42,179 nt of DNA from Leptolyngbyaceae cyanobacterium M33_DOE_097 (GTDB taxonomy: Bacteria; Cyanobacteriota; Cyanobacteriia; Leptolyngbyales; Leptolyngbyaceae). Shown one piece after another: positions 1 to 42,179 of this stretch; the first letter of the stretch is position 1; every line of letters begins with the position of its first letter. Under the pieces are notes generated by a model that was not told the origin of the DNA, searched no databases, and was given only the letters and a program-made list of their open reading frames with translations. Made by a program: the position numbers and the translations under genes. Where the stretch lies: positions 1 to 42,179 of the forward strand of contig DVDV01000249.1 in assembly GCA_015296075.1 (NCBI GenBank), read 5' to 3'.

Positions 1-128
1 CCCACTCCCTCCACGTACCACAATCAAAAGATTTCTAGATTTCTACGCCAACCAGCTGCATAAGCGTCATAATATCCTGTGCATGATGGCTCACTTGTAC
101 CAATTTTCTGTTGCCTCATACCATCGCC

Positions 129-929
129 ATGACTGATTCTTCTTCTGTTCCTGTCGTTCCCTCGGCTACCAGTGAGGCGACCCGCGACCAGCAGGTGCGC
201 TTTAAGAGTGAGGGGGGCAAGCTACTAATATTACTTCCGCCAGAGGGTGAAGGGGATATTGTCAATTCTGCGGCAATCTTGACCTGGGCCGAAATCTGGC
301 AGCAATTAAAGCACCGCCTTGATGCGAGCGATCGCTTTTGGCAACCAGAGACGGTTGTGCATTTGATCGCGCGCGATCGCCTGTTGGATGCTCGACAACT
401 GCAACAACTAGCCGAAGCCCTACTAGAAGCCCAACTTCATTTAAAGCGGGTCTACACCAGTCGGCGTCAAACAGCGGTTGCGGCGGCTACGGCAGGTTAC
501 TCTGTTGAGCAGCAATCACCTCTGGCACACCTCAATCAACCTTCAGGGGAAGGGGGGCAGGCGCTAGAAGAACCGCTGTATCTTGAAACCACCTTGAGAT
601 CGGGCGCTGAGGTTCAGCACAACGGCACCGTTGTCGTTTTGGGCGATGTGAATCCTGGCAGTGCGATCGTGGCGGCTGGCGATATCCTGATCTGGGGACG
701 GCTGCGCGGTACGGCCCATGCAGGTTCACGTGGCAATGCGCGGTGTGTGATTTTAGCTTTGCAGATGGAGCCGACCCAAATTCGGATTGCGAACTTTGTG
801 GCGCGTGCCCCCGAAACTCCTCCCGAACCTTACACCCCTGAAGTGGCTTATGTTTCAGAGCATGGCACAATTCGGATTACCAGAGCAGCCGATTTTCGCC
901 GCGCACAGTTTGAGGAAAACCCCAAATAA
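129..929 (+). CDS. minC: Septum site-determining protein MinC
   Basis: Inhibitor of FtsZ assembly that, recruited by MinD, blocks division away from midcell. The 266-residue product has a variable N-terminal half and a C-terminal MinC beta-helix domain at about residues 150-230, where an LETTLRSGAEV stretch is followed by the regular Gly/Val pattern (VVVLGDVNPGSAIVAAGDI, then GRLRGTAHAG) that forms the MinD-binding face. The frame is open upstream to a TTG at 111, but the ATG at 129 (MTDSSS) is the more plausible start; no strong Shine-Dalgarno is visible for either. minD follows after 113 bases and then minE, so the identity is supported by synteny as well as by the domain. Identification is secure; the exact start is not. 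Confidence 0.95.
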   Translation: MTDSSSVPVVPSATSEATRDQQVRFKSEGGKLLILLPPEGEGDIVNSAAILTWAEIWQQLKHRLDASDRFWQPETVVHLIARDRLLDARQLQQLAEALLEAQLHLKRVYTSRRQTAVAAATAGYSVEQQSPLAHLNQPSGEGGQALEEPLYLETTLRSGAEVQHNGTVVVLGDVNPGSAIVAAGDILIWGRLRGTAHAGSRGNARCVILALQMEPTQIRIANFVARAPETPPEPYTPEVAYVSEHGTIRITRAADFRRAQFEENPK

Positions 930-1042
930 GGTGGATTTCTGATACGGTCTTAACAGCCTCGATACGGAGTAAGGCAGCGAATTGCTCCGCTATAGTTAGA
1001 AAACCTCATTTTCTGTAAAACGTTTACTCAATTCTTCTATCC

Positions 1043-1849
1043 ATGAGTCGGATCATTGTTGTCACATCAGGCAAAGGCGGCGTTGGCAAAACTACCACAA
1101 CGGCAAACTTGGGCATGGCACTGGCCCGACGCGGGCGTAAAGTGGCTGTGATTGATGCCGATTTTGGTTTGCGTAATCTAGATTTGCTACTGGGGCTAGA
1201 AAATCGCATTGTGTACACGGCGCTGGATGTGTTAGCAGGACAATGCCGCTTAGAACAGGCGTTAGTGAAAGACAAGCGACACCCCAACCTGGTCTTGCTA
1301 CCTGCTGCGCAAAACCGCAACAAGGAGTCGGTCACACCGGAGCAAATGAAGAAGATTGTTGGAGCGTTGACCCAAGCGTTTCAATACATTTTGATTGACT
1401 GCCCTGCGGGGATTGAGATGGGCTTTCAAAATGCGATCGCGGCAGCCAGAGAATCCTTAATTGTCACCACTCCTGAAGTTTCAGCCGTACGGGATGCTGA
1501 CCGAGTTGTGGGTTTACTCGAAGCGGCGGGCATCAAAAATAACCGCCTCATCATCAACCGCATCCGTCCGGCGATGGTGCAGGCTAATGACATGATGTCG
1601 GTCGAAGATGTGCAAGAAATTTTGGCTGTTCCTTTAGTTGGCATTGTGCCAGATGATGAACGGGTGATTGTCTCCACTAACAAAGGGGAACCCTTAGTGC
1701 TAGCAGAGACATTAAGCCTTGCGGGGCAAGCCTTTGACAATATTGCCCGCCGTTTAGAAGGGGAAAGAGTCGAATTTCTTGACCTTAACGTTCCCAATGA
1801 CACCTTCTTCTCTAAATTGAGAAAAGTGCTTTCAACTAAGTTATTTTAG
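1043..1849 (+). CDS. minD: Septum site-determining ATPase MinD
   Basis: Membrane-cycling ParA/MinD-family ATPase that carries MinC to the membrane and is stimulated by MinE. The 268-residue protein opens with the deviant Walker A motif KGGVGKTT (about residues 10-17), followed by the switch-I region DADFGLRNLD and the Walker B-like ILIDCPAG. It ends in an amphipathic segment (FFSKLRKVLSTKLF) that matches the expected membrane-targeting helix. Length and motifs are typical for the family. It lies between minC and minE on the same strand. The gap to minE is 145 bases and contains a hairpin followed by a T-run. Confidence 0.98.
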   Translation: MSRIIVVTSGKGGVGKTTTTANLGMALARRGRKVAVIDADFGLRNLDLLLGLENRIVYTALDVLAGQCRLEQALVKDKRHPNLVLLPAAQNRNKESVTPEQMKKIVGALTQAFQYILIDCPAGIEMGFQNAIAAARESLIVTTPEVSAVRDADRVVGLLEAAGIKNNRLIINRIRPAMVQANDMMSVEDVQEILAVPLVGIVPDDERVIVSTNKGEPLVLAETLSLAGQAFDNIARRLEGERVEFLDLNVPNDTFFSKLRKVLSTKLF

Positions 1850-1889
1850 CTAGCTTTAACGAAGGGGATCTGCTTGAGGCAGGCATTTT

Positions 1890-1916
1890 GCACCCATTCT
1901 ACTGGGTTGCATTTTT
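1890..1916 (+). terminator. Hairpin plus T-run between minD and minE (possible terminator/attenuator)
   Basis: Bases 1890-1896 (GCACCCA) pair with 1903-1910 (TGGGTTGC) with one bulged T, leaving a six-base loop, and are followed directly by ATTTTTC. The shape resembles an intrinsic terminator, but the stem is short. It could reduce read-through into minE; strength is unknown. Confidence 0.4.
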
Positions 1917-1994
1917 CAATTTATCACTCATAATGAACTATCCTTTTCCTATCTTTGATGGCTCCATTTCTCTGACCGATACTCTGATGATGCA

Positions 1995-2477
1995 ATGCTA
2001 ATTGAATTTCTCGAACGGTTTTTTTCCCGCTCTGAAAGCAGTAGTCGTCTGTCTGCTAAAAACCGCCTCAAATTGGTACTGGCGCACGATCGCACTGACT
2101 TTCCACCCGCCACACTGGAAGCCATGCGAAAGGAGATCTTGGAGGTCGTTTCTCGCTACGTTGAACTCGACACTGAGGCAATGGAGTTTTCGCTTGAAAA
2201 TTCAGAACGTACCACCGCGCTGATTGCCAATCTCCCAATTCGACGGGTACGATCGCTCGAAGAAACCCGCAAACCAACTCCTGCTCCTGTAGAAGAAGCA
2301 GTTGTATCGGAACCAGAAGCAACTGCGATCGCGACCGAAACGGCTGAACCCACCGAAGCCCCCTCTCCAGTCGTCTCAGATGATGGGACACCTGAGATTG
2401 AGCCACTCCCGGCTGACTTTTTAGAGAATTCGCCCGATGCGCCCGATATTCCTAAGCCGGAGTCGGTCGGTTCTTAA
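1995..2477 (+). CDS. minE: Cell division topological specificity factor MinE with long acidic tail
   Basis: MinE stimulates MinD ATPase and sets the position of MinC/D. The first ~90 residues are a recognisable MinE: an amphipathic N-terminal membrane helix (LIEFLERFFSR), the anti-MinCD segment with AKNRLKLVLAHDR, then the dimerisation part with DTEAMEFSLE. The total is 160 residues against about 90-100 usual in the family. The extra ~70 residues are rich in Pro, Glu, Ala and Ser with a strongly acidic end and look disordered. The ATG at 1995 gives the proper MinE N-terminus. It closes the minCDE cluster; a short gap and a convergent gene follow. Confidence 0.95.
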   Translation: MLIEFLERFFSRSESSSRLSAKNRLKLVLAHDRTDFPPATLEAMRKEILEVVSRYVELDTEAMEFSLENSERTTALIANLPIRRVRSLEETRKPTPAPVEEAVVSEPEATAIATETAEPTEAPSPVVSDDGTPEIEPLPADFLENSPDAPDIPKPESVGS

Positions 2478-2543
2478 GCCCGTGGTTAGCAGAAGCGTGA
2501 TCGCCTCATGCATTAACCCCTGCCAAAAACAGGTAATTCTGTA

Positions 2544-3878
2544 CTAATCTTCGTCTGATTCGTCGAGTGCGATCGGTTTCTTCTCAAGTTGGCTGACCAG
2601 CACCTTATCGACCCGCGTACCATCCATATCTACAACTTCAAACCGTACCCCCTCCCACTCAAAATGCTCACTCGCGTGGGGAATGTGCCTTAGCATATAC
2701 ATTACAAACCCCCCTAGGGTGTGATACTCCTGGGTTTGCATCGGTGGCAAATCGTCGTGGTCAAACAAATCACGAAACTCATCAATGGGAAGCAATCCAT
2801 CTAACAGCCATGACCCATCTTCCCGTTGCACCACCATTGGCTCATCCTGAGCTTCCGCCGAAGGAAGATCCCCCACGATCGCTTCCATTAAGTCCGTCAG
2901 CGTCACCAGTCCTTCAATCCCACCGTACTCATCCGTCACAAGAGCGATGTGCATTCCCGTTTGTTTAAATTGCTCCAAAACCTTCAGCGCATGGGTGCTT
3001 TCAGGAATATAGAGGGGTGGTTGCAGAATCGCTTGAAGATCCACATCAGGGCTATTTAGACGAGCGCACAGCAGCGTGCTACCGCGCACAATTCCCAAAC
3101 ATTGGTCTAAACTTCGACGTGCAACCGGAAATCGAGAAGAGGGGCTTTCACTCACCTTCTCAATCAACTCGTCAAGCGACAGTTCAATGTCAAGCCAACT
3201 AATCTCTGTACGAGGAGTCATGAGTGACTTGACTGAGCGATCGCCCAACCGAAAGATGCGATTCACCATGTCATGCTCAGACTGCTCAAAAATGCCAGAC
3301 TCCGCTCCCTGCCGAATCATCACCTTAATTTCTTCTTCAGTCACAAACGGCTCTTCTGAATCCTGAATTCCCAAGAGCTTGAGCAGTAACTCGGTTGACG
3401 CACTGAGCAGATAAACGAGCGGGGCTGTCACGCGCGACAAAAGCCGCATGGGTTTTGCCACATTACAGGCAATCTGCTCTGGATTGTTAAGGGCAATTCG
3501 TTTGGGTACTAGCTCCCCAATGACAAGAGAAAGATAGGTGATAATGCCGACGACAATACCCACGCTAATTCCCTGGCTATAAGGTTTTAAGGCGGGCACC
3601 TGCGCTACTAACCCAGACAATCGCTCTGCCAGGGTTGCTCCCGCGATCGCACCACTGAGAACGCCGATCAGCGTAATGCCAATTTGGACAGTCGATAAAA
3701 AATTGTTGGGATTATCTGAGAGTCTGAGCGCCACTCTGGCTTTTCGATTTCCTTCACTGGCTAACTGCTCTAGGCGCACTTTGCGGGCAGAAATAACCGC
3801 AATCTCAGAGCCTGAAAAAATGCCATTCGCAATCATTAAAAGCAGAATAAAAATGATTTCGGTGGCGATCGCGGTCAT
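2544..3878 (-). CDS. CNNM/CorC-HlyC family membrane protein (DUF21-CBS-CBS-CorC domain)
   Basis: Integral membrane protein of the hemolysin-C/CNNM family, members of which are linked to magnesium or cobalt export. The 444-residue product shows an N-terminal DUF21 domain of about 190 residues with four hydrophobic segments and the ISARKVRLEQLASEGN signature. A pair of CBS modules follows (about 200-330, with PRTEISWLD, SRFPVARR and DEYGGIEGLVTLTDLMEAIVG), then a C-terminal CorC_HlyC domain (about 350-435, DGLLPIDEFRDLF). The ATG at 3878 (MTAIATEI) was preferred over a TTG four codons upstream. It is a single gene converging on minE. Family assignment is firm; the transported ion is not evident from sequence. 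Confidence 0.92.
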   Translation of the reverse strand: MTAIATEIIFILLLMIANGIFSGSEIAVISARKVRLEQLASEGNRKARVALRLSDNPNNFLSTVQIGITLIGVLSGAIAGATLAERLSGLVAQVPALKPYSQGISVGIVVGIITYLSLVIGELVPKRIALNNPEQIACNVAKPMRLLSRVTAPLVYLLSASTELLLKLLGIQDSEEPFVTEEEIKVMIRQGAESGIFEQSEHDMVNRIFRLGDRSVKSLMTPRTEISWLDIELSLDELIEKVSESPSSRFPVARRSLDQCLGIVRGSTLLCARLNSPDVDLQAILQPPLYIPESTHALKVLEQFKQTGMHIALVTDEYGGIEGLVTLTDLMEAIVGDLPSAEAQDEPMVVQREDGSWLLDGLLPIDEFRDLFDHDDLPPMQTQEYHTLGGFVMYMLRHIPHASEHFEWEGVRFEVVDMDGTRVDKVLVSQLEKKPIALDESDED

Positions 3879-4069
3879 TCCTGTTTCCAAATTCTTTAAT
3901 CACTATAGCGGTCGTCACACTGCTTCTGTCTCATAACAATAGAGGATGTCAGAGAGCATAGCCTGCACCAAAAGAATTACCCGAAAAATTATCTTCAGCC
4001 AGAGGCTAACTGGGAAGTGACCACCAAATGATTGGGGTAATAGTCGGCCAATTGTAAAGCTTCAAGATT

Positions 4070-4125
4070 TGGGGCGGAGGTTACGAGGGCGATCGCCCTG
4101 GAAAAGGCAGGCTGAACTAATGTCC
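4070..4125 (-). repeat. Partial copy of the dispersed mosaic repeat (middle module)
   Basis: This stretch (GGGGCGGAGGTTACGAGGGC, then GATCGCCCTG and GCTGAACTAATG) matches, on the minus strand, the middle module of the full copy near 23.1-23.5 kb. It is the main recognisable content of the 312-base gap between the CNNM gene and dtd. Confidence 0.6.
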
Positions 4126-4190
4126 TCAGCCACCTGGCGACAGCGATAAAACTCTGTACTATAAATCCAGATTCATTACCTCTTTACTCT

Positions 4191-4649
4191 ATGCGCGTTG
4201 TGATTCAGCGAGTTACGGCCTCTCAGGTCGTGGTCGATCGCGAGGTCGTTGGCAAAATTAGGCGTGGCTTAAACCTTTTGGTGGGCATTGCTGATACAGA
4301 CACCGAGGCCGAGCTAGAGTGGATGGCTCGCAAATGTTTGGATCTGCGGGTGTTTCCCGATGGGGAGGGGGGGCGCTTCGATCGCTCGGTGCAAGAGATT
4401 GAGGGTGAGTTATTGGTAATCAGCCAGTTCACTTTATATGGCGATTGTCGTAAGGGACGGCGACCTTCGTTTGACCGGGCAGCAACCCCGACCCAGGCAG
4501 AGGCAATGTATAAGAAATTTGTTGAAAAACTGCGTGCCAGCGGCTTAAAAGTCGAAACCGGAAAATTTGGTGCCATGATGCAGGTTTCAATTGAAAACGA
4601 TGGCCCGGTCACACTTCTGCTGGAGAAAGAGAACGTTGAATTGCCCTAA
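4191..4649 (+). CDS. dtd: D-aminoacyl-tRNA deacylase
   Basis: Hydrolyses D-amino acids (and mischarged glycine) from tRNA, a cytoplasmic proofreading step in translation. The 152-residue protein matches DTD length and shows both signatures of the active site: [17 protein letters not shown] in the middle and [15 protein letters not shown] near the C-terminus, which contains the cross-subunit Gly-Pro element. The start ATG at 4191 gives the standard MRVVIQRV N-terminus. It stands alone, with repeat sequence upstream and a Nif11-like gene downstream on the same strand. Confidence 0.96.
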
Positions 4650-4781
4650 TCTTTGTGTCTTTAGAAGAAGTTTTGATTTTTTCAACCAGGTAATGACTTG
4701 GCGACAGATGAAAAAGGGAATTATATTTTTATAAACTTCATGTAAGGTGACGTGCGATCGCCCATCCGAGGAGTTTGATTG

Positions 4782-5021
4782 ATGTCCTTAGAAAGCGCCC
4801 AACGATTTCTGGAAGCGGTCTCCTATGACGATGCTCTGCGTGAAAAATTCACCGGCGTAACCTGCCCGGATGAGTTTTTACGTTTGACGGAGCAACTTGG
4901 CTACAGCTTCACATCCGACGAGTTGATGAAAATTGCGAAAGAAGAAGGGGAAAACAAAGGTGTAACAACGCGCCGCACAACAGGCGTGTGGAAGTGGCTC
5001 CGCAACGTGAATTGGATCTAG
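4782..5021 (+). CDS. Nif11-like leader-peptide family protein, stand-alone
   Basis: A 79-residue protein whose first ~60 residues match the Nif11 domain: SLESAQRFLEAVSYDDALREKF, then the conserved ELGYSFTSDEL-type helix (here EQLGYSFTSDELMKIAKEE). In this family the domain serves either as the leader of ribosomal peptide natural products or as a small protein of unknown role. There is no Gly-Gly cleavage site and no Cys-rich core; the C-terminus is basic and aromatic (RRTTGVWKWLRNVNWI). The start at 4782 has a good Shine-Dalgarno, GAGGAG at 4768-4773, eight bases upstream. No lanthipeptide synthetase, transporter or nif gene is nearby, so natural-product production is not supported here. Confidence 0.85.
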   Translation: MSLESAQRFLEAVSYDDALREKFTGVTCPDEFLRLTEQLGYSFTSDELMKIAKEEGENKGVTTRRTTGVWKWLRNVNWI

Positions 5022-5107
5022 CCCTGTTTTGAAACTTTTTGGTTTGTTTAATTGACTGTTGCTGCAGCCCTAGAGTTCCCTGAGCCTCCCTGCAAAGGTC
5101 TAGTTCG

Positions 5108-5253
5108 TCCCAGTGGTTGATCAAAGGGGTTAAGGGTGAGGCGGTAACCCTGCTGCTCAGACTTAAACGACATCTTGCCTGCCTTACAGAAAGCGATTCG
5201 AAAAGTCAGATTGCTGGTGTGAGGGCGATCGCCCTTGTAACCGTCGCCTCACC
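5108..5253 (+). repeat. Dispersed mosaic repeat, copy with head and middle modules
   Basis: Starts near CCAGTGGTTGATCAAAGGGG, continues through a TTAAGGGTG...AACCCTGCTG...CTTAAACGACAT...TTGCCT pattern and ends in CTTGTAACCGTCGCCTCACC (5234-5253). Head and middle match the copies at 23.1-23.5 kb (inverted) and 40.5 kb. It occupies most of the 384-base gap before the S9 peptidase gene; nothing else is recognisable there. Confidence 0.75.
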
Positions 5254-5405
5254 CAACCCTTACCTGCTGTAAACAATTAGGGATCAGCGTTGAGATACCA
5301 GCGTTTTGCAGTCTTTTCGAGCAAAACGGGCTGCCAGTTCCCTCGTGGTTAAGCTACCCTGGCAAATAACTCATTCCCGTTCAGTTGCTCCTTTTGAGAA
5401 GTTGC

Positions 5406-7376
5406 ATGCGCTTTCTGAAACGTTTTCTTGCTCCCCTTTTAGCCACGATTCTTGTGATCGCCACTATGTCTACTGTTCACGCTGCGACCTTTCGCCCTAA
5501 CGAGAACCTGGTCACTGAAGGCATTCCCGACATTCCGATCAGCCTGGTCGAGGCCGTTGACCGATACACCGAATTTCGCGCGGCAGTTTTTGAGAGCTGG
5601 CATCCCACCCGCCGCGAGATGCTAATCACAACGCGCTTTGCCGATGTCCCCCAGATTCACCAGGTCAAAGCCCCTGGTGCCGCTCGCACCCAGTTGACCT
5701 TCTTTAAGGAACCGCCCGATAGCCCCAGCTACCAGCCCACCCAGGGCAATTACTTTGTGTTTAGCCGCGATGTTGGTGGCAATGAGTTTGCGCAGAACTA
5801 CCGCTACGACGTTGAAACAGGCGATGTCACCCTCCTGACCGACGGCAAATCCAAAAACTCGCTGGGGGTCTGGTCTACAGCGGGCGATCGCATGATTTAC
5901 ACCTCCACCCGCCGCAATGGAGCCGATAACGACTTCTATGTGATTGACCCGCTCCGCCCTGAGAGCGATCGCCTGCTGGCTCAGCTTCAAGGTGGGGGTT
6001 GGTATCCTTTAGCCTGGTCGCCCGACGACAAGAGCCTGGTGGCGTTGGAGTACGTTTCAGTCAACCAGAGCTATCTGTGGCTAGTGAATACATCCACTGG
6101 AGAAAAGCAAGCCCTGACACCCAAGCAAGCGGGGCAAGACCCCATTTTTTACGGTGGCGCAACCTTTAGCAAAGATGGCAAAGGGCTGTATCTCGTCAGC
6201 GATCGCGGCTCTGAGTTTCAACACCTGTTTTACCTCGACCTGGCAACGCGCGAGTTTACCGACCTCACCCCCAAACTCACCTGGGATGTTGAAAACTTCG
6301 ACCTCTCCTACGACGGCAAGTGGCTCGCCTATGCCAGCAATGAGGATGGTGTCAGCGTTTTGCACCTGATTGAGACTGCCACTCGGAAAGAAAGAGCTAT
6401 GCCACGCTTACCTTTAGGTCGCATTTTCAGCCTGGGTTGGCATCGCAACAGCCAAGATTTGGGGTTTACCCTGACTTCGGCGCGATCGACGGCAGATGCC
6501 TATTCGCTCAACATCACAACCAACCAGATTGAGCGGTGGACAACGAGTGAAACGGGCGGCATCAATATCTCTAATTTCTCTGAGGCAGAGTTAGTCCGGT
6601 GGCAGAGTTTTGACGGCAAAACCATTTCAGGCTTTCTCTATCGCCCACCCGCCAAATTTAAGGGCAAGCGTCCAGTGATGATCAATATTCACGGCGGCCC
6701 CGAAGGTCAGTCTCGACCGGGATTCTTAGGTCGCAACAACTATTACCTGAATGAGTTGGGTGTCGCGGTTCTCTTTCCTAATGTGCGCGGCTCAACGGGT
6801 TACGGCAAAACCTTTCTCAAACTCGACAACGGGTATTTGCGCGAAGACTCTGTTAAGGACATCGGGGCGCTGCTGGATTGGATCAAGACCCAACCTGACC
6901 TGGATGCCGATCGCGTGTTAGTGACCGGGGGCAGCTATGGCGGCTATATGTCTCTGGCAGTTGCAACCAACTACAGCGATCGGATTCGGGCGGCGATCAA
7001 TATTGTCGGCATTTCTAACTTTGTCACCTTTCTTGAGCGCACCGAGAGTTACCGCCGTGATCTGCGCCGAGTCGAGTATGGCGACGAACGAGATCCTAAA
7101 ATGCGCGAATTCTTGATCAAGATTTCGCCGTTGACAAACGCGAATCGCATTAAAAAGCCGCTGTTCGTGATTCATGGCCAGAATGACCCGCGCGTTCCAG
7201 TCGCAGAAGCAGAACAGATCGTCGAGACGGTTCGGAAGAGTGACACGCCCGTCTGGTACTTGATGGCAAAAGATGAGGGTCATGGCTTCGCGAAAAAGCC
7301 AAACATTGACTACCAGTTCTACGCCACTGTGCAGTTTCTGCAGAAGTACTTACTGAATGACTCTGCTCAAAAGTAA
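5406..7376 (+). CDS. Exported S9-family peptidase (prolyl oligopeptidase/acyl-aminoacyl peptidase type)
   Basis: Serine hydrolase that should cleave short peptides or acylated N-termini outside the cytoplasmic membrane. The 656-residue product has a signal peptide (basic MRFLKRF, a hydrophobic core, VHA as likely cleavage site). About 330 residues of WD40/TolB-like beta-propeller follow, with repeated SPDDKSL and DGKWLAYASNEDG-type blades, and then the alpha/beta-hydrolase domain. The catalytic triad is visible: Ser510 in GGSYGGYM, Asp594 in NDPRVP and His626 in EGHGF. The oxyanion-side motif INIHGGPEGQ is intact. The ATG at 5406 gives a clean signal peptide. The gene stands alone and is bracketed by direct copies of a dispersed repeat. 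Substrate is not predictable. Confidence 0.93.
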   Translation: MRFLKRFLAPLLATILVIATMSTVHAATFRPNENLVTEGIPDIPISLVEAVDRYTEFRAAVFESWHPTRREMLITTRFADVPQIHQVKAPGAARTQLTFFKEPPDSPSYQPTQGNYFVFSRDVGGNEFAQNYRYDVETGDVTLLTDGKSKNSLGVWSTAGDRMIYTSTRRNGADNDFYVIDPLRPESDRLLAQLQGGGWYPLAWSPDDKSLVALEYVSVNQSYLWLVNTSTGEKQALTPKQAGQDPIFYGGATFSKDGKGLYLVSDRGSEFQHLFYLDLATREFTDLTPKLTWDVENFDLSYDGKWLAYASNEDGVSVLHLIETATRKERAMPRLPLGRIFSLGWHRNSQDLGFTLTSARSTADAYSLNITTNQIERWTTSETGGINISNFSEAELVRWQSFDGKTISGFLYRPPAKFKGKRPVMINIHGGPEGQSRPGFLGRNNYYLNELGVAVLFPNVRGSTGYGKTFLKLDNGYLREDSVKDIGALLDWIKTQPDLDADRVLVTGGSYGGYMSLAVATNYSDRIRAAINIVGISNFVTFLERTESYRRDLRRVEYGDERDPKMREFLIKISPLTNANRIKKPLFVIHGQNDPRVPVAEAEQIVETVRKSDTPVWYLMAKDEGHGFAKKPNIDYQFYATVQFLQKYLLNDSAQK

Positions 7377-7423
7377 GCAGACGATCTAGCCTATTAGGAA
7401 TTTTGCCCCATTCCAATCCAACG

Positions 7424-7640
7424 AGCGATCTCGCTTGTAACCGTCGCCTCACCTCACCCGTACCCTCTGTAAATGCTCAGAGTGCCGATCTTCTTACCCT
7501 CAACATCTGGCTAGCTGGCCATTCAACACCAACACGCATGACCTTGCGGGGGTTGTAGGGGGGTGAGGCCCCTACACAGCGGGGGCGCGGGGGGAAGTCC
7601 CCCGATCTTGCGGCTCCGCCGCCCCCAAATCTCCGCTTTA
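7424..7640 (+). repeat. Dispersed mosaic repeat, copy with middle and tail modules
   Basis: Begins with a sequence sharing the exact 20-mer CTTGTAACCGTCGCCTCACC (7434-7453) with the copy upstream of the peptidase gene. It ends in a G/C-rich tail (about 7542-7637: GGGGGTTGTAGGGG, GTGAGGCCCCTAC, GAAGTCCCCCGATCTTGCGG, CTCCGCCGCCCCC) nearly identical to the inverted copy at 23191-23290. It fills the first part of the 845-base gap between the peptidase stop and the porin start. The rest of that gap, about 7640-8080, is AT-richer and holds nothing I can identify. Confidence 0.8.
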
Positions 7641-8083
7641 AACCAACTCTCTATATAACTAGCGAATCACTCTACTGAAATAGCAAAAGCTTTCTTTTGA
7701 ATTCATTCAATCTTTGCAGGGTTGGGGCGTGAATCCTCTATATTTGTCGTTTTCTGAATAGAACTTGGCATAAACCTGATAAGGATTGATTAGATTTCCA
7801 TCATTCAATAAATTAACCAACGGCTTGCAAATACCCGCCGCGACTGTAGCCAGTGTCCCAATTCTTACACAGCCTATCCGCCTTACATCGTCGTAGGTGA
7901 TTTGGCAGGTGTGCTACCGGGACTGTATGGATTGCAGAGCGCTTTTACATAAATTTCCGTGGATAGTTGTTCTGTTTGTAACAATTTTGGGCATATTGCC
8001 AGTTGATGGAACTTCTGAGATAGTTTGCCGTCTCAGAGAGTAATTTAGCTAGCGCGAAGACCACGATCGCGGCTGGCACGAGA

Positions 8084-8109
8084 AGCGCTGAGGCTTTTAC
8101 TTCGGCGCT
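8084..8109 (+). promoter_or_regulatory. Hairpin in the porin 5' leader region
   Basis: AGCGCTGAG (8084-8092) can pair with TTCGGCGCT (8101-8109), nine pairs including two G-T wobbles, with an eight-base loop. No T-run follows, so it is not a typical terminator; it lies about 110 bases ahead of the porin start and could be an untranslated-region structure. Function unknown. Confidence 0.35.
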
Positions 8110-8198
8110 CTATTGTATGACCATTTTTTCTCTCGTGAGAGTGGTGTGTGTTCCCCAGGAGCATCTCCCATCAACCTTTGAGGAGAAGGAGTCGTTTT

Positions 8199-8225
8199 AT
8201 GGAAAAGGATTTTTATTCGCAATGA
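8199..8225 (+). CDS. Eight-codon leader minigene overlapping the porin start
   Basis: An excellent Shine-Dalgarno, AAGGAG at 8186-8191 within AGGAGAAGGA, sits seven bases ahead of an ATG at 8199. That ATG opens a reading frame of only eight codons (MEKDFYSQ) whose TGA stop at 8223-8225 overlaps the porin ATG at 8222 as ATGA. The porin start itself has only a weakly placed AAGGA 12 bases upstream. The arrangement suggests translational coupling or re-initiation. Translation of the peptide is inferred, not shown. Confidence 0.45.
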   Translation: MEKDFYSQ

Positions 8226-9952
8226 AGTCACCTGTATTACGTCAACGTCCACTTTCTTACCTAACTACGTCTGCGATCGCGTTGTTACTGTTAGGTGGTG
8301 CAGTACAGACGGCTAGCCCAGTCCGAGCGGAGTCCTTAACCGCTGAGACCCCAGAGGCTCTTAGCCCAGCTTCAGATGAACTAGCCCCAACCACTGACTC
8401 ATCTTTGACAAGTTCAGAGCCAGAGTCAGAAGATGCGACTGTGTTAGAGCAAGTCACCTCTGTTTCTCAACTTTCTGACGTGCGCCCGACTGATTGGGCC
8501 TTTCAAGCGTTGCAGTCGCTAGTTGAGCGCTATGGTTGCATTGTGGGTTATCCCGATCGCACATTCCGGGGCAACCAGGCTCTGACTCGTTATGAGTTTG
8601 CGGCTGGGGTCAATGCGTGTCTTGACCGCATCAGTGAGTTAATTGCAGCCAATACGTCTGACTTTGTTAAAAAAGAAGACCTCGACGCCTTACGCAAACT
8701 GCAAGAAGAATTTGCCGCCGAACTCGCCACCTTAAGAGGTCGAGTCGATAGCCTTGAAGCCCGCACAACCACTCTAGAGAAACAGCAATTTTCGACCACG
8801 ACCAAGCTGTTTGGGCAAGCGGTGGTTGGGGTGCAAGGCCGTAGCGCTGGTAATGTATCGATCGCCGGGTTTGACTTTGAAGATGACGCGAACAACGTCA
8901 ACGTCGTGACCAACGTGCAGTTGAGCTTACTGACCCAACTGAGTGAGCGCAGCCTTTTGTTCACGGGTTTGCAAGCCGGTACAGGAGACGTGTTTGGTAG
9001 TTTTCAGCTAACCAATGATGTGCGGTTAGGCTACACCGGCGATACAGGTGGCGATGTTGTGTTGAGTGACCTGACCTACCGCCAACTGATTGGCAATAAC
9101 TTTGCTGTGATTGCAGGCGCAGCCGGGGTCAACATGGTGAACGTCTTCCGGGGTGCCAACCGGATCGAGAGCGCCGGTCAGGGGCCATTATCGCTGTTTG
9201 CTCAGCGTAACCCGATTGTCAACATCAATGGCAGCGGTGCAGGTGTCGGTTTTGACTGGCAAATTTCACCAGCGCTTAGCTTACAAGGGGTGTATTTTGC
9301 AAACCGAGCCAACGACCCTGAGAATGGGGGCATTTTTGGCAGTCGTCTGGGTGGCAACGCCGTTGGTGCGCAGTTGACCTTTAGCCCAACTGACACAATC
9401 GACCTGGCTCTGCAATATGTGAATGCCTATTCTCCGCTGGGTAATTTGGGCACCTTTGTCGGCGACGATCAGATGGCGATCGCAAACCCCTTGACCGGGC
9501 GGGCACCACTGAAAACTAATGCAGTCGGCGCTACTGTCTCATGGCGTATTACACCTGGCATTACGCTTGGCGGCTGGGGTGGCTATACCAACTCACAGCT
9601 TGAAGACGAAGACGGGAACGTTGAAACAATCAACTGGATGGCGTTTCTTAACTTCCCTGACCTGGGTGGACGTGGCAACTTAGCAGCCCTCTACTTCGGG
9701 CAACCCCCGCGCATTATCAACAGTGATCTACCGAATGGCCGCAACATTCCTGAATTTGCGACTAACGGTAACTTGCTGGCGGGGCCAGGTGGTCAACCCG
9801 ATTCGACTTACCATCTCGAAGCGTTTTATCGCATTCGTCTGACTGACAACATCAGCGTCACACCTGGTTTTATCGTTGTCTTCAATCCTCGTCAGAATGC
9901 CAATAACGACACAATCTACATCGGTGCCCTGCGAACGACTTTCTCGTTCTAA
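8222..9952 (+). CDS. Cyanobacterial outer-membrane porin with SLH domain (OprB-type, 'iron uptake porin' family)
   Basis: Outer-membrane channel of the cyanobacterial SomA/SomB type, anchored to the cell wall by an SLH domain. The 576-residue product starts with a signal peptide (MKSPVLRQ, a long hydrophobic core and a VRA cleavage site). A Ser/Glu-rich linker follows, then one SLH module (VRPTDWAFQALQSLVERYGC, then GYPDRTFRGNQALTRYEFA) and a short coiled coil (LRKLQEEFAAELATLRGRVDSLEARTTTLEKQQ in shape). The C-terminal ~350 residues form a Gly- and aromatic-rich beta-barrel of the OprB fold ending in RTTFSF, the usual terminal Phe. The frame is open 35 codons upstream, but the ATG at 8222 fits the signal peptide. 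Substrate specificity is uncertain. Confidence 0.93.
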   Translation: MKSPVLRQRPLSYLTTSAIALLLLGGAVQTASPVRAESLTAETPEALSPASDELAPTTDSSLTSSEPESEDATVLEQVTSVSQLSDVRPTDWAFQALQSLVERYGCIVGYPDRTFRGNQALTRYEFAAGVNACLDRISELIAANTSDFVKKEDLDALRKLQEEFAAELATLRGRVDSLEARTTTLEKQQFSTTTKLFGQAVVGVQGRSAGNVSIAGFDFEDDANNVNVVTNVQLSLLTQLSERSLLFTGLQAGTGDVFGSFQLTNDVRLGYTGDTGGDVVLSDLTYRQLIGNNFAVIAGAAGVNMVNVFRGANRIESAGQGPLSLFAQRNPIVNINGSGAGVGFDWQISPALSLQGVYFANRANDPENGGIFGSRLGGNAVGAQLTFSPTDTIDLALQYVNAYSPLGNLGTFVGDDQMAIANPLTGRAPLKTNAVGATVSWRITPGITLGGWGGYTNSQLEDEDGNVETINWMAFLNFPDLGGRGNLAALYFGQPPRIINSDLPNGRNIPEFATNGNLLAGPGGQPDSTYHLEAFYRIRLTDNISVTPGFIVVFNPRQNANNDTIYIGALRTTFSF

Positions 9953-10022
9953 GTCAATACGCACCGATCATCTGATGTGCCAATTGTTACCAAAAAACAA
10001 TCTGGTTACACCGGGAACTTTC

Positions 10023-10044
10023 AGAGGCGCGATCGCCTCTTTAA
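10023..10044 (+). terminator. Probable intrinsic terminator after the porin gene
   Basis: AGAGGCG (10023-10029) and CGCCTCT (10034-10040) form a perfect seven-base-pair stem with a CGAT loop, followed by a short TTTA run. The loop and stem include a HIP1 core, a common arrangement in cyanobacterial intergenic hairpins. It lies about 70 bases after the porin stop. Confidence 0.5.
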
Positions 10045-10223
10045 TAGAGAAAACCTTAAACGGGCGATCGCAAACCTGCGAGTCTAATTTCTTTCTCGCT
10101 CAGGTTGTCTACCCTCTTCGCCGGGTCGTTCCCCCACTCCGGACAAGATTTTTGTCAACTCAGATTATCTAGCCCCCTCATCTCTAGCTTTGCGTTCACC
10201 TACACCTATTGAGGATTCTTGTG

Positions 10224-11978
10224 ATGAATCAATCGATCCGTCTCACTGTTTATTTAGGTTTGTTTGCTGGCAGCATCGCGATCGCGGCTCCAGCCCAAGC
10301 CGATATCCCTGTCACAAGTGGTCAAGCTACAGGTCAAGCCGCATTTTTCCTGCCTGGCACAACTTCTACAAACCCAGGAACCTGTGGTTGTACAAACCCA
10401 ACAACAGGTGGCCCTATTCTCTTTGATGCAGCCGTTCAAACCTTACGCCTCGTTACACCCAACGGCACATCTACCAATTCGCGCTTCATTCCCAATGCAA
10501 GCAGCTTTACCGACACCAATGCCAATGGGTTGCCTGATGCTGGGGATACTGGCAGACTCGAAGGCCAACTCTCAGGGGTCGCCTTTACCGCCAACGGTAG
10601 CCCTGTCTTATATCAAGGCGTACCCACTGCGTTAAATTTCACGCTCAACACCTATTCCCCTGCTTTTATTCAGGGTGGAACGCTGATTAGCCCTCAGCAA
10701 ACGGGTACAGCACCGCTCGTCTTTTTACCCAGCACATCCGTCACTTTATCAACTGAGTCCAGCACTCAGTACACAGCAGAGGCGGGCTTGCTCAGCGTGG
10801 GTGATTTTGATGCGAATCTGACGGGTGACTTTATTGGTCTACCGGCTGACTTGCAGTTTCGTTCCACCTCCGGTAGTGGCAACTTACCCTCTACGCTCGG
10901 TCGTCGGATCAAGTTTGAGTTTAAGGGCGAGAACGTGATTCCCAGTGCGGGCACCGATCTTGACCCCTCAGATGGTGAGATTTCTTATAACGGACCAACC
11001 ACCGACTTTAAGGTGCAAAGCGTTGGCACACCGGGAACACAAGAATTTAAGGTCGAAGGTAAGCTAGGCGTACTCGACAGCACAATTTCGATCAACGCTC
11101 CGTTTGAAATCAAGCAACAAGGCACCTTATCGTCAACAGGTATTACCAAATACGAAATTAAGGGCGAAGGGCCTGGTTACGTTAGCTTTGGCACCAACTC
11201 CTCTGTTTCCTTTGTGGGAACTGCCCGCCGTCAAACAGAGTTTAAGTTTGAGCAGGGCAACAACAAGTTAGAAGGTAAAACCGCAGGTGATGTTGCGTTT
11301 AGCGTTAGCCCTGGTGGTACTTTTACCTCCTACACCCCTGTGGTTGGCACCAACAATAACGGTTCCACCTTTACCCCATCTACACCGTTACCTAGTGGGG
11401 GCAGCAACACTGTTGTTAATGTGACTAGCTCGACTTACACAGCCGCCGCTAATTTCACCTTTATCAACACCAATGTTTCTGCTTCGACTGTGCGCCTGTT
11501 CCAGCCGACATCCCTGGTCACGGGTCAGTACGGGGATAATGACGATGGGGATGATAACGATAACGATGTCATTTTCGGCAACTTGACTTATACCGTCTAC
11601 GCGAGACGTGCGGTGCAAGTCGTGGTTGAGAATGATGACAATGGACGCATTTACGTGGTCGAGCGCGAGCAGGGCCGTGGCCGTGCTTTGGGCCGCAAGC
11701 GTCGGGTGATCTCGACCTATCAAGTCGTCGGTTTACCAAGCCGTGTCTTCCCAGGTTTAGTTGGGCTGAAGCAAATTGCCAATGCACCCGAAACTAGTGA
11801 TGACACAACCACCACTCCCAACCCAACCCCAGGGGATGATGACGACGACGATACCACCACAATCACGCCAGGCGACGATGACAACGGCGACGATGATGGC
11901 GACGACGATGATGATGACAACACCTCGATCACCCCAGGCGATGACGATGGCGATGGCGATGATGACGGAGACGACTAA
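10224..11978 (+). CDS. Exported protein of unknown function with poly-aspartate C-terminal tail
   Basis: I do not recognise a family. The 584-residue protein has a clear signal peptide (MNQSIRLTVYLGLF..., cleavage after PAQA at residue 26). A body of about 430 residues follows, rich in Thr, Ser, Gly and Asn, predicted mostly beta by composition, with a DTNANGLPDAGD calcium-loop-like stretch at residues 97-108. A basic segment (REQGRGRALGRKRR) comes next, and the last ~55 residues consist of three TPGDDD-type units merging into runs of Asp and Gly. GAGGA at 10211-10215, eight bases upstream, supports the ATG at 10224. A strong terminator follows. A secreted or surface calcium-binding role is a guess from the acidic repeats. 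Confidence 0.8.
   Translation: MNQSIRLTVYLGLFAGSIAIAAPAQADIPVTSGQATGQAAFFLPGTTSTNPGTCGCTNPTTGGPILFDAAVQTLRLVTPNGTSTNSRFIPNASSFTDTNANGLPDAGDTGRLEGQLSGVAFTANGSPVLYQGVPTALNFTLNTYSPAFIQGGTLISPQQTGTAPLVFLPSTSVTLSTESSTQYTAEAGLLSVGDFDANLTGDFIGLPADLQFRSTSGSGNLPSTLGRRIKFEFKGENVIPSAGTDLDPSDGEISYNGPTTDFKVQSVGTPGTQEFKVEGKLGVLDSTISINAPFEIKQQGTLSSTGITKYEIKGEGPGYVSFGTNSSVSFVGTARRQTEFKFEQGNNKLEGKTAGDVAFSVSPGGTFTSYTPVVGTNNNGSTFTPSTPLPSGGSNTVVNVTSSTYTAAANFTFINTNVSASTVRLFQPTSLVTGQYGDNDDGDDNDNDVIFGNLTYTVYARRAVQVVVENDDNGRIYVVEREQGRGRALGRKRRVISTYQVVGLPSRVFPGLVGLKQIANAPETSDDTTTTPNPTPGDDDDDDTTTITPGDDDNGDDDGDDDDDDNTSITPGDDDGDGDDDGDD
11824..11978 (+). repeat. GAT/GAC-rich low-complexity tract encoding the Asp tail
   Basis: Three imperfect units begin with CCAGG(G/C)GA and continue as GAT/GAC/GGC codons, encoding TPGDDD followed by runs of Asp and Gly. 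The mixture of GAT and GAC codons argues for selection on the protein rather than a very recent pure triplet expansion. It is prone to length variation. Confidence 0.75.
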
Positions 11979-12008
11979 TCTTCTCTCTCTCGATTAATAG
12001 GTAAACGA

Positions 12009-12033
12009 AGGCGCGCTATCGCGCCTTTTTTTG
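12009..12033 (+). terminator. Intrinsic terminator after the poly-Asp protein gene
   Basis: AGGCGCG (12009-12015) pairs with CGCGCCT (12020-12026) around a CTAT loop, followed by a run of seven T residues. It is the cleanest rho-independent terminator in the window. Confidence 0.85.
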
Positions 12034-12129
12034 TCAGCTATTAGACTAGAGAAAAGCAGCCATCGAGATCGCCCCCCTGTCTAAACTCCGCGATCGCCCG
12101 TTGCTTTCCCTGTATACCCTCGGTTTGTT

Positions 12130-12786
12130 ATGGCTAGCGCAATTGTCCGCTTGTTTCAAACGCTCACTTTTTTTGAACCGATTCCATTCTTTCGTTGGCT
12201 CCGTCGCATGTTTTTTAATGCCCCACCTCCACCGCAACCGCCTCAGCCCCAGGCAAACATTTTGTTTGACTTCACCCAGCCCGATGAAGCACTCGCGCAG
12301 ACTTGGGGGGCGCTAGACGATGTCGTCATGGGCGGTGTGAGTGCAAGTTCGTTTCGTTTGCAAGATGGGGTTGCGCGGTTTGCAGGCAATGTTTCAACAG
12401 CCAACTCTGGTGGGTTCGCTTCGGTGCGATCGCGCAACTTTGAGTCAGCCCTTGACCTGTCTCGCTATAGCGGCATCACCCTGCAAATCAAAGGCGACGG
12501 GCAACGCTATAAACTCTTGCTGCGTGATGAAACCCAGTGGGATAGCGTCGCCTACGCTTACTCATTTGACACCACCGCCAACGAATGGATGACGATTCGC
12601 ATTCCTTTCACCCAAATGGTTCCGGTGTTTCGGGCGAAAACCCAACCCAACTCACGCCCCTTAAATACAGCTCAGATTCGCTCGATTCAACTGATGCTGA
12701 GCAAATTTGAGTATGACGGAGCGCTGAACCCAAACTTTGAACCTGGAGAGTTTCGCATGGATGTGCAGGCGATCGGGGTCTATTGA
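12130..12786 (+). CDS. CIA30 family protein
   Basis: A 218-residue protein with the CIA30 (complex I intermediate-associated protein 30) beta-sandwich fold. Signatures are FDFTQPDEA near residue 46, DDVVMGGVSAS, FAGNVSTANSGGFASVRS, the GITLQIKGDGQRYKL strand and a late IQLMLSKFEYDG...FEPGEFRMDVQAI block. In mitochondria CIA30 helps assemble complex I; bacterial and cyanobacterial members are less well characterised and some resemble carbohydrate-binding folds. The first ~40 residues are hydrophobic and Pro-rich and could be a membrane-proximal leader. It lies just upstream of the NDH-1 subunit gene ndhL, a suggestive but unproven link. The ATG at 12130 is used; a later start is possible. Confidence 0.88.
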   Translation: MASAIVRLFQTLTFFEPIPFFRWLRRMFFNAPPPPQPPQPQANILFDFTQPDEALAQTWGALDDVVMGGVSASSFRLQDGVARFAGNVSTANSGGFASVRSRNFESALDLSRYSGITLQIKGDGQRYKLLLRDETQWDSVAYAYSFDTTANEWMTIRIPFTQMVPVFRAKTQPNSRPLNTAQIRSIQLMLSKFEYDGALNPNFEPGEFRMDVQAIGVY

Positions 12787-13002
12787 ATCCGGGCGATCGC
12801 GCTGTTTCGGGAAATTCAAGCTGATTTAGAGTGCAACAGTTGTCTATTCAAATCGCTAAAATTCTCCAGCTACTGCCATCTGACCAGCCGCAACATAGAA
12901 GCAAGCAACCCCTGTCTATTGAAAGATTTGCCAGGTCGATTACTGTACTCAATCCGCGCTAGCGGTAAGATAGCTAAAGTTGATTATGTGTCGGGTTAAC
13001 CT

Positions 13003-13233
13003 ATGGTGAGCAATATTGATATCCTTGTCGCTCTGCTCTACTTAGCTTTGGCAGGGGCTTTCTTGGTTGTGATTCCGGCCGGTCTTTATTTCTACCTCAA
13101 TCAGCGCTGGTATGTTGCCAGCTCGTTTGAGCGTGCATTCATGTATTTTTTAGTATTTTTGTTCTTCCCCGGTTTGTTGTTGCTAGCTCCCTTCCTCAAC
13201 TTCCGGCCCAAGCGACGCACGATTGAAGCGTAA
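13003..13233 (+). CDS. ndhL: NAD(P)H-quinone oxidoreductase subunit L
   Basis: Small membrane subunit of the cyanobacterial/plastid NDH-1 complex used in respiration, cyclic electron flow and CO2 uptake. The 76-residue product has two hydrophobic helices ([19 protein letters not shown] and [19 protein letters not shown]) joined by a [15 protein letters not shown] loop, and a basic end, matching NdhL in length and pattern. The ATG start is unambiguous. The DUF3007 gene begins 12 bases after the stop and trpA follows, so the three probably share a transcript. Confidence 0.94.
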
Positions 13234-13245
13234 AGTATCCCAGGT

Positions 13246-13566
13246 ATGCGACGAATTGACGCGATCGGAATTGGTTTTGGCATCTTTATTGCCGGAGGCG
13301 GGTTATATCTGGCCTTGAAACTGTTTGGCTTAGACGGTTTCTCGGCGGGAATCTGGACTCAGCTGCTTTTGACGGGTGGGGTGATTGGCTGGCTCGCTAC
13401 CTACGTGTATCGCGCTGTGACGCACAATATGACCTACCACCAGCAACGGCGTGAATATGAAGATGCCATGTTGCAAAAGCGGTTGGATGAGATGACGCCC
13501 GAAGAGTTAGAAAAACTTCAAGCTGAAGTCGAACAAGAAAAAGCTTCCGCAAAGTCGAAAAAGTGA
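13246..13566 (+). CDS. DUF3007 family membrane protein
   Basis: A 106-residue protein matching DUF3007, a family seen in cyanobacteria and plants without an assigned biochemical role. It has two transmembrane helices (about residues 6-28 and 37-58), the conserved stretch VTHNMTYHQQRREYEDAML, and a charged coiled-coil end (RLDEMTPEELEKLQAEVEQEK). It lies 12 bases after ndhL and 54 bases before trpA on the same strand. Its position beside ndhL makes an NDH-1-related function possible, but that is inference. Confidence 0.9.
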   Translation: MRRIDAIGIGFGIFIAGGGLYLALKLFGLDGFSAGIWTQLLLTGGVIGWLATYVYRAVTHNMTYHQQRREYEDAMLQKRLDEMTPEELEKLQAEVEQEKASAKSKK

Positions 13567-13620
13567 GTAACTGTAAATGCGACAATGGAGGTTCGCCCAT
13601 TCAGTGAATCAGCAGAAAGA

Positions 13621-14427
13621 ATGACTTCGGTTTCTCAACAATTTGAGTATCTTCGCGAACGTGCTCAGTGCGCTCTGATCCCTTTTATCACAGCAGGCGA
13701 TCCAGACCTGGAAACAACTGCCAAAGCACTGCAAACGTTAGATACGAGCGGTGCCGACTTAATTGAGTTGGGCGTACCTTACTCCGATCCATTAGCAGAT
13801 GGCCCGGTGATTCAGGCAGCGGCGACTCGCGCCCTTGAAAAAGGCACCAGGCTTGATTCTGTGCTAGAGGTGGTGCAACAGGTCAGCCCTAATCTACGGG
13901 CACCAATCATTCTCTTCACCTACTACAACCCCATCTTGAACCGGGGCATTGACAAGTTTCTCCAACAGCTTTCTAGTGTAGGTGTGAAAGGGCTAGTGGT
14001 GCCCGACCTGCCACTTGAAGAAGCCGATACCCTACTCAAACCAGCCGCCGAGCATGGCGTTGAGTTAACGCTGTTGATTGCACCCACCAGTCCCAAAGAA
14101 CGAATTACCGCGATCGCCCAACAGTCGCAGGGGTTTGTTTACCTGGTCAGCACCACCGGGGTAACGGGCATGAGAACTCAAGTGCAGTCGCGCGTTAAAG
14201 ATCTGCTGACTGAATTGCGAACCGTGACTGATAAGCCGCTCGGTGTTGGTTTTGGCATTTCTCAACCAGAACATGCCCGACAGGTGATGGATTGGGGCGC
14301 CGATGCCGTTATTGTAGGCAGTGCTGTTGTGAAACGGTTAGCCGAAGGTTCGCCCGAAGCAGGCATTAAAGCGATGGGTGAGTTTTGTCGGAGTTTGAAG
14401 ACCGCGATCGCCCAGGGAACAACGTGA
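13621..14427 (+). CDS. trpA: Tryptophan synthase alpha subunit
   Basis: Cleaves indole-3-glycerol phosphate to indole and glyceraldehyde-3-phosphate, feeding indole to TrpB. The 268-residue protein has the full TIM-barrel signature: the catalytic Glu in [19 protein letters not shown], the catalytic Asp in [11 protein letters not shown], the flexible loop [13 protein letters not shown] and the phosphate-binding [12 protein letters not shown] and [10 protein letters not shown] motifs. The ATG at 13621 ([11 protein letters not shown]) fits the family; an upstream in-frame ATG at 13585 would add 12 non-conserved residues. No other trp genes are nearby, as is common in cyanobacteria where trp genes are dispersed. 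Confidence 0.97.
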
Positions 14428-14560
14428 GCAGGAGAGGAGGCAGGAGATATGGAATTGTCCGCTACCCTAAATTAGGCAGGCAATTTTAAGTCAGGCTCAT
14501 TGCTTGATTAAATTTTTCCCTGACCTGATTTCTCCCAGATTCCGATGCCCCCAAGTGCCT

Positions 14561-16066
14561 ATGAATTTCAGCGAAGAATTTGAACTGTTGCTGCGGGCGC
14601 GTTACCCGCTGATTTATATTCCGACTCTGGAAGAAGAACGACTGGAAGCAGCGATCGCGCAATCGGCGAAGCAGCAGGGCAACCGGGCCGTTTACACCTG
14701 GGACTTTGTGGACGGCTACCAGGGCAATCCAAATGATGTGGGGTTTGGCAAACGCAACCCCCTGCAAGCGCTGGAGTTAGTTGAGAAACTTCCGGCAAGC
14801 GCAGCCGCGGTCTTTATCTTGCGCGACTTTCACCGCTTTTTAGAAGATGTCTCGATCGCCCGTAAGCTCCGCAACTTAGCCCGCACACTGAAATCGCAGC
14901 CTAAAAATATCGTGTTGGTGTCGCCCCAGGTCACGATTCCTGATGAGTTGGGCGAGGTGCTGACGATCCTCGATTTTCCTTTACCGACGGGTTCTGAGAT
15001 CCAGGTAGAGATCGAGCGGTTGATCGGGGCGTTGGGGCAAAACCTGGAGCCGCGGGTGATGGATGACCTGGTGCGATCGTGTCAGGGCTTGTCGCTGGAG
15101 CGGATTCGGCGGGTGCTGGCACGGGCGATCGCTACCCATGCACAGGTGCGCCCCGAAGATGTCGATCTAATTCTGGAAGAAAAGCGACAAACGATTCGCC
15201 AAACCCAGATTCTCGACTTTTACCCGACCAGCGCTAACATCTCTGACATCGGTGGGTTAGACAACCTCAAGGATTGGTTATTGCGGCGCGGCGGTGCCTT
15301 TTCTGAAAAGGCGCGGCAATATGGCTTACCTCATCCACGCGGGTTGCTGCTGGTCGGCATTCAAGGCACTGGAAAATCCTTAACGGCTAAGGCGATCGCC
15401 CACCATTGGCATCTGCCGCTCCTCCGGTTAGATGTGGGCCGCTTGTTTGCCGGGTTAGTCGGTGAGTCAGAGTCGCGCACGCGCCAAATGATTCAACTGG
15501 CGGAGGCGCTTGCTCCCTGCATTCTGTGGATTGACGAGATCGACAAAGCCTTTTCTGGAATCGATGGGCGTGGCGATGCGGGGACTTCTGGGCGGGTATT
15601 TGGCACGTTCATCACATGGCTGGCCGAAAAAACATCCCCCGTGTTCGTGGTCGCAACTGCTAACAACATTCAATCTCTGCCGCCTGAAATGCTACGTAAA
15701 GGGCGATTTGACGAGATCTTTTTTGTTGGTTTGCCGACTCAAGAAGAACGGAAGGCAATTTTTGATGTGCATCTCTCGCGCCTACGCCCCCACACCTTAA
15801 AGCAATTTGACCTCGATCGCCTCGCTTACGAAACGCCCGACTTTTCGGGGGCGGAGATTGAGCAGACGATTATTGAGGCAATGCACATCGGCTTTAGCCA
15901 AAATCGTGACTTCAACACCGACGATGTGTTAGAAGCTGCCAGCCAAATCATTCCGCTGGCTCGTACTGCCCAAGAGCAGATTCACTTTTTGCAAGAGTGG
16001 GCGGCTTCGGGTAAAGCGCGGATGGCTTCGCGTCAAGGACGGTTGAGCGATCGCCTGCAACAATAA
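14561..16066 (+). CDS. ycf46: AAA family ATPase, Ycf46-like
   Basis: A 501-residue AAA+ ATPase of the cyanobacterial/plastid Ycf46 group. The N-terminal ~240 residues (FSEEFELLLRARYPLIYIPTLEE...) are the domain typical of this group and carry a degenerate P-loop fold. The C-terminal AAA module has Walker A GIQGTGKS, Walker B CILWIDEIDKA, a second-region-of-homology stretch (ATANNIQSLPPEMLRKGRFDE) with the arginine finger position, and sensor 2 (DFSGAEIEQ). Members have been linked to regulation of photosynthesis and CO2 use, but the substrate is unknown. The ATG at 14561 gives the family N-terminus, in preference to a TTG at 14504. Confidence 0.85.
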   Translation: MNFSEEFELLLRARYPLIYIPTLEEERLEAAIAQSAKQQGNRAVYTWDFVDGYQGNPNDVGFGKRNPLQALELVEKLPASAAAVFILRDFHRFLEDVSIARKLRNLARTLKSQPKNIVLVSPQVTIPDELGEVLTILDFPLPTGSEIQVEIERLIGALGQNLEPRVMDDLVRSCQGLSLERIRRVLARAIATHAQVRPEDVDLILEEKRQTIRQTQILDFYPTSANISDIGGLDNLKDWLLRRGGAFSEKARQYGLPHPRGLLLVGIQGTGKSLTAKAIAHHWHLPLLRLDVGRLFAGLVGESESRTRQMIQLAEALAPCILWIDEIDKAFSGIDGRGDAGTSGRVFGTFITWLAEKTSPVFVVATANNIQSLPPEMLRKGRFDEIFFVGLPTQEERKAIFDVHLSRLRPHTLKQFDLDRLAYETPDFSGAEIEQTIIEAMHIGFSQNRDFNTDDVLEAASQIIPLARTAQEQIHFLQEWAASGKARMASRQGRLSDRLQQ

Positions 16067-16154
16067 GACTCATGCCTTTTTCAGATGTTTTGATCCCCGC
16101 TTTCTGGCTTTTACGCTAGAATGTGGCGCGTTGGTTCTGGCATGGGTTAAGCCG

Positions 16155-16640
16155 ATGTGGTCAGGGTTACTGAAAGTATTTTTAGGCTTCTTTCTAGCGA
16201 TCTCTATCGTTGCTGGGGGGAGCTATCTGCTGGCACGACAGGTCATTGCACAACTGACGGCACCACCTCCTAAGCCGATGTTTCCCAATGACAATCCAGC
16301 CGTGCGGCAAGCGCAGAAGAAGATCGCCAAACCCAGTCCTTCGCCGAAAGTGGTGCAGGCAGCTCCAGCAGCGGCAAAACCTGCGGCTAGTCCCGCTGCG
16401 AGTCCGAGTCCATCACCCAGCCCTCAAGCGGAAGGTTACACAGGTCAGGTATCGCTGCGACGCGGCTTAAACTTGAGAACCGAACCAAGCCGGAGAGCTT
16501 CAAAAATTGGCATTGTCACCTATAACCAAAAATTCACCGTGCTCGAAGAAAGCCCCGATAAGCAATGGGTGAAGGTGCGGTTAGAGGCGACGGGCAAAGA
16601 AGGGTGGGTGTTTGCAACTCATACCAAACGGGTTGACTAG
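16155..16640 (+). CDS. Membrane-anchored SH3-domain protein
   Basis: A 161-residue protein with an N-terminal hydrophobic helix (residues about 5-30, LLKVFLGFFLAISIVAGGSYLL), an Ala/Pro/Ser-rich linker (about 40-100) and a C-terminal bacterial SH3 domain (SLRRGLNLRTEPSRRASKIG ... VKVRLEATGKEGWVF). Such proteins usually sit in the periplasm and bind peptidoglycan or peptides. The start at 16155 places the helix right at the N-terminus; an in-frame TTG at 16131 would add eight residues. No catalytic domain is present. Confidence 0.85.
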   Translation: MWSGLLKVFLGFFLAISIVAGGSYLLARQVIAQLTAPPPKPMFPNDNPAVRQAQKKIAKPSPSPKVVQAAPAAAKPAASPAASPSPSPSPQAEGYTGQVSLRRGLNLRTEPSRRASKIGIVTYNQKFTVLEESPDKQWVKVRLEATGKEGWVFATHTKRVD

Positions 16641-16772
16641 CAGTTCACCAAAAGAAATTTTCAGGGTCGATAGTGATTGAGCCATTGGGCATTATTGGGC
16701 ATTCGTTTTCTCTACTTGGCGAAGTTGGCTTGGCAGACCACTAGGGCGATCGCACCGAAACTTCCGCCACAA

Positions 16773-17789
16773 ATGTCAAAGCCTGCCAACGAAACGGCAA
16801 AACTACCACTCATTGCGAGAAAATTACGCAAGAATAGCGTTGGTACTTTTGTGGCGATCTCTTTGCTGAACGTTCTTCCTAAACTACAGGGCTTGGATCA
16901 GGGACGCCTAGCAACCTGGTCAGTACAAGCCCGAAATCAAATCGGAACCGGACATTTACCCGATTACATTCCGCTTTTGGCCGCCGCAGACCCGACCTGG
17001 CTCGCCGTTCAGGTGCAGCGCATCGACGGACAAGCGGCAATGGTTGGTAATATGCGTCAACCATTTGTCTTGATGAGCGTGATGAAGCCGTTTTTGCTGC
17101 TGTTTTTGCTAGAGTTATTGGGCCAGGATGCCGTCTTTAAGCACGTTGGGATGCGACCCTCAGACCAATCGTTTCACTCAGTGCCACAGCTGATGGTCGA
17201 TGAGGGCTTCCCCCGTAACCCGATGATTAACAGTGGCGCGATCACTTTGGCCTCCCATCTGCCCGGAGCAACCAGTGCCGATCGCTGCGACAAACTCTGC
17301 GAATGGCTCAATCTCCACGCTAAAAGCAACTTCAAGCTTGATGAACAAATGCTGGCTTCGGTGCGATCGCTCGGCAATGAAGCCAACCGGACGATCGCGC
17401 GCTTACTCCACAAAGCCGGACATCTGGATGATATTGAAACAACACTCGACACCTACAACCACATCTGCTGTCTGTCAGGTAATGTCTCTGACCTCGCCCG
17501 GTTAGGCTTGCTGCTGGCGCAACCTCGCCCTGACATCTCGCCCCTGCACCAACGGATTGTGAATGCACTGATGTTGACCTGTGGCCTCTACGAAGCATCG
17601 GGCGAATTTGCCGTGCGGATCGGGCTACCGCTGAAATCAGGCGTGAGTGGAGCGATTTTGGCGATTATACCGGGGGAAGGGGCGATCGCCTGCTACAGTC
17701 CCCCGCTCGATGCCACAGGTAACTCCGTCGCTGGCCTATTTTTGATTGAGCAAATCGTGCAACACCTCAACCTCAGCGTCTTTAACTAA
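16773..17789 (+). CDS. glsA: Glutaminase A
   Basis: Hydrolyses glutamine to glutamate and ammonia. The 338-residue product carries the glutaminase-A landmarks in order: GHLPDYIPLLA, the nucleophile motif SVMK (Ser102, Lys105; the SxxK pair of the beta-lactamase-like fold), PRNPMINSGAI, NEANRTIARLL, LDTYNHICC, then MLTCGLYEASGEFA and KSGVSGAILAIIPG, ending with GNSVAG. The middle residues of SxxK are Val-Met rather than the commoner Ile-Ser, but the catalytic pair is kept. The N-terminus is longer than in E. coli GlsA (~310 residues). The ATG at 16773 was chosen over an upstream GTG/TTG region with no conserved sequence. No nitrogen-metabolism genes adjoin it. Confidence 0.93.
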   Translation: MSKPANETAKLPLIARKLRKNSVGTFVAISLLNVLPKLQGLDQGRLATWSVQARNQIGTGHLPDYIPLLAAADPTWLAVQVQRIDGQAAMVGNMRQPFVLMSVMKPFLLLFLLELLGQDAVFKHVGMRPSDQSFHSVPQLMVDEGFPRNPMINSGAITLASHLPGATSADRCDKLCEWLNLHAKSNFKLDEQMLASVRSLGNEANRTIARLLHKAGHLDDIETTLDTYNHICCLSGNVSDLARLGLLLAQPRPDISPLHQRIVNALMLTCGLYEASGEFAVRIGLPLKSGVSGAILAIIPGEGAIACYSPPLDATGNSVAGLFLIEQIVQHLNLSVFN

Positions 17790-17815
17790 AACAGCTCAGT
17801 TGTAAGATGCATCCC

Positions 17816-18526
17816 TCATCCCGACTTCTGCACAATCAACAACGAGAAATAGGGCAACTGCAAATCGGGCTTGTCTTGCAGATCGCGGTGAATCACTTGC
17901 TGAGGGTTGGTCGCCCACTCAACGACAAAACTGCTGGTGAGTAAATTGTGCTGTTTCAAAACTTGCCAAACCTGCGAGTAGACTGAGCTAACCTTCATTA
18001 GCACCACCACTTCTGCCCATTGCACCGCCGTTTCTAGCTCCGCGATCGCATAGAGCGCTGGCAATACCACTAACTTCTCTTGCCGCACCGTGATCGGTAG
18101 ACCCGCCATGCTAGCTGCCGCCAACGGGGAACACACACCCGGCACTGCCTCAACCTGCGCTTCTGGATAAAGGGTCTGTAAGGTCTGGGCCAGATAGGTA
18201 AAAGTGCTGTAGAAGCTGACATCGCCTTCACAGGCAAACGCGACATCTTGCCCCTGGCTGAGGTATGCCCAAACCGCTTTGGCGGCTACTTGCCACGCCT
18301 GCGACAACACTTCCATTTCCAGCACAAAAGGAAACTCCAGTGGCAAAAGAAGCTGCTCTGGCTGCAGGTGGCTGGCGATGATGCGTTGGGCAAAACCGGG
18401 CTTGCCGTGCAGCCCTGCCGGAAATGCGACCACCGAGGCTTGCTGTAATCGGCGCAAACCCTTAATAGTTAAAAGCTCGGGGTCACCTGGACCCACACTA
18501 ATTCCGTAGAGAGTACCGAGAGTCAC
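17816..18526 (-). CDS. cobI: Precorrin-2 C20-methyltransferase
   Basis: SAM-dependent methyltransferase of cobalamin/pseudocobalamin biosynthesis, converting precorrin-2 (or its cobalt form) to the C20-methylated product. The 236-residue protein shows the tetrapyrrole-methylase fold: the N-terminal GTLYGISVGPGDPELLTIKG loop, CEGDVSFYSTFTYL (the SAM-binding 'GD' region), VEAVPGVCSPLAAASMAGLPI and the EVVVLMKVSS strand. The start is uncertain: the GTG at 18526 gives the typical family N-terminus, while a TTG at 18544 adds six residues. It faces the glutaminase gene convergently; no other cob genes are in the window. Confidence 0.92.
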   Translation of the reverse strand: MTLGTLYGISVGPGDPELLTIKGLRRLQQASVVAFPAGLHGKPGFAQRIIASHLQPEQLLLPLEFPFVLEMEVLSQAWQVAAKAVWAYLSQGQDVAFACEGDVSFYSTFTYLAQTLQTLYPEAQVEAVPGVCSPLAAASMAGLPITVRQEKLVVLPALYAIAELETAVQWAEVVVLMKVSSVYSQVWQVLKQHNLLTSSFVVEWATNPQQVIHRDLQDKPDLQLPYFSLLIVQKSG

Positions 18527-18601
18527 AAGCCAAATACGACACAATAAGAGTGTTTAGATTTTAGAGTAGTTAGTAAAGAAACTTCACATTTTGTTGAACC
18601 C

Positions 18602-19297
18602 ATGCAACTGCCAACGGTGATTCTTCCCGGCTATCTTGCCGGAGCCAGCGAATATCAGGTGATGCAGCAAACCTTGCAGAGCCTCAACCATCCTGCGGTG
18701 GTGGTGCCGTTGCGCTGGTGGGAGTGGGTGCCGACTGTGGGGGGGAGATCGGTAACGCCCATTTTGCGCCGCCTGGATGAAACAGTGCAGCAGGTCAAGC
18801 GTGAGTTTGGCGTAGACAAGATCAATTTAGTCGGCCACTCAGCCGGGGGGTGGTTGGCTCGCATCTACCTCGGTGAGAAGGCTTACTGTGTGCATCCTCA
18901 AGATAACTCTGACTGTTGCTGGTTTGCGAAGTCTTCGGTGGCAACGCTGGTGACGCTGGGCACGCCCCATATGAGTCAGGAACGCTGGACGCTGAAGAAT
19001 CTCAATTTTGTGAATGACACCTATCCCGGTGCGTTTTATAACTCTGATGTGCAATACATCTGCGTGGCAGGTAAGGCCATTTTTGGCGATCGCTTCCGCA
19101 GTTGGCTGGCATTCAGCAGCTACAAGCTCACCGTGGGCGAAGGCGCATGTTGGGGCGACGGCATTACGCCAATCACCGCCGCTCACCTGATCGGAGCCGA
19201 AAATTTAACCCTGGATGGTGTCAATCACTCGCCCAAGGGTGGCATTTGGTACGGTTCGCCAGAGGTTGTTGCCGTCTGGGCTACCTATTTGGTGTAA
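18602..19297 (+). CDS. Alpha/beta hydrolase, esterase/lipase-like
   Basis: A 231-residue alpha/beta-fold hydrolase with the nucleophile elbow GHSAGG (about residues 79-84), the preceding strand VDKINLV, the VTLGTPH motif typical of lipase/PGAP1-like esterases, and a probable catalytic His in GVNHSPKGG near the C-terminus. No signal peptide is visible, so it is probably cytoplasmic. It is transcribed divergently from cobI with about 75 bases between them. Substrate cannot be predicted; close relatives in cyanobacteria are annotated only as hydrolases or lipases. Confidence 0.85.
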   Translation: MQLPTVILPGYLAGASEYQVMQQTLQSLNHPAVVVPLRWWEWVPTVGGRSVTPILRRLDETVQQVKREFGVDKINLVGHSAGGWLARIYLGEKAYCVHPQDNSDCCWFAKSSVATLVTLGTPHMSQERWTLKNLNFVNDTYPGAFYNSDVQYICVAGKAIFGDRFRSWLAFSSYKLTVGEGACWGDGITPITAAHLIGAENLTLDGVNHSPKGGIWYGSPEVVAVWATYLV

Positions 19298-19326
19298 GAG
19301 GTTTTAGAAACAGAAATTCAATTTGG

Positions 19327-19393
19327 GTAAGGGCGGGTTTTGCGGTTAGATGCCTATTAAATCGCCCAATTTGTCTGCTAAACCTGCCCCTAC
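19327..19393. repeat. Short palindromic cyanobacterial repeat
   Basis: GTAAGGGCGGGTTTT (from about 19328) and AAACCTGCCCCTAC (to about 19393) form imperfect terminal inverted repeats around a ~40-base centre. This is a small hairpin-forming intergenic repeat of a type abundant in filamentous cyanobacteria. It lies just upstream of the AT-rich HNH gene, in a 276-base gap. Confidence 0.65.
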
Positions 19394-19573
19394 GATTTGC
19401 TGGCTTCTACTCGAAAACTGAGGAATTCTGATGCCTAAATCTCTTCGATTTTAAGGATCCGTTGGTTGAAGCATCAAACAAGCAAAATCTCAGTCTGATA
19501 ACGCTCAATCCGGATCTTTAACTAGCTACTAGAAAATAAAATTAGTAGAAGGTACTAGTCTGGAATATCCCTG

Positions 19574-20641
19574 ATGCCCAGTAAGAGAAGAGTGTTCGAA
19601 ACAGACCTCGTTTTTGAATCGAAAGACTTATCAATCTTTCAAATTCCAGATCTAAAAACTAGGTTAAACACGCTACAAAACTACTTCTTTCCCCGATTAG
19701 ATCGCCTGATTACTGAAAGTCTAGAACTAATTCAAGAGATTTATCAGATAGAACCATACGAAAAATTAACAATATTACGTTCACCTAGTCACCGAAAGCA
19801 TTCAGAAAATAATAGAGATCAACCCTATGTATTAATCGGAATTGGAGGAAAACGAAAAAATCAACCTCTAGAAGTTATCAATAAAGCAGGTAAACCCTAC
19901 AACCATCATATTGGTAGGCTTTATTACATGATGGAGTCAGATGGAAGTTTAGGTATCTTTCTTCATTTATTGACTCATCTAGAACCGTCGCTTAACACTA
20001 AAGTTTTATCAATTTGGAAAAACTTGCTAGTTGAAAACTTTCAAACCCTAAATAATATTTTCACCTTGAACCATATTTATCATTCTTATTCGCACGAGTT
20101 TATAAACTTCTCAGAGGTTTTATATCAAGACTGGTTTGGCTGGTCTGAAGCTTTACAGTTTCATTCGCCAATTTACTACCTGCCTGTTAGTTTTGAAACT
20201 AGCCTTTTCAGTTTACAAATAGCATTCGCTGCACTTTATCCTTTGCTCGATGCATCAATTGATATTGAGAAAGGAAAAGAGCACCAGTTAGAAAGTTTAC
20301 TGGATTCTTATATCAATTGGTATCGAAATGGCGGAGCTTCCCACTGGTATCAAAAGAAATCAAAAGCACAACCAGATGAATTAAATGAAGCCATTCAGCT
20401 ACCTGAATTAGATAGTTATCAATTTATTCGAACGGGTTTATGGTGGGAAATTTTAGCTCGTGATAATTGGACTTGCTGTAGCTGCGGTCGCTCGGTTAAA
20501 CAGCATGGCATTACGCTACATGTGGATCACATCCTGCCGCGCTCTAAGGGTGGAGATGACACGAAGCAAAACTTACAAACCCTTTGCATGAAATGCAACA
20601 TCGGGAAAAGTAACCGCGATTCGACTGATTTGCGAGCTTAA
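19574..20641 (+). CDS. HNH endonuclease-domain protein with unknown N-terminal domain
   Basis: A 355-residue protein. The last ~65 residues are a standard HNH nuclease: WEILARDNWTCCSCG, then HVDHILPRSKGG, NLQTLCMKCN and a C-terminal Asn, with two Cys pairs (CxxC and CxxC) for a structural zinc. The ~285 residues before it match nothing I recognise; they are rich in aromatic and charged residues and look helical. Base composition is unlike the neighbours: I count 18/60 G+C at 19801-19860 and at 20041-20100, but 29/60 and 30/60 at 20461-20520 and 20521-20580, over the HNH part. This suggests a foreign N-terminal domain joined to an HNH module. No restriction, toxin or methylase gene adjoins. 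It could be a single-gene defence nuclease or a homing-type nuclease; the function is open. Confidence 0.85.
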   Translation: MPSKRRVFETDLVFESKDLSIFQIPDLKTRLNTLQNYFFPRLDRLITESLELIQEIYQIEPYEKLTILRSPSHRKHSENNRDQPYVLIGIGGKRKNQPLEVINKAGKPYNHHIGRLYYMMESDGSLGIFLHLLTHLEPSLNTKVLSIWKNLLVENFQTLNNIFTLNHIYHSYSHEFINFSEVLYQDWFGWSEALQFHSPIYYLPVSFETSLFSLQIAFAALYPLLDASIDIEKGKEHQLESLLDSYINWYRNGGASHWYQKKSKAQPDELNEAIQLPELDSYQFIRTGLWWEILARDNWTCCSCGRSVKQHGITLHVDHILPRSKGGDDTKQNLQTLCMKCNIGKSNRDSTDLRA

Positions 20642-20780
20642 CTATTACGAATACTGATTTTGGTATAGGGGAGCGCGATCGCTCGATAGAGAGCAAATTT
20701 AGAAAGTAGGAAGCACTCTGAATTTTGAATAAGTGTTTAGTCTGCTCGCGATCGCGCTCAGACCAACCCTTCAATCACGA

Positions 20781-20996
20781 TTAAGCAACTTGAAACTGAA
20801 TCGAGCCAGCATCAATTTCGGGAAAGTGCCGATTCAAAAACGTGAGTAACCCACGGAAGGTTTCAAACTCCCATTGGGCCCGGTGAATCGACTCGCCGCT
20901 GAGCGCGATCGCCTCAATATGTAAGCGATAGCGGGCAATTGGGTCATTGGCGGTTTTCCAGCGAAAGATTTGGTGACGATATTGGTGGGGTTTCAT
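20781..20996 (-). CDS. Small conserved-looking protein of unknown function
   Basis: A 71-residue product (from MKPHQYRHQIFRWK to QFQVA). I do not recognise a family. It is charged and aromatic with an Arg/His-rich start and no membrane segment or signal. The frame stays open 27 codons upstream to a TTG, but the ATG at 20996 is the first normal start. Codon use matches the neighbours rather than the AT-rich HNH gene. It lies in a region with few constraints, so it may be real or fortuitous; the typical composition favours real. Confidence 0.5.
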   Translation of the reverse strand: MKPHQYRHQIFRWKTANDPIARYRLHIEAIALSGESIHRAQWEFETFRGLLTFLNRHFPEIDAGSIQFQVA

Positions 20997-21228
20997 AGGG
21001 CTTACAGATTTGAGGAACCAGAAGTTGATGTTTTCATCATCAAGGATTTCTGGTTTCTGCAAGGTGAGTGAAAACAAGACCAGGACTGATGTTTATCAGT
21101 TTGAGCCGTGAGGCAAAACAGCGATCGCCCCTGATGTAGATAGCCAGATCGCGTGAGCAACCTCGCTATTTTTACTGATCCACATCACAGGTTAATCTCT
21201 AGCTCTGCCGCCCAGCCGCATAGACACG

Positions 21229-22011
21229 CTATACCCACGCCGAAAAATCCTGAGTAAATTGCGCCAGCGAGATCAGGCGAATGCCCTCATTTTGTTCAGC
21301 CACAGCCCGTTCGCCAACCGTGTTGTAACCCCAATCTGCTAAGAAGAGTGAGACATCGGCTAAGTCGGGTTGCTTTTGCACACCCAACAACGTCTTGAAA
21401 CGGTCTTCCACAAACCAGATCACGGGCGGTTCACTTGATGCGGTGGCTAACTCCCGTAACGTTTGTGCTTTGGGTTGCTTGATTTCCTTACCCAAAATCG
21501 TCAGGTCGCCCAGGCGTACCCCCTGCTGCTCAAGCAATTGTTGGATAAAGCGGCCTTCTTTGGTGCTAACAATCAGTGTTTGCAAACCGCTATCCAAAAT
21601 GGTCTGCAACCGCTCAATTACACCGGGGTAAAAGCGATGCTCTGCCAGCCAGCTATCTAAGTCAGTTGCAATCCAGCGATCGCGGATACCATCTACCGTC
21701 GCTGCTAACATCTTGGGGTCGAGCTGTTCCTCTGCGATGAGGCTCTGGGCGATCGCGCTCCACCCCTGCAAAATGTTCGCTTCGCTTTCCCCGCGCAGCA
21801 ACGCCCGAATCACCAGTGGCATTTCCCAACCCGTCTCGACGACTGGGCGCAAACGGTAAAATGGCTCGGCTAGCTCAGTGGGGGGCACTGTTAACTCTTG
21901 CTGCCACACCTTACAGTAGGCATTCCAGGCAGTTTGAAAGTATTCCTTCAAACCGTCGCAAATCACGCCATCAAAATCAAGCGCCAAAACAGTTGGGTAA
22001 CGAACGGCCAT
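21229..22011 (-). CDS. HAD-superfamily hydrolase
   Basis: A 260-residue phosphatase-like protein of the HAD superfamily. Motif I is LALDFDGVICDG near the N-terminus (nucleophile Asp and acid/base Asp), motif II is TLIVSTKEGRF, the motif III Lys lies in LGKEIKQPKAQTL, and motif IV is VIWFVEDRFKTLLG. A helical cap domain of about 110 residues separates motifs I and II. The ATG at 22011 (MAVRYPT) lies close to motif I as usual; a second ATG at 22044 is possible and a longer TTG frame reaches 22128. Substrate unknown; phosphoglycolate- or sugar-phosphate-type activity would be a guess. Confidence 0.88.
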   Translation of the reverse strand: MAVRYPTVLALDFDGVICDGLKEYFQTAWNAYCKVWQQELTVPPTELAEPFYRLRPVVETGWEMPLVIRALLRGESEANILQGWSAIAQSLIAEEQLDPKMLAATVDGIRDRWIATDLDSWLAEHRFYPGVIERLQTILDSGLQTLIVSTKEGRFIQQLLEQQGVRLGDLTILGKEIKQPKAQTLRELATASSEPPVIWFVEDRFKTLLGVQKQPDLADVSLFLADWGYNTVGERAVAEQNEGIRLISLAQFTQDFSAWV

Positions 22012-22250
22012 CAAACCCGGTTGAATCACATTGCCTCTCACCATAACCGAGAATCTTGTCTTGTTCTGCTGACCTAGCCTACATTTCTGCTTGCGTCTCA
22101 ATTTCGGGAATGCCCAGAGACACGACAACCAAATTTTCTTCTTGAAGAATATTTTCTTATCTTCGCCTTCCCCTTCTTTGTTTCCATACGATAGACTTGG
22201 TCATCATTTGTTCATTGCCTGCTGAGTTGATCAAATAAGTGGAGTTAGGC

Positions 22251-23117
22251 ATGAGAATTGGATCTGAAGAACACAAGCAGCTATTGTGCGACTGGTTCAT
22301 GAACAGTCACTTACTGTATGAACCCGAAGAACTTCCCTGGCCCCAATTAGATGGCACAACTCTGGATCGGTTACGCGGTATTCCTTTTTGGGATGAGGCT
22401 CTGCGCACTGAAAGTAGAGCCGGTCAAATGCTCGATATGTATGCTGCAACTGTTAAAGATCCGACGATCCGCGAGGCGATCGCCCTGCAAGGAAGGGAGG
22501 AAGCTCGACACGGACGCGTGATTCAGTATTTGATTGACCGTTATAACGTCAACGTACCGGATAAGGAGGCACCTGAAATTCCTGCCGATCTGGAGCCTGA
22601 ATTTATCCGGTTTGGCTATGGTGAGTGTTTTGACTCATTCTTTGCCTTTGGCCTGTTTGAGATTGCGCGTCAGAGTAAACTCATGCCCGAAGCGCTGTTC
22701 ACCATTTTTGACCCCATTCTCGATGAAGAAGCGCGTCACATGACTTTCTTCATTAACTGGATTGCCTACAAGCAAATTCAAGAAGGCAAAGGCTGGTTGC
22801 GCCCGTTTAACTCGCTCTGGCAATACTCTGGGGCTTTGCAACGTCGCCTTGATAACCTCACAGGTATCACGAAGAAGAAAAAGAAGGAAAGTTCTTCTCA
22901 AAAGGGCTTTACGGCAACGGGGGTGAAGTCGTTTACGCTCAACCTGACGTTGGAGAAGTTTTTGGAAGTCTGCATTGCAGAAAATGCGAAACGTATGAGC
23001 AAATATGACGATCGCCTCTTACGGCCTGAGTTTTTGCCTGTCTTGTCTGGGGTTGCTTATCAAACGCTCAAACTGCTTCCGAAGAAGAAGCCTAGCCCGG
23101 TTGCTGATGCGGCGTAA
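22251..23117 (+). CDS. Ferritin-like (possible diiron) protein
   Basis: A 288-residue soluble protein with metal-ligand-like motifs of a four-helix ferritin-like fold: ESRAGQMLDMYAA, then GREEARHGRVIQYL, then GECFDSFFAFGLFEIAR, then LDEEARHMTFFINW. The paired ExxRH helices and the two isolated Glu are in the order expected for a carboxylate-bridged diiron site. After about residue 205 comes a Lys-rich segment (TKKKKKESSSQKG) and a C-terminal helical tail. GGAG at 22241-22244, six bases upstream, supports the ATG at 22251. Which reaction it performs, if any, is unknown; rubrerythrin-like or oxygenase roles are both possible. Confidence 0.75.
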   Translation: MRIGSEEHKQLLCDWFMNSHLLYEPEELPWPQLDGTTLDRLRGIPFWDEALRTESRAGQMLDMYAATVKDPTIREAIALQGREEARHGRVIQYLIDRYNVNVPDKEAPEIPADLEPEFIRFGYGECFDSFFAFGLFEIARQSKLMPEALFTIFDPILDEEARHMTFFINWIAYKQIQEGKGWLRPFNSLWQYSGALQRRLDNLTGITKKKKKESSSQKGFTATGVKSFTLNLTLEKFLEVCIAENAKRMSKYDDRLLRPEFLPVLSGVAYQTLKLLPKKKPSPVADAA

Positions 23118-23129
23118 AGGATGGTGAGG

Positions 23130-23525
23130 GGCGAGTTTTGCCTTGGCATCTTGATACTGGTTGGTTTTTGTAGCTTTAGGACTGGGATTTAGCGGAGATT
23201 TGGGGGCGGCGGAGCCGCAAGATCGGGGGACTTCCCCCCGTTCCCCCGCTCGTAGGGGCCTCACTCCCCTACAACCCCCGCAAGGTGGTGCGGGTGGGTT
23301 TTGAATGGTTAGCTAGCCAAACGGTACGGGTTGCAAGTTTGACGCTTTGATCGCTGATCGAAGGTACGGGTAAGGTGAGGCGGAGGTTACGAAGGGCGAT
23401 CGCCCTGACTAAGGCTGTTTGAACTAACGAACTGCTTTTTGTGTAGAAGGCAAAATGTCGCTTAAGCCTGCGCAGCAGGGTTCCCACCCCACCCTTAAAC
23501 CCTTTGATCCAACACTGGAATCAGC
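23130..23525 (-). repeat. Dispersed mosaic repeat, most complete copy
   Basis: Read on the minus strand this ~400-base block contains all three modules in order: a head (CCAGTGTTGGATCAAAGGG ... AACCCTGCTGCGCAGGCTTAA), a middle (GTCAGGGCGATCGCCCTTCG, TAACCTCCGCCTCACC) and a G/C-rich tail at 23191-23290 (GGGGTTGTAGGGGAGTGAGG ... CGGCTCCGCCGCCCCC). The head recurs at 5.1 and 40.5 kb, the middle at 4.1, 5.2 and 7.4 kb, and the tail at 7.5 kb. The 537-base gap between the ferritin-like gene and the helicase is almost entirely repeat. Confidence 0.8.
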
Positions 23526-23526
23526 A

Positions 23527-23606
23527 ACACCTTCCGCAGGGGAGGCGAGGGGAGGCGGTTCGGCCCCTCCCGGGGGTTTGAGGGCGTGCCCCCAAGGGCT
23601 GCTGGC
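23527..23606. repeat. Second G/C-rich palindromic repeat next to the mosaic repeat
   Basis: Contains nested palindromes, GGGGAGG...CCTCCC around 23545-23572 and GGGGGTTTGAGGGCGTGCCCCC around 23572-23594. This resembles the short 'GGGGGTTT...GCCCCC' intergenic repeats of many cyanobacteria. It separates the mosaic repeat from the 3' end of the helicase gene. Confidence 0.55.
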
Positions 23607-23654
23607 TCGGAATCGATTGCTCTAGAGAAAGCCTTTTTTACGAGAGAAAACTTG

Positions 23655-25139
23655 TCACTCATCATCCCAGTCGATCGCCTGTTCTGCGGCTCTCGGCATC
23701 GTTGAGGGTGGCACTGCGTAGAGGTTAGGAACCAGTTCTAATTGATCAGACGGCGGGCGCGATCGCTTCGGTGTTTCGCCCTTGCGCCGACGTGAAACAT
23801 TTTCCTCGGCAGTGTCTTCAGCAATGATCTCGTAGAGCAGCGCTCGCTTGTTGGGGTCATTCCCCTTTCTGAGAATGCGGCCTAAACGCTGAATGTACTC
23901 ACGGGTTGAACCTGTGCCTGACAGAACGATCGCCACACTGGCATCTGGCACATCCACCCCTTCGTTTAACACCCGCGAGGCTACCAGCGTGCGATAGTCA
24001 CCTTGCTTAAACCGTTGCAGAATGTCGTGGCGTTCTTTAACCCCCGTCTGGTGCGTAATTGCCGGAACCAAAAACGCTTCAGAGATGCGATAAACCGTGG
24101 CGTTGTCATCCGTGAAGATTAGCGTGCGTTCAGGGTGGTGATTTCCCAGTAAGTCAGCCAACACCCGCAGTTTACCCTCCGTGCCAAAGGCGATCGCCCG
24201 CGCCTCACGGTGAGCTAACATCGCTTTACGACCGGCTTTAGAGCGGGCACTCGCTTGCACAAATCGCTGCCAGCCCTGCACACTGCCCAAAAAGATGTTG
24301 GAGTCTTGCAAAAACTGGTTCCGCAGGCGAATCAACTCATCATATCGTTGCCTTTCTTTGAGCGAGAGACGCACCTTGATTTGCACCGCTTCGTGTTGTG
24401 CCAACGTCGAGCCTGACAATTCTGCCGCAGTACGACGATAGACTTCTGCCCCGACCAAGCTTGCTAAATCAGCGTGCCTGCCATCAGTCCGTTCGGGCGT
24501 AGCCGTCAACCCCAGGCGGTAAGGGGCGATCGCGTACTCCGCAATGACCCGATTAAAATCACTCGGCAGGTGATGACACTCATCAAAAATCAGCAGTCCA
24601 TACTGATTGCCCAACGATTCCGCGTGAATTGCGGCACTGTCATAGGTAGAAATCAAAATCGGCGTGCGATCGCGCGAGCCCCCTCCCAACAACCCAATCT
24701 CTGCATCGGGGAAAGCCGCCAGCAGGTGAGCATACCACTGGTGCATCAGATCCAGGGTTGGCACCATAATTAACGTGCTGCGCTGGGTCGCCTGCATCGC
24801 CAGTTGCGCCAGGTAGGTCTTTCCGGCGGCAGTTGGCAGCACCACTAGCCCCTTGCGTCCGGCTTGCCGCCAGGCATCGAGTGCCTCCTGCTGATGAGGA
24901 TAAGGCTGCATCTCCAGACTGGGCACCAGCGTAATTGATTGAAAAGCTTTGGCATTGTCTTGCAGCTCAATGCCATCGGCTCGCAACGCCAAAACCACAT
25001 CCCGATAGTGGATTGCCGGAATTCTAAAACGCTCAATCCGATCATCCCAAACGGCATAGTCCATCCACTCTTTGCTGCGCGGGGGTGGATGCAAAATCAA
25101 TGTGCCGCGATCATAGGTCAGTGTTGGGGTACGCGGCAT
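23655..25139 (-). CDS. XPB/Rad25-like superfamily 2 DNA helicase
   Basis: A 494-residue SF2 helicase of the bacterial XPB type. An N-terminal ~75-residue domain precedes motif Ia/Q (PYPHQQEAL), Walker A PTAAGKT (102-108), DECHH (186-190), TAT (212-214) and, in the second RecA domain, TLIFTDDNATVY, ASRVLNEGVDVPDASVAI and QRLGRILR (417-424). XPB proteins unwind DNA in repair; archaeal and some bacterial forms work with a Bax1/DUF790 nuclease, which is not next to this gene. The ATG at 25139 is clear. A charged tail after residue 450 (SRRRKGETPKRSR) is unstructured. Role in repair is inferred from the family. Confidence 0.9.
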   Translation of the reverse strand: MPRTPTLTYDRGTLILHPPPRSKEWMDYAVWDDRIERFRIPAIHYRDVVLALRADGIELQDNAKAFQSITLVPSLEMQPYPHQQEALDAWRQAGRKGLVVLPTAAGKTYLAQLAMQATQRSTLIMVPTLDLMHQWYAHLLAAFPDAEIGLLGGGSRDRTPILISTYDSAAIHAESLGNQYGLLIFDECHHLPSDFNRVIAEYAIAPYRLGLTATPERTDGRHADLASLVGAEVYRRTAAELSGSTLAQHEAVQIKVRLSLKERQRYDELIRLRNQFLQDSNIFLGSVQGWQRFVQASARSKAGRKAMLAHREARAIAFGTEGKLRVLADLLGNHHPERTLIFTDDNATVYRISEAFLVPAITHQTGVKERHDILQRFKQGDYRTLVASRVLNEGVDVPDASVAIVLSGTGSTREYIQRLGRILRKGNDPNKRALLYEIIAEDTAEENVSRRRKGETPKRSRPPSDQLELVPNLYAVPPSTMPRAAEQAIDWDDE

Positions 25140-25327
25140 CAGCGCAGCATCCCCATGCGATCAGCCCGACCGACCCACTGCAAAATTTTCACCGCGATCG
25201 CCCCTGAAACGTCGCATTCATTGTAATGCAACCTTCAGCAAATAGGCGAGTGCAACGGACTTTGAGCCGCGATCGCGTACTGATGTATTGGCGCTTTGCC
25301 GTTCAAATCTTTTTACTGACGCGGAAG

Positions 25328-25482
25328 CTACCGTGTACACACAAGTCAAGCTGATCCTCCCCAGCCCTCCTTAAAAAGGAGGGAGCTAAATTAAATTCCG
25401 TTAAAGTCCCCCTTTTTAAGGGGGATTAAGGGGGATCCCATCAGTGTTTAGCATGTTGATGAAAGATCTGTGTACACCGTAG
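25328..25482. mobile_element. 155-base MITE-like element with terminal inverted repeats and target duplication
   Basis: Terminal inverted repeats CTACCGTGTACACA (25328-25341) and TGTGTACACCGTAG (25469-25482) match at 13 of 14 positions. Immediately outside them lie direct repeats GACGCGGAAG (25318-25327) and GATGCGGAAG (25483-25492), 9 of 10 identical, as expected for a target-site duplication. The interior is made of palindromes (CCTCCTTAAAAAGGAGG at about 25371-25387; CCCCCTTTTTAAGGGGG). No coding sequence is present. It occupies part of the 503-base gap between the helicase gene and the exported protein gene. Confidence 0.75.
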
Positions 25483-25642
25483 GATGCGGAAGAGGGCCAT
25501 CATTCAAAAGACTGAAATGAGCTTAAATTTCCTTGTCTCAGCATCCCCAAAATGGGGGGACTTTTAGGGATTACGCTCAATTTAGGACGAGGCTAAAGCC
25601 ACACGATCCTGGCGGTTGTAGCCCGGAAGTCAAAGAACAAGT

Positions 25643-26053
25643 TTATTCGCTAACCTTCGCACTCGGGCGAATCGGACCGTTATAATCAACCGAAATTTCC
25701 CAATTGCTGGGATTCACGGTCACAGCACTTTCAACCGTTGGCGCTTCACCAGGGGCACCTCCAGTAAACGTAAACGTCCAGGTGCCATTTTCATTTGGCG
25801 TGCAGGGGGTCTGTCCGATCGAACCATGCATCGAAGCTTCTGCTCGGTAAACTCCAATTCCCCCATTGGCCTCCTCAGCCGCTTGACGGGCCAGGTTTTT
25901 AGCGCGGCTCAAATTTGTAATTTGACCACCGGGGCTGTCACTGGCAGAGGCTTTCACCACACACGCATTTGCTGACTGTTGAGCCTTTGCGGCTAGAGGA
26001 GTCAGGCCAACGATCGCCAGCGCGACGCCAAAGACTAAAGGATTGAGTTTCAT
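25643..26053 (-). CDS. Small exported protein of unknown function
   Basis: A 136-residue protein with a clear signal peptide (MKLNPLVFGVALAIVG..., cleavage after AKAQ or AKA). The mature part has two Cys (in ANACVVKA and QTPCTPNE) that could form a disulfide, an Ala/Arg-rich helix (SRAKNLARQAAEEANGG) and a beta-rich C-terminal half (TWTFTFTGG, VTVNPSNWEISVDYNG). I do not recognise the family. It lies 110 bases downstream of the histidine kinase on the same strand and might be co-transcribed, but a separate promoter in the gap is equally possible. The ATG at 26053 begins the signal peptide. Confidence 0.75.
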   Translation of the reverse strand: MKLNPLVFGVALAIVGLTPLAAKAQQSANACVVKASASDSPGGQITNLSRAKNLARQAAEEANGGIGVYRAEASMHGSIGQTPCTPNENGTWTFTFTGGAPGEAPTVESAVTVNPSNWEISVDYNGPIRPSAKVSE

Positions 26054-26163
26054 TAGCAAAATCGCTCATTCAAAAGACCACTCTTCCCTTTCTACCCAAT
26101 TCTGATACCATCCGTATATTCTTTAAGATTGAATCTAGAATCACCACTAGAAGCGCGATCTCT

Positions 26164-28338
26164 TCAGGTTGTTTTGCTGATGTCTGGGTGTCGCACCGGA
26201 ATTTCAATGATAAAGTCAGCGCCTTTCCCTGGCTCAGAGACGCACCGCAGTTCGCCCTTATGCTTCTCACAAATAATCTGGTAGCTAATCGAGAGTCCTA
26301 ACCCAGTGCCCTGACCGATCGGTTTAGTGGTAAAGAAAGGGTCGAACAGCTTCGACAAATGCTCTTTTGAGATACCCGCACCATTGTCACGAATAGAGAT
26401 TCGCACCATTGGTACTTTAGTATTGCCGTCCCCAAAGCGAATCACCGTATTCCCATTAACTTTGCCATGCAACAATTGCGTTGTGATCATAATGGTCGGC
26501 GGCTCAGCACTAATATCATCCGGCGATCGCTTGGCGGTGTACTTGTCTAAGGCATCAACCGCATTGCTCAAAATATTCATAAACACCTGATTGAGCTGTC
26601 CGGCGTAGCACTCGACCAGCGGCAACTCACCATAGTGCTTCACAACCTCGATCCCAGGATGGTCAGGCTTGGGCTTTAGACGGTTTTGCAAAATCAAAAT
26701 GGTGCTGTCGATCCCGTCGTGAATGTTGACCCGTTTCATCTCCGCTTCGTCAAGTCGCGAGAAATTGCGAAGTGAGAGGACGATTTCACGAATGCGATCG
26801 GTGCCGATTTGCATCGACGCCAGCATTTTTTGCAAGTCCTCGATCAAAAACTCCAGCTCAATTTCTTCGCGAAACTGCTGAATTTCAGGATCGTTGTCAC
26901 CGTACTTGCGATCGTACAAATCGACCAGGTGCAGCAAGTCCTGCGTATAGTTCACCGCATGGGGCAGGTTGCCGTAGATAAAGTTGATCGGATTATTGAT
27001 CTCGTGGGCAACGCCTGCCACCAACTGCCCCAGACTTGACATCTTCTCGGTTTGAATTAGTTGCGCCTGCGTCTGCTGCAAGGCTTGTAAGGCTTGTTCA
27101 GAGCGTTGCATTTCCTTACGCAGGCGGCGTTCATTCACCGTTACCTGACCCAAAAGCGCATAAAACGAAATTGTCAGCCGTCCCAATTCATCTTCACGGC
27201 TCATCAACTCCTCACTCTTGGCATTCGTTTCAGCCAGGCGATTGCACTCATCCATAATCGGTTGCAGGCGACGGTTGAGATGCCGCACAAACAGCGCCAC
27301 CACCACCCCTTGCAAGAGCGAAGCCCCCAGCACCGAGCCGAGCGTGCCCAACGCCGTGAAGCGAATGACTGGCCCCAACACTACCGATTGCGGCACCTCC
27401 GCCATCAGCACCCAATTGTTACTGGGAATCTGCTCAAACGCCCAAAAAGATTTTGCCCCGTTGGCGTCGCGCCACTGCACAATGCCACTTTTTTCACCGC
27501 GACTAAAACTCTGCTGAATGTGGTTCCACAACCCCTCGTAGTTGCTCAACTGCCGAAAGGGTTTAAGGGCGATCGCCTGCTTAGGATCGGGGGGATACGC
27601 GATCAAATTACCCTGGGCACTAACCAACACAAAGTTGCCAGCATCTCGCATAACGCTGCGGTTTAGCTCACCACTCAAAAAGCCCAGTTCAAGGTCTTGG
27701 CTCAGCACGCCCAACAGTTGTTTCTTTTCGCTGTAGACGGGCAGTGTGTAGCTGGTGGTGACCAGATCACGGGGCGGTTCGAGCGTGGTTTCCCGATAGC
27801 TGACTGGCTCTAGCCAAACAGGTCTGCCTGCTTTAATCGGCTGCGTAAAATACTCTTCCTGGTAAAAGGAAGGGTCTGACTCACCCCCTTTCGCCACGAT
27901 CGCCCGATCTTTAGGCCGCCGAATTGCGTAGGGGTAAGCATACTGGCGATCGGGAATCAGCAAGCGATTGTTGGGGGGTTGCCCAAAGCCTAACCCGGTT
28001 GCCAGGGGCGATGTTTGCAAAGCCCGCCGGATCAGATCGACATACACCTGTTCGCGTTTTTCGCCAGAAGCATGCAGCGTGACAAGTGCATCAGCAAGTA
28101 AATGGGTCGAGTTTTGAAAAGTCTCAAATTCGCCACCCAGATTTTGCGCTTTCACCTGCAGGCTAGACAGCAACTCGGCTTCTGACTGACGGGCCAGTTC
28201 ACGGTAAGACAGCAAGGATGTTAACCCTAAACCCACTAAGGAGCCACCCAAAATGGAAAGAAAGAGCCGTGACCCAACCGATCGCAAGAGAGAAAATTTC
28301 CACTTGCGTCGAAGCGAGCCTGGGGCAGAGGACTGCAT
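26164..28338 (-). CDS. Membrane sensor histidine kinase (dCache-HAMP-HisKA-HATPase)
   Basis: A 724-residue two-component sensor. A first transmembrane helix (about 22-45) is followed by a periplasmic double-Cache-like domain (about 46-325, with the WLEPVSYRETTLEPPRDLVTTSY and LGVLSQDLELGFLS strands), a second helix (about 326-352), HAMP (about 352-405) and a coiled coil. The dimerisation domain has the phosphorylated His445 in VAGVAHEINNPINFI, and the ATPase domain has the N box (NILSNAVDAL), G1 (DNGAGI), F box (FDPFFTTKP) and G2 (GQGTGLGLSI). AAGGAGA about six bases before the ATG is a strong Shine-Dalgarno. No response regulator gene adjoins, so it is an orphan kinase. The ligand is probably a small amino-acid-like molecule by family analogy only. 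Confidence 0.93.
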   Translation of the reverse strand: MQSSAPGSLRRKWKFSLLRSVGSRLFLSILGGSLVGLGLTSLLSYRELARQSEAELLSSLQVKAQNLGGEFETFQNSTHLLADALVTLHASGEKREQVYVDLIRRALQTSPLATGLGFGQPPNNRLLIPDRQYAYPYAIRRPKDRAIVAKGGESDPSFYQEEYFTQPIKAGRPVWLEPVSYRETTLEPPRDLVTTSYTLPVYSEKKQLLGVLSQDLELGFLSGELNRSVMRDAGNFVLVSAQGNLIAYPPDPKQAIALKPFRQLSNYEGLWNHIQQSFSRGEKSGIVQWRDANGAKSFWAFEQIPSNNWVLMAEVPQSVVLGPVIRFTALGTLGSVLGASLLQGVVVALFVRHLNRRLQPIMDECNRLAETNAKSEELMSREDELGRLTISFYALLGQVTVNERRLRKEMQRSEQALQALQQTQAQLIQTEKMSSLGQLVAGVAHEINNPINFIYGNLPHAVNYTQDLLHLVDLYDRKYGDNDPEIQQFREEIELEFLIEDLQKMLASMQIGTDRIREIVLSLRNFSRLDEAEMKRVNIHDGIDSTILILQNRLKPKPDHPGIEVVKHYGELPLVECYAGQLNQVFMNILSNAVDALDKYTAKRSPDDISAEPPTIMITTQLLHGKVNGNTVIRFGDGNTKVPMVRISIRDNGAGISKEHLSKLFDPFFTTKPIGQGTGLGLSISYQIICEKHKGELRCVSEPGKGADFIIEIPVRHPDISKTT

Positions 28339-28464
28339 GTTTATCTCCTTGCGGCTTGAGGAATGTCTGGGAAACAGCTTTGCAACAGCGATCCAAACAT
28401 CTGTCGAGTCTGAATAACTTTTCAGAATGTTTTATCAGCATTCAACATGATCTATCGGTAATAG

Positions 28465-28599
28465 TTCCGTAAATATACGGATATTGCGTCAGCTATTACC
28501 ACCGTTCCAGGGGACAGTGCTGATGCTGAAACCGATATTGCAGCTATGGTAGGCGAAATCTCTTCAGAAATCTTCAAACGACTGGAGTATCTGAAATAA
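28465..28599 (+). pseudogene. Possible remnant of a coding sequence (C-terminal fragment)
   Basis: After consecutive stops (TAA TAG, 28459-28464) a 44-codon frame runs to TAA at 28597-28599. It encodes a plausible protein-like end, including DSADAETDIAAMVGEISSEI and FKRLEYLK, but has no start codon before about codon 32. It could be the decayed tail of a lost gene. The evidence is only composition, so confidence is low. It lies in the 297-base gap between the kinase and DUF3110 genes. Confidence 0.2.
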
Positions 28600-28635
28600 G
28601 GAGGAGGCACACCACCCAACTTTGCGCTAGCTTAC

Positions 28636-29046
28636 CTACAGCAAACCTTCGAGCTTACGGCGAATGCGCTCTAACTCGGCATCTGACATGGTGCGGTCAG
28701 GTTCACCTGCGGCGGGTTCTGGCTCTTTGCCATCTTGCCAGTTGGTTGTATCAAGATTGTTTTCAGGAGGTGCTAACAGCAGGCGATCGGCTTCCGTTTG
28801 AGGCACAAAGCCAGTCGGCACAAATTTACAGTCATACCCGACGCTTTGACAAAACTCCTCGATTTCTTCGCGGTCAATGGCTTCTACCGTTGGCACTGGA
28901 AAATCTTGAGCTTCGAGCAGCATTGCGTACCGTGTCGCATCATCGGCTTCTTCAAACATTAAAACCAGATTGCGATCGCCCATCCGAATAGTATGGATCC
29001 CCTCGTTATCGGTTCCGGCGTTGAAGAGTAACACAAACACACGCAT
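28636..29046 (-). CDS. DUF3110 domain-containing protein
   Basis: A 136-residue soluble protein matching DUF3110, a cyanobacterial/plant family of unknown function. The domain occupies the first ~90 residues: MRVFVLLFNAGTDNEGIHTI, then VLMFEEADDATRYAMLLEAQDFP, then EEIEEFCQSVGYDC. The fold resembles a small ferredoxin-like or ACT-like alpha/beta domain. The tail is acidic and Pro-rich and ends in a short helix (DAELERIRRKLEGLL). The ATG at 29046 (MRVF) is the family start; four more codons upstream are open. It is transcribed divergently from the gene at 29337, with 290 bases between them that contain no feature I can name. Confidence 0.88.
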   Translation of the reverse strand: MRVFVLLFNAGTDNEGIHTIRMGDRNLVLMFEEADDATRYAMLLEAQDFPVPTVEAIDREEIEEFCQSVGYDCKFVPTGFVPQTEADRLLLAPPENNLDTTNWQDGKEPEPAAGEPDRTMSDAELERIRRKLEGLL

Positions 29047-29336
29047 CGCTGAAATCATGGTTGAAAATTCTGAAAACTATAAATTCTAAAAATTTGTTAT
29101 TTCTGGAGCTAAAAAGGGGGGGCTAAGGAATGTTGTTTCAAGTTTATTGCTGATTTTTGCATCACAGGGATGCATTCTGTCAGGTTTGAGTAAAATTTGG
29201 AATACGCCTAATCCGTAAAGTTAGTTTGACACTTTGATTTTGCAGTTGAAACGTTCCGATTCATTAATGTCTAAATATTAAAGAATCAAGCGTCGTTAGA
29301 GCGAATCTTTATTCTATTTATTGATCGAGGCAGGGT

Positions 29337-30209
29337 ATGAACGGCGATCTCAACCAGGACCAATCAGAAGTAAACGCCCCCCACGAGGAGGTTGCGGCAA
29401 CCCCCGTCGTGAAAGCAACGACGATCTTAGTTCGCCTGCTAGAGACGCGCGCCTTTATTTTTTGGGGTGGTTTGTGGTGCGCCCTGGTTTTAATTGCCTT
29501 TGGCTCACTCGGCAGTTTGCTTAGCCCTAATTGGGTTGAAGGGCAAGCCCCCAATCAACCGGGGCAGTCCCCAACCGCTCAGACCATCCCCAGCCCAGCG
29601 CAAACCGCGACAAACAATGCCCTACAGCGCAACGCCACCGTTGCGACCAATAACCAGACCACTTTGCCGCTCTGGTGGTTTCTGGCAATTCCCCTCAGCT
29701 GCATTGCCGGGTCATTTGTGCTGACTCAGGCATTAAAGCGACCGCAGCAGGGGCGGCGGCGAGTCAAGGTCAAAACGACACCTGTTGCCAAACAAACCAA
29801 ACCAGCGATCTCGCCTGCTGCTCAAGTGACACAAGGGCAACCCTATCAGCAATTGCCAACCGCACCTGCTGTGTCGTACGCCGATCTACCCATGGTGGTG
29901 AATGGCTACCCCGGTGGAGTTATGCCTGTGGCACCCACACCTACACCCGCACGCCGCGCTCGACCTAAAAAAGTAGCCCGCAAACCCGTTGCTGCGAAAC
30001 AGTCCCCCCCACCTAAAAAGTCAGCCCCTCCGCCAAAACGCAAGGCAAGCCGTCCGGTTGGAGCAGCAAAGTCAGCCAAAATGGCAGCTAAACGCGTGAA
30101 TGTCAGTGTTGTTCCGACGGGAGAGGTGCATCCGCTCGATTGGCAGGGCGCGAGTTTGGCCGACTCTGTTGATTTGCGGAAGCAACGGTCAGTGTCATCC
30201 TGGCTGTAA
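29337..30209 (+). CDS. Two-TM Pro/Lys-rich membrane protein of unknown function
   Basis: A 290-residue protein with two transmembrane helices (about 39-62 and 111-131) separated by a Pro/Gln/Asn-rich loop. A long basic cytoplasmic or lumenal tail (about 133-255) is dominated by Ala, Pro, Lys and Arg and contains RRRVKVK, RRARPKKVARKP and PPKKSAPPPKRKASRP blocks. No enzymatic motif is visible. The basic Pro/Ala/Lys tail resembles nucleic-acid-binding or disordered linker sequences. A Shine-Dalgarno-like AGGCAGGG precedes the ATG. prmC starts nine bases after its stop, so the two are very likely co-transcribed. I do not recognise the family. Confidence 0.8.
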   Translation: MNGDLNQDQSEVNAPHEEVAATPVVKATTILVRLLETRAFIFWGGLWCALVLIAFGSLGSLLSPNWVEGQAPNQPGQSPTAQTIPSPAQTATNNALQRNATVATNNQTTLPLWWFLAIPLSCIAGSFVLTQALKRPQQGRRRVKVKTTPVAKQTKPAISPAAQVTQGQPYQQLPTAPAVSYADLPMVVNGYPGGVMPVAPTPTPARRARPKKVARKPVAAKQSPPPKKSAPPPKRKASRPVGAAKSAKMAAKRVNVSVVPTGEVHPLDWQGASLADSVDLRKQRSVSSWL

Positions 30210-30218
30210 TCGACTGAC

Positions 30219-31235
30219 ATGGACACGTTTGCAAATAACCCCTTCACTCAGCACTGGGGAGAGTGCCGATTTTCGGTCGAGCGGCCCCAAGTCTGGCAGT
30301 GGCGTACTCAGGCACAGCAACAGGCAATCTCAACCAACATTCCTAGCAACGAAGTCGATTGGTTGCTGTCGCTCATGTCTGACCTCAGCCGTTTAGATCT
30401 GCGCTTAGGAGGGATGGGCGATCGCTCGGTGCAGTTACGCCTGCCCTGGGAAGACTTGAAAATCCTCTGGCAACAGCGAGTTGAACAGCGCAAACCGCTG
30501 CAACACCTGCTTGGGTTTGCCCCCTGGCGCGATTTTTGGTTGCGCGTCTCACCGGATGTCTTAATTCCTCGGCCTGAGACAGAGTTGATCATCGACTTGG
30601 CTCAACAAGCGCTGAATTTAGCAGGGTTAGACTCAGCGAATAGCCATTGGGCCGACCTTGGCACTGGCAGTGGTGCGATCGCACTGGGTCTAGCAACCAC
30701 TTTTCCCAAAGCGACGATCCACGCGGTCGATTATAGTGAAGCGGCACTTGCGATCGCCCAAGCCAACGCCACCGCGTATCACCTGAAAAACCGAATCCAG
30801 TTTTATCACGGTAGTTGGTTAGAGCCACTCACCCCGCTCAAAGGTCAGCTTCAGGGGATTGTCTCAAACCCACCCTACATTCCCACAGCGGTTGTGCCCA
30901 GCCTCCAGCCTGAAGTTACCCAGCACGAACCGCATCTAGCCCTTGATGGTGGCACAGACGGGTTAGCCAGTGTGCAGCACTTGATTGCGATCGCGCCCCT
31001 CTATTTACAACCCAGAGGCATTTGGCTGGTTGAATTGATGGCGGGTCAGGCTCCGACCGTCGCCGATTTGTTAGCCGCCAATGGACATTATCAAACAATA
31101 CAAATTCACGTTGACCTAGCGGGGATTGAACGGTTTGTCTCGGCAACCCGCCAAGAATCAGGCATCACTGAGATGAAAGATTCATTGTCCACAGCAAGCG
31201 CAAGGCCGATGCCGCCTCAGCATCCGGCAAGTTGA
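30219..31235 (+). CDS. prmC: Peptide chain release factor N5-glutamine methyltransferase
   Basis: Methylates the GGQ glutamine of release factors RF1/RF2, which speeds peptide release. The 338-residue product has the N-terminal helical domain (about 1-95) with the RKPLQHLLGFAPWRDFWLRV and LIPRPETE signature, the SAM loop DLGTGSGAIALGL (146-158) and the substrate motif NPPY (217-220). Family homology ends near GIERFVSATRQ at about 312; the last ~26 residues are extra and are encoded where the gene runs into the 3' end of the convergent gene. The ATG follows the upstream gene's stop by nine bases. Confidence 0.95.
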   Translation: MDTFANNPFTQHWGECRFSVERPQVWQWRTQAQQQAISTNIPSNEVDWLLSLMSDLSRLDLRLGGMGDRSVQLRLPWEDLKILWQQRVEQRKPLQHLLGFAPWRDFWLRVSPDVLIPRPETELIIDLAQQALNLAGLDSANSHWADLGTGSGAIALGLATTFPKATIHAVDYSEAALAIAQANATAYHLKNRIQFYHGSWLEPLTPLKGQLQGIVSNPPYIPTAVVPSLQPEVTQHEPHLALDGGTDGLASVQHLIAIAPLYLQPRGIWLVELMAGQAPTVADLLAANGHYQTIQIHVDLAGIERFVSATRQESGITEMKDSLSTASARPMPPQHPAS

Positions 31236-32637
31236 GCAGAAAGGCCCAAAAGTCATTCACCATTTCACACGCTTTTTGCGGCGCGATCTTGGCCTTTGGG
31301 TCAGTGGCCTTAAAAATCTCATTACCGTAGCGATCGCCCATCTCTACCATCACCTTCTCAAGTGCGGCTCGCCCCCTTGCCCCGCTTTTGTTAGCAACAG
31401 GTTGCGTCGCCCCCGTTTGAATCACCGTCGCAAGCACCCCGTCTAACTCCTTCAAATTAGAACTCATAGAAGCACTGACTGAGTTGGGGCCACGGGTCAT
31501 CAGTTCGGCTCGACAGACTTCAGGCTGGCGCTTAGCCTGCTGCTGCAACAAATTAAACCGGGTTGTCGCAAAATCTAGCAGGGCGAGATCGGAGGTGAGT
31601 TGGACGTATTTTGGAATCACCGAAACTCCTAAATTCCGCCCAATTTCTTGAATTTTCTCAGGCGTTAGCGCATTATTTTGGGCTGCCGCTTTTAACTGCT
31701 CTTGAAACTGTTGATAAATCTGAGGCTCATACTGCGCTAGCACTTGAAAGGTTTCATACTCCTTCCTCAGTCGCTCTACCTCACTTGAAACCTTGGCATC
31801 GACAACAACAGCAACCCCCCGGTTCACCAAATTAGAGATGGGATTGGGCGATCGCTTCGCTGTTTTAGTCTCACCCTCGCGAGTCGCCGTTGCATTTCCA
31901 GAAGTCCCAGTCTTTGCCGCAGAAGATGCAGCGGTCGCACGAGTTGACGCATTCGCATTAGACTTGCTGGTGTCAACTATTTTAGGGGCAGTTTGACTCG
32001 CCTCCCCTGCCGCCTCCGCTGTCGGCTTAGATGGAGACACTGCCGTCTGCGGCACAAACTGGTTGTAAACCACGATCGCTACTGATGACAACAGCGCCGC
32101 CAGCCCAATCAACCCAATAATTGTTTGCGGTCGATGTTGCTCCTTTTCATTTGGCGTTTTTAGTTGCGAAAGATAATAATTTTGGACTGAGCGCTGCCCT
32201 GCCAAGTTAGGGAGCGAGCGGGCGATCGTTGAGGATTCAGGTGTTTTTTTAACCAAAGCTTTTGGCTGGTTTGCAGGCAAAGCGGGCAAAGGCAATCCAT
32301 TTTTTTCTGAGGCTGGTGGCTCTAAGACAGCCAAAGGTATCCTATCCTCGTGCAAATCAAGTAGCTGGCTCCACGCAGGCTTTTCAGCAGCTAAGGCATA
32401 CCCCAACAACTCCACCTGCTCAAACGGCACCTGCAGCTGAGACAAGTGACCCGCCACCAAATCAACAAACAACTCTGGCAGCGGCGGCTGTGCCCCTTTT
32501 ATGCTGACCTGCAAACACGTCTCTAATGCTGTAACAGTCACCAACACGTAGTAAGGCTTGAGCCATTGATTTAGCAGAAAGGCGATCGCCTCGGTGTTGC
32601 CCATCCTTGCCAAATCAAGCACTGTTTTGCTGTCCAT
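31165..32637 (-). CDS. Cyanobacterial membrane protein of unknown function
   Basis: A 490-residue protein. Residues 1-95 form a domain I have seen as a recurrent N-terminal module in cyanobacterial proteins (GNTEAIAFLLNQWLKP, then LETCLQVSIKG and EKPAWSQLLDL). A Pro-rich linker, one transmembrane helix (about 172-192), a Ser/Ala/Thr-rich low-complexity region (about 200-265) and a helical C-terminal domain (about 270-490) with a coiled-coil start (EVERLRKEYETFQVLAQYEP) follow. No catalytic motif is visible. Its last 71 bases overlap the 3' end of prmC on the other strand. The upstream leader (32640-32890) is strongly pyrimidine-rich on the plus strand. Confidence 0.82.
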   Translation of the reverse strand: MDSKTVLDLARMGNTEAIAFLLNQWLKPYYVLVTVTALETCLQVSIKGAQPPLPELFVDLVAGHLSQLQVPFEQVELLGYALAAEKPAWSQLLDLHEDRIPLAVLEPPASEKNGLPLPALPANQPKALVKKTPESSTIARSLPNLAGQRSVQNYYLSQLKTPNEKEQHRPQTIIGLIGLAALLSSVAIVVYNQFVPQTAVSPSKPTAEAAGEASQTAPKIVDTSKSNANASTRATAASSAAKTGTSGNATATREGETKTAKRSPNPISNLVNRGVAVVVDAKVSSEVERLRKEYETFQVLAQYEPQIYQQFQEQLKAAAQNNALTPEKIQEIGRNLGVSVIPKYVQLTSDLALLDFATTRFNLLQQQAKRQPEVCRAELMTRGPNSVSASMSSNLKELDGVLATVIQTGATQPVANKSGARGRAALEKVMVEMGDRYGNEIFKATDPKAKIAPQKACEMVNDFWAFLLNLPDAEAASALRLLWTMNLSSQ

Positions 32638-32893
32638 ACGCCTCGTCCAATGACACCCGTTACACAGCCCGCCTCCAAAGAGACTTCATCTACCAATCCA
32701 GTCGCATCTTACTGCTAAACCTCTCCCCTCTTCGCCATTCTACTTACGTACATCCCCACACCCTGACTTCCATCTCTCCTTTCTTGTTCCTGGCCTCCAT
32801 CCCAAGCAAAAATTTGCTAAGTTCCCCAACCCCCTCAAAACACACACGCTAGAGTTGAAAATACTTTGCTGTTTGCTTGAAGGATTTGCTGCT

Positions 32894-33541
32894 ATGACTC
32901 ACTCCATTTCGGGTACGCCTTCACTTTGGTCATGGGGAACCGAGCTAACCGACATGATGCTGGCCCCATTTCAGCAAACGCCTCGGTTTGGGCAAGACAC
33001 CGAAGTTTTACGGCAACTTCCCTTCGTGCCAGGTTTAAAGGAATTGTTGATGCTGCGCCAAGTCCACGCGCTTGAACATGCGACCGTCTGGGTACTGAGC
33101 GATCGCAGTCGGCCCGACCAGGGCAGTACTTACGATGGCTTAGGTGGCCTGTCTACCGAAAAGGGCTTTTACCTCTACGGCCAAATCGAACTCGATGAGC
33201 TACGTCAGGCGGCCCAAACCGCCCTGCATCGGATCACCTCCGGCAATTGGGATCTCGCTGTGCATCCCCGCTGTGGCACCAATTTATCCGTCAGTGTGCT
33301 GGTTATGGCAGGCATGGCAATGGGCATTACGACCCTGCTTCCCCGCAATCCCCTGTCATCCATCGTCGGATTCAGCACAGCCGCCGTTTTGACCACCCAA
33401 ATCGCCCCCAACCTCGGCGCACTGGCTCAAAAGTATGTCACGACAGCCGTTCCTTTTAACCTGGCGATCGATCGCGTCACTATCACCCCCGATTACTTCG
33501 GCAAGCCCGCCCGCTTCGTTCAAGTCCGCTGGATTGATTAG
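32894..33541 (+). CDS. DUF6391 family protein
   Basis: A 215-residue protein with the RQVHALEHATVWVL motif (His58, Glu61, His62), DGLGGLSTEKGFYLYG, and a GNWDLAVHPRCGTNL motif, all features of a cyanobacterial family listed as DUF6391. Two hydrophobic segments near residues 133-175 suggest membrane association. The HxxEH pattern could bind a metal ion, which is inference; no activity is established. The ATG at 32894 (MTHSISG) is preferred over a TTG at 32855. A hairpin with a T-rich flank follows the stop. Confidence 0.75.
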   Translation: MTHSISGTPSLWSWGTELTDMMLAPFQQTPRFGQDTEVLRQLPFVPGLKELLMLRQVHALEHATVWVLSDRSRPDQGSTYDGLGGLSTEKGFYLYGQIELDELRQAAQTALHRITSGNWDLAVHPRCGTNLSVSVLVMAGMAMGITTLLPRNPLSSIVGFSTAAVLTTQIAPNLGALAQKYVTTAVPFNLAIDRVTITPDYFGKPARFVQVRWID

Positions 33542-33569
33542 ATAGCAGAGGCGATCGCTCAAATTCTGC

Positions 33570-33603
33570 AAAACCCCGACTTTTTGAAAAGGTTGGGGTT
33601 TTG
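33570..33603 (+). terminator. Palindrome after the DUF6391 gene, possible terminator
   Basis: AAAACCCCGACTTTTTG pairs imperfectly with AAAAGGTTGGGGTTTT. The stem is preceded by A residues and followed by T/G-rich sequence, giving a bidirectional-terminator-like shape. It belongs to the common 'AACCCCGACTT' cyanobacterial palindromes; a relative occurs at 34465-34490. Confidence 0.5.
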
Positions 33604-33734
33604 GTTTGGTCGGGTTGAAGAAATAGGCTAGAACAAAGTAGCACCTGAGCTTTCTGACCATCTAATCACTCAAGCCGTATTACGCAAAATAACCCAGTGA
33701 TAAGGTGATGGAGAGACGGTAAGAGGGTTTGACC

Positions 33735-34025
33735 GTGACAATTAAGCAGCATTTGCAAGAAAAGCGGGAAGCAATTTTGGCGGTTGCAGCCAAGCATGGT
33801 GCTTACAATGTCCGCATTTTTGGCTCCGTTGCGCGAGATGAGGCAGATGCAGCCAGTGATGTTGATTTTTTGGTTGATTTGGAACCCAATCGCAGTCTGT
33901 TTGACCTGGGTGGCTTGCTGATGGAACTGCAAGACCTGCTGGAGTGCTCTGTTGATGTCGTCACCGAAAAAGGGTTGCGGCAACGCATTCGCGATCGCGT
34001 ACTCAGTGAGGCAGTGCCCTTATGA
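33735..34025 (+). CDS. mntA: MntA-type minimal nucleotidyltransferase antitoxin
   Basis: A 96-residue MNT-domain protein. The nucleotidyltransferase signature GSx10DxD is complete (Gly30-Ser31, Asp42, Asp44), followed by [21 protein letters not shown] and a third acidic strand VDVV. In the HepT-MntA type VII system, MntA transfers AMP groups to a Tyr of the HEPN toxin and so neutralises it. The GTG at 33735 is chosen because AGAGGG at 33723-33728 lies six bases ahead; a TTG at 33729 would have no spacing. The stop overlaps the toxin start as ATGA, showing translational coupling. Confidence 0.92.
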
Positions 34026-34354
34026 GAGACGATCGCGAAAAACTGCGTGATATTTTAGAGGCAATTGAGCGGATAAATCGTTATGCCATACAAGGCAGGC
34101 AAGCATTTGAGCAGAATGAGTTAATTCAAACCTGGTTCATTCAAAATCTACAAGTAATTGGCGAAGCGGCTCGCTCGCTTGCTCCAGAAACCAGAGAGAA
34201 ATACCCAGCAATCCCTTGGACAAAAATGATTGGGATGCGAAACATCCTGACCCACAACTATTTCGAGATCGACCTTGATATTGTTTGGGTTGTTATTGAA
34301 CAAGAATTGCCAACTTTAAAGCAGGCAGTAGAAACCGTTTTGAGATCGCTATAG
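34022..34354 (+). CDS. hepT: HepT-type HEPN ribonuclease toxin
   Basis: A 110-residue HEPN protein (DUF86/HepT family). The RNase motif RxxxxHxY is intact (Arg73, His78, Tyr80 in RNILTHNY), and the Tyr is the site that MntA adenylylates in the studied Shewanella system. The helices [14 protein letters not shown] and [14 protein letters not shown] match the family. It overlaps mntA by four bases (ATGA). Order antitoxin-toxin and the intact catalytic residues suggest an active module. The pair lies between a palindrome and a probable MITE, fitting a mobile accessory locus. Confidence 0.92.
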
Positions 34355-34466
34355 CCAGGGGCGAGCCTTGTTAATGTTGCTCATGCTAGCGCACGTAAAA
34401 GCGCGAACAATCTCGTTTTCAACTAAGTTGCACTCTTGTTAAGGGCGATCGCTCAACTCCCAAAAA

Positions 34467-34490
34467 CCCCGACTTTTTAATAAGTCTGGG
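34467..34490. repeat. Short palindrome of the CCCCGACTT type
   Basis: CCCCGACTT pairs with AAGTCTGGGG with one bulged T around a short A/T loop. It sits about 110 bases after hepT and may serve as its terminator; it is related to the palindrome at 33570. Confidence 0.45.
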
Positions 34491-34506
34491 GCTGGGGGTT
34501 AGTGTA

Positions 34507-34603
34507 CTAGACGTGTGGTTGACTCACTGTAAGGACGTTTCGCGAAACGTCCCTGACAGCAAGACTGACATCTCTAAAGCACCACCCTCTTCCACAGGTC
34601 TAG
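34507..34603. mobile_element. 97-base MITE of probable IS630/Tc1-mariner type
   Basis: CTAGACGTGTGG (34507-34518) and CCACAGGTCTAG (34592-34603) are inverted with 11 of 12 matches, and each end is flanked by TA (34505-34506 and 34604-34605), the duplication made by IS630/Tc1-type transposases. The centre holds a perfect 20-base palindrome GGACGTTTCGCGAAACGTCC at 34533-34552. No coding sequence. Family assignment rests on the TA flank and inverted ends only. Confidence 0.65.
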
Positions 34604-34631
34604 TACAGCATCGGGTTTTGACTTTCACCCC

Positions 34632-35177
34632 TTATTTCAACAGTCGGAAGGAGCCGTGTATCTGTTGAATCGTCGGCACTGCGCTGGGATTTTGCTTTGT
34701 GTAAAAGCTAGTGATGGAAACCGTTTGATTGCCATAGCGCACATAGGTAGTGATTGCGTCAGGAAAATCAAAGTTCGAGTCAGTAGTCCAGCGGCGGTAA
34801 GCATCACGCCCACCCAGTTTCAAAGCACCGCGTTTGATGATGCGATCGCCCGCGTCGGTGTACTTTCCCTGCTGCGCTTTTTGAACTACCGTGTCAAACG
34901 GTTGGGGAAAGATCGCGATATCTGTCTTAATGGCCGACTGGGGAGCTGTGCCACCACCTTTGTTAAGGTCAAAGTTAGTCAGCATGAGATAGTCGGTATC
35001 CCCCGTCACCTGCCAACCCTGGGGAAATTGGATGGTGTAAAGATTGCCAGCCCGGTAGGTTTGCCAGCGAGCAGCGGTTTGCGCCTGAGCGACCGTTGAC
35101 GAGAAGTCAGGCAGAGAGACAACTCCCACCAGACAAGTACCCGCGATCGCGAGGCTTAAAACAGAGTGAATTTTCAT
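34632..35177 (-). CDS. Exported PsbP/Mog1-like protein
   Basis: A 181-residue protein with a signal peptide (MKIHSVLSLAIAGTCLVGVV..., cleavage near AQA). The mature domain resembles the PsbP/Mog1 alpha-beta fold by its pattern YTIQFPQGWQVTGD, DIAIFPQPFDTVVQ, GGRDAYRRWTTDSNFDFPDAITTYVRYG and the last strand/helix IQQIHGSFRLL. Many cyanobacteria have several such proteins of unknown role, apart from CyanoP, which associates with photosystem II. Whether this one has a photosynthetic role cannot be told. It lies downstream of the Ppx/GppA gene boundary but is read in the same direction with a separate start. Confidence 0.7.
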   Translation of the reverse strand: MKIHSVLSLAIAGTCLVGVVSLPDFSSTVAQAQTAARWQTYRAGNLYTIQFPQGWQVTGDTDYLMLTNFDLNKGGGTAPQSAIKTDIAIFPQPFDTVVQKAQQGKYTDAGDRIIKRGALKLGGRDAYRRWTTDSNFDFPDAITTYVRYGNQTVSITSFYTKQNPSAVPTIQQIHGSFRLLK

Positions 35178-35251
35178 GGTCAGAGGGTTGAGTGATAGAG
35201 GTTTAGACTTTATCCGGCTGGAAAAAGTGCCACTTTACAGGGCTACCTATT

Positions 35252-36910
35252 TCACAACACCGACCAGGCCGCCGATTCCAAAACGGGCACCACTTTTAAC
35301 CCATATTGGTCTTCAAAACTCGGCTTCTTGAGGTTGAGACTCCACAGCTCTAACGCACACTCATCGCCAATTCGAGTTGGTTCTAGCAAAAGTTTCAATT
35401 CACCCGCTTCGGGATGGTACTGGCACACAACGCGCTTAACCGCACCAATTTGACGGCGATCGAGGGCAACCGCTAATCGCAAAATTGGACTGAGTTGCTC
35501 GACAATGCGGCGATGCTTTTTGCTGGTGAGGTTGCGATAGTTTTCGTGCTTCTTTTTGGGGTTGCTCTTACGGTGATAACGAGCCAGATTGGCGATCGTC
35601 TCAATTTCGATCTCGTTGTAGCCAAGCAAATCGCTGTTGCGAATTAGATAGTAGGAATGCTTGTGATGGGAATCATGGCTGACATGGTGGCCACTGTTGT
35701 GCAAAATCGCTGCCGCCCACAGCAATTCGCGTTCTTCGTCGCCCCAGTTGTGCAGCGTGCCCTTGGTTTGATCAAAGATACTCAGAGCCAAGTCAGCCAC
35801 TTGCTCACTGTGGAACAGGTTGATTCGATAGCGCTGGGCAATTCGAAGAATGCTGCGCTCTCGCACCGAGCTTTGAAACCGCATGCGGTCTTCGATTAAC
35901 CCGTGGGTCAGCATCCAGTCAACAATCATCCCTTCGCGCAGCGATCGCTCACAAATCGTGATCGACTCCATCCCCAACATCAGCATCGCTTCTTGCAGGA
36001 TCAGTGCCCCAGCCAGAATAATTTCAGCACGGCGATCGTTCAGCCCCGGAATTTGCAGCCGTTCGGCATAACTCATGCACCGCAAACGATTCACAATGTC
36101 TTGTAAATCCGTCAAGCTTAAACTGTAGCCCTGCAATGGGCTCGGCAATACACCAGAGGTCAGGCGCGCGTGGATGCAAGCCAGCGTCTCAATCGTGCCA
36201 GAGGTGCCAATTAAGCGGGGCAGATCATCCGGGTGAAGGTGAGATTTTAGCTCATCGACCGAGCGCTCCAACATGCCCCGAATGTAAGCCTGCAAAACCT
36301 GAAACTCGGCCTCACTAATCGGATCGGTTGTGACAAATTCAGAGGTCAGCCGCACGGCACCTACCTTTGTGCTGCTGAGACTTTGCGGTTCGTGACCATC
36401 GCCTAAAATCAGCTCGGTTGAGCCACCTCCAATATCGATAACGATATGGGGCTTTTCGTTAAACTCCATGCCTGACAGCACGCCTAAGTAGATGCGGCGA
36501 GCTTCTTCAGTCCCAGAGATGAGATTGACCCATAGACCCAATTCTTCTTCGACTCGGTGCAAAAAAGCACGCCCATTGGGTGCTTCTCGCACGGCACTGG
36601 TCGCAACCGCAATTGTGGACTCGGCATTGAGTGACTGCGCAATGGTTTGACATCGATGCAACGCCTCGATCGCCCGTTGCATTGCCGCATCGGTTAAGTT
36701 GCCAGTCGCTTTATCGCGATCGCCCAGGCGAACGGTTGTTTTCTCCTTAGCAATAATGGAAAAGCCAGGGAGAACGGGTAGCACTCGCACCACGACCATG
36801 TGGATCGAGTTGGTGCCAATATCAATTGCTGCCAGAATACGCTCGTGTTCGATAGCCATCACAGGGAAATTGACCAAACTTTTTTTGATCTTACGGACAG
36901 AACTGACCAT
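35252..36910 (-). CDS. ppx: Ppx/GppA family exopolyphosphatase/pppGpp phosphatase
   Basis: Releases phosphate from polyphosphate, or the 5' phosphate of pppGpp. The 552-residue protein has an actin-like ATPase core with AAIDIGTNSIHMVV, the catalytic Glu region SGTEEARRIYLG, the phosphate loop VIDIGGGSTELILGDG and IGTSGTIETLA. A C-terminal HD-like helical domain (about 340-520, AAILHNSGHHVSHDSHHKHS...ANLARYHRK) follows. Length suits the longer Ppx form. The ATG at 36910 is used; a second ATG at 36859 (MAIEHERIL) sits closer to the conserved core and is a credible alternative. No ppk gene adjoins. Confidence 0.92.
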   Translation of the reverse strand: MVSSVRKIKKSLVNFPVMAIEHERILAAIDIGTNSIHMVVVRVLPVLPGFSIIAKEKTTVRLGDRDKATGNLTDAAMQRAIEALHRCQTIAQSLNAESTIAVATSAVREAPNGRAFLHRVEEELGLWVNLISGTEEARRIYLGVLSGMEFNEKPHIVIDIGGGSTELILGDGHEPQSLSSTKVGAVRLTSEFVTTDPISEAEFQVLQAYIRGMLERSVDELKSHLHPDDLPRLIGTSGTIETLACIHARLTSGVLPSPLQGYSLSLTDLQDIVNRLRCMSYAERLQIPGLNDRRAEIILAGALILQEAMLMLGMESITICERSLREGMIVDWMLTHGLIEDRMRFQSSVRERSILRIAQRYRINLFHSEQVADLALSIFDQTKGTLHNWGDEERELLWAAAILHNSGHHVSHDSHHKHSYYLIRNSDLLGYNEIEIETIANLARYHRKSNPKKKHENYRNLTSKKHRRIVEQLSPILRLAVALDRRQIGAVKRVVCQYHPEAGELKLLLEPTRIGDECALELWSLNLKKPSFEDQYGLKVVPVLESAAWSVL

Positions 36911-37255
36911 CTCGAAAGTCTCTGTAAAATGTCTTCTTGCGATTCTGAGCTGACGCGATCACATTTCCTAAGTTCATCTGCTGCGTTTGGCAATCAGGAC
37001 AAGAACCGCTGAAATTCTGAAATCGGGTCCATTTAAGCACTTTCCAGCTTGTCCTAGTACATTTAACTGCGTGCTTTTACTGGAGCTTTAGAAGAGTTTG
37101 AAGAAAGTAAAAGGGCAAGCCCAATCTTAAATCTGATTTAGAGATTCTCTGCTTATTTCATAAACTCGTTGTCGGCTTAGACGGCCCGGTAAATTTACCC
37201 ATCAATTCAGGTGAAGAATCTATGCAACAATACTTGCAGTAGTTGGCTTGTACCA

Positions 37256-38557
37256 ATGCTCCAGATTCTACACTTTTCGGATGTCCACATGGGAAGCGGT
37301 TTTGCCCACGGCAAAATCAACCCTGAAACAGGCATTAATACGCGTCTTGAAGATTTTCGTCAGACCTTGAGCGCTTGCATCGACCGGGCGATCGCCGAAC
37401 CCGTCGATCTAGTCCTGTTTGGGGGAGATGCGTTTCCCGATGCAACGCCGCCGCCCTACGTTCACGAAGCGTTTGCCAGTCAGTTTCGACGCTTGGCCGA
37501 TGCGGAAATTCCGGCTGTGCTACTGGTGGGGAACCATGACCAACATACACAGGGGGCAGGTGGGGCCAGTCTTTGCATCTACCGGACGTTAGGGGTGCCA
37601 GGAATTGTGGTGGGCGATCGCCTGCAAACCCACACAATTCAGACACGGAATGGAGCTGTGCAGGTCGTGACGCTGCCCTGGTTGACGCGATCGAACCTGC
37701 TCACCCGCCCCGAGACGGAAGGTTTATCCCTCGGTGAGGTAAATCGGTTATTGCTGGAACGGTTGCGGGTCGCTCTTGAAGGTGAAATTCGTCAACTTGA
37801 CCCAACGCTGCCGACGGTGCTGCTGGCTCACCTCATGGTCGATACAGCGCGGTTTGGGGCTGAGCGCTTTTTAGCAGTGGGTAAAGGGTTTACGGTGCCG
37901 CTAGAGTTTCTCACACGTCCGTGTTTTGACTACGTAGCTTTAGGGCATGTTCACTGTCATCAGGTGTTGAGCCACAATCCGCCCGTGGTATATCCCGGTA
38001 GCATTGAGCGGGTTGACTTTAGTGAAGCGAAGGAAACCAAAGGCTATGTCTTCGTGAATCTGGCGAAAGGCAAAACCCACTTTGAGTTTTGCCCGCTATC
38101 GGTGCGTGCTTTTCACACCCTCGAAGTGGATCTTTCTACATTGCAGACCGATCCACAACCACGCTTGATGACCACGATTCACCAACAAGATATTCAAGAT
38201 GCGGTGGTGCGTTTGGTGTATCATCTCCGCCCCCAACAAGTTGATCAGATTGATGGAGTCGCACTGCACCAGGCACTCGCGATCGCCCATACCTACACGA
38301 TTCAACCCAATCTGGTCAGCCAACTTTCGCGCCCCCGTTTGCCCGAATTAGGGACAGGAGTGGGCATTCACCCGTTAGAAGCGCTGCAAGCTTACATTGA
38401 TAACCGAGAGGATTTAGACGACATTTCAACGGATATTTTGACCGCCGCTCAGCAGTTGATTGCCGAAACCGACCCAGCACACATTACAATTTCCCCCAAA
38501 GATTTAACCGAGATTCCAATAGCAGAAGTTTACGAGACACAATTACGGCTGCTTTGA
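37256..38557 (+). CDS. sbcD: Exonuclease SbcCD subunit D-like metallophosphoesterase
   Basis: Nuclease subunit of the SbcCD/Mre11-Rad50 complex that trims DNA ends and hairpins. The 433-residue product has the Mre11-type metal motifs in order: FSDVHMGSG (Asp9, His11), LFGGDAFPD, LLVGNHDQH, LLAHLMV and VALGHVHCHQ. A capping domain follows (about 290-380). The ATG at 37256 (MLQILHFSDVH) matches the family; an in-frame GTG at 37211 adds 15 unconserved residues. No sbcC (Rad50) gene lies within the window. The 345 bases upstream (36911-37255) contain nothing I can identify. Confidence 0.93.
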   Translation: MLQILHFSDVHMGSGFAHGKINPETGINTRLEDFRQTLSACIDRAIAEPVDLVLFGGDAFPDATPPPYVHEAFASQFRRLADAEIPAVLLVGNHDQHTQGAGGASLCIYRTLGVPGIVVGDRLQTHTIQTRNGAVQVVTLPWLTRSNLLTRPETEGLSLGEVNRLLLERLRVALEGEIRQLDPTLPTVLLAHLMVDTARFGAERFLAVGKGFTVPLEFLTRPCFDYVALGHVHCHQVLSHNPPVVYPGSIERVDFSEAKETKGYVFVNLAKGKTHFEFCPLSVRAFHTLEVDLSTLQTDPQPRLMTTIHQQDIQDAVVRLVYHLRPQQVDQIDGVALHQALAIAHTYTIQPNLVSQLSRPRLPELGTGVGIHPLEALQAYIDNREDLDDISTDILTAAQQLIAETDPAHITISPKDLTEIPIAEVYETQLRLL

Positions 38558-38616
38558 ATCGCGTATGATGCCCTAAGATTGGTCAATGCGATCGCGCCAC
38601 TTTTTCTGTTTTTCCT

Positions 38617-40497
38617 ATGAACCGCTCTGGGGTTTCTGGTTCTGAAATATCTCTCATTCGGTTGGTTTTGATTGAAGATGACCCGTTTTTCCGGATGGGT
38701 TTAGCCGCACATCTTCAACAATTTGACGATTTGCGTCTGCTCCGCGAAGTTGATTCAGCTGTGATTGCTTTAGGGGCGATTCGCGAGGTCATTGAAGCAG
38801 CCGAGACAGAACCCGTAGTTGTACTCTTAAGTTTAGATTTGCTGGGTTCTGGAGAATCGGGTTTAGCCCTTTGTCGGCAAATTCGGGGGGCGTTTCCAAC
38901 CTTGCCGATGGTGCTACTCAGCCGCCGCACCGAACCCGCCTTTCTCGCCACAGCTTACCAAACTGGCGCAACCGGATACTGTGATAAACAACGCGCGATC
39001 GCCAATTTAGTCCCCGCGATTCGTCAGGTAGCGGCTGGCTATCCCTATTGGACTGAGGGTATGCAAGCCATCACCAATCCGGTATTGCGTCGTCCTGCCC
39101 CCTCGAACCCCATTCCCCCCAACCAAACTGCGCTGGCAGTTCTGCGCCGTAATTTGCGGCTTTCTGGGGTGCAGCAAATTGATGCCGCGATCGCCGAAAT
39201 TGACGCGCAACTCCGCTATCCTCAACTGTCTTTGCTGGATGAGTTGGTCTTGACAGGGCGACGGCGAGAGTTGTTTGCGGCGCGTTGGTTGCTGCACCGC
39301 TTACTCGCGAACCCTAGAGAAACACAGATTCCCTATGAGTCGGTTGCAAGCTCCGCTGAGAGAGCTGCTGTGACTGAGCCAGTTGCATCAATGGGCGATC
39401 GCGCCATGCCTCCAACGAGTCCGCCACCAACGCGACCCACTGCAACATCGCCATCCGCAGAAGGGGCAATGGTGCGGAGTGCGGCTCCGATTGAGCCAGT
39501 TGCCACGGCAGCGATGCGATCAATCCAGGCATCGTTATTTGACTCAACTAGCAGTAAGCTGCAAGCGCGGCTTTACAACTTGACGGATGCTCCGCTCGAA
39601 ATTGACATTCTCCGCGACGACAAAAAGCGAGAATTGCTCTACATCATTCTGCGTCGGTTTGAGACCGTGTTAGACGAATTACGGTTTTCGCAAATCTCGT
39701 CGGAGGCGGTAGAGACACGCAGGTCTGAGATTTTGCATGACCTCTGGCAGCAATCCCTGATTGATTTTTTGGGACGCTATTCAACCTTCCCCACCCAGGA
39801 CGGTGAAGTCGCTGTGGTGGATCGGTTGTTGAATGATGGCGATCGCATCCAAACCGCGATTCTGGAACCCATTCCGTTTGTGGTTGAGCTGGTGCAACAC
39901 CTCGTCTTTCAAGCGCCGCTTACCATTGATGATGCTGTTTTTGCACCGGGTAGTGTGGAGGCGATGACCCGTGCCGAAATGATTTTGCACCATCTGATGG
40001 TTCAGATTGCTAACGCGGTAATTCAACCCTTACTCAATCGCTTTGGCAATATTGAGCTAGTCAAACAAACCTTTTTTGACAAACGGCTTCTCTCTACGCG
40101 AGAAGTTGAGCGCTTTCGCAATAACCTGTCCTGGCGCTATCGCACTGAGAAATACCTGACTGAACCTACCGCCATTTTTGAGAGCCGCCAGAACCTCTAT
40201 ACACTGACAGAAGCCGGAATTGCCCGCAACTCTGTTTACGCCCCGCGCAATGGCGAACTGGAGAAATTAACTGGCATTCCGCTGGTGGTGACGCTGGTGC
40301 TAGAAGGACGAGACGCGATCGCCCCCCGAGTTCGTGCGGCGGTTGCGTTTATCGGCAGTGGCGTCGTCTACGTACTCACTGAGGTGATTGGGCGCGGCAT
40401 TGGTTTAGTCGGGCGTGGCGTTATTAAGGGCATCGGCAACTCTTTGCAAGACGCTCGGTTTAACCGCATGAATCGAGATGGCGGACGCTGGCGTTAG
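38617..40497 (+). CDS. Pseudo-receiver protein with DUF3685 (Ycf55-like) domain
   Basis: A 626-residue protein. Residues 14-135 are a receiver domain: LVLIEDDPFFRMGL (acidic pair kept), VVVLLSLDLLG, MVLLSRR and GYCDK (Lys kept). At the position of the phosphorylated Asp the sequence reads Ser72 (LLS instead of LLD), so classical phosphorylation should be lost. A Pro/Ala/Thr-rich linker (about 240-300) follows, and then a long C-terminal domain of the DUF3685 type, related to plastid Ycf55, ending in a hydrophobic segment (VRAAVAFIGSGVVYVLTEVIGRGIGLVG) that may bind membrane. Function is unknown. It follows sbcD by 59 bases in the same direction. Confidence 0.85.
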   Translation: MNRSGVSGSEISLIRLVLIEDDPFFRMGLAAHLQQFDDLRLLREVDSAVIALGAIREVIEAAETEPVVVLLSLDLLGSGESGLALCRQIRGAFPTLPMVLLSRRTEPAFLATAYQTGATGYCDKQRAIANLVPAIRQVAAGYPYWTEGMQAITNPVLRRPAPSNPIPPNQTALAVLRRNLRLSGVQQIDAAIAEIDAQLRYPQLSLLDELVLTGRRRELFAARWLLHRLLANPRETQIPYESVASSAERAAVTEPVASMGDRAMPPTSPPPTRPTATSPSAEGAMVRSAAPIEPVATAAMRSIQASLFDSTSSKLQARLYNLTDAPLEIDILRDDKKRELLYIILRRFETVLDELRFSQISSEAVETRRSEILHDLWQQSLIDFLGRYSTFPTQDGEVAVVDRLLNDGDRIQTAILEPIPFVVELVQHLVFQAPLTIDDAVFAPGSVEAMTRAEMILHHLMVQIANAVIQPLLNRFGNIELVKQTFFDKRLLSTREVERFRNNLSWRYRTEKYLTEPTAIFESRQNLYTLTEAGIARNSVYAPRNGELEKLTGIPLVVTLVLEGRDAIAPRVRAAVAFIGSGVVYVLTEVIGRGIGLVGRGVIKGIGNSLQDARFNRMNRDGGRWR

Positions 40498-40547
40498 GTA
40501 GGCTCTTGGCTGAGGCTGCTTTGTGGGATGTCTGATAGCGGCAGGTG

Positions 40548-40645
40548 TTGTTAGTTCCAGTGTTTAATGAAAGGGGTTAAGGGTGGAGTAAGAACCCTGC
40601 TGCGCAGGCTTAAGTCACATTTGCCCTTCTATTCAGAAAGCGGTT
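40548..40645 (+). repeat. Dispersed mosaic repeat, head module only
   Basis: Matches the head of the copies at 5.1 and 23.5 kb: TTCCAGTGTTTAATGAAAGG, GGTTAAGGGTGGAG, AACCCTGCTGCGCAGGCTTA, then TTGCCCTTCTATTCAGAAAG. It occupies the 190-base gap between two convergent genes. Confidence 0.75.
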
Positions 40646-40687
40646 CGCCAGGTTAGGCCGCTCTTGTCAAGCGATTGGTATAACTCA

Positions 40688-41974
40688 CTACGCTCTATTC
40701 GGCTGGCGAAAAATCCCAAACACCGACGTGTACCCATGCAAGAACGTATTACTGCCGACTGGGCCAATCTCCCCGTTGCAGAAAAAGCCCCCTAAAGGAA
40801 TCGGCAAGTACCGGGCAAATAAGCTCGAATCAAAGTCAGGCTCATCATAAAGCCCTTCACCACGCCCCAGACACGAAAACATCAGCGCCCCGATTGGGGC
40901 AGGTTGCCCTTCTGATTCTCGAACGTAACGCGTCAACAGCATCTCCAGATCTTCGGCTGATGTTTCAGCGTCGCGCAGGTGAAACTGAATCCGCTGTCCC
41001 GGACGAATGCGATCGCCAATTGCGATCGCACCAACGCGTGGATCCACCCCCAACAAATTACGAATTAAGAAATCGCCTTGCTCTAACTTGGACTTAAATT
41101 CATTTTGGGCAATGCCAACAAACACATAGTTGCGTTGGGCTAACTCGCGATCGTCATCGCTCAAGTCTTGAATCAAGTCCTGCAAAACTTCTAGCGGGGT
41201 TTGCTTTTTAGCCGATGGGTTATCTCCGCCAACTAGCACCGCCTCGTTTTCCTGCTTTTCAACACTCAAAACGATATTGCGCTCGCCTTCCGTCACCCGA
41301 TAGGGATGCCCAATCGGTCGGCACCCTTGCGCCACAATACTTTCAATCACGATGTTGCCGCTCAATGCCAGCCCCACCACGCCATTGCTTTCTAACTCAC
41401 CTTCACAAAATAAACCCACGTTATTGCCAGCCGCACCACCACTGGCTAGGCCACCTACTTTGACCGCACCAGGATAGGCATAGTCTAAGCCTTGCAGCAG
41501 GTCGTTTAAGCGTCCGGCAAACGGGTCTGCTAACAAAACAAAGTGCGGTTCTTCACTCGGCGCAACCCCGATCGCGTCCACCCAAACATCGGGCGAGCCA
41601 TCCAGGTCAGGCAATTCGTCCGTTTCAATAAAGAAAGGGTGAATATTGACACCAGGCAAGGTTGCCAGAACCAGACTTAGGGCAGGGTCATCATCCTCAA
41701 TCTCTTTAGGGCGATCGCTCGCATCAACCCCAATAATGCCGCCCCCACTACAACCGACAATGGGCACCCCCGGTAGTCGCTCCTCTAACAGAGGCAGCAG
41801 CCGGGGAAACTCACTCGCAAACGAGGTCGAGATAAACACAAAACCCAAGTCAGGCGACATCTTCAAGCGATCTTGCGCCTGCTCGATGACTTCGGCAACT
41901 GCCGCTTCAAGTGATGGGCGCGTCGAAAGAGCGCTAACCCACTTCATCGAGTTGGTTTGAGAGACCTCCACCAT
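40688..41974 (-). CDS. FIST domain sensory protein
   Basis: A 428-residue protein with FIST_N (about 1-200: LGFVFISTSFASEFPRLLPLLEERL, VPIVGCSGGGIIG, FVLLADPFAGRLNDLLQGLDYAYPGA, VGGLASGG) followed by FIST_C (about 210-425: RPIGHPYRVTEGERN, DFLIRNLLGVDPRVGAIAIGD, GALMFSCLGRGEGLYDEPDFDS, PLGGFFCNGEIGPVG). FIST is a predicted small-ligand sensing module, often for amino-acid-like compounds, found alone or with signalling outputs. Here no output domain is fused. The ATG at 41974 has AAGGGA a few bases upstream; a GTG at 42025 is less likely. The remaining 205 bases to the window end hold nothing recognisable. Confidence 0.92.
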   Translation of the reverse strand: MVEVSQTNSMKWVSALSTRPSLEAAVAEVIEQAQDRLKMSPDLGFVFISTSFASEFPRLLPLLEERLPGVPIVGCSGGGIIGVDASDRPKEIEDDDPALSLVLATLPGVNIHPFFIETDELPDLDGSPDVWVDAIGVAPSEEPHFVLLADPFAGRLNDLLQGLDYAYPGAVKVGGLASGGAAGNNVGLFCEGELESNGVVGLALSGNIVIESIVAQGCRPIGHPYRVTEGERNIVLSVEKQENEAVLVGGDNPSAKKQTPLEVLQDLIQDLSDDDRELAQRNYVFVGIAQNEFKSKLEQGDFLIRNLLGVDPRVGAIAIGDRIRPGQRIQFHLRDAETSAEDLEMLLTRYVRESEGQPAPIGALMFSCLGRGEGLYDEPDFDSSLFARYLPIPLGGFFCNGEIGPVGSNTFLHGYTSVFGIFRQPNRA

Positions 41975-42179
41975 ACCGTCCCTTGTGCTGAAATGTTTAC
42001 AAAACAGAGTACCTGGAAATGGCACCGCTTACAGCAAATCCCAGCAATTCTCATTTTGAAACATTTGTACTGTAGCCAGAGTGTCTAAAGACTTGTGCAC
42101 TCAATGTTATAAACGGCAGAATGCGGGTTTCAGCCATTCATAAACGTTAAAACCGGACGTTTTTATGAGAATCATTCTC

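What the first reader, a model, noticed from the sequence alone, without database searches (positions are those of the whole stretch)
25318..25492. MITE-like element with intact inverted ends and a 10-base target duplication
A 155-base non-coding element has 14-base inverted ends (13 matches) and is bracketed by GACGCGGAAG and GATGCGGAAG. Both hallmarks of transposition are visible, with only one base of divergence in each, which points to a fairly recent insertion. Its interior is the 'CCCCCTTTTTAAGGGGG' palindrome often seen in cyanobacterial intergenic DNA, so this copy may reveal how that widespread repeat moves.
Basis: seen in the sequence. Interest (0 to 1): 0.5.

Follow-up and report, generated by a model that had tools for sequence, protein, structure and literature searches.

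The report
Cyanobacterial MITE moved by ISSysp3-type transposase
A 155-base stretch between two genes is a small jumping element without a gene of its own, very likely moved by the transposase of a known type of cyanobacterial insertion sequence that prefers to land in the middle of DNA palindromes, and it carries inside it a copy of just such a palindrome.

Summary
Window 25328-25482 is a 155-bp element with 14-bp inverted ends (13 matches) and a 10-bp target duplication (9 of 10). A second copy in the same genome (94%) has its own perfect 10-bp duplication. I found the full-length partner asked for: insertion sequences of 1472-1485 bp in relatives with matching ends and an IS4-family, Tn5-like transposase; all 7 read on the Kovacikia minuta chromosome have 10-11-bp duplications, and the named relative is ISSysp3. 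The window's own genome has no such transposase. Insertions of this group favour the axis of palindromes (35 of 55 score at least 7/10, against 1.1% of random positions), mostly CCCCCTT..AAGGGGG repeats; the window copy is an exception. The interior palindrome is not specific to this element. The same ~85-bp double hairpin lies inside elements with six other or equal end types (47 of 80 sampled copies), and hybrids occur. Core sequences follow their ends rather than their genome, so the repeat travels inside several MITE families, each presumably moved by its own transposase. The MITE assignment is secure; the shared core, and an element that carries its group's own target, are the unusual part.

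The parts
25318..25327 (.). left target-site duplication GACGCGGAAG
25328..25341 (+). left terminal inverted repeat CTACCGTGTACACA
   Evidence: same or one-mismatch end in 1472-1485-bp insertion sequences
25328..25352 (+). left arm; 22 of 25 bases equal the first 25 of either end of the Kovacikia insertion sequence (G012 copy L089: 24 of 25 to its left end)
25353..25437 (.). 85-bp core repeat GATC...GATC with two hairpins; occurs in many relatives independently of this element's ends
25365..25383 (.). hairpin 1 CCCTCCTTAAAAAGGAGGG
25408..25424 (.). hairpin 2 CCCCCTTTTTAAGGGGG, the palindrome type that this group of elements uses as target
25438..25482 (-). right arm, 45 bp
25469..25482 (-). 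right terminal inverted repeat (reads CTACGGTGTACACA on the - strand)
25483..25492 (.). right target-site duplication GATGCGGAAG
23655..25139 (-). flanking gene, 494 aa, helicase-like by its sequence (name recalled, no family scan run); conserved in relatives
25643..26059 (-). flanking gene, 138 aa, function not examined; the element lies between it and the helicase-like gene

Best explanation
[quoted passage not shown] A Tn5-like transposase supplied in trans would bind the outer ~19 bp at each end, excise the element and join it to target DNA cut with a 10-11-bp stagger, giving the flanking duplication. The group favours the axis of palindromes, above all the CCCCCTT...AAGGGGG repeats of cyanobacterial intergenic DNA. 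Its 85-bp core is itself one of these double-hairpin repeats, held between a 25-bp left arm that resembles an insertion-sequence end and a 45-bp right arm. Shown here: ends, duplications, multiple copies, full-length partners in relatives, target preference of the group, and the core in other MITE types. Inferred: that the Tn5-like enzyme moves this copy, that it acted from a now absent element (none is in the assembly), and that the core was acquired once in this MITE lineage.
For: Second own-genome copy with perfect 10-bp duplication. Kovacikia (G006): 11 copies with an intact 455-aa frame and 3 damaged ones, beside many 188-bp MITEs with the same ends (72 forward and 72 reverse end hits, control 0). 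Of 73 end pairs in the fetched loci, 55 have a 9-11-bp duplication and 2 of the others a perfect 12-bp one. Transposase: NCBIfam IS4 family NF033590, 369 bits against a cut-off of 160, for the G034 relative; Tn5 transposase in the PDB at E 3e-32. The named relative ISSysp3 in Picosynechococcus PCC 7002 has ends CTACTGTGTACACACAAGT and a 10-bp duplication. The left arm resembles the insertion-sequence end. Targets: 35 of 55 with palindrome score 7 or more, null 1.1% of 398,600 positions; in a further set from named cyanobacteria 9 of 14. In Kovacikia 35 of 40 joined targets match an uninterrupted repeat elsewhere in the sampled part of the genome.
Against: No transposase of this group in the window's genome; the only match there (C164, 32% identity) has different 47-bp ends. 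The window copy's own target is not palindromic (score 3 of 10). No empty site for this locus. 18 of 73 end pairs show no 9-11-bp duplication; on inspection 4 of these join ends of neighbouring elements and 2 have 12 bp, which leaves 12. Among the long elements, the G034 copy and one of two G007 copies show no duplication. In the further set 33 of 47 permissive pairings show none. The right arm matches the Kovacikia insertion sequence poorly (15-16 of 25), and the left arm matches both of its ends equally (22 of 25).
Confidence: 0.93

Rival explanations
1. The element is moved by a different transposase with overlapping end specificity, for example the intact Tn5-like enzyme of contig C164 in the same genome.
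For: It is the only own-genome match both to the Tn5-type DNA-binding domain and to the Kovacikia transposase, and its frame is open over 478 aa.
Against: It is bounded by its own 47-bp inverted repeats, and no sequence closer than 6 mismatches to the MITE end was found around it. Elements with the MITE's ends encode the ISSysp3-type enzyme.
Confidence: 0.05
2. The block is a functional RNA or a terminator that is conserved for its hairpins; the ends and flanking repeats are incidental.
For: It folds strongly on both strands (z about -6.1).
Against: All 6 Rfam matches lie under half their thresholds (best 27.5 bits against 100); no terminator by a simple scan; the two own-genome copies lie in different flanks with duplications; the same ends bound other interiors in other genomes.
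Confidence: 0.01
3. The core is an independent mobile repeat that inserted into pre-existing MITEs, so the window holds two nested mobile elements of different origin. This does not exclude the best explanation; it adds to it.
For: Core copies occur inside elements with six different end types. 15 of 80 sampled copies have no recognised end on either side.
Against: By eye I saw no duplication flanking the core itself in the copies printed; a transposase of its own was not searched for. In the copies read, the core sits at a similar place within each MITE family, and core sequences follow the end type (0.88 mean identity for same ends in different genomes, 0.81 for different ends in the same genome), so recent independent movement is not seen.
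Confidence: 0.4

Closest known systems
ISSysp3 and its group (IS4 family), Picosynechococcus sp. PCC 7002 plasmid pAQ7
   Same: Ends CTACTGTGTACACACAAGT, 1485 bp from end to end, 10-bp duplication CCCTCTAAAT, transposase 62.5% identical to the G034 relative
   Different: The window element is 155 bp, has no gene, and carries a hairpin core; the target of the PCC 7002 copy is not a CCCCC palindrome by eye
Tn5/IS50 (IS4 family)
   Same: Transposase homology. The window's left end equals the recalled Tn5 outside end at 13 of 19 bases; its right end equals the recalled inside end at 10 of 19, but also the outside end at 9 of 19
   Different: 10-11-bp rather than the recalled 9-bp duplication; strong palindrome preference; the cyanobacterial enzymes seem to be read in two frames
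ISRm22 (IS4 family) in Sinorhizobium meliloti REP elements (PMC1525189, passages read)
   Same: An IS4-family element inserted on the axis of repeated palindromes
   Different: 6-bp duplications there; the palindromes are REPs; no MITE carrying the target in the passages read
Cyanobacterial MITEs: those of Anabaena sp. 90 (PMC3542288, passages read) and Nezha (seen only as mentions and citations in other papers)
   Same: Short elements with inverted ends in cyanobacteria
   Different: The Anabaena sp. 90 MITEs were reported without evident end similarity to insertion sequences of that genome; no palindrome-seeking IS4 element in the passages read

Membership tests
MITE | Short element with terminal inverted repeats and no transposase gene | tested here: met
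   155 bp, 14-bp ends; none of the 17 ORFs of 60 aa or more listed for 23000-28000 overlaps 25328-25482
MITE | Target-site duplication | tested here: met
   9 of 10 bp here, 10 of 10 in the second own-genome copy
MITE | Multiple copies at unrelated sites | tested here: met
   Two full copies in the own genome, more in relative G012
MITE of the ISSysp3-type group (IS4 family) | Ends shared with an autonomous element of the group | tested here: met
MITE of the ISSysp3-type group (IS4 family) | Duplication length equal to that of the autonomous element | tested here: met
   10 bp here; 10 or 11 bp in 7 of 7 long Kovacikia copies and 10 bp in ISSysp3; none seen for the G034 copy and one of two G007 copies
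MITE of the ISSysp3-type group (IS4 family) | Autonomous element present in the same genome | tested here: not met
   Only a 32% relative with other ends; the genome is a 437-contig draft. Not strictly required of a MITE
MITE of the ISSysp3-type group (IS4 family) | Mobilised by that transposase | not testable with these tools
   Needs an experiment
GTAG-tagged REP / REPIN | 20-40-bp palindrome with a GTAG end (from PMC3733652, passages and abstract start read), associated with a RAYT (recalled) | tested here: not met
   GTAG occurs at the end, but the unit is 155 bp with 14-bp inverted ends and 10-bp duplications; a RAYT was not searched for
Structured RNA family | Match to an Rfam model at its threshold | tested here: not met

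The most novel reading that the evidence does not exclude
The double-hairpin core is a shared module that MITEs of different transposases have each adopted because it serves them, for instance as a safe landing pad or insulator. Elements of the ISSysp3 group then land in the cores of other MITE families and carry a core themselves, so that each jump creates a new target: a self-renewing network of elements that use one another as docking sites.
Probability: 0.2. Interest if true: 0.65.

Novelty: new variant of a known kind. Interest (0 to 1): 0.48.

Why it matters
It ties a small cyanobacterial repeat to a named transposase group and gives a sequence-level account of two things: why CCCCCTT..AAGGGGG palindromes are interrupted (they are the landing site) and one way they spread (as the interior of several MITE families). 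Because Kovacikia minuta holds identical, apparently recent full-length copies, the palindrome preference can be tested directly. MITEs of different end types sharing one core also raise an open question about whether such hairpins are useful cargo or merely passengers.

Tried and rejected
The own-genome Tn5-like gene on C164 was first taken as the mover and rejected because of its different ends. The two G015 elements of 1653-1654 bp with these ends were rejected as autonomous partners: one (L138) is a 324-bp MITE with an ISAzo13-type element inserted; the other (L137) has similar length and was not examined separately. An empty site at the window locus was sought through the flanking helicase-like gene, which matches in 38 of 39 genomes: of 12 loci fetched (one of them the window itself), only G010 shows the 138-aa neighbour within 1.5 kb, by eye, and its intergenic DNA could not be aligned by eye. 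I supposed that cores are homogenised within a genome across MITE types; the test, on 42 chosen copies in 19 genome-by-type groups, went against it: same genome, different ends 0.810 (7 comparisons); different genome, same ends 0.882 (29); different in both 0.810 (135). A 1613-bp element with type D ends in G057 holds an IS630-type gene, but that may be a later insertion, so the transposase of type D is unresolved; types B, C, E, F and G were not assigned either. Types B, D and E have similar end sequences and may be one group. Viral contigs gave no match to the end pattern. The six Rfam hits were all under half their thresholds.

Literature: ten searches. (MITE with Leptolyngbya; four palindrome strings; ISSysp3) found no paper; the titles in the other listings do not name this element. 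Besides the papers cited elsewhere I read only passages of PMC10969869, PMC3733652, PMC11448079 and PMC2246112. Two relevant cyanobacterial papers that I asked for by id are not held. The library holds open-licence papers only, so I cannot say that the repeat or its MITEs are undescribed.

Full report
What is there. The window element occupies 25328-25482. Its ends CTACCGTGTACACA and CTACGGTGTACACA (on the - strand) match at 13 of 14 positions, and it is flanked by GACGCGGAAG and GATGCGGAAG. It lies between a 138-aa gene (25643-26059, -) and a 494-aa helicase-like gene (23655-25139, -) (the second name is my reading, no scan run).

Copies in the same genome. A DNA search of the own genome gave 14 matches, the window included. 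Only one other, C109:995-1149, spans the whole element (94%). It is bounded by the same two ends and by a perfect 10-bp duplication TTTTGTAAGG, and it sits inside another CCCCTTTTGTAAGGGGG palindrome. The remaining 12 cover the 85-bp core (window 25353-25437) or part of it, two of them with 10-12 bases of the left arm.

Two layers. Of 58 genomes (own included) 32 match; in the rows listed, mostly over the core alone (query 35/36-120). The ends therefore define one element and the core is a commoner repeat. The end pattern CTACNGTGTACACANA occurs in 23 of 42 family genomes, with no hit of the reversed control in any of the 42.

The autonomous partner. Genome G006 has 72 forward and 72 reverse end hits. 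Its contig C2 has the length of a Kovacikia minuta CCNUW1 plasmid (1,207,795 bp) on which the G006 insertion sequence matches at 99.9%. Listed pairs are mostly 188 bp from end to end; seven are 1483-1484 bp, and all seven have 10-11-bp duplications. The long ones carry an IS4-family transposase: 11 intact 455-aa frames and 3 damaged copies genome-wide. Four of five intact chromosomal copies compared are identical and the fifth differs by one base. The G034 relative (1479 bp, no duplication seen) scores 369 bits to NF033590 (cut-off 160) and matches Tn5 transposase at E 3e-32. Two G007 copies of 1472 bp were read, one with a duplication. The named relative is ISSysp3 of Picosynechococcus PCC 7002, with ends CTACTGTGTACACACAAGT and duplication CCCTCTAAAT; a Nostoc sp. 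C057 copy has duplication GTTTATTAAG.

Not in the own genome. The only own-genome match to the transposase is a 32% relative on C164. It is a Tn5-like gene with 47-bp ends of its own. G012, which has several full MITEs of the window's type, holds remnants of 53-63% identity without recognisable ends. The MITE is probably an orphan in its present genome; the assembly is a 437-contig draft.

Target preference. I paired ends in the loci then fetched: 73 pairs, of which 55 have a duplication of 9-11 bp (10 bp 30, 11 bp 24, 9 bp 1). Of the 18 without, 4 join ends of neighbouring elements, 2 have a perfect 12-bp repeat and 12 have none or a degenerate one. With flanks joined and the duplication counted once, 35 of 55 targets have at least 7 of 10 complementary pairs about the axis; 1.1% of 398,600 positions in a 400-kb sample of G006 do. 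Most of these insertions (38 of 55) are in G006. The window copy scores 3, so it is not an example of the preference. In 80 of the 117 stretches from named cyanobacteria, 41 loci had candidate pairs; 14 pairings had a duplication and 33 did not (permissive pairing); 9 of the 14 score 7 or more. With 12-bp duplications and loci fetched since admitted there are 60 insertions; 38 have a core-type arm within 60 bp, 35 of 40 in G006, against 26 of 5000 random G006 positions. In G006, 35 of 40 joined targets match an uninterrupted stretch elsewhere in the sample across the junction, which stands in for empty sites.

The core in other MITEs. I read 80 core copies from 23 genomes (one further locus, L075, was dropped because the core motif was not found). 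They were chosen from BLAST hits to the window element and are therefore biased to similar cores; the end types were defined on these data. 47 lie in a pair of same-type ends: ISSysp3 type 9, GTGTTTTAAAAC type 16, AGAGGGTG type 14, ACTGTTTGTAAA type 4, CAGTAGATC type 3, GTGTCAAC type 1. Six from G024 match a seventh type on the left only. Three have different types on the two sides, 15 have no recognised end, and the other 9 a single end. Random G006 positions gave 2 same-type pairs, and 53 with a left end alone or paired, in 3000; at that rate one of the three mixed cases could be chance, and the one in L068 is the least clear by eye. Three of the end types resemble each other, so the number of independent groups may be four or five. 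One G012 locus (L034) shows an ISSysp3-type end inserted in the hairpin of a GTGTTTTAAAAC-type MITE, with the right half replaced as if the two cores had recombined.

A test that went against an idea of mine. If cores were exchanged freely within a genome, cores of different MITE types in one genome should resemble each other. They do not: mean identity 0.810 (7 comparisons), the same as for pairs that share neither genome nor ends (0.810, 135), while the same ends in different genomes give 0.882 (29) (42 copies chosen). Each MITE family seems to have carried its own core for long; mixed elements are occasional.

Mechanism. Shown: ends, duplications, copies, partners, target preference. Inferred: the Tn5-like enzyme acts in trans on the MITE ends. 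The two ends differ beyond base 14 (CACAAGT and CAGATCT), which recalls the outside and inside ends of Tn5; the left end fits the outside end at 13 of 19 and the inside end at 8, but the right end fits the inside end at 10 and the outside end at 9, so the second likeness rests on its last bases only (Tn5 ends recalled). A precedent for an IS4 element on the axis of repeated palindromes is ISRm22 (PMC1525189, passages read).

Not an RNA. The element folds strongly on both strands (z -6.1), as a palindrome would; the six Rfam matches are under half their thresholds and a simple scan calls no terminator.

Verdict. A MITE of a known kind with a clear autonomous relative. The group's taste for palindromes and the core shared by MITEs with different ends make it more than routine, but the shared core still needs an unbiased census and the movement needs an experiment.

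Noticed in passing
L136, L139, L189, L249, L250, L251, first 200 bases of each insertion sequence: The start of the transposase (M[DEN]NPI.. to ..KRG) lies in one frame and the rest (K/QKGA[AS]L..) in the -1 frame, with the change at a run of 4-6 A and 5 G, in Kovacikia, G034, G007, PCC 7002, Nostoc C057 and Acaryochloris: probably a programmed frameshift.
   Followed up: partly
L034 1400-1760 (G012 C11): ISSysp3-type end inside the hairpin of a GTGTTTTAAAAC-type MITE, with the right half apparently swapped by core-core recombination.
   Followed up: partly
L138 495-2147 (G015): A 324-bp MITE of this group interrupted by an ISAzo13-type insertion sequence.
   Followed up: yes
L006-L009 (own genome C402, C367, C333, C243): A second MITE in the own genome with CTCAGTAGATC ends and the same type of core; its transposase is unknown.
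   Followed up: no
own genome C305, C334, C367, C431, C432, C435: Seven ends CTAGGGCGTGTTTTAAAACC; the four read (C334, C367, two on C431) lie near contig ends and are followed by the same bases apart from single changes: probably a multicopy element that breaks the assembly.
   Followed up: no
window 25540-25577: A further CCCCAAAATGGGGG palindrome with ACTTTTAGGGAT beside it, about 60 bp from the MITE: possibly a worn copy of another core type.
   Followed up: no
L096 (own genome C164): Tn5-like insertion sequence with an open 478-aa frame and 47-bp ends that are 94% complementary.
   Followed up: partly
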